Assembly: GCF_964204645.1 (NCBI RefSeq)
Contig: NC_134028.1
Coordinates: 2,232,001 to 2,296,000 of the forward strand
Direction of reading: 5' to 3'
DNA length: 64,000 nt
From: Tubulanus polymorphus
Lineage: Eukaryota > Nemertea > Palaeonemertea > Tubulaniformes > Tubulanidae
The notes beneath the pieces were generated by a model. It did no database searches, had not been told where the DNA came from, and was given only the letters and a program-made list of their open reading frames with translations. Every line of letters begins with the position of its first letter. The stretch's first letter is position 1. Position numbers and translations under genes: made by a program. Of the stretch, positions 1-64,000 are shown piece by piece.

Positions 1-3000
1 GTACTGCACGATAGACGAAGACGATCCATTTATACCTCGCGCGTCGAACAGTCCTTCATATCACAGGTACGGATCGGTGAATGATGTCATGTCACCTCAC
101 TATCCACACACTACTACTACTGCTACCACTACAATCTCTCCATCGGACAATCATTCCACGTCGTGAGTAGTTACTACCCACACTACTGTCCACAATTTAT
201 CGCTCTAACTCATCCTCCCCCGGCAGGGATTCGAACCTGATGGCATCGAGATTGCCACGGTACGAAACCCTGCCATAATCGACCGTGTGCGCAGATACAT
301 GCGCAGTTCAGATGATGTGATTTTTAGCCAATCAGAAATCCCGTTTTATTTTAACCCGGGTTTTCCCATTTATAGTTCTTCCTTGAAATTTACCTCAACG
401 ATTAAACAACGAGCAATCTGATTGGTGCCGCCAGTTTTCGTTCGGAAAGCTGCGCATGTACCTGCGCACCCGGTCTACTGTGGCAGGGGTTCGTGCCGTG
501 GCTGAGTGTAGCGATGCCATCAAGTTTCGAGTCCCTGCAGAGGGAGGATGGCTCTAACTCAACATAACTCATCCATCCAGACACCACACGTCATTAGTTT
601 GTGCTCTGTGGATAGAGGTGGCCTTAAATCCTCGCTCTTACTGTAGCTGTGGTTGGAGATTGAGTGGTTTCTACTCTGTTCTTCAGATGACAGAGGGGTG
701 TAAGAAATAAACCCACTTTCTTCAGACCAGAACTGGGAATCGATACGGTTTTTAACCACTTATTGGTTTGAAGCGGCGGTGTTGGCTAAGACCTTCATTC
801 ACTCGAGCCTCAAACCTCCAACTACCTGACCTACGAATTCATTACTTGATATCAGGATGAGTTTTGTTGAAGAATGTTCTAAACTCGTCGCTCTTGTCTA
901 TTTGAATCCTATTTTGAGTTGAGTGTAGAACATTCATGGAGTAATACCACCATGTCATCGGTGTGAGATAATCTTAAAACCAAACTGTAAAAGAATTATA
1001 GAAAATTGGCACAAATCTCGCAGCAATGAACTGGTGAACATAACCCATAATTCATTCTGATAATCTTTTTGCTGTGTTTTTATCGATTAATATATAAAAC
1101 CAAGGTTCTCATTCGATCTGATTTTTGTGCTTACTACGTTCAAAAGATTATCACGACTGAATTGTGGCCATCTTTTATTATGAATTTTTCATACAATCAA
1201 TTTCTACTTATAGATTTTTTGAGTATATCAATTAAATCTCTATCTGTTATTGGCATTCAAACTTTTTTTCTAAGTTGATATTGTAATATATAATTATTTC
1301 GTAGAATATTTTCTTTTTTCATTTTGTTACTTAGTTTTTTTTTTTTATTCTTTATATTTCTATGGAAGCAATTTTCTGGCAATAACATTTCATAAAAACT
1401 GATTGTAGACAAATGATAATAATTCGATGATATTAAGTTAGACAAAATTGTGGATACGAAAATGAAATTTGTCCTTCAGGAGAGAAATGTAAGTAAAGTT
1501 CATGCATTTCTAAACGCCCGCGAAATGTGGGAACTAGATTTGTAGAATTAACTGTTTGTGGTGGTAGTTGGCACTTGCATATTGAAGACGCTGCACTGTA
1601 AACGCACTGTTCAAGTTCATTCAACTAATCGATTGTCTACAAATCGCATGTTGAAATTACGATACACATTTTCTGTTCTGTCTTTAATTTTCTCAATTGT
1701 TTATAATAGTTTCTCGGTTAACCATTTATTTTATTCAGTTTCAGTTATTAGTTGATATATTATTGATTTGAACGCAATTATTATTAATCATAGTGATTAT
1801 TATTTATAATTCATATATGATGTATTTGAAGTAGGCGTGTGATGTATTTGTTCATGTGATGTCTGTCTCTCTCTGTTTGTTACCTGTTCCCTGTTTGTCT
1901 ACTCTTATCGTTCTCTTCTGTCTCATGATAGCATACATCACTAACCTTTAATCTGTATTGGGAAATATTGTCCTGAATTTCCCATAAAGTCATTAGAGGT
2001 TTATCACCGACTTAAAACCCGGCGATCATTTGAGACCATACTGCAATGTTATTAGTCGATGACTATTTGTCGGGTTAGAAGTCTTCACATGTGTGACTTG
2101 GTGTTTTATATCTGAAGTTTGTGCAGCTTTGCTTGAATTTAGAGTGAGAAGACTTGAGATATGTTCATTGCTGCAGTGTTTTTAAGCACCAGATATCTTA
2201 AATTAGAACTTTCACTCTGCGGATTTATGTGAGATGCTTCATTTGTTGTCCTGGCTACCAGGTAGTCATGCTGTGTTAGGCATTAGCTAGTAGAATAATG
2301 GATAAGCTGTAAAATGTAACTGTTCATTATGAAAATCATGCAGTGTTAAATTCCTCATTGACTGTTTAAAAGATTTGTATGTATTTCATGTACCCTGTCT
2401 AACACCCCTTTTTAATTTGTTCTGTCATACCCTCCCAAAACTGATTTGATTTGTTCCATCATACCCTCGCAATACTAACAAAAATGAATGTTGATTTTAT
2501 TCCTACGCTCATCAGGAATTATTCTGTGAAATACTGCGGTCCATCCTATTTATAATGAGTCTCAGTCCTGTGTCAGTTTCCTCACCGAAACCATGTCCGT
2601 ATTCGCCTATGTAGATTACGTATTTTTATTACTAACTAATATAGAAGATTCAGTAGGCGACTTGTTTCGAACATGTTTGTTGAGTTTTTGTTTATTTCTC
2701 TCTAGCAGCCCGCCCCGTTCACCTAGAAATAAGGGACCGTATCTAAGGTAACAGCATGCATAGTGTCGCACGTCTATATGGACTGCATGACCGTTCATTT
2801 ATATGGAAATCCTCGTTCATCCATCGCACAGCACCGGCGCGCTCTATGTTACCATAGCAACGAGGTCTACCGCTACCGACTGGATGGTCATAGACGTCTG
2901 CCTAATTCGTTTTATCCTCGAGGAGACGATTGGAGTAAAATTTATGATTCACCCGAAAAAAAAGATTTTTAATTGCAGTTGACTGCACTGTTTTCGAAAT

Positions 3001-6000
3001 ACACTTGGATAATGTCACTGTTGTTCGTTCAAGTGTTTCGTAAACTCTCTGACCTCGACCTTACGAAGCACGCTTCAGTTTTGTCCAATTTAGTGTAGCG
3101 CACTAACTAAGCACCGTGAAAAAAATCAAACTTTCCAAGTTCCCCGTATCGAATAAATGTCGAGACAATTTTTACGTTATTCCTCGAATACAAGAATCTT
3201 CTGGGTTCTCTGAAAGGATCACCGGATACGATGAGTGTCTTGTAATGTTGTTAAGTTGTTGTTGAAGTGAATATGATGTAAAGAATCAGTTCAGCACAAA
3301 TTCATTGTGAAATCTCTCGATTATAAGAATCGATGCGTTCAATGTTGTGTCTATGATTCTATAAACATGTTGTACTCAGTAGGTGCCTTTTAAGGATGCC
3401 TTCTCAATAAACGATAACTTTAAGCACTGTTGACACAAATATAAGAAAACGAATTTTCTGTACGATTTTCCATTGTTTTTCCTGGATACAACCCTTGATG
3501 ATTTTACCTCTATATTAGTAGTTTTTTGATGTGGTTAATACTGATGTTATTTTCAGTTGGTTATATAGCGGCAGTCAAAATAACACGATGAACAGGTTCG
3601 TCATCTCTCTATCTCTATCTATCTCATTCCTGTTACAGATTTGTGTTCAGATTTCAAATGATGCTTCTCGCTTTCTAATCGTTGCACACGTAGTAGACAC
3701 ATGTTCAACTGCCGAGAAACTAGCCACCACAAGAATGAGATTATTTTCGAATTACATAATACTTACTATCCCCGGGTGGCCACTTAAACTGGAAATCAGG
3801 GAAAAGTGTGGGGAATTTTTTAGAAAAAGCGCAAAAAATTTGGTGAAAATCAGCATAATTTGTTGAAATTACTACATGGTTCCCACAGAACAGGGAAATT
3901 GGGAAAAACTAAGAAATTTTGAAATAATAATTCCCAGTTTGGAAATATTTGGGAATTTGAAAAACTTTCCTCAAATCAGGGAAATGTTTGGGAAATTCAT
4001 TACATTTCACATATTGCATTTGCCAAGGGCAACTTTCTTCAGCAATTTCCCTTGAAAATCATATTCATCAACCGGTCACCGCTAAAATGTTGACTGTAGC
4101 ACGACAATATGTGTTGATTTGCATTTGGGAAAATTGAAAAATCACCCATGAAATACTTGGGAAAAACTTTGGAATTTTGAATTCATATAACTGTGGGAAC
4201 CATGTTACTTAATCGCGGGTAAAATCAAACAGCTTCGATCTAGGTGTTATGTATTTGACGTGCATATCAGGGAACAGTGAGGAAACAGTCAGGGGAAAAG
4301 TAAGTCGAATAAAAGTGGTCGCCCTGTATTGACTTATTATACACATTTCTCCCTGGTACATCATCCTCAGATTTGAATATAGTGCTAATCGAGTTAAAAT
4401 GACGCTGAAACTCGATGCGCTATCATTCAAATTAATTTTGTCCTTAAGATCTTGTCACGTGGATTGGCTAGCTGTCGTAAAGGCAGTACGCACAAATTTG
4501 TTTAATTAACGCTAATTTTGTTCATTTCTAAATGACTAGTCGATATGGTTCACCTGATCATAGAGTTGGACCTCAATGGGATCTTCTAATCCCATATGTT
4601 TTTGGTCATTGCAAGCAGTTTTCTAATCACGATTGATACCTCAAACAAAATGGCTGCAAGCATCATTTTTAGTATCGATGATTTTAGTTTTAAATTTCAC
4701 AATGAAATTCTCTTCATTTTTTGGAATGATATAGTCGCCATAATTTCAAGTATGATTTATTTTTCGTATAAATCTGGTAATATCCGGAAATATCTCAACT
4801 GAAACGGCTTCTGGTAATATTCGGAAATATCTCAACTGAAACGGCTTCTGGTAATATCCGGAAATATCTCAACTGAAACGGCTTTACTGTAAAAAAATGA
4901 TGTGTGTTGAATTGTAGATATTTCTAGGATACAGGTTTAAATGCATCCAAATGAATGTAAAGTATAACTATTCATTTTCAGGGATCACTTTCATTTTCAT
5001 ATGATAGTCGCGGAAGACAAATTACAAGAGTATATTTTATGAGTTTATTCAATATTTTTTTTGGTTACTTACTAACAACTTATCACTAATCGTTTAATAA
5101 AACTTACCCGGTAATCAATAGGACTGACACTAATCTGTGATTCTCTCCGTTGTTTTAATTCGGTACATGTCACTAGTCATCCAACCAGATGGTGGGATTA
5201 GTTAGACTTGTATTGATGTCCAACTTTCCAATAGAGCCATCTGATGGTTCCTCACCGACTGCCACAGTACCCTTCGAGTGTCTCGAATCTATTTTTTCCT
5301 ACATTGAGAGGAGTTGCATTTTCGATGTTCTAAGTTCGTGTTGATCTGTCATCTCGGATCATTCTCAATTCATAGCTTTCGGTTTCTTCGACTAATAATA
5401 AATGTTGAATATTTGTTATGCTTGTTGAAAGTTTTGTTGAAATTCTTGTATGTAACTGATGGATATGTATATCTATATGTCTACTCATATATTCTTGTTC
5501 ACTGTGCATTTGCAGAAATAGCCCTTCAATTTACGAGATGTTTTTTGTTTAATTTTTGCAGTGGAACGGGCACGAGCGGTCGTTTTTCACCGGGAATGCG
5601 TTTACCGGGCTCAACCCGCCATACAGGACCTGAACACCTACCCCTACACGGGCGACAAACGCCGCCACCTGCTGTAAGTATGAAACACTAGAGAAATCGC
5701 ATCATTTATCAGATGACTGAGGGGTCCTTGATGGAACAGGCCACGTAGTGTCCACCCAGCACTCAATAAAATCTCGCTTCTTACAAAAAACAGTGCTGCC
5801 CCTAGTGGGCATGTGCAAAATTATCTTATATCTATTGTGCACCTTTTTGCTAAATTATCCATAGAATCATTTCACCTTATCCTTAATTTCATTTACAAAA
5901 TTATCCAGCTAATCGCAGTTATGTATGAAAAGTGTTCACATTTAACCCGGTGTTTTAGGCAGCTAGCTAACTCTCTAAATCGCCAAGCTGATGACTAGGC

Positions 6001-8064
6001 AGCAGTCATAGTAACCACTTACTGCTTGCATGCTTCATGCATTTATTACACAAAGGCCTTCCACACGTCGAAAGAAATGGCATTCAAATAAAATGTATTT
6101 AAATTGGTGTTTAGTGTCAGTGGTTTTATATACGTATTGTTTATATTTGGAATGTTATTTGCGCTTGGTCTCGATGGGATGTTTAGTGAAGTAGTAATAT
6201 AACTGTATTTTGTTTCACTGTTTATGTTCGAAAGTGTCTATAATCACAGCAGTTTATCAGTGAAGTCTGTATGGGTTGGAGGATGGAAAGGCCTGAATGA
6301 GTTCTGAAAAAGGAGCTCGAATCAATAGAATGAAATCATTCCGAATTGTATCTTAAGAAGAAAAGACTTAGATATCAATATTCTCAAAATGGGTCATTTT
6401 GAATTCTTTATTAAGATTTGACAGTTCTTCATGTGATTTAGTGTGCTGGGTGTTCCTCATGGTTCTGTTATAAGTCCCCTATCGATAAAGATATCTCAGT
6501 TTGCTTTTCTCAATCACAGTACACGCACCAATTCAATTAATACAATCTACTCTACCATAAGTTTATACCAGTATCCATCCAATGTTATCATATGATTTTA
6601 AGTTTAAGTATGAAACTTGTTTACGAATGAAGCGATTAAACTCGAAATAATAATTTGCCTAATTGTTTATTTTGATCTAGATATTTTAAGAATGGAGATG
6701 ATTAAGTCGTCTTGATAAAAACTTTTTGAAAAAGTAACCTAACAGATTTTGTAATATATTGATGTTCGCATGTTTGATTATATTTGGTGCCATTTCTTTC
6801 TGTTGTTTCTCACTATATTATAGGAGGATGAAGTGTGAAGGTTTGCCAATCTGTGTTGTATAATTCGAAGAAAAAAATAATTTTTTGGTTTTGTTTTGAG
6901 CATGAAAACTTTGGTCTAATAATGTATGTTTTTATGCAAATTAACGCCAGTTATTGTCAATGTGTCGATAGAAATAATGCCTGCAGTTTCAAATTTTCAA
7001 AATTTCAGTTAAAGGCATTTGTTGAATTACCAGAGATTTCATGCTCTATTCGTGTCGTGTTCAATCATCTTTTATTAATCTTTGCAAAGACCAGTGAAAA
7101 CTGTCTTTAGTGTTTGCACTCTTTTAATAAACACTCACGTGAAAATGATTTGACAAATTATCTATTTTATTAACAGCATCTTTTAACCTTAGGAATATCA
7201 TTCCCGTGAAATTAAAAACCCACATTCTTCTGTTTGATTACCCATACTATAATATGGTTTTGAGTTGTTTTTGGACGTAGCCTAGTAATTAGTGCCCAAT
7301 TGTCCTTTCATTTTAGATTTAGATTTCAGTGAAATTATGCCTACTCGTATCATTTTTGAAGATTGAAGATATGCATGTAATTTGTTTCAAGTTTTCTTAA
7401 AGATTTAATTGAGGCATGTTTAGAAATGATTTTAACAAGTTATTTCAATAGTATCATATATGTTGCTGCATGATTAGAGCAAATAAAATTCTCTATTCGT
7501 TTAATCATGTTTTCAGAATCGTATTCCAAATTCAGTTACTGATTAAAACACATTTCTTCAGAAGATCAATATGTATTATTCTATCGCATTGATACTCACA
7601 TCATCATTAAACGTTTTACTCTATGAGAGATTTATTTGCTGTCTTAACCCCTTCGCTACGTCAATGTTTGTACTCTGGTCTGCTGGGGTCCCCAGGTAAA
7701 AAGATAAAGCAATTTGAATAGAAAAAATAAAACATTTATCATTGACACAGTGAAAGGGTTAACCTTCAGTGTTTAAAGACGCAATAATTTAGTATATAAT
7801 CTTTGCTGTTAAAATCCGAAACATAGAATTAGGCCTACGTGTCTGCATTTGAATTACAAATGATTTATTTCATATTTATACAAAAGAAGCAAAATTACTT
7901 CAGCAGCTAAATCATGAATTTATATTGATTTGTTTGGTAAATCTCATTAGTATTTGTATTATATGTATTTTTGTTGATTTTTTCAGTACGGTGATTTCGG
8001 TTATGAAGATCATTACAACAGCATTTCACGAATGCGCGGAAATAACGCGCCTGTCGATGTTTAA
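1..8064 (+). CDS. TTYH: Tweety homolog (TTYH-like), 3' end only, long-tail form
   Basis: The last three coding exons of a gene that begins before the window: 1-66, 5562-5673 and 7987-8064 (stop TAA). Each junction has a GT-AG intron and the phases agree: exon 1 leaves two bases, exon 2 supplies one and ends on a full codon. The tail begins with YCTIDEDDPFIPR, close to the acidic DEDDPF motif in the cytoplasmic tail of vertebrate TTYH proteins. It then runs through a Pro/Gly-rich stretch to TPPPAYGDF, a PPxY motif placed as the NEDD4-2-binding PPTY of TTYH2. Tweety proteins are multi-pass plasma-membrane glycoproteins, first described as chloride channels, a role now disputed. No membrane segments lie inside the window, so the call rests on the tail alone. 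The PPxY tyrosine is the first codon of the last exon, so the motif exists only after this splice. AATAAA signals at 10947 and 10956 could end a long 3' UTR. Another protein with an acidic, PPxY-bearing tail cannot be excluded. Confidence 0.55.
211..550. mobile_element. 340-bp foldback element with 9-bp target duplication, copy 1
   Basis: The ends are inverted repeats of about 100 bp (catcctccc at one end, gggaggatg at the other). The element is flanked by a perfect 9-bp direct repeat, gctctaact, at 202-210 and 551-559. A second copy in opposite orientation lies at 54637-54974. No coding capacity is seen. A 9-bp duplication with long inverted ends is typical of non-autonomous Mutator-like (MULE) elements. 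The ends also carry words like RNA polymerase III internal boxes: tggctgagtgt like an A box, and ggttcgaatcc (best preserved in copy 2) like a B box. A tRNA-derived origin is therefore an alternative. It sits in the intron after exon 1-66 of the TTYH-like gene. Confidence 0.8.
2858..2972 (+). CDS. Alternative last exon of the TTYH-like gene (short tail)
   Basis: After an acceptor ending accatag at 2851-2857, one base completes the split codon of exon 1-66 (AG+C, Ser). The frame then stays open for 37 codons, rich in Tyr, Arg and Asp (NEVYRYRLDGHRR near the start, SPEKKDF at the end), to a TAA at 2970-2972. A poly(A) signal lies 180 bp downstream. Using this exon would end the protein early and remove the PPxY motif of the long form. 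The acceptor has a weak pyrimidine tract, so this is an inference from phase, coding-like composition and the nearby poly(A) signal. Confidence 0.45.
3152..3157 (+). terminator. Poly(A) signal for the short TTYH-like transcript
   Basis: AATAAA lies 180 bp after the stop of the alternative exon, and a second AATAAA lies at 3407. Either could end the short transcript. Confidence 0.35.
3773..4326. mobile_element. CAGGGTGGCCACT-ended element, long copy
   Basis: The left end reads cgggtggccact and the right end agtggtcgccctg, an imperfect inverted pair. The interior has many gggaaa/ttccc words. It shares its ends with shorter copies at 13751-13908 and 54446-54632. The terminal word resembles hAT-type ends. 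No transposase is visible. Confidence 0.5.
4773..4884. repeat. Tandem repeat, 37-bp unit, three copies
   Basis: Three nearly identical head-to-tail units, each starting tctggtaatatccgg and ending gaaacggct. The middle unit has ttcgg in place of tccgg. It lies in an intron of the TTYH-like gene. Confidence 0.9.
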
Positions 8065-11000
8065 ACTATTCCAACGCCATCTAGTGTCGATAACGATAAC
8101 CGTAAAACTCTAATCTAACGTCGTGATCATTCACCTGCTGATGAGACTTTCTATGATCGCCGATCGAACTCGTGAAAAAAAGCACATATTCATCAGGATT
8201 GATTTAAACCGAATGAAAATGAAAACCGTTTAACCGAGAAACGTTGTCGTCGTTATTGTCGTGTGAATCTTTTTTACAAACTCTCAGACTTTGTGGATTC
8301 TAGATTCAGAATCAATGATCGATTGAAGTCATATTGTATCGAATATATGACGTCGATTTCTCGTGCAGGAGTTGATTTAATTCACTGATATTCGCACATT
8401 TTTCATTGCTTCCGAAGAACAAAATTATGTAAATTAATGAACACTTCATCCGATCTGGTGACAGAAAAAAAATACGTGCCATCAAGTTTATCGACGAGTG
8501 CCTGAACATGAATGAGTTATTTTATTTCATCGTATTTAACATTGCTTTGTACCGCAGGTTTTATTGGTTAAAGCAGTACTGTTGTAGTGTTTGAGAATAG
8601 TTGCTCTCAATATTTGAAATATTTAAGTTCTCTTATGAGGTTAAGGCCTATTAATGCTATGATAGCAGTCGTGTTTTATTTTTGATCGAAATGTTTCGGA
8701 TATTTCGACTTTTCTCGACTAATTCAGTATTGAAGGTGCTATGCTTAATTAACTAAGTTAATTAACTAAGTTTTTTGCTAATATTATGTTTTATTCCTCT
8801 GTGAATAGTAAAAACATAATTTTGCTATTAATGTTTTTATTTCGTGAGTCTGCGGATATCGGCTGAAAGTATGAGATTGAAAAATTTTATCATGACAAAA
8901 GTTAATTAAATTTTTTACTGTATGCCTCTGAAAATAGACATGGCAATGATGAGATTTTCAAAACGTTAAGATTCCGGTACTTCTTTTACATTTACTAATT
9001 GAATGGTCTTAAATAAAGCTGGTTTTGAATGCACCAAAATGATCTTAGAAGACCAGTTGTCAGTTAAAGTCATGACTGTGCAGTTCGCCATCCAAATGCA
9101 AAAATTATTTGATTTCAAAATACAGGTATCCATTCCTGTAGAAGTGTGTGTGTACTGTATTTCCTACAGTGGACAGAATTTTGGTAAAATAGGTAAATGT
9201 ACGTGAAGGCTTTGTAAATTTTTGTAGGTGCAATTTGTTTAAAGATCTTCTTGTAGAAGATAGAACCTGGTTTTTCAGTCAGTTCGCTGAAAGAATGTTC
9301 CTACAATAGGCATGAAATAAAAGTGTTTCCTGTGACTTTATGATCTCGCAACAAGGTCGGTGGACCCTATGAATTTGATAATGTTGCTACATAAATTGCC
9401 GGTGTTGAAACTGTGCGAAATCTGTGAAAAATGTTGAAAATGAATGACGTGTATCAGTAATCAATGGCAATGCGGAATATCTCGTAATTTTCTGTTGAGT
9501 GCAGATCTGCTGAGTTTCAACGCATTCAAAAACTCGTTCGTATCGGGGTTGAATTATATGCAACACTTTCTTATTTTTTTTTTTCTAGTTTATTTTGTCT
9601 CCCAGAAAAAATAATTCCAACCGTACCCCACAACGACGCGCGCATCTCAAACAAGAATTATTATCTTGCCTTACATTGATTATCGTTATTAACACGTGTG
9701 TGTCGGCACAATTTTGATGACGAAAAAGAAAAGTGTAAATATTTTTGTATAAATTTTTAACATCCGCAAATGTATTTGTGATTTTACTCTTCATATATAT
9801 ATATATATATGTATATTATATATATATATATATATATTGTATTGGATGTATTATATATCATACGGTATATACTAAAAATGCTCTTTTTATCTATAAAAAA
9901 CTAAAACGTCGAAGATTTTCTTTTCAAACAAAAATGATTCTAGTCTTGACGGAGTATGGAAAGAAACTGTTTTGTAAATAATGATGAAATGGTCAGTCTG
10001 TAAAGTGGAACCTCATTACTCCTCGTTATTATGACAAAACCCACGGAACGATTTTTGGCCTCAAATGAGAAAATCTGACTTATTTTAGTAATTCATCTTA
10101 TTGTATATTATATGAGGAACTATCTAGATTTATGTTATGAGTGGGAGTTCTTTTTAAGAGTAATAAATTTCATTACGTACTTGGGTTTTACTAGGTTCAA
10201 GTGCATCCATGCTTGGGAGTACCCCAAAGTTCCAAGTAAGGCAAGGTTTACTGTACTTCATTATTAGAATACTGCTTACCTGTGTGGCAGTCAGGATTGC
10301 ACATTCCGTTGTGAAATTCTAGATGCTGTCTATGACAATAAAATTAGAGATTTTGATTAATTTTTTTCAAAAATATATCCTATATATGATATATAGTAAT
10401 GATAATATATAATGAATATAATATCCACATTATCATAGGTTTCATTGGTTCTACCTCATCGTTTGGTAATTTTAAGACCTATTTTGATGAATGTATACTA
10501 TCGCTGTATTCATTCTGTATGAAGAAAAATATAAGGAATTTACACAAAGACTTATGGTATAATCATCTAGATTAATGATTAAGGTTTTAAATCTAGATTT
10601 GAAATCTCTTAAAAGAATGCTTAGATATTCATATATTACGATATCGCAAAGTTAGTTTAGTTTATACAAAAAAATTGTATGTTTTTCATTTGATTTCTGC
10701 AGTGTTTTAATTTTCGGATGCCGTTTTTCTGACTGAAAAAAAAATTATATACATTTGTGAAGCTGGTACTGATTTCATAAAGATTTGATGCGCAAATATT
10801 TGTTGTAAGATTTTCGCATATGTAAAAATTAAATCTCATGAGCTCCTAATGTGTACATATAGTGTATGTATGTGTTGTCGTTTTGTGCGAGATCCCATCT
10901 TGAAAGCATTTCAGATTGTATTTTGCATAACTATTATGAATGTAGAAATAAATGAAATAAAAAAGTAACTCCTATACTAAAAAGTATGTGTTACTGTTTT

Positions 11001-11439
11001 ATGGATCGACTCAAAAGATTTAAAGCCGGAATGCAAGAATTTAAGCGGCCTCAACTAGCCATGCGGATCAGATAAGACAAGAAGTTATCCATAGTGTTGG
11101 GCTAATATGAATTATATCAAATTTTTGATTATATCTAATAGATTCTAATCATCCAATGCTACAGTGCAATTCAGACCTTGCAAATCTACAGTCAGTGGTC
11201 ACCACCGCGGTAAACCCATGACACCGTCCTCACACTAACTCCAACAGGGTCTGTCTTCATTATCTGCATCCAATTTTGAACCCTTGTGAGCCAGATTGAT
11301 CAGAGTTCAATGCTGAATGTAAACTCTTCCACCGTTTAACTGCCGTGTGAAGAGGATGGGCGTTCTTTAACTCACTCTACCCGACGCACAGAGGTATGAA
11401 AACCAGAACAAATTAATTAAAATTTATTCAATAAATTAT
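8065..11439 (+). other. TTYH-like 3' UTR and space between convergent genes
   Basis: No exon-like sequence is visible. A TA-rich microsatellite occupies about 9792-9838. AATAAA occurs at 10947 and 10956. The PICK1 transcript arrives from the other strand, so two genes converge here. Confidence 0.5.
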
Positions 11440-11445
11440 TTTATT
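11440..11445 (-). terminator. PICK1 poly(A) signal
   Basis: AATAAA on the minus strand, about 480 bp past the PICK1 stop; another lies at 11423-11428. Confidence 0.4.
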
Positions 11446-11923
11446 TTCAATTTTTAAATACATGTACAATCTATTGATATACAACAACAATGTACATAAT
11501 CAGGTATAATATTTACATTTTAACATAAATCAATAGTTTAAATTCAGACTAGAATATTTTCATACAACAATAAATATTTCTTTCTGTATCAACTGACCAA
11601 GATTTCACTGAGCGAAATTGGCAAATTAGAGGCAAAATTCTCATTTAGTGTCACACTTTTAAGGAATCGACAAAGTCATGACAAAAACAGATCTCGAAAA
11701 ATGCAAAATACGAGCTAATGCCAGCGTTACCCTAGTACGTTCACATCATAAAGAAAACCCAAGTTCTTCACAAGTCTTTCTCTCAAGAGTTATTCATAAA
11801 CCATTGGAGCAAAAATAACTCCAGCTGTAAGATCGTAATAGGAAATGCCTTTAAAACGTCTCAGTAAGGTTTTCAGGAACAATGTTGGTTATTTTTTGGA
11901 ATGATAATACAAATTGGAATATC

Positions 11924-14900
11924 TTAATCGGTGCTGATGAGATCCCCGCTGATTTGAGGAACCTCTCCAGCGACCTCGCCGACCTCTTCTAACTCGTCGT
12001 CGTCGTCCTCGTCGTTAAACTCGTTTGATTTATCGTAGGTGAACGTGCTGCGGGACAAATCGACCTCGATCGGAAACACATCTGCTTCTTTCAATACCGA
12101 ATGACAATCCGTATGATATTTAGACATCGCCGAAACGAACCGCTGCAACTGGAATACTATATCTTGTACTGAAAAACAAAAACAAACAACAGAATTCATA
12201 GATGTTCACTTGAATGGTAAATTTCTCGATATCCCTGTAAGTCATAGTTTGTAAGTCATATTTTAACGGCTAAGTTGCACTAGGATTTGATGTCCCAATT
12301 ACGGTAAATCTAATGGCTTAAAGTCACATGTCAATCTTCCTGTTCTCAGCTGATATCTAAACTGTATCATACGCGTACCATGTTTTTGATCTAACAGCTC
12401 GAGTTTAACGAGAACGTCACTTCTCATCTTGGCAAATCGTGCTCGAGCTTCTTGTCGGCAACGTAGAATCAATCTAAAATAGAACACAATCACAGGTTTA
12501 AGTCGAGGCAGCTGAGCTCATAATGATGAAATACCAATCACTTCTTAAATACATGTATTGATGAATTTGATGGTACCAGTAGGATTCCACGTACCTGTAT
12601 TCATAGTTTCCAGTCTCAACCCGATACAGAGGTTCCTGTAAGGCCGCGTAGCTGTATTCTTCATCATCCATTTCTTTCACTTTCAAACAATACGACTGTT
12701 ATAAAAAAATAAAGAAAATGTAGTATAATCGAGCTACCCAGAAACTTATGCCTACCTTAACCTTCAAACCAGCCACTACTTACCAAGTACTCAAACTTTG
12801 CGTCTAGATATTTCTTGATAGTTAGTCTTGTATCAGGTACAGCTTTGTTCAAATAAGTGTTCAGATCGCTGATCATCTAGAAAATAATCTCACAACCTTC
12901 AAAATCACATGAAATTAGCCACACTAGCAAAGAAATTAGTTAATCTAATTCGCTAATTCGTTTAACTAACAAGCAATCTAATAGCAATTAAAACTACTAT
13001 ATACAATTTGCATTTCACATTGATAAAATATGTGCAGAACAGAACACAAAAATATAACGAAATCAAACTAGATGATTTTAATAAGGCTGAAACATCGAAA
13101 ATCAAAATGAGACCACATTGCGAGTCAATGTTCAACTTCCGCTCAAAAGAAAAGGCTTGATTTTTTAATCTTCTCTCCATAACAACTCCACTCATTTATC
13201 TTATTGATTAATCTTTGATTTCTACTAAACTCATATAGAATTTCAGCAGGTAATAACACGACATAGGGTTTCACAGAGACATAGTACTTCAAATAGCCAA
13301 TTATTGATGCTACAATTCTTCTACAATGATCCATATTTCAAAATGAATCATTTCATTCCTAGAATAAACTTCATCTATTTGAAATACTAGCACTAGTTTT
13401 ACCAGGATCATCTCACCACACACAGAGATAAGCCATTTACGGGTGAGTTTATATCGGAATCGGGAAGAGTAGGAGATACGAGAAATTCCCGCCGGTTGAG
13501 AGTGAAGAGCGAGAGAGAGAGAGAGAGAGGGGGGAGAAACGATTCTTACAGGTTTACATTTCTTTAAACAGCTAACAGCGAATCGTTCGATATCTCTGTG
13601 AGCGTCACCGAAATGTGTGAACGCTTTACTGGCGGCGGGTTGTGGTTCGCGTACCCCAATAGCAGCGAATACATCACCAAACGCTGTAAACACAGTAAAA
13701 AACAAAATAATAAAACAATCGCACTAAAAATATCAACTACACACATATAACAGGGTGGCCACTGTTCCCTCACTGTTCCCTGAATCCAATCAATTAACAC
13801 AGTCAAATATGTTAAGACATAGACGGAAACTGTTTGATTTTAAGCGCCACCTGCAATCGCAACAACTTTCCATGACTTTTCCCTGATTTCTATTTAGTGG
13901 CAACCCTGTATAAGAATGTACATGGAGCCACTCATAGTCCAGTTCATATCATATCATTTTAACATAAGGCCTGATTCCAGAGTCAAGTCAAAAATGGGAA
14001 TATATGTATTGATTGATTTCCAATCATCATGCCTTATCTCTGATACTGAATAACTTCACCTATGGGTGGCTCGATGTTTAGATCTAACAAAGAATAACTG
14101 ACAATCCGACAGTAGTGTGCATGTGAATTAATTTCAACAGGCACCCAGTCGTATTGTCAATACTGATGATAATGTACAGGGTTTTCACGAAAAATGTTTA
14201 AAACGATTCCTTGTTAAACTATTTTGTGAATACGGTAGATACATCCTCTTTGGGTTAAAACGAAGAGCAGCAAATAAAAATACATCAAAGCTTTCAATAA
14301 TTCTATACAGGAGAATTTGGTATTAATTAAGCGATTTTCAATTCAACCTTTAAATTACTCTGAATGCACCTATTTTCCAAAGATGTGTGCCTGATGAAAC
14401 ATCTGTATCTGCTGCTCTCTGGTCTCATAAACCCTAAATTGTCGAAGCCGGCTTCATTGGTAGGGGGAATATTCTCGCATTCGGATGAAGAAATTATGAA
14501 TAGCACACTCAGAAACACAAATCAGTCTTAATCAGCTCTTGCAGGGAAAACGATTCTAAGAAAATCAACTAAACGTGTGCATTACATGAAGTTAAAATAT
14601 GGTGACAATTCATAAGTGCAACACTTTTCGCAATAGTCTTTCACACGAAAACAGGGTTCATATTTCCCATGTTCTGAATACACGGAAATCAATTAGGAAT
14701 TTATGAAGTTTGTTTCAAATACAGCGATGAATATTCAATTTGTGTCACGAACCAAGACAACATGCCAATCAAGGACCGTGACGATGATTAAAGGATTTTA
14801 GAGCAAATGGTATTCAAGGTCTACAATTGACCCATTCCCAAGGACTTTGAAGGACCGCTATGAACCGTACAACAACATTCCCATCGCCTGGTCGAAGTCG

Positions 14901-17432
14901 CGATGAAAATCTACAGTGCGCAACTACTGCAGAAAGTGTAGCACGAGTATTCAATGCAGGATCTCTTACAGGTTTAGCCGTTTTCAGCAATCGAATAGCA
15001 AATTTCTCGATATCCCTGTGAGCATTACCAAAAACAGTAAATGCTTCACTCGCCACAGGCTGCGGCTCTCGGACACCGATAGCCGCGAATACGTCTCCAA
15101 ACGCTGAAAATCATTACATTCAAACAAATAGAATTAGTAACAGACAACCTGACTCCATGAAGTCAGTAGACATCCCAGATTTTCCTAAAATTGATAAGAT
15201 TTCGATTTCCATTATTTTGGACCATATTTTTGCGTAGTCAAACTAGCGCTATTACCTTTATGCGTTAACGACAGTTCGAAAAATGCCTTCAGTAATTTTT
15301 TTGTATGTTCCATCAGACCTTGATAGGTTCCCGCTACTTTTTCGAGTTCTTCTAACTTTTTCACCAATCCATCTAAACAAAACACAAAAAGTATGTCGAT
15401 GCCCAATCACTTTCGTCCTTAATTTACTGATTTTTTCTGATAAGACATATTCATTGAAGTACACTAAATAGGCTATTATGATAGAAAAAAATACAAACCA
15501 TTGCACAGAATAGCACGACTGAGACCAAGAGCGTCAGCAGTACCGGAATTCATTGTCTCCACAACTCTATGTTTGACCTTTTTTAGAACTGGAAAAAAAA
15601 TAGTTGAGAAATATTTTTGTGCTCGCTTTATATTAGAACATATAAGTAGATAGATATAATCTTGGAGTAATCATTTGTCACTCCAAGGTGTAGGCCTAAT
15701 TGAGATATGATGTTTAATCTGAGATGAGAGGTGATGCTCCTTCATCTGGCTGAACTTACTGATGTCTAATGTTTTTCCTTGTTTAGGATCAGCATGTAGT
15801 TTGTTGTATTGAATAGTGACATCTCCCTAAATTCAAATACATCAAACAATTGTAACTAATAATAACTACCAATTCACTTTACTCCAGCTAAGCAACTGGT
15901 AATAAAAACGTACTTTAACCGATTGGATCATCCTCGCGACCTCGACTTTTGTTCGACCTTTCACGGATTGACCTTTGACGCCAACGATTTCGTCTCCGGA
16001 AGCAAGCGTAGCATCCTTCGCCGCTGGAGTATTATCGAACACTTGAACGACGTATAAACACGGGCACAAGGGGGCGCCACCGCCAATACTGATACCGATC
16101 AGATTTTGAGAATCTTTGACGAGAGTGACCGAACCTGAGGTAACGGTCATACCCCTGAAAATATATGAAACACATCCTGAATCATCAATCTATACGAACA
16201 TGAAAAAAAACTGTTTATAAATACCGAGGACATTGTTCCACGCGTTTAGCTATTTCCGTGGAGCGGATTTCTAAGTATTTTGGCATTAAATCCATCACGC
16301 TTGTTATATCACTATATACCGGGTCATAATGGTGCCTGTAAACTGTTATTATGCGCTAATAAAGCATTACTAATGAAAACCAATACAATGGAAGTAATAC
16401 GTTTTCACAATATGTAGCCCAACCTATATTTCTGGTCAGACTAACAAATGTCTGGTTCAAATGTTCCAGTGTTTAACCCTTAACCAGTTTGTTGTTTGTG
16501 ACATGGTAGACCTAATTATTTTTCATAGGCCTATTTGGTTTGGTGTCATAAATTGGTGACATTTCACTTTCCGATTTTCGCAGTAACATTTTAGTGGTTC
16601 TTCAGCTATTTTGGCTCTAAACCAGCAGATACGAGAACTGGTATAAAAACCTCTGCCTGGTTTGCCACGTTAGCAAGCTGTAAAATGTTCTGAAATAATG
16701 TCAATTGTTTGGGAAAAATCACATGAATATTTCAAGTTTTGCAACTGTCCTATGGCTGAGAGAACATTGGAAATTTGCTATAAGGCCCAAACTTCAAAAA
16801 ATTCAACTATAGTTTAAATTTTAAGACTTTTAATGATGAAATGATAGAGAAGCCGATGATTTTACATACAATGTGCGAATCAACTAGTGATTAATCAATT
16901 TTCATATATGCAAACTTCTGCATGAAAGTTACACCATTCAACAGCTTGTTACAAACAGCTTCCCCATAGCTTGTAGACCGGTTTCTATCTCTTCATGATT
17001 TTCTCAAAATAATTATTCTAATAATATGTTGTCAAAACCATTTGAGGAATTCTTAGGCAAAACTGGCTAGGGGTTTATTTACTACCATAATTGAACCTCG
17101 GCACCAGCTCTGAGCAAGTGGGCTTAAAAACTTGAATTCTATCCCGATCAATGTCGTCAATTCCTACCAACTTCTTAAAATTGGATTGTTTTTCACAAAG
17201 AATTTTACAAAATCTTAAAAGAATCCTATTGTATCAGCAGACATAAACCCTGTGCTACATCGGGATCGTTGCATTCAAATGAGACTTGGTCCTAAATGAA
17301 CGAAAAAACTTCAGATACATACATATCATCTTCCCAGGGAAGTTGTTCATATTTTGAGGTCGGTGATAATCGATCCATATCATAGGTAGGTACTGGAAAG
17401 TATCCATCATAATGATAGTCGTTGTAATCCAT
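11924..17432 (-). CDS. PICK1: PICK1, PRKCA-binding PDZ/BAR scaffold protein
   Basis: PICK1 binds receptor tails (AMPA receptors, transporters, PKC alpha) through its PDZ domain and curved membranes through its BAR domain. Coding exons, 5' to 3': 17323-17432, 16225-16335, 15914-16154, 15760-15826, 15499-15588, 15256-15372, then 14970-15103 or 13550-13683, then 12784-12876, 12595-12695, 12379-12473, 11924-12168. All phases agree and give 467 residues (human 415). The PDZ domain covers about 79-165, with the carboxylate loop LIGISIGGG, the ligand-contacting K87-D88 pair and the CPC motif at 104-106. The BAR domain covers about 200-415 and includes SGTADALGLSRAILCN and VKEMDDEEYS. An acidic Asp/Glu tail follows, as in vertebrates. 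The N-terminus is about 55 residues longer than human, tyrosine-rich, and encoded by two exons. The methionine at residue 76, just before the PDZ domain, is a possible internal start. Confidence 0.96.
13550..13683 (-). CDS. PICK1: PICK1 mutually exclusive BAR exon, version B
   Basis: 134 bp, with the acceptor before cgtttgg and a GTAAGAATC donor. It encodes the same 45-residue BAR segment as the exon at 14970-15103, with 10 substitutions. It ends AVSCLKKCKP, which adds two cysteines not present in version A and departs from human (GIRLLKTIKP). A GA-rich run at about 13509-13530 lies just after the donor. Confidence 0.85.
13751..13908. mobile_element. Short CAGGGTGGCCACT-ended MITE in a PICK1 intron
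   Basis: The left end cagggtggccact matches the right end agtggcaaccctg as an inverted repeat, with tataa on both sides (13746-13750 and 13909-13913). It is 158 bp and non-coding. It belongs to the same family as 3773-4326 and 54446-54632. Confidence 0.65.
14970..15103 (-). CDS. PICK1: PICK1 mutually exclusive BAR exon, version A
   Basis: 134 bp, with the same acceptor and donor phases as the exon at 13550-13683. It ends AIRLLKTAKP, close to the human sequence, so this is probably the ancestral-type version. Including both exons, or neither, would break the reading frame because 134 is not a multiple of three. Confidence 0.85.
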
Positions 17433-18712
17433 TCTCGGTTCAGTTTTTATTATAGTAACACTGGCAATATGCTACTACGTGTCACAATAAACTCATCTAG
17501 GGTAGAGTACATCCATCCGCTACACGAGCGAAAACCAGATTTGATTTTCAATGGTTAGCTATGAATATGCACCGTGCAACAATAAATCAAAATGTTTGAA
17601 TAGCTACCACAGGTAGACCACGACACATCCACTAACACAAGTCAGTTCAAAGGACAAAAACAACTGCTAATGAACAGTTAGTAACACTTTTTTATCCAAT
17701 GAATGGTAGGTAAAATGCTTTGTGTAACTATCCAGTGACAATCCAGTAACTGACTAACAGTCGAACACTGTGTACGATGTTGTGTATCAACCGATGTCAA
17801 CTTTCAGGTCAATTATCATAACAGAATAAACTAACAGTCACTGTCAGTAGAGGAGATATATTCAACCAATACAATATGTAGCAGTTGTTAGATTAAATAC
17901 TATGGCACAGCTGAACGAACGAACAGCTATAATGTGGGTTGAGAGGGGCGTAGACATTATTTACCGCTGGATATGAGAACAGCTGCGAAATCAAACAATC
18001 ACTGGTGACAGTTGGACGACCCCCCAAATAGACTAAAAGTGAATTGCTTCATGGACCGATAAACAAGAACAACCCATGAAAAAATGCCTATAGGCCTATA
18101 TATATTCATGTACTATGCTTGACCTTATAATTCACTTACCAAATTAAAGGAAACTTAATAAGTGGAATTAGTTTCAGTGTTACTTAAGCCAATCAAAAAC
18201 TTTAAATCAGTCCTCGAGTAATTAGCTGCACTAATTAGCTAGAATTAGTTTATTTTGTCTAATTAATTAGAGGTAAATATCTGTGTTACCTTAAGATTAA
18301 AAGGATTTAATTTGGGGGGGGCCAATTGTCTGGGGGGGGCAATTGTCCAGGGGATACCGTCCGGTATTTCTTATCTGAAGCCAAGTGCACACAGACCGTA
18401 AAAAACACGAAATAATGAATAAATTGACAATTTCTTCTTGTAGTCAATAGTCATCTTGTGTTCTCCTTCGTCCATTTATTTTCGATTTTTCAATTTTTCA
18501 AATTCCCTCATTAAGATGATTTTCTTTTTTTAATTTCTTAAATGAATATCTTAATAGTCTTTGAATCAAGAATGGTTAGAGATCGGCTAGTTTTAAGCCT
18601 AACTACAGGTGTTCTTGAGACCGCAGACAATTAGATCGGATCTTGACTTTAGTGACCTTAGTTAGGCTTTAAATTGAGTGATTTTTATGACTGAGCTAGA
18701 CCTAACTGATCC

Positions 18713-18969
18713 AGGGTCCAATCTAAGGGATGAAAGTCACTTGCCCAGGGGGCAAGCATATCTGAAATTTGGCTTGCCCCCCTCCAAAATTTACTTGCCC
18801 TACACAGGCAGTCCGATTGGTGGCACTATCATTCGTTGTATCGAGTGGGAAAAAAGCTTTGTGACATAAAATTGCACTAGCCCGGGGGACAAGTGATAAT
18901 GATAACCTACTTGCCCTAATGAGAATATACTTGTCCCGGGCAATCGGACAAGTGCTTAGATCGGACCCT
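18713..18969. mobile_element. 257-bp palindromic element, full copy
   Basis: The ends are inverted (agggtccaatctaag against cttagatcggaccct). The interior repeats the word cttgccc in both orientations. Flanks actgatcc and gctgatcc match at 7 of 8 positions, consistent with an 8-bp target duplication as in hAT elements. The right half recurs at 63557-63716. Confidence 0.7.
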
Positions 18970-19296
18970 GCTGATCCCATTTAAATTGCTTACTGAGTTC
19001 CCATTCGAACAGCATACTAAACTGAATAAGTCGATTCAATCTCCCAAACAAACACGGCAATTCATGTGACGCTGAGCTGTATCTACGTGAGTTCACCCAG
19101 TCCGAGTGGCGCCAGTTCACGACACTCCCTATACTGCATGTACTGAGAGATTGCATGATATACCATCACTAGCACTAAGGTTCTTAGTAAAAACAGTGAC
19201 TAGAGAGATGCCGATTTCGTCCATGTTATACTACAGTGGACAAGTGCAGTGGTTTAGAGCTAAAGACATATCATCGCCATCATCATTGTCAGCATT

Positions 19297-19577
19297 AGAC
19301 GAGAAGATTCACAATATCCGTGTATGATGATAACGAGAGAAATCCCACAATAACGAAGCCAAGAAAAATTCTATATCAGAATGATTATGTTTGAGGAATA
19401 CCTGATGATGGCTTACAGTTGTTAGCCATCATCAGGAGTACTGAAGGCGTACTGTATTCTATCAGTACGCCTGATGATAGCTAACAGGTGATAGCTGAAA
19501 CGTCGCTCCTCAAATATAATCATTCTGATATGGAATTTTTCAATCTTGGCTTCGTTATTGTGGGATTTCTCTCGTTG
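19297..19577. mobile_element. Nested-hairpin foldback element
   Basis: Arms of about 65 bp (acgagagaaatcccacaata against its near-perfect complement) enclose two smaller hairpins, one with a perfect 13-bp stem (cctgatgatggct). A 14-bp direct repeat, tcattgtcagcatt, lies on both sides (19283-19296 and 19578-19591). A compact relative lies at 45441-45550. No protein is encoded. Confidence 0.7.
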
Positions 19578-20608
19578 TCATTGTCAGCATTTCACAACTC
19601 ACTCATAATTCTAAGTTCTACAGTTCCTAATTAGAATCTTCAACATGATGAATGAAGGGAACTTAATCGTAGGAATAAGGGCAAGAAAGTGACAATTAAT
19701 AAAGAAAATTTGAATTTGAACAAACCCGGAAGTGAAACACGGAAGTAAATTGACGCTATTTTTTACACAAACGGCTTCTAAGTTAAATAAACATAATTTC
19801 AATGAATTAGGACCATATTTCGTTACTTCAATGTTTATTCTATTCATCTATCGCTTACATTTTATCCTCTTCTAATTCATAGTCCATCATTTTGAAGGTT
19901 GATTTGTCTTGGCACCCGAAATGTAGACCCTTCTGCAGACTGTGCAGATATAGTTATCGGAGGCTTTAGAGCCTAGTAAGACTGGTGAGGATTCTTACAC
20001 GACAAAAGTCCGACGTGATAAAATAGTAACGTTAGTTAGCGGTAAACCTACTGTAAACGATGAAAATATCCGATCGTGAAACTAAACGGTAGAAAAACTT
20101 CTGACTTCAGAATTAAAAATTAAGTTGTTGAATTATTTTAGTTGATGTGCATTCTTACCAACAGCATATCATAGAATAGCAACGTAAAACTCTCGTCAGT
20201 TCCGTTATGAGTTTGCATTTATATTGAGGCACGAGATGGCTGTGGACTTAAGACCTCTCGTGATACACTCTTAATCTCTGCAGAATTTTACTGTAACAGC
20301 GATTGTCCCAATATCAAATTTCCATTCCTAGTCATAATATTCTACTTATCGATAATGTCTTACTGATAACTAAATAGAATTCATATTTACACATTATTTT
20401 ATCATTTTATAGGTCTAAATTCAGATTTTGGGAAATGATCTTGTCACGTCAATTATCGGAATGACAGCTTCATCTGATTTTGAACTGCCGAGTTATTCTA
20501 TCTTTAAAATAGTGATTTTTGGTTGAAGCTGGTGGTGTCAACTTATAAAACGGTGTAGAACTATTGTTTGTGATTTTGACATAAGGAACTATTTAATTTT
20601 TTGCTGAA

Positions 20609-23600
20609 ATGGAAACGTTAAACGCAGTAAATGAGCCAGCTAAAATAATGAAAATTTTCATTCCTCACAATTGCTGTATAGCTCCATCAGGAATACTTCT
20701 AGGAACTGTTGATGTCAGTTCAGCTTCAGTTTGTATATCCGGTATCTATTATCCACCTCTTGATTCAAACTACACCCCTGACAAGTGGATTCAAGCTTAT
20801 GAATCTAACAACACCGATAATGATAGTAGTATCAGAATCGTCGGAATCTGGCAAAACGAATCGGCCAAGAATATTTCAGACCTTGTCAATATTTCAAGCC
20901 ATCTAGAGAGATTATCGCTGAACTGGATATTCATAAAATCGTTAGATTCAGGAGATATCAGTTGTTCGGCCCGTGGTAACTGGAAGAATCTCAATTGTGC
21001 ATCAACAGTTTTCATTTTTGTGTATGATTGCGATCGCCTAATTCGTTCTGGAGATCTGATGATCGAAAAACAATTAAAACCCCATCTATCAACTCTAATT
21101 GGTTGTATTTGGGCAAATGTGCATCTCGACATGTTAAACAGAATTTCCTGTGGGGAACTAAAATGGTTTTTCCAACCTATTACTGAACAACAAAACTTAT
21201 TAGAATGCGCTCTTGTTTGGATGCCTAGAAAAGTGTTGAGTTTCACAGAAATGGTCTGGACAATTTTATCCAGAACATTTTCAAGGTGAATTTAATTGTT
21301 TAGTAAATTTCTCTTGATGAAAACGATTACGGTAGTTTAATTTCTACAGTCAATTTCAGATGTCCTGGAAATGAATTTGTATCATCTGTGATACAACTTC
21401 CTGCATCTGTATCTCAAGTCAAAGAGAAATATCACCAGTTGAAATATGCAGTTGGTGACAATAGAAGAAATGCAGTCTATCAGCACAGGTGAGGGTCTCC
21501 TGCAATTTAGTACAGTGTTATAACAGGACCCTGTTTGACTGTTTAGTTCGACTAGAATTAGTTATACTTTGTGTCAAAATAACTACGCCGAGAAGAGCTG
21601 AAATCCAAATTTTATGAATATTTCAGTCGATGGAATGCTCGGTTTGGAATAGTTTTGGATGTTCTCATTGGAATTTTCATCATGGTTTGGTTGATGCGAA
21701 ACGACAGGCATAATCAAATAGCTCATACAGTCATCACTTCAGCTCTAGTAAAATCATCTATTTGATAGAATACTTTTTGATATGAAGTCTCTTACCTTTT
21801 ATTCCCGCGAATATTCACTGTAGATTTGCTCTTAAATTCTAGAATTTGATAACAGAATTGCACCGTTTGTTGTCGTGGATTATGGGATTTCCGGCAGGTT
21901 TGAAATTGAACAATCATTTGGTTCAATTTCTTGGCAAGTTCTTTACTTACCACAATTATTTATGGACAGGTAGATCGTCAGATTTCATTTTGAATTTGTA
22001 AGAGTAAAAAAGTGAAGCCCCTATTCTTAAGTCTTTCTTCTACATTCAATGAAATAAATGTTCTATTTGCAGGTTATATGCATTTATTGCAGCCATTATT
22101 AGGCAGAGTTTTGTGGTATGGGTCATTATTTGGATGCCTCGGTTTATCAATGCAGCTCAGCTTCACATATGACCTTCTCAGCATGATGACTTTACATATT
22201 TACTGTTTCTATGTCTACGCTGCGAGGTGCATATTCAATCTATCTGCGTTTTAAAAGAAAAATTTGAAACTTCACACTCCTTCATACATGTCACTAAGTT
22301 TCCAATCTGCAGGAAATTCTATGCAAATGTTATTGTAGCCACCATTTTGTTTCAGATTGTATAGTTTAGAAGTGAGCATGTTGTCGTCCTTGTTTCGCCT
22401 GTTTCGTGGAAAGAAATGGAATGTTTTACGTAAACGAGTTGATTCTGCATCTTATGATATTGACCAGTTGTTTATTGGGACGTTATTGTTCACTGTATTG
22501 CTGTTCATACTGCCGACTCTTATCGTGTATTATGTAGCCTTTACTGCTGTAAGTAAAATGATATATTTTCTGTATTTGCAGACGAAATATTTCATTTGTG
22601 ATAAATATGATTAGAATTAAATATATAATGAAAGAATTCAGCTACATTAAAATTAAATCAGTAGTAATTCGGAAGAGGTACATTATTTCAAAGCACTTGT
22701 ACAATGTAGTAGCCTATGATACTTCATTGTTTTCAGTTGCGGCTCCTGGTTGTCATTATTCATGGAATATTGTGTCAAATAATTCACCTGTTAAACACAG
22801 TTCCAGTAGCTAGTCTGCTATTAAGGATTATCTGCCATTCGTCCCTTACTATTGGTGAGTCTATTTACTTGTTTTGTACCTCCTGGATATTCTATCAAAG
22901 AACAACCAGAAATACTAGTAATGTTTTTACAATAGATATCAACAAGTATTCGATGCATATTGAAGCCTAGATTCAATTGCGGGTGTGGTAGAAAAATTTA
23001 GATATACCTGCATTCATTTATTTTGTACATTTTCGTGAGTTTCTTCATGTAAATTGTTCTGTAGTAGGCATCACTGTATTCGCATTGGTTTCAAAATATT
23101 CAATTCATATAAATATGCAATCTATAAGAAATTCAGTCATAATGTAAATTATCTTGATAACAAGTTGGTTTGATATCGTCTTTAAAGTTTTCACAATAAC
23201 TAAAACGTTTTAGAACTTCTACCCGATATTTTGTGCCACCTGTCAGAGCAATGATTAGAGTATGTTGTGTATTCTATCCGATAGATGTCAGTAGTTGTCT
23301 GAGGCGCACAACGCTACAACGGCCTTTCCTTGTACTGGCTTATGCCTCGCTTCCATGGCTTGCTATAGATTTCCCAAAAGATTTTGTCTTTCGAGATATG
23401 AATATTATTGGAAGGCTATACAAATGTTCTGTATTGTGCATTGCTTTAAAGTAAATTGTTACCAACACGATTTGGGGTTACCCGTTTCGTCTGGTAATCA
23501 GACTGCATGTACCACAAAACACACTTCGTGTTGCATCGTAATCGATGAACTAGACAACTTGTTCGGCCAGGTACAGGTGTATCTGATCATACAGTCTGCA

Positions 23601-24982
23601 ATTCCTGCAGCGAACTCCAACTTAAAGATATTCGCAGTCATTGACTTCATTCTTACGCTAAATACGGTATATAATATCACTTCAAATCAATGGAGTCCCT
23701 CGGATGGTGGATAAATCGTCATCGTGGGTAGACGCAGTGCTCTCCCATGACATTGTCACTTTGACGTTCCTAGATTGCCATTAAGTTAGTAAATATTCCA
23801 GCAGGGGCGGATTTAGGGGGTGGTCTCAGGGGTCCGGAACTATGCCTTACCATGCATATTGCCGGGCATATTGAGGTTGCCCTTTTCCTAAAAAATGCTC
23901 ATCCTCCCAAAGTTTGCATCTTTTAGGATGTATTTCTTAAATAAAAATAATTTAACACCGAGAGTGGGATCCCGCTAGTGGCCGTTCAGGCGCAGATCCA
24001 GAGGGTGGGTCCGGAACCTCCGCCCCCTTTGGAAAACCACACGTGAAAAATTCCACCGACATTGAGCGATGACAGAAGTCATGCACTAAATAAAAATGTA
24101 ATAAATTTTATCAATCTGCCGCTCTGTCGCTTCATCCAGGAAAAAAATGACCTTCAGAAACGTCTGAACGCAGATTTCCAGGCATATGAATCTGTCTGGG
24201 GAGGACACCCAGACGCCCCCGCGAGCGCTTATGGCATTTTTCGACACGATTCATATCGTTATGATGTTCCGCTATTACGGGGAGCCACCTCCCTTCCCAG
24301 AAATACCCGACGCTACGCCCTGTGTTACGTAGACACTACATGTATACTTATAAATGTTCGATCCTCCTTATTTCAGGTGACATCAATTTCCAAGTGTACC
24401 GCACTACGCAACAGGATGACCAACACCAAATTATCATGGCAATGCAGGTTAAAAGATTATTGTAGGGCTAGTACGATAGCGTGGGTTTACAAAGAATTCA
24501 AATTGTTTGCACCTGTTGATACTGGGACTTTGATAATGGAATTTATTTGTTCTGAAATAGGCCTATATCATTTTGATTTTCTGCACCATGGCCCCCATAT
24601 AACTCGCCATTCCAATATGGATTTATTTCCCCTATGACCTTCCCATGAGTAACGATATCAGTTTTTGAACGGAGTCGGGTAGTGTGTCATGACGTTTTTT
24701 TTTCTATGAAATAGAACTTAGGGCGACTGTTGTTTTAATTCATTTGGATAGAGTGCTAAAAGTGTTTGCTTGGATTCATGGTTTAAATGTCACTTTCTTC
24801 AGGTTGTTCAACTGTCAGTGAGTGAAATATACCGTAAATACAAACAGAAGACTTTAGTAAAGAAGCAGACGTACTCATGGTCCGAATTGATCAGACGACT
24901 GAGCTTAGGGCACATCATTTATCCATGGATCCCACGTGCCGAGGACGACGCCGATATCATGACGCCTAGAGCTTCTGGTTGA
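20609..24982 (+). CDS. PIGQ: PIGQ, GPI-GlcNAc transferase subunit Q (GPI1)
   Basis: PIGQ is a membrane subunit of the ER complex that transfers GlcNAc to phosphatidylinositol, the first step of GPI-anchor synthesis, and stabilises that complex. Exons 20609-21285, 21360-21488, 21627-21747, 21843-21969, 22073-22226, 22356-22548, 22737-22854, 24377-24447 and 24803-24982 join in frame to 589 residues. The N-terminal 225 residues (one exon) diverge from human. The Gpi1 core (about 270-510) is strongly conserved: [42 protein letters not shown] and [11 protein letters not shown], with several hydrophobic segments. The C-terminus keeps the HIIYPW motif (human LIYPW). The ATG at 20609 opens the long frame; no upstream in-frame ATG is used by another exon. 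Confidence 0.96.
23802..24060. mobile_element. CAGGGGCGGAT-type transposon relic in PIGQ intron 7
   Basis: Begins caggggcggatttaggggg and later repeats related words (cagatccagagggtgggtcc, cctccgccccc). These resemble the ends of degraded DNA transposons in marine animals. Boundaries are uncertain, and the open frame that runs across it is not a gene. Confidence 0.4.
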
Positions 24983-25004
24983 TCCAATGTACCTTTTTAA
25001 CAAT

Positions 25005-25010
25005 AATAAA
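25005..25010 (+). terminator. PIGQ poly(A) signal
   Basis: AATAAA only 23 bp past the PIGQ stop codon, implying a very short 3' UTR unless a later site is used. Confidence 0.6.
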
Positions 25011-26162
25011 TGACGTTTTTCATTTTACGTAACCACCTTTGCTTTCTTTCTGTCAGCAAATCAAGATCCCCCAAAACCCGACACCATGGGAGGTCCTCGA
25101 CTTGTTGGAATAGAAGAAGTTGAGTTATCCCGTTGGTCTGAAGATAGCCAAGCGCGCAGCGTGTTTACGTTATTGTTTATGTATGGTGGCGCTATTTCCT
25201 AATAACGCTCGTAATACAGCGGCTCATAGCGCGTCCATTGCAAATCAGATTGGAGAAAACCTGAAACATGCACAGCTCAGTAGCTTTGCTTGCTAAAGGG
25301 AGGCATGCTTAGAATCGTGATCGGCCCAAGTGGATGAAGGCGGCGTTTACAGAAATGTGGCGGAGGCCATTCTTCCACACTGACGGAGTCGGAGTCTGCA
25401 GATCGGTATTCCCGATAGGCCCGCCCAGCCTAGCCGTCTGGGGTAGTGCAACTTCACGAAAGCGCTGTGGCCTAAATAAAACATCCGCAGGGAGTCCAAG
25501 TGGCGAAGTGTTTTTGGGCCTCTCAGAAAACATCGCTAGGACCGAGGCGAAGTGCCCACTTTTTAACCCATTTAAAATTTTCCTGGGCTCCTTAATGGAC
25601 CTGGTCTCCTAATAATATACATTGGCAGATAATTCATCATCCTAAGAAAATGCTGATAGACCGGATGTTTAATGCCGAGGTTGTCTGCAGATTAAATTCG
25701 AAATTGAATCTATCATCCCAATGAACACGCGTAGGCCTACGGACACGGTTACACGTGCAATGACCAAGGGGTAGACCCCAGAAACTACAGATCTGCAGTA
25801 GCACGTGGTTTGTTAGAAACATGGACAGATACAATTTGCACATGTTTCTGGTCAACCAGCCATGGGAATCACGTGACCTAATTTAAATAATAAAACGCTT
25901 GGCGCATGCGTACAGACATAGTATTGCGAACGGACGCCATATTAAATTGTCGAAATTTATGGACCCCAGAAAATGTGACAGGATTATTCGTAGAATAAGC
26001 GCCGAATCGTGTATGTATATGCATCGATATAACGCCGTTAGACGACATACATCCATTGTGTGGCGCACGTAAAGTTTCCAGGTCGCGGCGACCTCGCACG
26101 CCGGCTAAATCCTCCGTTTGTTGACGTAAAGGTTCCGCCACAAGAGGACTCTACCATCGCTC
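25011..26162. other. Intergenic block with GC-rich segment, then ATF7IP promoter region
   Basis: Between PIGQ and ATF7IP. About 25240-25620 is more GC-rich than its surroundings and has open frames on both strands, but no recognised domain, splice pattern or RNA gene. The last few hundred bases before 26163 must hold the ATF7IP promoter and 5' UTR. No TATA box is evident. Confidence 0.35.
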
Positions 26163-29100
26163 ATGTCGCGTAAGTTGTTTTCCATAATTCTCTGTTATTT
26201 TAGAGTAATAAAATAATGACTGTATTTAATGCTAACCATATTGTGTTATCCAACATGATTACACGTTTGTGACTGTTTTAGTGTTATGAGACGGCCCCTT
26301 TCATAGGGACTCTGGCGGATTCTCGAAAACGGGAAATGGTGCATGCTGGGATTGATTAAAAACAACTTAAATCAACTTTATTTATTAATTATGCACAACA
26401 GCCAATAATAAACCTGAAATTTTTTTTCATTCATTCTGGTTTATAGGCCTAAATGATTGTTATAAAATTGAAAATATAGTCTATTAGCAGAGTACTGGTA
26501 GGCCTATTGTAGGCCTACAGCTATCTATTGATTACAACTCTCAGAAATCTCACAACTCGCATTACTCGCGGTACTGCTTCATTGTACTGACTGTACGTGT
26601 TTCATTCATTCCCTTGGTTTCAGATTTTTTAATGGCAAATCATTAAATGACCGCAATGTTATCAACAATGTAATACATTATTTTGTCAACCCCCTACTGC
26701 TGCCATCTATTGACATAAAATGTTTGTCTAATGTAATAAAGCCTACTCCTTTTAAAAATTACTAACTCATTTTCAAATAGGGATCAATAATTTATTGTGT
26801 AGCTATCATAAGCTTACCAGAAACTCACCGATCTAGCATGCACGATGAAACCAGATCAACTTATCATGTGCTCTAAAGCTGATGGACAGGCTCAATGCTT
26901 TTTGAAATAGATTTGTGTACTGTGCACAAAAAAATAGAAATTTTATTTTAGGATTATATATCACTTGTGTTTTGTTCTTCGTTCAGTTGGATCACACGCA
27001 CGTTGTTTGCAGTATTTGATGAAATCTTATCATTTAAAGCCTCATGCCTAACATGATTTATGCAATTTGTTTATTATCCAAGTTTTATGCTGATTATATT
27101 TTATCAATGAATCACAGTTAATATTTCAACAAATTAGAAAGGCTTATAGTGAGCTGGTCTACGTTCTATAAACTGGATTCCCATTTCCCATCAGGTTCTC
27201 ACGTCAATGCTCTACACCACTACAGTGTGCGCATGAACACCACCACAGTGTACGAAGTATAGGTACTTCATTGTAATCAACACGCCATTAGCAATATCAA
27301 TTTACCGGTACGAGAAATTGGACATTTTTGAATTAGCTTGGATCGAAATTAAACACGTCTTACCATTATTGGGGAGGCTCTCTCAGTTTCCTACCCGATG
27401 TCCAATCCACTCAACTAACCACTTTCAATTTGGATCAGTTCTTCGATTGAATCATAAATTTCATGCTACAGTACAATAATGTAGCACCGAAGTGAAACGC
27501 CTGTATTTTTAGCTAATTTTGTTTGATTGTCAACTTCTTCATCTACTGATCAGAAAATCATTTTTTCAACCTTGGTTTACCTATAAATGAATATAGGTCA
27601 TATGTGACAACACTCTGACACTGCTTAAATATGATCTTAATTCCTAATACTAGATTCAAGGAGTAAATCAAAAAGTGAATGATGCTTTGCAAAAGATGGA
27701 CAGCCATTTATTTTCAACAGTATTTGATTGGAATTTAGGCATCACCACCATTACCACCACCACCACTATCTCCCATAATGTTGAAATGTTCAATTAATTC
27801 CTCATCTTAAACATGCTGATTGTAGGGTGAGTGAGCGCCATAGTAAATGTAGGGGTTTTCGATGAACATCGCTTAACATTTATTTTTCAAAAATATTTGA
27901 AGGCTTAGCCTCCAAGCTATAGCCGTCATAAGCATAGATAGTAGATTTTGAGGTGGTCCCTCGAGTTGTATGTACGCAGAGCACTGACTGTCAGACAGTT
28001 CATGGATTGGTTCTGTTGGTCATGTGACATTGTGTTGCCTGGGATACGAGATTACAGGAGTGTTGCACTATTGGCAGCTTGCCCATGATTATTTAGTGGG
28101 GTGGGTTTATCATGCACTGACTGATAGGGGGAGCTGTGCGCATAATTCCCAAAGCACCAGATGTTTTGGTTAAAAAAATAACCGATTCAGCCCCCCACTT
28201 GGCCCCGGTGGTTGATGGGCACCGATGTAATGGGCTTGCAATTAAGGATCTCATTTGAGTGTCCAATGATATAAAAAAGATGAAACCATATCTTCCAACC
28301 AGGAACTGAAATTGCTAGGTGAAAAACTATAAATGTCTAAGCTTCTACTTTGTTCAGTAAAATTTACAAATACAATGTATTCAACTCTATATTGCCATGT
28401 TTAAAAATCGCTTCAATATTGGGTACAAAATGTTCAAGAATTAAATTACTCGTTTTGGCAGAATAATTTTGATAATTTTTTGGATTGATCAATGATTATG
28501 CTTTGCCGCAAATCACAATGGCTTCCTTTCTTCGGATTAACCCTTTTGCTATACACGAGAATATTGCTCTCGTTATCTAGGTTAGTTGTATTATAATAAC
28601 CTGAACGTCATAAGCTGCATTATACAGCTATTGACTTGAGAATGATTTGCATATATATCCAGTGGTGGTCGGCGTGGTAGCAACACTGCCATCTATTGGA
28701 TTTATAAAACAACCGTTGCTGTTGATGATTACTGCCATCTATTTGCATGTATCTAACTACTGATAGCTTTGAGAGGAACTTTTCATATTTTGTTCCTAAA
28801 GACAGGTTACTGCACAACCCTGTATGGACAGTGAAATATGTAATCATTGAGAATGTACTTCATTGCATTACCAGTAAAACCATTTCCTACCTCGACAATA
28901 TTAGATAAGATAGTCAGATATAAACATGGAGGATACTTTTTCAATCGAATAAAATGTTTTTCATGGTAAACTTGGTCTAGTAGAAGTTTATGATAAAAAC
29001 AGTGTGTCCAAATCAATCCAAGCAATTAATTCATTAGCACTACCACTTCTGCAATGTTGATAATGGAAATTACATAATGCAAGCAAAATTTGAATGAAAT

Positions 29101-32100
29101 TTAGGGATTTATTATTGGAGAATTGGTATCCACCGTATGCTTTGTATGTTGTAGGTAGTGATACCGAGATGCCTATTACTACTGACGTTGGTGGAGTTCA
29201 CATTCAGTTTGCAAAAGGTAGAGATAAATCAGCAGCAGCTTGCAGCACGCCATGCATTCATTGAGTGAATAGTGTCATATTCCTCTGGGTTAAACGTGCT
29301 AGCTTCTTCATAATGAACGTAATAGGATTTTATATTTACTGACCAGGGAAGATAGCCTTTCATGATGGCTATCTTCATACTTAAACCTAGTTGAGATTAT
29401 TTTAGAAACTAAAAAGAGAGAACATATAGCCCACTAGTCATGCTATTCATTCCATTCTCTAGCTATTTTGGTATATTGTTAGTATCACAAGTCTCCACCA
29501 GCCGGCAGCACATTCTAATTGTGTACAGGTTTGCACGAGAACTTCCCAATAGAATATCTAAAGCCTGGAAAAGGTTCCTAGAGGAAGACTAGAATTTCTA
29601 TCTATATTCTTTTATTATTGAAATTTTGATAACCATTCAATATCTTGCATGTGTCTTTATGAAAAGAATTGTTTAAATGCTCGGATATGAATAGTAACAC
29701 TTGGTAAAATATCTTATTTCAAAATTAATTTGAAGCGATCATTTTGCTGCTGAAAGTGATATTTCAATGAATTAGTAGAAAGTAATTTCCATAATATTTC
29801 AGATGAGAAAATTTCATCAGAAGAAACAGAGCAGACATTGAATAAGATGGGACCTAATGATCCGAGTTCAGCTATTATCAATGGGGATATTATTGAGTCA
29901 AATGGCACCGGTGATGCCACTGACAACGTTATCAAGGGAAAGGACTTACAAATTATGACAAAGTTAACAAATGGATGTTCAGAAGGATCGTTTGAATCAG
30001 TTGGTGCAGTGAATTGTCTAAGTGAAAATACGGAACATAAAGTGAATGGTTTAGATGATGGCGGTAAAACCAGTGAAGATGTTTTGGCTACAGGTGAATC
30101 AGTGGCTGTTAAGGCAAGTTCGATAGAAACCGTTCCTCACAGTCCTAATACGCAAGATGAAGAAATTGATGAATTGTTGTTGTTGTGTGAAAATAGCATC
30201 ACGGAAACTGGAATAACCGTCAGCCCATCGGAGGATAAAGTCTTAGACAGCGGCGATGAAGAAATGGCTGCAGATTCCCCGAAAATGTCTAAATCGAAAA
30301 GTGATCATGAAAATGATCAGAAAATTGATGTGGATCTAGAAAATGAAGAGAACCTGGCTGATAAGGATGGCGATGTTACTCAGAATGATGAGGTAATGGG
30401 CGCCGATGATGAGGTTATGAATGGAAACGATACCGATCGAATCATCGAAAAAACGTCTGAATCGAAACTGTTGCAAATAGAATCAAAATTCGAAGCATCC
30501 GGAAAATTGACGGAAAGCTGCGCGAACAATGGATTATCGGAGTCAAATAAAATGACTCATTGCACTGATGATTCAATGAATGATGGCGATGAAAATGTAA
30601 ATACAGATCTTCCTGGTTCAGTTAACGACAAAGGCGTTGATAATATTCAATTGTCGGACTCAATCGAGAATAACCGCGATGTTGTTGAAGCAGGTAATTC
30701 CGATACGAAAATAGATGCTGATGATGCGAGTGTCGTTGGCGTCGACGATTCACAGAAATCGCCCGACGAAATTTACGAACGAACGATCGGCGACGAAATC
30801 AACGCGATCGTGAACGGATCGAAAGATGAAAATGCATCGCTGAATAATCCCGGTGAGCAGGATGTGTTAGAGGTCGAGATCGACGCCGAAAGCGAGTATA
30901 ACATCATCGAATTCGATGATACGAAATTGGACTGCGACTCGGTGGATGAAAACGTATTGAAAAGCCCGCCGCAATCGTCGGACGATACCGAATCGTCCTT
31001 TCCGAAGTCGACGAAAGTTACGGAAGATGAAAACCTGATTCTGGACGAAGGAGATGACGAAAACAGTGCCATGTTTTCTTCGAAGGACTCTTCGTTGTCG
31101 TCTAGTTGTAAAAGTAAATCATCGTCGGGCGCTCTGCAAATCGGTAAAAGTTTTCGCGACTCGTTCAAATGCGTCGTGGAAAACGCGCTCAACCATCTGT
31201 CGCAATCATCCGGCGACGATTCGCAAGTTGAAAAACTCGCGCCGGATAAAGCGTCGAATGAACCGGTCGTATCGGATGTACGGGTTGCATCAACGACGAC
31301 GACGGCAACTTCTAGAAATTCAGGAAATTTGTTCGAAAATATGTCGTCCGCTCTGGTGACGTCTGCCGAGCATTCGGTAGTGAAGGAGGATGTAGTTGAA
31401 GATACGGTGGATGCTGCTGATAATAAAAACGAAGATGAGTCAATCATAGAATTGAATCAGTCGGAAACATTGAGCACTAGTAAAACGGATAACAGCATTC
31501 TGATATTAGAAAATAGTGATGAAGAGGAAGTTAAAGGTAAGAATCTCGCTTTTTTTGTCAGTTGATTCGGTTTTTGAAAACTTCATGACGTTTTTTCTTC
31601 ATTCATTACTTCAGACGATACTGGCAATAAAGAAGTAGGTGATGATGAAAACATTGGAACCAACAAAGATTGTAACCAGATAACCGATGCTAGTCAAAGC
31701 GATGCTGTACGCAAACGAGTTGCATCACCCGAGGCGAATGAACCCGAGGCTAAACGTATGAAAGTCCCTCCGCCTGACGTGAACGATGCAAATTCTCAAC
31801 CAATGTCGGATTTCAGTTCAAGTACGGAATCCGTACCTGTTTCCGATGGCTACGAAGCTATGGACACGTCAACGGGAACTTCCGTATCTAATGATGCTCG
31901 GACAAATAATGGAACGGACAGCGGAGATAAACCACAAAATAAAAAGGTAGTTTTAGATATCGGCTTCTACATGCGTTCAATGGATAATAAATCATGTCTG
32001 CATTAGGTCAAGATCTGGATTAAACAAATTCAAATGTTTCTTATTCTTGCATATTTGTAGGACTTCGAAGCATTCATGCAAGCTAAATTCAGTTTGTACC

Positions 32101-35100
32101 TTACGAAACAAATGGAGAAAATAATTGCACCTTTGCGAAAACGTGTGCAAGAGTTGAAAGTGAGCAACGAAGCTTGGAAAGCTACAGCGATTGAACTGCG
32201 CAAGAAAGTAGAAGAGGCCGAGGTGTTGATAAATCAAAACGAACTACAATCAAAGACCAATCGTAGGGTTAGTGTCGTTAGTATTCTGTGTTTATGATGA
32301 ATGGTCGTGTTAGAAGTAAATCAGTATTTGCTATATTTGTTTATGTCATCATTGTAGGTTTCTACTCGTAGTATAGGCCTCCAGGTCGACAATTCAAAGG
32401 TAGATAACGAGAAAAATTATCTGTTACAATCAATGAAGATTACTGATTCTTCATATTTGCTGATTCGATAATTATTTCAGGTGGCTAAAATGCAACAAGC
32501 CGCGTTCGCCGCGTCGACCGTCATCGGTCACAATCGACCAGTTACTCCGCGTAAATCTCCACCAACGACCACGATACCGATCAGACCTAATCTTATGCCA
32601 GCGAATACGACTCTGACCACATCATCCAATACGATGTCTCAGTTAGTTCGTCAAATGCAGGTAAAAAAAACTGAACAGAAAAGAATTATTTGAATGTACC
32701 CGATATGAACAATTCTGTACATTCGATAGCATTTAGTTTTATCCTTCCTTACCAGTATTTATTGCATAAAGTATGTGTAAATCCATTACTGACTTTCTCG
32801 ATGAATTTGACTGCATAAGACTCTGTAAAACGTAAGACAACAGGGCAAATTTAGGGACATTGAGTTTGCCCTTTTCATCAAGACAAAGATCGTTAAAACC
32901 TGCCCTTGTTTATCTGAACAATTCCTTATTCATTTCTTCTAGACCTTGGCCTTCCAATTTTCCTAAAATCGACCCTGAGGTCTGTTAGAAATAGGTATTC
33001 ATTTGCTTGTATGGGGCTTGAATTCAAGCTTCTCTAATAGAAATATCTGATGCGATGATTACTACATGCTTTCTATCAATTTCTTTTTATAGTTCGTTCC
33101 ATCGCCTGCGACTCCGCCTTCCGTCACTAACTTCGCTAAACAGAATCAGCACCAGATTATAAAACCTGCTGGTAAGGCGATGATGCCAGCGACTCTTCCA
33201 GCAGTAATAACCTCAACTGGTCAACGCGTAGTCAATGCCAACGTAGTCAATTCAACAATTGCGCAACAAATCAATGTAGCGACGAGCGGTACTATAATGA
33301 CGACGAATCCGCGCGACGTGCAACTGTTTCCGAATTCAATCACCGTACCGGTTTCTGCGGTCAGACAAAACGGGCCGAGATTTACGTCGGGTGTCATCGG
33401 TCAACCTCGACTAGCCGTACCGGCTCCGACGACGCTGACAACCACAACGCGACCGCCTTCATTACAGGTAATCGATTTAACCGGCGACGATTCGCTGAAA
33501 AAGAAACCGACCGGCAGCGTGAATATCGTACGAGGTCCCGCTCCGCCGCAGCTAGTCACCGGAAACATTCAGGGCGTGATGCAACAAGTTCGGCCGCTTC
33601 AGCAGTTACCGGCGGGTACGGGAATACTGGTGAATAATCAAGGACAAGCCGTGTATCTGAGACAGAACTCAGCGGTGCCGAACACGACGCCGACGATCAT
33701 CTATCAAGCCCCAGCTGTTAGCACGTCGTCGCGTCCTCCGATTGTAACTCTACTCCAGCAGCCTCCGGCCGGTAGTAACGTACGATCAACGATAGTTCAG
33801 GTTCCAGCGTCTTCACCACTACTACAACAAGCTAGCTTCCCTCAAACTGCTAATGTGGTATGTTGCATATTATCAATGTTAAAGATGAGATTTTTGAAAT
33901 TGATAACCAGTGCTGTCCAATTGAGTGCTGTCGGTAAGAGGAAAATCTTGCCGACAATCACTCCTTGTCAGTCGAAATAGCTTCTGGGTCCTGTGGGTGA
34001 TCATTATAATCATTTGTTACCTGTTCAAACTTTTGCTTTACCTATGTAATCATATTATTTGCGCAGAGTTTCTTGAGTTAGATTATTTAGAACAGGCTGT
34101 ATGCCATAATGTTACTTCCAATACATCTTTTTGTTGAATGTCACTTGTTAGTCAGGATGTTTAGTACACAGAATTCATGTAATGTACGGGTTCATATATT
34201 ATTTTCAGATGAAGTCTCCGGCTGTGATGCCTCGGCAACAAATTACACCGGCATTACCAGCGGCACCTAAACAAACAGCAGTTCAACTTCCTTCATCATC
34301 ATCAATCACTGTCGTACGTATCACACCTTCATATCCATCCGAGTCTAGATGCTATGTTCAAATAAATGCCTCTTTCTATAACCATCGATGAAACAATGCC
34401 TTGTTCGATGTCCATTGAGTTACTTACCGTTCCTATTCACAACGAGCATTACAATGTTGCGTGTGGCTTTTCACTTTCTCGTTGAATTTCAGACACCACC
34501 ACCTCCTAAACCAGTCACAGTTCAGACTAATACGACAAAACCGACCCCGATAGCGGTTGAACATCCAGCTCCTTTACCGCTGCAACCGCAATCTACATTA
34601 AAAAATGGAAAATCTGTGCCTCCAAAACCTGGTCTGAAAATATCCAGAGTTACCCAAGGTAAAATCCAGATAATATTTTGTATGCTGCTAAATGATTCTA
34701 ATAGTGATTTTCATCCGATAAATGTGATTCATTTCAATGTATTACAGGAATAGTTTTATCATGGAACATGCAAGTGTCATTGAATCACGAAGAGATCTCT
34801 CGTTATCAGCTGTACGCCTATCAGGAGAGTTCAGCGCCGCCTAGTACTTCATTGTGGAAACGAGTAAGTGGAATATTGAGGAAACGGAGTCAGTTTTGAT
34901 TAAGTTCTATGAATATAAACTGATTTCAATCTAAAACTGTGGAACTAGATGTTTAGGTTCACTCGACCCTTTCAGTGCATCTTGTAAAATTGGTGGACTT
35001 CACTAGTGCATCTTTAAGAATTGATTTTGAGTTTGTTTTACCCTAAGTGTCCATCAAATACTGCATCAAATGAAGTCAAATATGTCATGGAATATATTTC

Positions 35101-35291
35101 ATCGAATAGTGAATGTATTTCAGGTTGGAGATGTGAAGGCGTTACCGCTTCCGATGGCGTGTACTTTAACGCAGTTCCAAGAAGGAAATCGTTATCATTT
35201 CGCCGTACGGGCGATTGACTCTAAAAATCGTGTTGGACCATTCAGCGATCCATCCAGTATTCATCTACAGCCATCAACGTCATCTTCATAA
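26163..35291 (+). CDS. ATF7IP: ATF7IP (MCAF1), SETDB1 cofactor with C-terminal FnIII domain
   Basis: ATF7IP holds SETDB1 in the nucleus and supports H3K9 trimethylation and silencing. Exons 26163-26169, 29155-29217, 29803-31536, 31615-31946, 32061-32267, 32481-32660, 33093-33857, 34209-34313, 34493-34658, 34748-34863 and 35124-35291 join in frame to 1280 residues (human 1270). A long acidic, Ser-rich region (about 24-712) contains the possible SUMO-interacting stretch [11 protein letters not shown] near its end. A Lys/Arg coiled coil follows (about 713-781, starting [11 protein letters not shown]), in the place of the SETDB1-binding segment. A Thr/Pro/Gln-rich region carries the SUMO-interacting motif VIDLT at 967-971. 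The C-terminal fibronectin III domain (about 1175-1275) includes LKISRV, GIVLSWN and [18 protein letters not shown], nearly identical to human. The first coding exon is only 7 bp (Met, Ser and one base). The ATG inside exon 2 is the fallback start. Confidence 0.95.
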
Positions 35292-35422
35292 CGAACAATC
35301 TACTCAAGCTTACTAATTTCATGACAACAAATGCGGCCAACAACGAAAAAAACAATCCGAGACGAAATGAAAAACCTGTTCGTGTAAACCTTAATTTATG
35401 AATTACCGTGCTGTATATATAA

Positions 35423-35425
<3 letters not shown>

Positions 35426-35487
<62 letters not shown>
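35426..35487. repeat. (TA)n microsatellite in the ATF7IP 3' UTR
   Basis: About 60 bp of alternating T and A, starting some 135 bp past the stop and before the poly(A) signal at 35551. Confidence 0.9.
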
Positions 35488-35489
<2 letters not shown>

Positions 35490-35550
35490 AAATGATTCCG
35501 AAGCATTTAACGATATTTTCAATTCAATATATTTCCTTAGAAAGCCAGTA

Positions 35551-35556
35551 AATAAA
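35551..35556 (+). terminator. ATF7IP poly(A) signal
   Basis: AATAAA 260 bp downstream of the stop. Further A/T-rich sequence follows and other signals could be used. Confidence 0.5.
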
Positions 35557-36954
35557 CATTCCAGAATGTACGGTTAAATCTTTATCAATCGGGCTTTGGT
35601 AATTACCGGGTAAAGGATAGTTTAGTCTGCATACCGGGTAAGGGTTATCCTATGACCTATGAACAGTAAAGTGAAAGAAAAGTGAATTTTGTAATTTATT
35701 CGCCAAGATGTTAAATAGATATAGATATATACATATGTAAATACATTGTATTTCAGTAAATTGAATTAGTAACTATTTGCAAATTTCTGACTATGGAATG
35801 GTTTGTGTAAATAATACCTTTTTGCGAAGCGAAACTTTTGTTATTCCAGATTATTTGGGACCGGTTTTCAGTTTAAAAGTCCAGATTAAATGTCCTGATT
35901 TTATGTAGAGAGAGACCACAAATCTTTTTGCAAAAGAGAATACTCTCATCGTATTGCTATCTGAAAATGCTATAATACCAGTTACTACATCTTGAGAAAA
36001 AATTATATGATTTATTTTCGTTTTAACAGAGAAAAAGTTAGTTTGCATCTTTCTACTTAAAAATGATGACTGGAAATGTTTCGGACGCTGTGTATACAAT
36101 TTATCCAGAAAACTACAGTAAAATATATATATATATATATAAATGTGTTTATAGAAATTTATTAATAAAACGAATTCAGATTTTTATATGTGTAAAGATA
36201 CATGGATATTCGTTCTGATTTTCTCTGGAAGCTTATAATCTTTTCGGTCCGTGGGAGATTTTCTCTTTGAAAGCACGATTTCAATTTCATATTTTATCTG
36301 CTGTAGGGCCCTATTAGTGACACTGGTCGCTTAATGAAGCCGGGAGCGTTTGGTCTCGTATTTCTGGGATGGCGGGGCCGGTTGCTTAGTGATGGCTTAG
36401 ACTTAAGACCAGTCTAATACCAACTTAGTTCTATAGCCAATCTAACAACTTAAGATTTAAGACCACCTTTGGACTTAAAAGTCATGACTGTGCAACAGCT
36501 CGAGTGAAGTATAGATGAGTTATATCAGCGAACAACGAAATGTTGCGGCTATTTCCAAACTATAGAATATAAACCATGGACGTATAAATCCTAGTTTATG
36601 GTAAAACATATCGCGGCAGTTTACTGCGTACTGGTTTCAGTGGCAGTTTTTTCAGCTAACCGCAGTCACAACCTGACTGTCAAGTGCTGCCCCTATATTT
36701 ATCGATAGCGGTGAACTTGTAAACTAACTTGATTGGGCATTAATTGGACTGTGGCAAGCGAGCAATAAGTTAGTTCACATATTCACCGCCAACGTTGTGT
36801 ATAGGGGCAGCACATGACTGTGATAAAATTCACATGTTGCGCGGCGTTTGTGAGTCGTAAATAGGCCAACGAAAAAATTAACACTGGTATTTCAAAAAAT
36901 ATAGTGAAGGAAATTACGGCAGTTTTTATTCAGTAGTGTTTCAAGAATTGCTGA

Positions 36955-37215
36955 ATTTCTTTAAAGGTGAATCCCGGCACTCAGCGGCCCGAGAGAGCGG
37001 TCCGATCTTGAAAGACCGGCTGCCGCGGGTCCGCCGCCAAGTGCAGCGGAGGAAGTCGATCCGAACCCCGGTTGACAAATGCACCCACCGGCCCGGCTCG
37101 TGTGGGCTCTCGTAAGGGTCCATAGGGAGCAAGTCCCCTCTAAATATGCCCAGCCACCCGTCACTCGTCAAGAAGCGTCGGTCGCACTGACTCGACGGAA
37201 GCCGAGGCATTTTAT
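36955..37215. other. GC-rich island, nature unknown
   Basis: About 260 bp of much higher GC content than either side, in the space before the two-pass membrane protein gene. The minus strand has an 89-codon open frame (36941-37210), and the words gtggctgggc and ggttcggatc, faintly like polymerase III boxes, lie about 100 bp apart. No known rRNA, tRNA or protein domain is recognised. It may be a SINE head, a promoter CpG island or a transferred fragment. Confidence 0.3.
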
Positions 37216-37651
37216 ACAGTACTAACGGCGTGAGCCGTGAATGCGCGCAGTACTGGTGTAATAGTACGGGCGGTCGTTATAGCACTTGATATTGTTTTGA
37301 GTGTAGATTCCTCGTCTATTGATTTCCCTTATCAGTATTGGCCCGGCATGTACATTCTAGGACAGCTTTATGCGCGTTCACGTTATTAATATGCCTTTGC
37401 ATATAATACCAGTCTGATATACAGCGGAGAGAGGGGTGTGTTTATCGCAAATCTAGTGAATTTAATGCGGGGTATAACTAACACCCATGTGGAATAAAAA
37501 GGATCATATTTTTTCACATTATCAATAAAACTTATGACTCAACAATTAAGTTCGACTTGATATCGGAGAATCTGGAGTTATATAAAAATATATCATTGAG
37601 TAATTTTCAACGCGAGTGTGCTCAATTCAGTCGAAATATTCTTGGATAAGA

Positions 37652-40646
37652 ATGGCTCAGGCTACGTCGACTCCTCAGGACCAGAGTTACAATACTCCGA
37701 GTCACAATGCAACGATATCAACCATCGCTTACTCTCACGGCGGCTCGCAGTATGTCGACCCTAAAAAACACGAAATGGCAGTTGCTTACCGAAACGAAAA
37801 ATCAAGAGCGCAAATGAACAGTTTTACCTACGGAGATGGAAGAATTCCGTTTTTCATTGCTATCGGTTGTTTTGGGGTGGGATTTTTAATGTTCGTTATC
37901 GGCGCCACGATTACCGGTTTATACCACACCGGTCGCGTTGTATTAGGTCGAGATGGTTCGTTTATAGGACCTATGATCTTAGTTCTTGGTCTCTTGTTTT
38001 GCGCTCTGGGGGCCTATTTTATCTACAGGGCGCACATCAAGAGCTCGCAAAGCAGAGCTAAAACCAAGGTGGGTATCTAATGATTAACACATCGATTCCT
38101 AAAGGCAAACTACGTAAGTGTGCGCCTGCTCTACTTTTACTTTGCCAAAATAATATATTTCAATGGTATTTTGCTGAAAAAGAATTATTATTTATAAGGC
38201 TACGTTCTCGATCAGGTATGTTATTCTGAACTGATCACGTAAATTTTAGACACGTATTTCAAGTTTTTTTTTATATGCACATATATTGCGCTTGAACATG
38301 ACCCATAAATCTCTCGATTTCAAAAGATCCATTCCAAACACCCTACGAACTATGTGGCCTTGACTGTTATTTACCCAAGTGAAGATAAAAAGTTTCGTTA
38401 GAAATTATTTTTTCTGCGAGGAGCTTAGTCAGTCCTACGTAGCAAATGAACAAAACCATGAATTGGTTTCTAATGCCGAAATGAATCCATTGGATAGAAA
38501 TCAGAAATATTTCATTAAACGAATTTTTTTGTAAAATGCACGCTGAAAAACATATGTGCTAAAATGGATCCTCTATTTTTTTAAGTGTCGTCCTATTTTT
38601 ATAACAATCAAAGAGTTTAAAAACTCTTATGTCACATCAATGAGTAAGGTAAATATATGTTTGGGTCGCGGTTTTGTGTTTCGCAAATCATAGTCAGGGT
38701 CTCAATAACTGTACTGTTTGTACTAAAGAATCTCGTGTCCTTAGTTACGACAATAGCAAAAACAATGTTTTGGCCATCATGCTGGTACGTGGCACAAAAA
38801 ACCATGCTAAAATGTTCTTAACATTTCCTTTCCTTGGCGATTCCCAAGTGTTTTATGTCTATCCGTGTTATCGACAAATCCCCAGCCACTAGCTTTCATC
38901 TGCAAGCTTTAGCGGAGTTAATGCAGTGTCGTTTTAGAGAAAATTGTTCTGCAAATAATGTTTCGGACAGGACGAATTAAGTAATGATGATTAATTCACT
39001 TTATCACAGGGAAACTACTTCAAGATCATATTTGGAATCGTCGTCCGAGCAAATATTGATAACCTGAAATCCTAAGCGAAGGCCGCTCGTAGCATTACAC
39101 GTAGATATTGGGCATGACCTCATGCTGATTAAATATAAACCTGATTTTACATTAAATTAGTATAACACGACACACATTTCGTTCGACGATTAATCAACTT
39201 ATCACTAGGAACTTATCAGTTCAGTATTTAACATGAATGATATCGAATGCGCGATACTCATGGGTGTATATGTATATGGGTGGGTGCTGGTACGGCCATG
39301 CAAGTGTAAATACATACATAACATTTATATATAGAAACTAAGTAATTTTCCGGTTATATATATATATATATACCGGTATCAGAAAACAGGTTTTTATATT
39401 GCGTACGATTTACGAACATTTTGCATATTTATTCGAAGTGGATGCGCGATGTACGTACAGTCAGTCCCCGGCATTTGCTTGGAGTAAATTAGATAACGTT
39501 ATGTCAGGGCAAGCGGTTTAATTTCTTAAGGTTATGTAGATACTTATATAGTATCGATATGCCTGAAATGGTATGCCAAAATTCCAAAACAATGACCGTG
39601 AACTGTTTTGTCTGAGTAAATCCGCTGAGAGAATTCTTGATAACCCGCTGTTATTCAAACCTATTTCGAACATATTTTAGTACATTCCTTTCCACGAAGT
39701 GTTATTTTCTATTAGATATACAGTTCCTATACGTAACTTGTGTGGCTTTTACTGAAAATCATCAACGAAACCGTGTTAAAAAAAGTTTCACATTTTGTTT
39801 TTATTTTAGTTCAAATCAGAAGGTTTCACGACAGTAACCTCATCAAACAGAGCTTTTTCACACGATGAAAGGTAAACCAAATATTCATTCTTCACAATGA
39901 CAATCTATGGATCTAAGGCGGTGCACGGAATGCGTTCACCAGCCCTGGCAGTGGTTGTATCCACAGTGACCTCCGTCGCTCTACGATCCTAGTGGTACAA
40001 CAGACAACAGACCATGTGCCCTAAAAATTCCTTTTTTAGGTCTTCTTTTCCTTCTGTTGAAATTGAGTAGTAAAATGTTCCAGAATGCACTAAATGGCAT
40101 TAAAAATTCCACGATTTTCTAGGGGAGAGCGCCTAGACACCAAATGCCTATTTTCATTAAAAAAATATCACCAGAATGCGACGTGGAGGGCGTTCGATCA
40201 TTAATCATGTGACGTATTTTAATCTTTTTTCCAGCTATAAAACTAAATCTGGTACATATTCCGATAAGGCCGTTTCGACGGTCAATTCAACGTCTTACGC
40301 GAGAGATGCAACGTTTTCGTCGTTAGACTCCAGTCAAGGCTCGATGAACCGTACTCCAGGGGTCGTTAGTCCTGTTAGTTATAACCCGCAAGGGCCTAGA
40401 GGTTACTACTACGACAACTACGCTATGCACGGCTACGCGACGGATCCGAGCGGTGGGCCTCTCAGACGGCCGAAGAGTCACGAGAGTTTAGACAGCCATG
40501 GTCGCGTCATACGAGCCAGTTTGGATGATTTGTACAAACCGGACGAACTAAATTCGGACACTGGCAAACAAGCGGAAACAAATAGTCGCCATTCTTCAAA
40601 TCGAAGTGAAGAATTTAGCGAAATACCTTTAGAAAATACGCAATAA
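37652..40646 (+). CDS. Two-pass transmembrane protein, unrecognised family
   Basis: Exons 37652-38068, 39810-39871 and 40235-40646 join in frame to 296 residues. The chosen start is the first ATG of the frame; the frame is open further upstream but with no other ATG. A hydrophilic N-terminus (1-64) is followed by two hydrophobic segments (about 65-91, IPFFIAIGCFGVGF onward, and 103-126, FIGPMILVLGLLF onward) separated by a short loop. A long Ser/Tyr/Asp-rich tail follows, with possible phosphorylation sites (RRPKSHESLD, RASLDDLY). The layout, two close helices with a GPxxLxLG-type second helix and a long cytoplasmic tail, recalls TMEM200-like proteins, but the match is too weak to name it. 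It is probably a plasma-membrane or endomembrane protein. AATAAA lies at 41535. Confidence 0.8.
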
Positions 40647-41534
40647 TCTTACATTGATATTCTACGTATTTTTCGTATTTCATATATTAATATTCATACA
40701 TACAATTATGTTAAAATGAAGTGAAGGGGAAATTTTTGAATAATTACGAAAATTCCGTGAGCAAAACTATGTCAATTTAAAGATATTGCAGGGTTAATTT
40801 TGAAACAATTGTAACTTGTTCTAGAAGTGCCGCTGTTTGCTGCACAGCAATCAATCTGTACCATATCAGCCATGAATCTGTCAATCCATTGTCCGTCTGA
40901 ATATCTCAGATTAGGGCCGTCATACCCGTATCTGCGCTTATACCTCACATATCTTAAAAACGTATCGCAAATATTCGTCCAGAAAGCGCCACCTACACAT
41001 ATACACTTCTTGTGGTATTTTTCAAAGTTTTTATATATAGCTTTTTATACACGCATTATCTTTGATTGGTTGTTAGTTTTTTGATTAATGTACGGAATGT
41101 TTGATGTTTTTTTACTCGTTTCGTCCATGTCAAATATGTGAACACGATTTGTTTCCGTCAAGTTTCATTGTCAGGAAGCTATGATTTTGTAAATAGTAAA
41201 TCGATAATTATATTTGAATATTCATGATGCAAAACATAGTATATATATTTTATGAATTAATTTAAGATATTTTGCTAATTGAAATTATATACTACTTAAA
41301 TTATTTGAGCCTTTATAATCGGATATTATTCTAATATATATTAATCTGCGGTGATGAATAGTGAGTATACCGGTATATTATGTATTTGTTTTAATTGTTA
41401 TCAGAATATTTAGATATATTATATTGTATATTAAATGATTATAGAAAAATGTATTCATTGGTTCATTCATGAATCTATACTCAAACAATGATAAATGCGA
41501 TATCATTATCATTATCAAATAGTTTGCTTTTTTC

Positions 41535-41540
41535 AATAAA
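41535..41540 (+). terminator. Poly(A) signal of the two-pass membrane protein gene
   Basis: AATAAA about 890 bp after the stop; the interval is AT-rich with no further exon, consistent with a 3' UTR. Confidence 0.4.
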
Positions 41541-41933
41541 ATATGATACGCCATAAATCAGTAAGTTTGTGTTTTTTGTGGACCCAACTTTATCTTTATC
41601 TCTTTTTTATCTTAAGTTAGTTTTAATAGCCAGCTTTTTGTCGTGTCAGTTTAGAAATTGAAGCGCGACTCTGCCTTACCAGTATACTGAGTTGAAGATC
41701 AAGGAAATTGAGATATGGTGAATAAACAATGTATTGATTCTACGGTTTCGTTCCAGCTAATCGTTCCAGATGGCTTGACATCTACTTATTGCCTCCTGTT
41801 ATGTTACAACTAACGGAAATAACACCAGTATCAACGTCGTTTCATCAGTGTTCAGTGTGCATCATATAAACAGAATAGTTCCCTCCCATCGCATAGATAT
41901 ACATAAAATGACACTTAAAATCAGTTTCACATA

Positions 41934-41939
41934 TTTATT
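41934..41939 (-). terminator. Poly(A) signal of the rhodanese/pseudophosphatase gene
   Basis: Minus-strand AATAAA, 115 bp beyond the stop at 42054. Confidence 0.5.
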
Positions 41940-42053
41940 AACGTCAAACACCATATGGAACACCAATGCAAGCTTAGCTTCGGGCAAAAAAAAACTAATG
42001 GTGATTTTTCTAAAAATGCACTACATCTACTGACGCGGTAATAAACAAGAAAA

Positions 42054-45000
42054 CTAACATCCTTCGAGTCTATTATTATCTGTCTTCTTTCCCCAGACCT
42101 GTTTTTCGAACTTTAGCAAACTTTTACAGTACGTATTGCCGAGGTGCAAACAGTTTCTTTTCGATTTCACGAGATCTATCGCATCTTTGAGACTCAATTC
42201 CTGCATGTACATGATCGCAGCTACAACTACTGCCCCGCTATGAGCATTTCCATCCTGGTGACAATGCACCAAACAACAACCACCACGTTTCGCACTTAAA
42301 GCGTCCGATACAAAAAGTACAGTCGAATTAAAGTGATTGAAAGGGAGTTCTGATTCGTCAACTTTTAGATATTCTACACGTCCCGGAAACGCGTTTCCTA
42401 TTTCAGTAGAAATATTAACGGTGTGAGTAATTGACAAATGTTTCAGAACGTCCTCGCTACTAGCGTGTTCATCACTACCGAGATAAAGCTTTCCATCTAA
42501 AATCTCCGATGGATAAGTTATGATCGAACCACCGTCGTCTTGCGACGAGCGACACATAAAGCTAAATTTCGCGCTAAATCGATCAAAGCCTTGATCCAGA
42601 ATAGATGGTTTTAGTGCCCGGGCTCGTAGGGCGTCGACAACCAGAGACAAACGACTATCTGTTAAATCATACGTACGTCCGTTTGCATCGTAAACTATGA
42701 TCAACGAATCATTGAATACAGAAAATTCGATGCCTTCGGAAAAGTCTTCGCTACTTATCGCGGTTTGGACGTGTTTTTTGACGAACGCATCTTCGTCTCG
42801 ACTATCTATAATGATTAACTTTTCATCTTTCGTTGCTTCGACGTCGTTCAATAAGTTGTACAGGTTAGAACAGGATATATAGATCGGTTCGTCTGACAGA
42901 CCATCGCTTACATCATCATCCGGATTATTCCACGGATGAATACGATCTTTAATATCGCCAATCGAAGTCCTGTTTGAAATGCAACTCGCTGAAATTAAGA
43001 AATATCGATGAGTAGTTATCATCAAAAAGACTTTAAAAAGATTGGAACAACATCATCGAGAAATGGAAATGAGACCTTTTCTATCTTTGACGTCGACGTC
43101 ACTTTCGCTACCGTCATCGCCCTGCAATAGAAAAATATTACTGCATCGTTTGTATACCTGATACCATTGCACTATGTAAACAGATTTTTTCCACGCAGTT
43201 TCATACCGAATGATTAGTCTTTGCGTTGTGATGCCTTATCACTTTTACATCTCCAATCCCATTTCTGTTAGAGTGTTCACTATCCCCAGATTCGAGATCT
43301 TCCCAATCGCGTTCTGTTTTCTTCTTGCTTCGTCCAAAAAGTCCTAACTTTCTCTTGTGTTTACTGGACGATTCTCGTTCGTCGTCGCTTTCGTCCAGAT
43401 CATTGCCCTTTTTCTTCGTCTTCTTTTGCTTTCTCTTATCAGAAGCTCCGTCCTTATCTGAACCACAATCAGACTCTGAGTCACTATTTCTACGATTTTC
43501 TTTCTTTTTAGATTTTTGCTTCCCGTCTTTCTTGTCTTTCCTCTTTTTATCTTCATCGCTTTTATCTGCGTCCTTCTTTTTTGACCACTTCGACCTTTTA
43601 CTTACTTTCCTCTTTCGCTCTTCATCTGAACCTGAATCATCGGAACTCCCATCTTTCTCTTCCCTAGACGACCTTACTTTAGACTTTTGGTTTTCCTTAC
43701 CAATATTTTCGTATCCCTTTTTCGACTTCTTTTTTTTATCTTCGTTGCCGTGCGGTTTACGCTCTTTTTTCTCATTAGTTTCCTTCCGTCGTTCTTTTTT
43801 CATTTCGTTAACAGATTCGTCTTCGCTTACACTTTCTGACTTTTTCTTTTTTCCTTTCTTTTGATGATGTTTTTTTTTTGCCTTACCTCTATTGACCTCA
43901 TCGCCGTCGTCGTCATTAGAATAATCATTTGTGTACCTATTCAGATGGATCACTTGTATCTCATCTTCGAAAATGCTACTACTTCTCCCACTCTTTCCCG
44001 ATTTAGACTTGTCCTTCTTTTTCTTGTCTTTCATTTCCTTCTTTGCTTCCTTTTTCTTTGCTTTTCTCTCAGCTTTCTTACTGTCATCTGCCTTATCTTC
44101 GAATTCACTTTCAGATCCTGCTTCAGAATCAGTGGCCTGTTTCTCGTTTTTCTTCGATCTGTATTTCAATCTTCCAAACAACGAATAACCTTTAACACTT
44201 TCTAAATGAGCATCCCTTTTGTCTTTAACAGCGCATTTTTTGGTCTTCGCGTCCAATCTTGTTTCGTCGTCGCTTTTATGAGAAATTGGCTCACTATCAT
44301 CGTCATCAGTGGCGTCATCGTCACCATTATCATCTTCATAATCCTTTACACAGAACAGTAGTCTCGGTTTTCCCATGTCAGCTGTAAAGTTAGCAGTGCT
44401 TTCATCGTTACTCAAATCTTTAACTTCACCTGTATCCGTATCTTCTGCTTCATCCAGAGACGCATTTACAACACCCAACCCCTGCATCATTTCAACGCTA
44501 GGCCGAACGTAACGCTGCGAAAAAAGTGGTCGATCTTTCACGGCTGCTGTTTTGTTCTTCTTCTGCATCAGATAGTTTCTAAACTCTTCATTTGGATTAG
44601 TAAGGTGGCTGAATTCTTCCGGCTCTGACTCGGACCCGTTGCCGTTTTCACCAGCCTGTACCTGTTCTTTCTTTTTACGTCGTTTCCAAAACGGAACCTT
44701 TTTCTTTGCATTAGTTTTAGAAGCATCCTTTGATTCTTTTTCTTTGCTTTTTCTTATTTTACTGTCATCGTCACTTTTCCCACTATTATGGCGACTTATT
44801 CCATTTTTCTTCGAGGAGCATTCGTTGTCACTTTCTTCATCATCTCCATCTTCGTCTTCTTTATTTTTCTTTTTCTTTTTAATTGACCATCTTGATTTTT
44901 TATCCTCGGGTTTATGTTTTGACGATGGTTTCTCATCTTTATCTTTATCATTCTTTCTACTTTTTGACGATCTTTTACTGGATGTCTTATCCTCATTTTC

Positions 45001-46078
45001 ATCATCAGATCCGACGTAACTTTCTTTTCTTCGCAGCAAAGACCATCTTCTTTTCGGGTGCTTTTTATTTTCGTCAGTATCCTCCTGATCGCTGCTATTG
45101 TGTTTCAAGTGTTTAGTGTGTGAATCGCTTTTTGGTCTTTGTTTTCTTGTCTTCTTCTCATTTTTCCGCGGTGAGTCTTCGCCGCTCTCAGTTTTGGCTC
45201 TCGGCTTGACGCCATTTTCGTATGTTTTATTACTCAGTGCTGGACTCAGTTTTTGCGAGCTGATGAATACAGGAGTCGATTCTTGGTCTCCTTGATATGA
45301 CTTTTCACTCTCAATCGTGTCGCTCTCATCATCTGAAGGAATTATTTGTATTTCTTGAATTTCACCGCGCTTATTCCGCCGTCGTAATCCCCGGGATTTC
45401 TTCTGAAAGAGGAACAATTTTCAGAGTAAGTCGATAAGATACACAATATCCGTAAGGTGGCTGTACGAGAGAAATCCTACAATAATTCAGCCAAAGAAGA
45501 AACATATATGAACTTTTTTGGCTGTATTTATTGAGTGGGATTTCTCGCGTGAAAATGAATCATTCAGCTAATTTCTTTACAATCTACACCTTATTCAAGA
45601 TAACCTGCAGCGAACAGTCAAATTCAAATCTATGCGTGTGAACAAGGCATCAATTCTTAAAATCTATATTCAATAACTCAGTTCGTTATTCACCGTGGAA
45701 CCGGTATTTGGTATCGAAGTTGTTAAAAATTGGGGCAACATTCGGTCGTACATTGACACATATGAACAGAATTCTAATTCAAAGTCTATAACAACACGAG
45801 GCGTGGTGTATGTACCGTCATAGAATTCAAATCAAATTGATTTGAGTTCTATGGTACCATATAGGTAATTGAATAATTTAACGGTTACATTATATTTACA
45901 TATCAAAAGCAAAACCGTATAGGAATATTTAGATTAAACTGCAATTTGACATTAGTATACTAACTTCTGTTCCTCGATATGAGATGCGAGGGCTTCCATC
46001 CGAGTGCCCAGCTGCCGTTTCGAAAATTCCTGATTTGGGGAACACTTTCGGAATCGCATTTATATCTGCATCGGCCAT
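42054..46078 (-). CDS. Lys/Glu/Ser-rich protein fused to STYXL1-like rhodanese plus dual-specificity pseudophosphatase
   Basis: Exons 45965-46078, 43207-45402, 43076-43121 and 42054-42988 join in frame to 1096 residues. Residues 1-38 start MADADINAIPKVF. Residues 39-770 are one huge exon of Lys, Glu, Asp and Ser runs (KEKE-type, probably disordered, with several basic clusters like nuclear signals). Residues about 820-935 form a rhodanese fold (YISCSNLYNLL, IIIDSRDEDAF, SLIIVYD) with no catalytic cysteine after VYD. About 950-1090 form a dual-specificity phosphatase fold (LYLGSDEHAS, HTVNIS, CLVHCHQDGNAHSG). Cys1028 is present, but the loop is CHQDGNAHS rather than CX5R, so the phosphate-binding Arg is missing. 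This order of domains is that of STYXL1 (MK-STYX), a catalytically dead regulator of stress granules and mitochondria, which lacks the long N-terminal part. The two introns joining the halves are only 85 and 87 bp, and one donor (GTCTCA) is weak. Confidence 0.75.
45441..45550. mobile_element. Compact relative of the nested-hairpin element
   Basis: Shares acaatatccgt and acgagagaaatcc with the element at 19297-19577 and ends in the complement (gggatttctcg). The centre is shortened to a small stem around ttcagccaaaga and ttttttggctg. It lies in the first intron of the fused gene, just upstream of the large lysine-rich exon. Confidence 0.5.
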
Positions 46079-47632
46079 TTCAGCCCCTCAATTATCACAC
46101 GGCCTATAGTTAAAGTAATAATAGACGAATAAATTTCAGCGATTTAATGTTATTCACACATGAAGTTATACAGTATAACAGGCTACAACGCTAAACGTAC
46201 ATATATGAAAATCAAAATCTCCTTCGCAAAATAAATTGTTTATCTTTTAATCATGACGGTTAGCCAGTTTAGTATGAAGAAAAATCTTTATTTGATAGAC
46301 AAAATCATATTCCATCCCGCAGAAGTAAGTAAATAAGTTGAAATTTGTTTTCCCTTAAGCTAGGTTTCCTAAACTATGCTTCACCTTAAATACAAGAATA
46401 TAAATTCCAGAAATCTCATTTTACACAAGTCCTTAGGTTCTGGCGAATCGTGTGATTTTGACTGCAATACATACCACCGCCTTTTTCGTCTTCAACGACT
46501 TTCTTGGTTGTTTCAACTAACACGTTCGAAGTGTAAGGTATATCATGATTCCAGTTGAAGTTGAATTATGACATATCTTCTTAAGTGCTCATGCGAACAA
46601 CACTTTACAGTGATCTGTTCTTAGATATATACACAAGTTACTGCAGTAAAACATGACTCTCAAATCATACTCGATAAGAACTATTAGAGCTTGATATTAC
46701 ATTTAAAAGAACAGACTACGAAATGTCACCCCAAACCAAACCGGTTCCTGCAAATCACTGTCAAAACGTTGTCCTGCCATTATTGGGCGTTTTGCAGTCA
46801 TATTCTAAAGTCTCATTCTAAAGATAATTGTCTAGTTCTCCTTAAAAACTCGTTATCACTTCGTCGGAATTCATTTGCTGTCGTCGAGGTCTCTGCACAG
46901 CACAGTCGAACTGGGCGAACTGGGTGCTGATTTTGTGCCTAATCCATATGGAAAGAATCCGATGTATGCACGAGCACGGCTCTCTTACAGATTGACCATC
47001 TAAACCTTTATTCTACGTAGTAAATTTTTAGTTTACAATGATAGTAAATCTGTCATAATTCCACTTAATACGAAGTACATTCTGTTCGTATTAGATTATC
47101 CGGCTATATTGTTTCACGTGGTGGGTTGTCGGGCATAAAGGTCAAGAAGCCGTTTAGCGCCAATGAGCTCAGTGTTCTTCGTGCAAATGAACTAGTTGCC
47201 GGAACCACAACAATCAGTCTCGTCTGAATTTTCTCGCACGATTGTATTTCGTTATAAAATATACGTGATTTGTGAATATACAAGTATTAGGTTAACGTAG
47301 AAGAATAATTAGCGATACTTCAGCTCCATTTGTCCAGTCAGATCGCGGTCAACAACACAAATAAACGACTACAACAGAATAGATCGATTGAACCTTTGCC
47401 CGCAAAGGTAAATGATTTTATTATATCCGTATAAAATATACATTAATGAATCTACCGACTTAAAACACTATAAAAACTATAGACACATTATCTTGTTATT
47501 AGCATAATCTAAAAATCAGAGGGTCAAATATCTATACAACTGCAATTCCTTTATCTAACATCTATTTCATGTAAATGCATTTACAGTTGTATTAGTAATT
47601 ACTACTTATAAATAAAGAGTTTAGGAATAAAT
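46079..47632. other. Promoter side of the fused gene and 3' flank of centlein
   Basis: No exon-like sequence is seen. The stretch should hold the 5' UTR and promoter of the minus-strand fused gene and, at its right end, the centlein 3' UTR. A minus-strand AATAAA at 47417-47422 lies about 210 bp beyond the centlein stop. Confidence 0.4.
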
Positions 47633-50600
47633 CTAGATTTTCGTTAAAAGTTGAACTCGTTCATCCATCATTTCCATCATACAATCAACTAGAGGCAGTG
47701 AAAAATCATTCTGAAATTCAAGAAAGTAAATCCACTTAAAAGGAGGTGAACAGATTTCAGCGTGAACGAGAACAAAGTTATACGAAAGGTTTACTTACTT
47801 TGGTTAGAATTCTCTCCCATCGTTTCACCCAGTGTTTATCACGTTTTCGATCTGCTTCTATATCTCCATCAAACTACAACAAAAATGTGACAAATAGACT
47901 TTTTGCCTTACATGTTTATTAGTTACGTGATGATTACTCGGTAAGCTAAATACATGACTGCTAGATAGTTCTTCTATTACTAGTTAATTCAATTATCTCA
48001 TCCAAATAACGTGATTCAAACGAAACGAAATCAACAAACCAATCAATCTTACCACAACTTTTTCATCTTCAACTTCGCTGTCATCATCATCATCATCATC
48101 GTCGTTATTAAGACGAGTTTTCATGAAATCGTCCAGCTCCGACTGACTGATGTTTAATATAGATTTAGCGACTCGTTGAGCCGTTAACATCGATGATTCG
48201 TTCACCGTAGAAACCGGCACCGGTTGTTGTGAAGTGCGACGTTGTAGTCGGAGTTGTTCTCGTTGCGTTTTACGTTGTTCGATCCGTCGTTGTCTAGCCA
48301 ACGTTCTGGCGTGTTGAGTCGCGCTCAATAGCACTTGCGCTAATGACTGTAACGATAATGAGATACGATACGATAACTAAAATGAAAGTAAAACAAAGGA
48401 AGCCTTCGCTCCATTTCTCTTTTACAATACTGCTTAACCCGGATCAACGGTAGAACCTCGTCATAATGAAAGCGTTTCAAACCTAGATTTTCATTCCGAA
48501 TAGGTAAAATCTAATAATGTCCTGACAAAAACACATGAAGAGGTATTTTTGGTCGTACTGGATTCTGTTCCCCTGAAGTCCCACGTATATTACACAGTAA
48601 ACTGGTACCAAGTCCCAGTCTATAGTACCCGGTACACGCACTTACACTTATAAAATGATGATAGTTTTCGTTTTTATCGAGGGCGTTGGCAAGTTTTTCT
48701 TGAGCAGTATCCAATGCGACCTCGCTTTTCTTCGCCAGCGCTCGCAGTTGTTGCTGCGCTGTTTGTTCGATTTCAGACATCATCACTTCCACATCAGCAG
48801 TTCGTGTTTCCGAGTCCTGCAGCAATTTTGCCTAAAATGGTTTCACAGAATCATTCTCATCAGTATCATATCTACATCATAATCTTTAATCATTTCCAAC
48901 ATTTCACAAAATGCTAGAATATACCTTCTTATCACATTCGATCTTAGATTTACGATATAATCCTTCGTATTCACTCCTTTCTTTACTAATCACTGCCAAT
49001 CTCATCTTTAGGGATTCAATCTGTAAAAGATTTCAAAACAATGTTTTCTAGTTTTTCTAACGATAACAAAACACAGTTGTTACAGTAATATTTACAGTGG
49101 TTCGTTGTCGATCGTGAGTTTCCTGAAGCGATTTCAAACGTTTCTCCATATCTTCCTACAACATGTCAAAAATTTAACATATGTAAAAACAGCATTAACA
49201 AACGACTTAAAATCTGTCTCACTGACCACAGGTAGATAACTTCTATACATCTTCAGGGATTTATCATAAACGTCATGTACAGGAAACAGATAGTTTTTCG
49301 TTAACATTGTGGGTTTTTTTATATATACTTCATAATGCAACTAGTCTTAACCGATTCCATCAAAAATAAATAAATTTATAATATTCTTGATCGAAGACTT
49401 AGCCTCACTCAATAGTGACGGGACGATGAATATTTCACCGAGTTGATAACAACTTGACACGAGGAAAACACATTTAAATTACCATTGTTGTGTTATCGGC
49501 ATTCGCATTGTTTTGGGCTATTTTGAACTTCAGTTTTGCGTCTTCGAGCAGAATACGTTTCTGCGAAACATCGCGTTCCAGTCGATTGATCCTGAAAAAA
49601 TAAAATGATTCCACTTCAACAATCTAGAGAGAATATAAACTTTCAAAACTGTCAATATTGCACTAATTCTTACTTTTCTTGAAGAGACCGAATGAGGATT
49701 TCCTTCCCATCCAATTCTTGTTTCAATGATTTATTCTGATTATTGAGTTTGTTAACTTCACTCGCAGATACCTTACAAAGAAAAAGTATGTTAAATCTCA
49801 GTTGTTATTAAGCATCTGTAGTAACAACTGCGCAGAGCTTTTGACTTAAAGACGTAATTTAGCTTGAGCTGAACCGAGTTATCTAGTAGGACTACTAACA
49901 GTCTGTTGGATATGATATATTATATTCTTACACGGAGTCTATTTTCGAGATGTTTCCAGTCTAAATCAGATCGTCTTGTATCTAGCGTGGTCGGTGTAGT
50001 TGAACGACTGTTTGTTTCTAGTATTTGTTGTTCTAGTTGATTATTCTGTTGCTGTAACCGTTCCACGTCTGCTGACAATTTCTATATAGATATAAAACAA
50101 TATTTTCATTATAAATTGTATGTATTTAGTTGTACGAAATAGCTCTCGTCGAGTGACATTTTTACTCACTTGCACTTGTTGTCTGGCAGTCTTTAGGCGT
50201 TGATTGCATGAATCGAGTTCCACCGACAATTTCTCCTGAGAAATTTTCATTTGATTGTTTTCTTTGTTCAGGTTAGACTTCGCTTGACGTAGAACTTGTA
50301 CCTAATTCAGAAAAAGACCTCAATCGATACTGTTTCTTAATTTATTGAAAATACGTATGATTTAAGAGCTGTTTTACCTGTTGATGCAATGAACCGATTC
50401 GCTGTTTAAGAGCCTGCATTTGTTTATTTTTAGAACGTATAGGAGCAGTAGATGATCTGTATTTGATAGTTTCATGCACAGTTATCGGTGATGTAGCCAT
50501 ATCTCGATATCTAATAACTGATTCAATTTACGCACAAATTAATAAAGCTAGTCTTTTAGATAAATCAGTATCGTATTTCATCATGAAACTGTTACTTTTT

Positions 50601-53600
50601 CCTACCTTTTGGTATTTTTTTCTGTTTTTGCTCCGAGTCATCGACATCCTTGACAGGCGTTTCATTCTTAAATGTCATTCTTTTCAAGTGTTCTTCAATG
50701 GACTCAATCTTCAGGAATCATATGAGAACATTAACAATAAGAGAATACTGTGAGAACCGCAGCAATTTTACGCGTGATATCAGCTGTATTTTACCTGTCT
50801 ACGACTGGCGAGTGTTTTCAGTTGACGAGGACTCGTCGGTTTATTATTTGTTCCAGTAAACGCAGCCTGCGCAGCACGCACGATATCGATACCCAAACTA
50901 CCACTAGTCGTTATAGTTTCACCGCTCGTATATTCGCTTTCAGTTTCACTACAATCAAATCGTAAAACAGAGTTTAAACAGGGTTGGAAGCTTTACTGCA
51001 TCGTAACAGCACAGTCATTACCTATCAGTGGTCACCTCCTCCCAGTCATTTTCATCGTTCAAACGATTTGATTCCTTGTCTAGAACCTCCTTATACTGAA
51101 AATGCAAAACAATCAATACAAACACTGCTTACGCAAAGGATCGAAAATGTATCGAAACACAAACAATTCTAGAATTCAAACCTGGCGATGCAGAGGGCTT
51201 TTCTTTTTCAATCTTTTCTTTGAGTTTCGTTTTCTCTTCAACGTAAGAATCTCTCGTTTCAATCGAGCCATATCTCGTTTCAGGTCAGCGATTTCTATTC
51301 TTTTCTCCGCTACCTCTCTCTTGCAGCTGTTTATTTCAGTCTTTAGAGCCCTGCGGTAATATAATGAAAACTTTGCTCAATAATGAAAAGGATGCGTAAC
51401 AAATTCCATCGTAATAGTCAGAAATCATTACCTTCTTTCACTGTTCAATTTGTCATTATCTTTTTGTAACTTGTGATTCTGATCTTGCAAATCTTCCAGA
51501 GTGGTTTCTTTGGTTTTCAACTTTAAATAGATGAAGCAGACATTCTCAAAAATCAATGAGTTTAAGAAACAACCCGGCTAACCGGTATGTGTTATATGGC
51601 ATTTACCTGAGCCTGTGTATTTTCCAGTTTTTCGAGGGCTGTTTCGCGAGGTTGCAGTAAACGTAGATTCTCCTGTCGCAGATAAAGGCATTCTTCTTTC
51701 TCCTGCTGCAAACTGACCTGCAGTTCGTGAATAGTCGCTGCATCTTGACTCGCCATCACTCGAAGGTTATCCAATTCTTCTTGCATCATCAACCTAAAAA
51801 ATATCCAATACAATCTACAGAACATCAAGTCTAAAGAACTTAAAATTACATGAACAACTACCATTGATAAGACACTATATCCGAGTTATGACGATAATCT
51901 GTAAAAAATCCCACAACAAAAAACACATCCTCGAGTATAGTTCATCCTAATAGTCCAGAAGATGACCAATAGCATATAGATCCTCTACCCATGTTACATG
52001 AACAGTTTCTAATGGAATTAGACTGACCTTTCAGTTTTCAAGTTTCCATTTTCATTTCTAAAGAATGCCAGCTCATTCCACACGGCATCAGAGTTCTCTC
52101 GCTGTAAATTTTTCGGTTCAGTTCTCTTCAACGGTTTCATCTTTTTGGTTTTACTGAAACGATGTAAAAAAGCGAGTGTTAACAGTGAGTTTTCTACTTC
52201 CATGTCATTAAAGGAAATACTACTGCAGGTAGATTGCGATAGAACTAATTCCGGTCTAGAAATAGTAATTCAGGATAACAAACTCTCTTCCTACATTCTA
52301 ACAGGTTAACAGATCATGCTATTCCGGAATCGGTAGAAACCAATTGAAACCTGCCTTAGATTTGTACTAAGTTCTACAGTTTGGAGTTGAATTTAAAACT
52401 AGAATCATAATCAATCAGTTCCAATCAAAGTGTCAAATCTTAACCCAAAATTCTTGATCTTGTATGTTATATTCTGGTCAACATTCCACCTCAAACACAT
52501 GCATCTTACCCGCGGTATTCGTCTTCTAGTGACCTGTACTGCTCTTTCAACAGTTTATGATCGTTCTGTAACGATTTCAAACGTTCTAAACGCTTGTCAT
52601 GAGCAGTTCGTATTTCTTCTAGTTCTTTATTCTGTAATCACAAAAAAAAAACAAAGCAAACTTCCAATGAATTCAATCACAGTCATTTATCCCGATAAAA
52701 ATTATCTTAAGGAATTATCAAGTTTTACCTTTAAACGCAGTAACTGTTGCAATCCTATTAATTTCCTCGAGAGATTCTCAAGTTTTTCCGGACTGGCGAC
52801 CCCGCCACGTCTCGGAGAACGAGAACGTGGGGACTGTTTCGTAGGAGTTGAACTCTTCTCTATCAGGTGAGCAGATGAGAATTCCATGTCTAAAACTTCA
52901 CCACCATTCTCCAACGATTTCAGCTGCCTGAAATTATAGCGCGTCCAAAAGGTAATCGAAAATACAAAGTATCTGCTTTGATATTTTTTCCGACCTTAAA
53001 GGTACATGTACCGACCTATTCTGTTCCCTGATTATTTCCTTAGCCTGCTCTAGATCTTTCGAAAGCTCGTGCATTCGTTTCCGTTTTCCATCGACCAGGT
53101 CATCATCGGTACCATTACTCAGTCTCGATTCTAAATCGGTGATCTTATCTCCTTTTTCTAATAAATCCTAGAATTGAACAAGCATTATTCAGAAAAATAT
53201 TTTATCAAATAACTTCAATGGTTTATCTTACCTAGTTCATTCTGATTGGAGCTGGATCAACTGCAAATACATTAAGGACACTCAATATCTGATGTTTTTT
53301 TTACCTGTTTCATTTGAATATTTTGACTGCGTATTTCAGCTTCGACTGTCAACAATGATCTGTATTTCTTCTCCATTTCCTCGAACATCTAAAACGATTG
53401 AACGAACAATGAAGCAAACGCATCGTTTTGACAACAGAACCAAACAATAGAATGAAATATTCACCGTTCTGAAAGTCTGTGATTCTAAATCATGAGTTCG
53501 ATCTTGTGTTTTCATCACTACAACAGAAATAGACAAATTAGAACAATTAGAAATTCAACCGTATCGAGAATCGGAGCTTTATATATTTACTTCTTTGTGT

Positions 53601-55721
53601 ATCTTGTTGTAGATTCTGTAACTGTTGAATGACTACAGCCTGTTCCAATGCGTGAGGCTTACACAGTTTATGCGTCTCCCATAGCTCCTCCAATTCGTGT
53701 TTCAATCTCGTTATTTCACTCTCACTTTCCTTCTCATTCTCAAAACCGGAAACTTTTGCTTTCATATCTTCGAGCTGTAAAAGAATTTTTTGTGACAAAT
53801 TAACTTTTACGGCGTGCCAGATTCTGTGGATATAAGACATTTTGTTTCTGAAAATGTCAACTGTACCTCACAATTGATAGCGTTGAACTTTTCTCTCCAG
53901 TCGGACATGTCGCGTTCTAACATCTAAAATCAATCACAAGTGATTTCCAGTTAAAGTGGCCACACCCTAATTTACCGAGTTTGCGGGTTCTAGTGATCTA
54001 TTTGTATTTCTTACTTACCGTGACTTTACTTTCATGTACAATTTTGATAGCGCCGAGGTCAGCGTTTTCTGTTTTCAACACGCTGTTCTCGGCCCTCAGT
54101 TGACTAAGCTGATGAACTAATTCCGCTTTATCCTTTTCGAAGCCTTCGACGAGTTGTTTATGTAGTTCGTTTACAGTCTGTTCTTTGTTGGTGGCGCAAC
54201 GCAGCTATAAATACAAAGTACGGAGCGCGTAATGAATCTGTATTGAACCGGGAATGTCGGGACTCCTAAAGACGATGAGTCACCTCTGAGGATGAAAGAA
54301 ACTTTATTCCAACTAATCAGTTTTTACCTTATCTTGTAAGTCTTCACATTTTTTCTTCCCTTCAGCCAAATCAACTTCCATTCGAATAACAGTATCTTCC
54401 ATTTCCATCTTTCTGTAAATTGAGGGATGCTGATAATAAATACACGGCGGCCACTTTTATTTGACTCGCTTCCCCCCCCGACTATTCCCTGACACGCACG
54501 TTGTTTTCCCAGACGTGATCTGCTAAGAATCCGACCAATTTACACAGTCAATTACATGAGAGATAGATGGGAACAGTCTGATACAGTCTAATATAACATG
54601 CAAGCCTAATTTTGAGGTAAGTGGCCACCCTGATATCATCCTCCCTCTGCAGGGACTCGAACCTGATGGCATCGCTACACTCAGCCACGGCACGAACCCT
54701 GCATCAGTAGACCGGGTGCGCAGGTACATGCGCAGCTTTCCGAACGAAAACTGGCGGCACCAATCAGATTGCTCGTTGTATAATCGTTGAGGCAGATTTC
54801 AAGGAAGAACTATAAATGGGAAAACCCGGGCTAAAATAAAACAGGATTTCTGATTGGCTAAAAATCACATCATCTGAACTGCGCATGTATCTGCGCACAC
54901 GGTCGATTATGGCAGGGTTTCGTGCCGTGGCAATCTCGATGCCATCAGGTTCGAATCCCTGCCGGGGGAGGATGCCCTGATATATGATGATTTCTTCAAA
55001 TCATTTGCTATGAATTATATTATTACCGTTTTTGCCACGATTGGTTGTCAGCAGTTTCTCTCATGAGCTTTCGTTCCAATTCAGCAATCTTATCATCTTT
55101 ACTTTGTAAAATCTGTAGAACCTTTCGATCTTTCGTTTCTGTCTTTTCCTTCTCCCTGAAATATTGCGAGATTCTTCCTTATCGAGCAGAATTTTACGAA
55201 AAGATTTTGAAAAGTATTTTCAATATATATGAAAGACACAGACCTGGCAACTACGAGATTTATGGCTTGCGTAATATCCGGATTGGCAACTTGAAGTCGT
55301 TTCCATAGTGACCAAACAAATTCTTTATCGGACTTTGGAAGAAAAATAAAAGATTTCAGTATTTACCCCCCTATCAAACAAGAATAGTGTAAAGCTTTCA
55401 TTGTTTACCTGCACTTGAGCCAGCTCCTCGGACAAACATGTGTTTTCAACTCTTAGCCGGGCAATTTCTTCTTCTGAAATATTATTACAATTGCAAAAAA
55501 TATGACCACACAGTTCTGTTTCACAAAAAAAAAGTTTTACCCAAATTGTTTTAAAATTACTATTTTGGTTACTTCATGCTTTCAATGAGGACAACAATTC
55601 AAACTCAACCGTTTTAAACACAAAACTCTTTCATGAAAATGGACCCTGAAGAGAGTCCCAGATATTCAAAGATGAAGGAAGATGGTTGAACTTTTAGCGA
55701 CTCACCAATGCTACTCGCCAT
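47633..55721 (-). CDS. CNTLN: Centlein (CNTLN), centrosomal coiled-coil protein
   Basis: Centlein links C-NAP1 and CEP68 at the centriole ends and supports centrosome cohesion. Thirty-one in-frame exons give 1241 residues (human about 1400): 55706-55721, 55409-55473, 55244-55332, 55027-55155, 54328-54412, 54019-54204, 53867-53923, 53591-53774, 53465-53517, 53305-53388, 53016-53167, 52729-52927, 52510-52631, 52028-52153, 51607-51793, 51432-51520, 51182-51350, 51022-51095, 50795-50948, 50606-50708, 50378-50502, 50170-50301, 49932-50081, 49674-49771, 49483-49591, 49096-49155, 48925-49020, 48646-48831, 48053-48346, 47799-47873, 47633-47710. Diagnostic matches to human: SDKEFVWSLWKRLQVANPD near the N-terminus, SDAVWNELAFF mid-protein, DWEEV, and AKSILNISQSELDDF near the end. 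The rest is heptad coiled coil, broken by an SR-like patch (SPRSRSPRR) and an acidic run (NNDDDDDDDSE). The human N-terminal extension is absent. Acceptors of exons 16, 20, 21 and 24 are weak. Confidence 0.93.
54446..54632. mobile_element. CAGGGTGGCCACT-ended MITE in a centlein intron
   Basis: The degenerate left end cggcggccactttt pairs with the right end aagtggccaccctg. The interior has ttccctga and caattac words like the copy at 13751-13908. The 340-bp foldback element inserted at its right edge: the 9-bp duplication ccctgatat includes the last bases of this MITE, so this MITE is the older insertion. Confidence 0.55.
54637..54974. mobile_element. 340-bp foldback element, copy 2 (opposite orientation)
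   Basis: It is nearly identical to the reverse complement of 211-550. It is flanked by a perfect 9-bp target duplication, ccctgatat, at 54628-54636 and 54975-54983. Its right end keeps an intact B-box-like word, ggttcgaatcc. It lies in the intron between centlein exons 4 and 5. High similarity to copy 1 and the perfect target duplications suggest fairly recent movement. Confidence 0.85.
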
Positions 55722-57431
55722 TCTCCTGGTTTAATCAAAATCAGTCAAGGTCAATAAAGACAGTCAAGGATCATGCCTCAAAACTTCTAAAACCTATATC
55801 AATAATCAAAATGGAATAATTTAACCCGATAAAAAGACGAACAATATATATTTTCCGGGCCTTGAATTTGAATTAACATATTTCTAAAATTTTGAAATTA
55901 AAAACCATTTAAATTCCGTTTTTAAACATCTATAGGAATGAAAACGTAAAATATCGACACTTCGTAAGAATGACACACACAAGTAAATACCAGTTGGTAG
56001 AACTAAGGTTCAGTGAAATCAAATTTAGACAAACAAAGATTAAGAAAAAACTGCAATTCAAAATTTACCGGTGATAATTTCATTTCCGGGTTCAGAAAGG
56101 CAAGGGTTAAGCCTATTCCCCGGTGAATGGACTTTACACCGGATCCGTGGTTTATAGCCTTTTACAAACTTTTTCGACAGTCTCATTGCACCTCATGTTA
56201 TATTATTTCACCAAGAAACAAAGATTAGGAACTTAAGGGATAAATTTCACCAGAGAAATGTGACCACATTACAACAGCGAGCGCTTGAATTTGGACGAGG
56301 CAAATTGAAAATTACCACTTTTATTGCATTGTGATTAATAAACTCAATATTATTATCATTTACTGAATGGTTTTTCTTTTGAGTTTATTTTTCTTCTATC
56401 AGAGAGGACCGGCATCAATGATGACATAATTTTTGTAGACTTAAGCAAAATTTAACGCTTAATGCGGAAAAAAGTGGCAGGTGGCAGTTTTTCACTTAGT
56501 GAATTGCTTTAATGCCTAACCATGACTAGTCTGACTTACCACAACTAGTATCCTCATGGACAGACTGACCCTGTACGCATGATTTGATACCGCCATACTC
56601 TGACCAAAAAATCAAATATTGGGATAAGAGTAAATTGGAACATCAAGAAACGAAATTCTAATATGGACTTTCCTAAATTTACATGATGATGTACCGTTTA
56701 ATCTCCAGTTGAGTATCAAAATTAAAGAAAACAATTTGGTTCTTTTTTAAATTATGAGTGGTAAGCATGAAGTTTTTGGCAGAATTTCAGCGGATCGGTG
56801 CTCCAAGTAATTAAAAATGCCTCATATATCTCCCCTCAATTGAATCGAGGAGTTTTTTTTAATGAAAATCTGTCTATTGACGGGATTCTGTGATAACAGT
56901 ATGAATGATGAATAATCGTGAAACATGGTATTAGTGGGTTTTCCCCCAATGACTCAAATAGACCGCTTTCCTCGTGCATGTGAGGAAGTTATCTCGGGGT
57001 GCATGAACAGTCCGTGACTAATAAACTAATTTCATTAGTAAATGTTTACGCGGTTTCTATGATAGGAAGACCTGTGTTGGTGTGAATCTGAACTGGAAGT
57101 GCTATCGGTCGGTATAATTTATAAATTATTCTAGAATTCAAGAAAAAAAAAACAGGCGGATGCTTATAAATTCGGAAGTAGCTGTTGGGAATCAAGTAAT
57201 TTATTTCATGGCCTTAAAGTTCGTCCACTATATTGTTCAGCTGACTACTGGCGCGTATTCAACCCGGCGGTGGAACCTCATATTAATGTAAATCCATTCA
57301 ACAATAGAGACACAATTGCGGGTTTTCAGAGTTGTTGATATCATTCTGACACGCGCTATTGAATACGTCACCGGCTGACCACGGTGTACACAAGCATAGA
57401 CCATTCACCTCAGCTTACTCACACTGTGAAC
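55722..57431. other. Centlein 5' flank; no gene seen
   Basis: AT-rich sequence upstream of the centlein start. It must include the centlein promoter and perhaps a non-coding first exon. No open frame, splice pair or RNA gene is supported. Confidence 0.4.
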
Positions 57432-57809
57432 ATGCTACCGTGGATTCTCTTGGCGATTTTCGCTGCGCTCCCGCTCCTGCTCCTGTTCCTGCTTCCTGAG
57501 GAACGACGTCTTTATGTTTTATGCGTTACTGTTTGTCTCTGTGCTGTCCTGTACTGTTCCGTGTTAATTAATCCGTTCTGTTTTTCAGCAATTAACCCGT
57601 TTTGTTTTTCAGGGCCGATTTCTCTGTCGAATTTCAACGTTTGCTGGAACAAAACTAATGTCCGAAAGCGTCAGCTCTCCTTCGCCTGTCATGTGTCGAG
57701 GATGTCAAAGAGTCGGTCAGGAAATTCTGCCCTCTACACGCCCTCATACGGAACACGAAACCAGGATGACGAGGCCTCACTGCCCCCACCTATCTACAAA
57801 GTGTGCTGA
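57432..57809 (+). CDS. Hypothetical small protein with N-terminal hydrophobic segment (doubtful)
   Basis: A 125-codon frame whose first 20 or so residues (MLPWILLAIFAALPLLLLF) look like a signal peptide or membrane anchor, followed by a second Cys/Leu-rich hydrophobic stretch. The remainder has no recognised domain. It includes an in-frame duplication (INPFCFS twice) of a sequence that looks like a splice acceptor, and its 3' end is one arm of an inverted repeat. It could be the first exon of a spliced gene whose end is at 58458-58526 or 63238-63434, or a chance frame in repeat-derived DNA. Confidence 0.2.
   Translation: MLPWILLAIFAALPLLLLFLLPEERRLYVLCVTVCLCAVLYCSVLINPFCFSAINPFCFSGPISLSNFNVCWNKTNVRKRQLSFACHVSRMSKSRSGNSALYTPSYGTRNQDDEASLPPPIYKVC
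57567..57614 (+). repeat. 24-bp tandem duplication resembling a 3' splice site
   Basis: Two adjacent 24-bp units, each attaa then ccgtt and tgtttttcag. Each unit ends in a strong pyrimidine tract plus AG, so two equivalent acceptors lie 24 bp apart. Confidence 0.7.
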
Positions 57810-58322
57810 GTGATGTCAATGACGGGCATATCTGCGGGATTGCGCGGGATACAAATGGAGCGGTTATACTGGATTGTCACGCTACTAGCATTCATTGTGT
57901 CCTTGTGACCGCCCGGATGAGGGATGATTCTACTGTCACGCTCTTTGTTTCTGGTATTCTGAGTCGGCTGAGGGATGATTCTACTGTCACGCTCTTTGAT
58001 TTCTAGTTTGAGTGCTAGTTTTCATTGTGTCCTTGTGATAACCTCGGTCAGTGGATGAAGTCTCTCGTCGGCTTGTGAGTGCTAGTTTCATTGTGTCCTT
58101 GTGATAACCTCGGTCAGTGGATGAAGTCTCTTGTCACGCTTTTGGGTGCTAGTTGAGATCCTGAATCTCAACCCGGTCAAGCTGGTTGTACTGCACTATT
58201 TGTGTTTCGTGCAATTTTACAGGTTTGTCAGTTACTGACGTCGCCCAGTACATCCTGTAGTTAGATGGGGAATGTGAGGCGTTGTCATTCTGGTTTTCGC
58301 GTTCTGTGTGAGGGCGTGTAGA
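57729..58322. repeat. Inverted repeat arms around a tandem-repeat core
   Basis: The left arm (about 57729-57802, gccctctacacgccctcat onward) reappears as its diverged reverse complement at about 58247-58322. The core holds two tandem duplications: a roughly 50-bp unit (gagggatgattctactgtca) at about 57915-58009, and a roughly 67-bp unit (cattgtgtccttgtgataac) at about 58010-58140. It looks like a small foldback element or a locally rearranged gene fragment. Confidence 0.6.
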
Positions 58323-58457
58323 GGGCAGTATATTCCTGGCTGGTTCATTGTCTGGTGTTCTCGGCATGTGACCGACGACGGAGAGCTGAAAAGCTTTCAG
58401 ACATTAGTTTTGTTCCGTACCAGGTTTTCATCGCTCTTCTCTTTTTTTTCATTTCAG

Positions 58458-58526
58458 GACTCCCAAGATGAAGAAGAAGATGCTGAAGGTGACTACAACG
58501 AAGACGATGCCAAAAAAGAACACTGA
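58458..58526 (+). other. Possible terminal coding exon, acidic C-terminus
   Basis: A strong acceptor (cttttttttcatttcag) opens onto 22 acidic codons, DSQDEEEDAEGDYNEDD and on, then TGA. A second strong acceptor lies at 58629 downstream of a GT donor after gaaa, suggesting the transcript continues. No upstream partner exon can be fixed, so the gene is not identified. Confidence 0.25.
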
Positions 58527-58899
58527 ACTCAGCAATATTGAAAGTTAAGTTGATACACATGTAAATTAGTATGCGTGATACGGAAAGTATTGTGTAACTA
58601 CAGAATATCGTTCTTTTACTCATTTCAGGTTAATCCGGAAAGGCCCATCTAAAATCTGCCCACCAGAAGTGCCCACAAAAGACTCCACCTTGAAGTACCA
58701 CCAAACACCGAAAGACCTGTCGCAACCGAACCTGGCATCTTGCATGGCTCATCCTGCATGGCAACAGGAATACATACATACATAAAGCTAAGTTGATTTT
58801 TCATATCTGGGGTAGAATGCATAGGCGCTGGTCAAGCTCACCATCTCCACACTACTTTATTGAGGCTCTGTGGCCGGTAGTAAATTGAAGTATAGCTAG

Positions 58900-61800
58900 G
58901 CAATGATTGCTTGAATATTTACAATATTAGACGAAATGATTGAGTGAGGTCCCTTAAATATTCTTTGGTCTGATAATTAAAATGTAGATTGGTCTGTTAT
59001 TGATTAAAAGATTTTGTAAGTACGTACAATTAAGGTAAATTCAATATCTTATGTGACATTTGAAATTATTCGAATGTACCGTAGATATTTCAGGCCTCAT
59101 ATGACTATTGTTTAACTGACAGTCAAGATCTAGATAGGACAATTTTTACTTAAAGATATATCAATTAAACTTTATCGTTGGTTGATAGATTTTTCTTTAC
59201 AAATAATTTATTGATAAATTTACTAAGATTGAGGCCATACTTTACAATATATACTGTGTGCTGCCTCACACATAACAGTTATGAATTTCATAAGATAGTG
59301 TCTAGGGCTCTATCGAGGTCTGGTGTTATATGGGGAAAACTATGGACTACAAGTCTTTATGAAACAGTGATTTGGTCTCAACACTTAGATAAATCCAGAA
59401 TAAACCAAAGCTTTAATCGATTTAATTCATTCCTGAAACACTGCGTCTCGTTTGGGGCGACGCATGATAATTGTTGTTTGACTGACAATTAGCATACAGC
59501 CAGGAAGAATGGCTTAGATATTCACAATTAAGATGAATTCAATATTTGATGTTACATCAAAAACTTTTTATATCATAAATATTTATTGAAATATAGCTGA
59601 AATATATAATATATTTGAGCACATCTATAAGTGAATCAGTCTCATTGACTGATCAGTTCTGTATCGCCAACTGCCGCGCTTACGACGACTAGCCATGCTT
59701 TTCATTATTGGCAAAATTTACTCAAACCTAACTGATTCAATTAATATCTAAAAGCCATACTGTGTGTCAAGTGACGCATATAAGATATAGTTTAACTGAA
59801 AATTAGAATCTAAGATGAATTACTCATTAACGTATTACTTAGATTGATTAAGGTTAATTCAATTGTTATGTGAAATTATTTCTAATTCCATGGACATTTA
59901 AAATGTAGCTGATACATGTGTATCTGAGCACATTTATTTATCTGTATCTAAGTGAACCTATGGTGTCTTCACACAGCTGTATTAGTTTTGATACATATTG
60001 CCAAAATCATTTAACGCAGATTTACTTCCGATCGAATCTGTGCACAAATACATTCCTTGATTTGGAAGGGGGAATATTTCAATTTCACTGTGTATGTCAG
60101 ATTGAAAGCCTTATTCTGACAGGATATCCTAAACTTAGGTCTTATTCCTCTTGCCAATAGCTCTCTTTTACTAACCCCTCTCCTTCAAACTACTTTCTAG
60201 CATCATGACTCGCACCGCACCAGGGAGGTCCGGTCATAACAAGGTCTTTTGGTCCTTATACACAGTGTACTATATAAGGTAAATAAAGATTATATAGCCA
60301 TTCGGCTAAGGGAATTTCTAATTTACCACTAAAAATATGCTTTTTTATCTTTAATTTCTGATGAATTCAAATAGTGACGAATTCACCACATCTGAAATTC
60401 TACTCATGTAGATTTTCAGGCTCCATATAAATATTGTTCAACTGACAATTAAAATATAGCTAGTATGATTCCTAATTAATGGTTCGCTTAGATACCTAGA
60501 ACTTAATTAAAATTAATTCAATGTAATGAATATAATTGAAACTTATTCAAAATTGCACAGTGGATTAGACGACTGTATCGCCCAATGTCATCTGCGTCTA
60601 ACTGGGCCACATGTGTGTGTGGGATCTGTTGAATCAGTTAGGTTTTGGGGGTTTCTGGGTTAGTTAAGCTAGGTATCAAAAGCTCTGATGCAAAATTAGC
60701 AGTTCAAAAAGTGATTAATTCAAATTCGTACCGGATCTGAAATTCTTCTCGGGTAGAAATTTCAAGCCCCATATAAAATATTGTCCGAGACAATTTCAAT
60801 TATAGCTAGGACATTATCAATTAACTTATTGATTAGGTATCTAATTCAGCATCTTCATATAAGGTAAAAGTGCTCAAATCTAAACCATAGGGGTTGATAA
60901 GTATAATTCAATATTGGTTGATATATAAAGAATACTGGGTATGTTTTAACTCTGTCTCTTGTGCGTGGGATTTATTGAATCTTTAAGGCTTTGCAGAATT
61001 CTGGATTTGTCGAGTTGTGGGAATGATTCGAGGTTTCTTAAATCTGTAGAACCATGTTACTTATATGATCAGTGTGCTCAATGCTGGCAGCGCACTCACT
61101 CTTCAGTTAGTTATATTATCGTAATTACAAAATCATTGTATATATTAGGAGCAATATTTAGAATTAATGAAATGGATTAGAATACCATTCACTGGGTACA
61201 GATGTCGCCATCTGTGGGTAGAAAACATCTCTTAAGTTTATTAACTCACGATGAAGTAAATTTAATAATACGAACATGGTTTAGCTGACAATGGAAATAT
61301 ATATAGGCCAATATTACTAGCACGTTTGCACTGTATGATGGGCCTGGGTTTCAATAAAAGACACATCAAGAATTTCAAGAAGATAGAAGAGAAAACAGTT
61401 CAAAAACGATTTGATAAGATTGATTATGCATTACTAAATTTGTTGTAACTCTGGTATTCCTAGAGATGACTATAGATGCTTTAGTTGAATTGTTGTTAAA
61501 CTATAATAATCAACCATTGCTTAGATATTTAGAATATAGATGAATTACTATATGAGTTGAATTTCATAAATATCATTTAAGACTATTATTAAAATCTACG
61601 TATCGATCCACGTTGCTGATCTTATATATGAATTGACATGATAATTATGATCAGTGATATTCCAAAGGATTTTCTGCTCAAAAGGTTCTGCTCTTTTCTT
61701 CAGCTTGCCGTTTCAGACTAATTGGAAGATAGTTTGAATGAACCGGAATCGAATTTCCCAATTATGTACTTCGATTTCAGACATACTCGAGAAAAACTAC

Positions 61801-62960
61801 AATAAACTTTAAAAAATTAGACAAATTTAAACGGTGAAAATGACAAAAAAATTAAAGTTAGACAAAATTCTCCCACCTTGTAAACTTTCGGACTAGTTAC
61901 ATGAAAAAAAAAGACCAAATATTGTAAAATATAGTTATTTCCAAAGTCTCGATGTATTGAATTAGGCAGAAAAAAAATAGATAAAATTATTCAACCTTGT
62001 AAACTTTCGGACTAGTTACATGAAAAAAAGACCAAATATTGTAAAATATAGTTATTTCCTAAATCTCGATGTATTAAATTAGGCAGAAAAAAATAGATAA
62101 AATTATTCAACCTTGTAAACTTTCGGACTAGTTACATGAAAAAAAGACCAAATATTGTAAAATATAGTTATTTCCTAAATCTCGATGTATTGAATTAGGC
62201 AGAAAAAAATTTAACCCCAATCAGTCACTTAATATGTGCTTCGACTATTTAAACGGTGAAAACGACCAAAAAAATTGAAGTTAGACAAAATTATTAAACA
62301 TTGCAAACTTTCGGACTAGTTACATTAAAAAAAGACCAAATATTGTAAAATTATCTTCAACAATATAGTTATTTCCAAAATCAGAATTAGGCAGAATAAA
62401 AGATTGTTTGAATGAACCGGAACCGAATTACCAATTATGTTCTTGGACTTAAAAAAAAAGATCTGTAAAAACGACCGCCGATCACGCAACTATATCTGTA
62501 CTTCGATTTCCGATTTTGAAAAAAACCGCCGTATCGCTCCCGCCAGGTGTGGTAGGTTTGTAAGGGACACCAACTCGAAAAGTCAAACGAGAGCTTGAGG
62601 TCAACAACTCATCAAAAATCTGCCAATTAGAGAAAACAGTGCACAGAAACCAACCGACTTAGGAGATCCTCGTCGATGATGAAACCAGCAATCATAAAAG
62701 GTAACTTGATATACATGGAGTTATTACGATGATTTCTAAATGTCGTGATTACAGGATATATTTATTTACTCATTGCAGCTAAGTTTCAACTATAAGAAAG
62801 AGACCAGCTTAAAATCAACTACTCATCTGTAATTTACGGATTTGAACAACCCACAGAAGAATCAAACTCATTAGATGGAAATTACCGGTATATAGAAATT
62901 TCAGGCCTCATATGAATATCATTTGATAAGTGATTATCATCGAAATCTATTTACCTGTCC
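58900..62960. repeat. Degenerate repeat array
   Basis: A module of about 60 bp, recognisable by tttcaggcctcatatgaat then ttgtttaactgacaatt and atatagctagga, recurs in diverged form near 59090, 59465, 59780, 60410, 60765, 61270, 61490 and 62900. The spacing is irregular, a few hundred bases. Between copies the words aattaaggt, attcaata and gcttagat also recur. No protein is encoded. Confidence 0.6.
61876..62400. repeat. Tandem repeat, unit of about 118 bp, four copies
   Basis: Copies start with ccttgtaaactttcggacta at 61876, 61995 and 62111, and a diverged one (cattgcaaac) at 62299. Each continues gaccaaatattgtaaaatat and attaggcagaaaaa. The outer flanks (gtttgaatgaaccgga at about 61732 and 62407) also repeat, so a larger unit was duplicated. 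Confidence 0.85.
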
Positions 62961-63237
62961 ACATGGCTGATCTTAGAACTTTTATCTTTACTAGTCTTGC
63001 ACCTTGGAGTAATAAATGTTTCAAATGATTACTCCAAGCTTAAACGTTAATGAACTAGTCCTACTACTGCAATTATTTATTGGGGTTTAAATCGGCAATT
63101 GACGTCAATGAACCTAATTCTGATTTCGGAAATAACTATATTAACTAAGTGAAAAACACGGTGGCTTGTAATTTGAAATGACATGTAAGTTATGATAAAT
63201 CTGTCTAAAATGTTTTGCTTTCTTCACTTTGTTTCAG

Positions 63238-63434
63238 TCAAACTACATCCCGGAAATAATGGCCTGAAGAAGTCACAAGTAGACAAATACCCATTGACCC
63301 ATTTGCTGATGAAAACTGCAGAAGCCCAGATGAGAAGTTTAGGAGCCAGCGACGGATTAATCACTCAACGATGGAATCTTCTACAATCGGTGGTTGATTT
63401 CTATAAAACATTTTATCAGGAGCAGCAGAGATGA
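63238..63434 (+). CDS. Last coding exon of an unrecognised + strand gene (partial)
   Basis: A strong acceptor (cttcactttgtttcag) is followed by two bases of a split codon and 64 sense codons, ending FYQEQQR then TGA at 63432-63434. The sequence is helical in composition: ALMKT-type heptads, then LITQRWNLLQSVVDFY, which has the spacing of the Trp-containing helix of a spectrin-like repeat. No upstream exon in phase is recognised in the window; the nearest candidates are at 58458-58526 and the splice-like site at about 62689. The family is not identified. Confidence 0.45.
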
Positions 63435-63556
63435 TAGTGTATCTTATAAACACTGATTCGCACAGCAAAGACAATGGATTATCTTATAAAATCTGATTCA
63501 GGATAAACACCGAAGCAGCAAAGACTTAGTGAAGAGAAAGAATTAGTTAGATAATT

Positions 63557-63716
63557 AGTCCGATTGTGACACAATCATCCCTTGCATCGAGTGGGATAAA
63601 AGCTTTGAGATATAGAATTACACAAGCCCGGTGGATGAGCGATAATGATAACCTACTTGCCCTAATGAAAATATACTTGTCCCGGGCAATTGAACTAGTG
63701 CTTAGATCAGACCCTG
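63557..63716. mobile_element. Half copy of the 257-bp palindromic element
   Basis: It matches the right part of 18713-18969 from agtccgattg through gataatgataacctacttgc and cttgtcccgggcaat to gaccctg. The left half is missing. It lies in the 3' UTR region after the last exon at 63434. Confidence 0.75.
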
Positions 63717-64000
63717 CTTTATTTCAAATGTAACATTTGTGAAATAAGCTAGTTGATAATGTTTGAAGAAATCTCTTAAAGACAAGGAAAATTTGGCAAT
63801 GTTTTTAGTTTTCTTGTAATAAGTAAGATTAATTAGTTAACCTTACGCTCTCCAGAGTGTGAGTGAATTTGTAGGTGTAATGTATTCATGTTTTTATTCT
63901 GAACTGTTTTTAAATAACTCATTAAAAAAAACGACATACATGTTCGTCATTCATGTTAAAACTTTTCAATTGTTCAGTTACGTGTATTGCAACTTTTTCA

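Follow-up and report, generated by a model that had tools for sequence, protein, structure and literature searches.

A predicted gene of Tubulanus polymorphus joins a lysine-rich charge-block segment to a probably inactive rhodanese and dual-specificity phosphatase module

The minus strand of a 64,000-nucleotide stretch of the Tubulanus polymorphus genome (hereafter the window, C4:2232001-2296000; the genome comprises 268 Mb in 77 contigs) carries a long lysine-rich open frame and, downstream of it, a frame for a rhodanese domain and a dual-specificity phosphatase (DSP) domain that has lost catalytic residues. Predicted splicing makes it probable that the two are joined in one transcript. Our preferred explanation, to which we assign a probability of roughly 55%, is that the locus is one transcription unit whose charge-block segment and dead module together may serve as a localized binding platform; the predicted product would be a 1096-residue protein with a start exon, a 732-residue putatively disordered segment, and a C-terminal rhodanese-DSP module. 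The predicted features are given below in order of transcription, with a slash at each exon boundary.

45965..46078, minus strand: candidate exon 1, 38 codons from the ATG at 46078 (MADADINAIPK...), with a phase-0 donor, GAA/GTTAGT
43207..45402, minus strand: exon 2, 2196 nt and 732 codons, a lysine-rich block polyampholyte, phase 0/0
43122..43206, minus strand: intron of 85 nt, TCG/GTATGA ... TTGCAG/GGC
43076..43121, minus strand: exon 3, 46 nt, GDDGSESDVDVKDRK, phase 0 to 1, on the best-scoring in-frame path
42989..43075, minus strand: intron of 87 nt, AAG/GTCTCA ... TTTCAG/CGA
42054..42988, minus strand: exon 4, 935 nt including the stop, a rhodanese plus DSPc pseudophosphatase (Pfam)
41934..41939, minus strand: AATAAA, located 115 nt beyond the stop of the phosphatase frame, with no earlier AATAAA downstream of the lysine-rich stop

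The exon coordinates and matching phases (0, 0, 1) proposed in an initial annotation of the window were confirmed, and with exon 1 included, splicing yields an uninterrupted frame of 1096 aa. That annotation had also described a 730-residue exon with a stop three codons past a usable donor; the large exon and its TCG/GTATGA donor stood, and the figures are corrected here to 732 residues and a stop two codons after TCG, within an open frame of 739 codons. The exon 3 peptide is acidic, in the style of exon 2, and retention of the 87-nt intron would introduce an in-frame TGA. Exon 1, the most uncertain element of the gene model, is modestly supported: its start context is favorable (GAAATGG), and its frame-0 codon score of 0.24, obtained with a tiny training set, exceeds those of all 189 open non-coding stretches of the same length (maximum, 0.20).

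Splice sites were scored with donor and acceptor models fitted to 33 introns lying between consecutive kinesin-motor matches in the same genome. The acceptors of the three predicted introns reached 8.1, 11.3, and 8.4 bits (55th, 97th, and 58th percentiles of the kinesin introns). Under the same 33-intron model, the donors of exons 1 and 2 scored 5.3 bits (15th percentile) and 6.2 bits (21st percentile), respectively, and the donor of exon 3 was weak, at 2.0 bits (12th percentile). The GTATGA donor was found in 2 of the 33 inferred kinesin introns, and about half of these introns measured 68 to 125 nt. Since the predicted sites fall within this genome's range and short introns are common in it, the fused gene model is supported. 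We also scanned every one- or two-intron in-frame join between exon 2 and the start of the rhodanese domain, and the path with the 85- and 87-nt introns ranked first, with a score of 28.0. This exceeded the scores of 300/300 dinucleotide shuffles of the same stretch (maximum, 26.8; median, 15.1), 20% of which were without any path; as the shuffles keep composition and not real genomic texture, we take this result as support rather than proof.

Exon 2 is frame neutral: given its 0/0 phases and its length of exactly 732 codons, exon 1 joined straight to exon 3 stays in frame without a stop and would encode 364 aa. Exon 2 might thus be a cassette, with a 364-residue rhodanese-DSP pseudophosphatase as the main product and the fusion as a minor or tissue-specific form. 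The skipped form would be close to the ordinary size for such proteins, as STYXL1 chains have 296 to 321 aa and, as the initial annotation had stated, no comparable extension. Set against this, the exon 2 acceptor is typical, its donor is not especially weak, and a 2.2-kb open frame implies translation; we regard regular skipping as possible and favor inclusion of exon 2 in the predicted transcript.

In an arrangement of two adjacent genes, the first would end with the TGA at 43201, and the second would begin at Met 43022 (MITTHRYFLISASC...) and leave the 87-nt intron unspliced. The weak exon 3 donor would suit this arrangement, as would a frame that is open from 43052. However, the good acceptor of exon 4 would then lie inside the would-be coding stretch, about 180 nt would be left for a promoter and 5' end, and the in-frame splice path outscored every shuffle. 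The earlier observation that the phosphatase frame has no good start of its own also held up, in that its sole Met before the rhodanese domain is that at 43022, which lies inside the predicted intron in a poor context. The first gene would moreover be without a nearby polyadenylation signal, as no AATAAA occurs between the lysine-rich stop and 41939; an ATTAAA variant is present at 42953, within exon 4. Taken together, these observations make two genes unlikely. A separate downstream gene expressed through a spliced leader was considered as well: an exact, non-exhaustive search with one known ascidian leader-plus-donor sequence gave no match, and the missing Met in the rhodanese-DSP part argues against such a gene for any leader.

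Upstream of the window gene, a many-exon coiled-coil gene occupies about 47600 to 55600 of the window, also on the minus strand, and ends ...NISQSELDDFMKTRLNNDDDDDDDDSEVEDEK.... Its exons extend from about 55.5 to 48.0 kb, and two further exons, at 47873 and 47710, apparently complete it with a stop near 47.6 kb, downstream of which an AATAAA occurs at 47422. Because the coiled-coil gene appears to end on its own, it probably does not run on into the lysine-rich exon. Elsewhere in the window, on the plus strand, positions 29760 to 33980 hold large acidic and low-complexity frames of 601 and 295 aa that have no Pfam match and by eye recall ATF7IP-type proteins.

Turning to the folded part of the single predicted product, exon 4 matches the Pfam families Rhodanese (PF00581, 24.1 bits) and then DSPc (PF00782, 62 bits). 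The P-loop reads HCHQDGNAHS, in which the Cys is kept, the Arg is lost, and one residue is inserted; the catalytic HCX5R of the MAPK phosphatases (MKPs) is not present, and the acid loop is shortened. In the alignment, the rhodanese domain is missing the MAPK-docking arginines of the arginine-rich kinase-interaction motif, a region that reads KKRLQQG, LRRLKKG, and VKRRVGN in this genome's three MKP-type paralogues. From its P-loop and acid loop, the DSP domain is predicted to be catalytically dead, as the initial annotation had proposed. In mammalian STYXL1 the P-loop Cys is replaced by Ser and the Arg is kept (FSX5R; PMC8907265), and its rhodanese domain is likewise without docking arginines (PMC10761714); judged by the P-loop residues, the window gene is inactivated by a route separate from that of STYXL1. 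Single-sequence structure prediction was uninformative (pLDDT 33).

The loss of catalytic residues, together with a long branch in the trees (1.1 changes per site), would also be expected if the rhodanese-DSP part were a decaying, functionless copy that a functional lysine-rich protein carries with it. Exon 4 nevertheless continues for 311 codons without a stop or frameshift, and its DSPc match spans the full length of the profile, so that we consider decay quite improbable and retain the reading of a preserved, noncatalytic module.

Five loci in the genome carry rhodanese and DSPc domains together: one each on contigs C1, C2, C3, and C8, and the window gene. The C8 locus is a single exon of 296 aa (L028 4689-5579, corresponding to C8:13054688-13055578) with the P-loop YSDLGISRS, and its protein aligns over its whole length (residues 1 to 294) with a mammalian axonemal STYXL1 chain (246.9 bits, E 3e-72). 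No lysine-rich extension lies upstream of it, and a short distance downstream an open frame (L028 8212-8586) resembles the start of an alpha-tubulin. By this homology the C8 gene, and not the window gene, is the true STYXL1 of this genome. The rhodanese domains of the C1, C3, and C2 proteins match DUSP10 (1e-29), DUSP6 (1e-27), and DUSP16 (1e-10), respectively, and the DSP domain of C2 groups with DUSP1/4 in a DSP-only tree from which DUSP8/16 were left out; by their sequence matches, these three genes are of MAPK-phosphatase kinds. The starts of contigs C1 and C3 (L040 and L042) consist of tandem-looking repeats of the TCAGTCGG and GGGACTGGAGTGGATAGGGCTGGAGT types, and no telomere repeats (TTAGGG or TTAGG arrays) were seen in five contig-end stretches.

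The window gene itself shares about 25% identity with the C8 protein and matches STYXL1 at 35 to 43 bits (42.4 in one search); the best matches of its DSP domain, DUSP1 (49.5 bits) and DUSP4 (48.9 bits), are slightly above STYXL1. The DSP-only tree pairs the C8 gene and STYXL1 at 99/99 and leaves the window gene without a placement; a constraint that unites the window gene with STYXL1 gave an AU p of 0.48, so that this grouping is neither supported nor rejected. A two-domain tree, which has six rows and long branches, put the window gene on the STYXL1 side against the three MKPs at 96/96, and a topology that joins it to the C2 MKP was disfavored (AU p 0.04). Both the window gene and STYXL1 have one inserted residue ahead of the first DSP strand (EILDGKLYLG / EIIPGLLYLG / EILPGRVYLG), and both lack the MKP intron at FIG/DE. 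We read it as a putative diverged out-paralogue on the STYXL1 side, a placement drawn from few rows and long branches.

Some of these features, namely the identical domain order, the absent docking arginines, the common insertion, and the two-domain tree, would also fit a window gene that is the animal's STYXL1 with a gained N-terminal extension. Orthology with STYXL1 is rejected, however, because the full-length STYXL1 sits on C8, where it also takes the 99/99 position beside STYXL1 in the DSP-only tree; the low scores of the window gene and its kept Cys and lost Arg, the reverse of the STYXL1 pattern, further count against an extended STYXL1, which we consider very improbable. The label "STYXL1-like" used in the initial annotation accordingly holds loosely, in the sense of the 96/96 grouping, and fails as an identification of the STYXL1 gene, given the C8 ortholog.

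In the out-paralogue as we predict it, the module is preceded by exon 2, which is composed of 20.1% K, 13% S, 11.5% D, 10.5% E, and 7% R (E+D, 22.0%), with a net charge of +37. Basic blocks alternate with acidic serine-rich blocks, and charge segregation is well above that of shuffles (z = 8.6 with 6- and 10-residue windows); minimal CK2-type sites are mildly above the shuffled expectation (32 versus 26, SD 4). The exon has no Pfam match at E<=1, which includes the conserved C-terminal domain of Nopp140/NOLC1, and no second copy elsewhere in the genome. An origin by repeat expansion was considered and rejected, a single weak 33-base tandem array having been detected. All five tryptophans of exon 2 (residues 120, 172, 239, 606, and 700) lie in or beside basic blocks, where the mean local net charge is +4.8 against 0.4 expected (p 0.003, for a feature picked post hoc); contexts such as RRWSLLRRK, SRWSIKKKKK, and FWKRRKKK recall MARCKS-type membrane-binding stretches. 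Charge-blocked disordered segments drive condensation of Ki-67 (PMC9106583), which, together with the charge segregation of exon 2, makes a condensate-type scaffold, an idea raised in the initial annotation, a reasonable proposal.

In mammals, STYXL1 belongs to radial spoke 3 (PMC11779644) and serves as a CCT chaperonin cofactor by way of its rhodanese domain (PMC10761714); since it works without catalysis in both settings, we propose by analogy a binding-platform role for the module of the window gene. Our tentative mechanism, which we hold somewhat short of even odds, combines such a platform with a tail that acts as a multivalent electrostatic localizer. Like other MKP-type pseudophosphatases, the folded module would most likely act as a platform for binding, and the charge-block segment would most likely self-associate or bind charged molecules, for example nucleic acid, tubulin tails, or other disordered proteins. 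Multivalent electrostatic contacts of this kind could concentrate the module at one site, and phosphorylation of the acidic serine blocks might tune the localization. The true STYXL1 on C8 would meanwhile be free to keep a conserved axonemal role.

Should the fusion prove real and conserved, it would be a natural example of a dead phosphatase permanently attached to a condensate-type segment, and it would allow a test of whether pseudophosphatases act by the location they hold or by the partners they bind. The window gene would also show that, in a single genome, members of this gene family have lost the active site in two independent ways. An undescribed class of pseudophosphatases, defined by an Arg-less, P-loop-inserted module and a 730-residue charge-block segment that would place the module in a condensate or on a charged scaffold, and occurring beside a normal STYXL1 throughout an animal lineage, is conceivable from these sequences and at present doubtful; restriction to one species would instead suggest an ordinary lineage-specific domain gain.

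Among known systems, Nopp140 and the Ki-67 repeats resemble exon 2 in their alternation of basic and acidic serine blocks and in strong charge segregation, and they have no Pfam domain in common with it. Neither Nopp140 nor Ki-67 is known to carry a fused phosphatase module. The MAPK phosphatases (DUSP1/4, DUSP6, and DUSP10 kinds, represented here by C2, C3, and C1) have rhodanese plus DSP domains as the window gene does, whereas the latter is without their docking arginines, CX5R, and FIG/DE intron and has a shorter acid loop. STYXL1, also known as MK-STYX (the C8 gene and chains 9fqr_Xs and 9d2f_H), is like the window gene in having a rhodanese domain followed by a dead DSP domain, in being without MAPK-docking arginines, and in the insertion before the first DSP strand, and within this genome the C8 gene likewise encodes both domains in one exon. 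Unlike the window gene, STYXL1 is short and unextended, and its active site was altered in another way: STYXL1 replaced Cys with Ser and kept the Arg (GISRS), whereas the window gene kept the Cys, lost the Arg and the GxSRS motif, and has a P-loop one residue longer.
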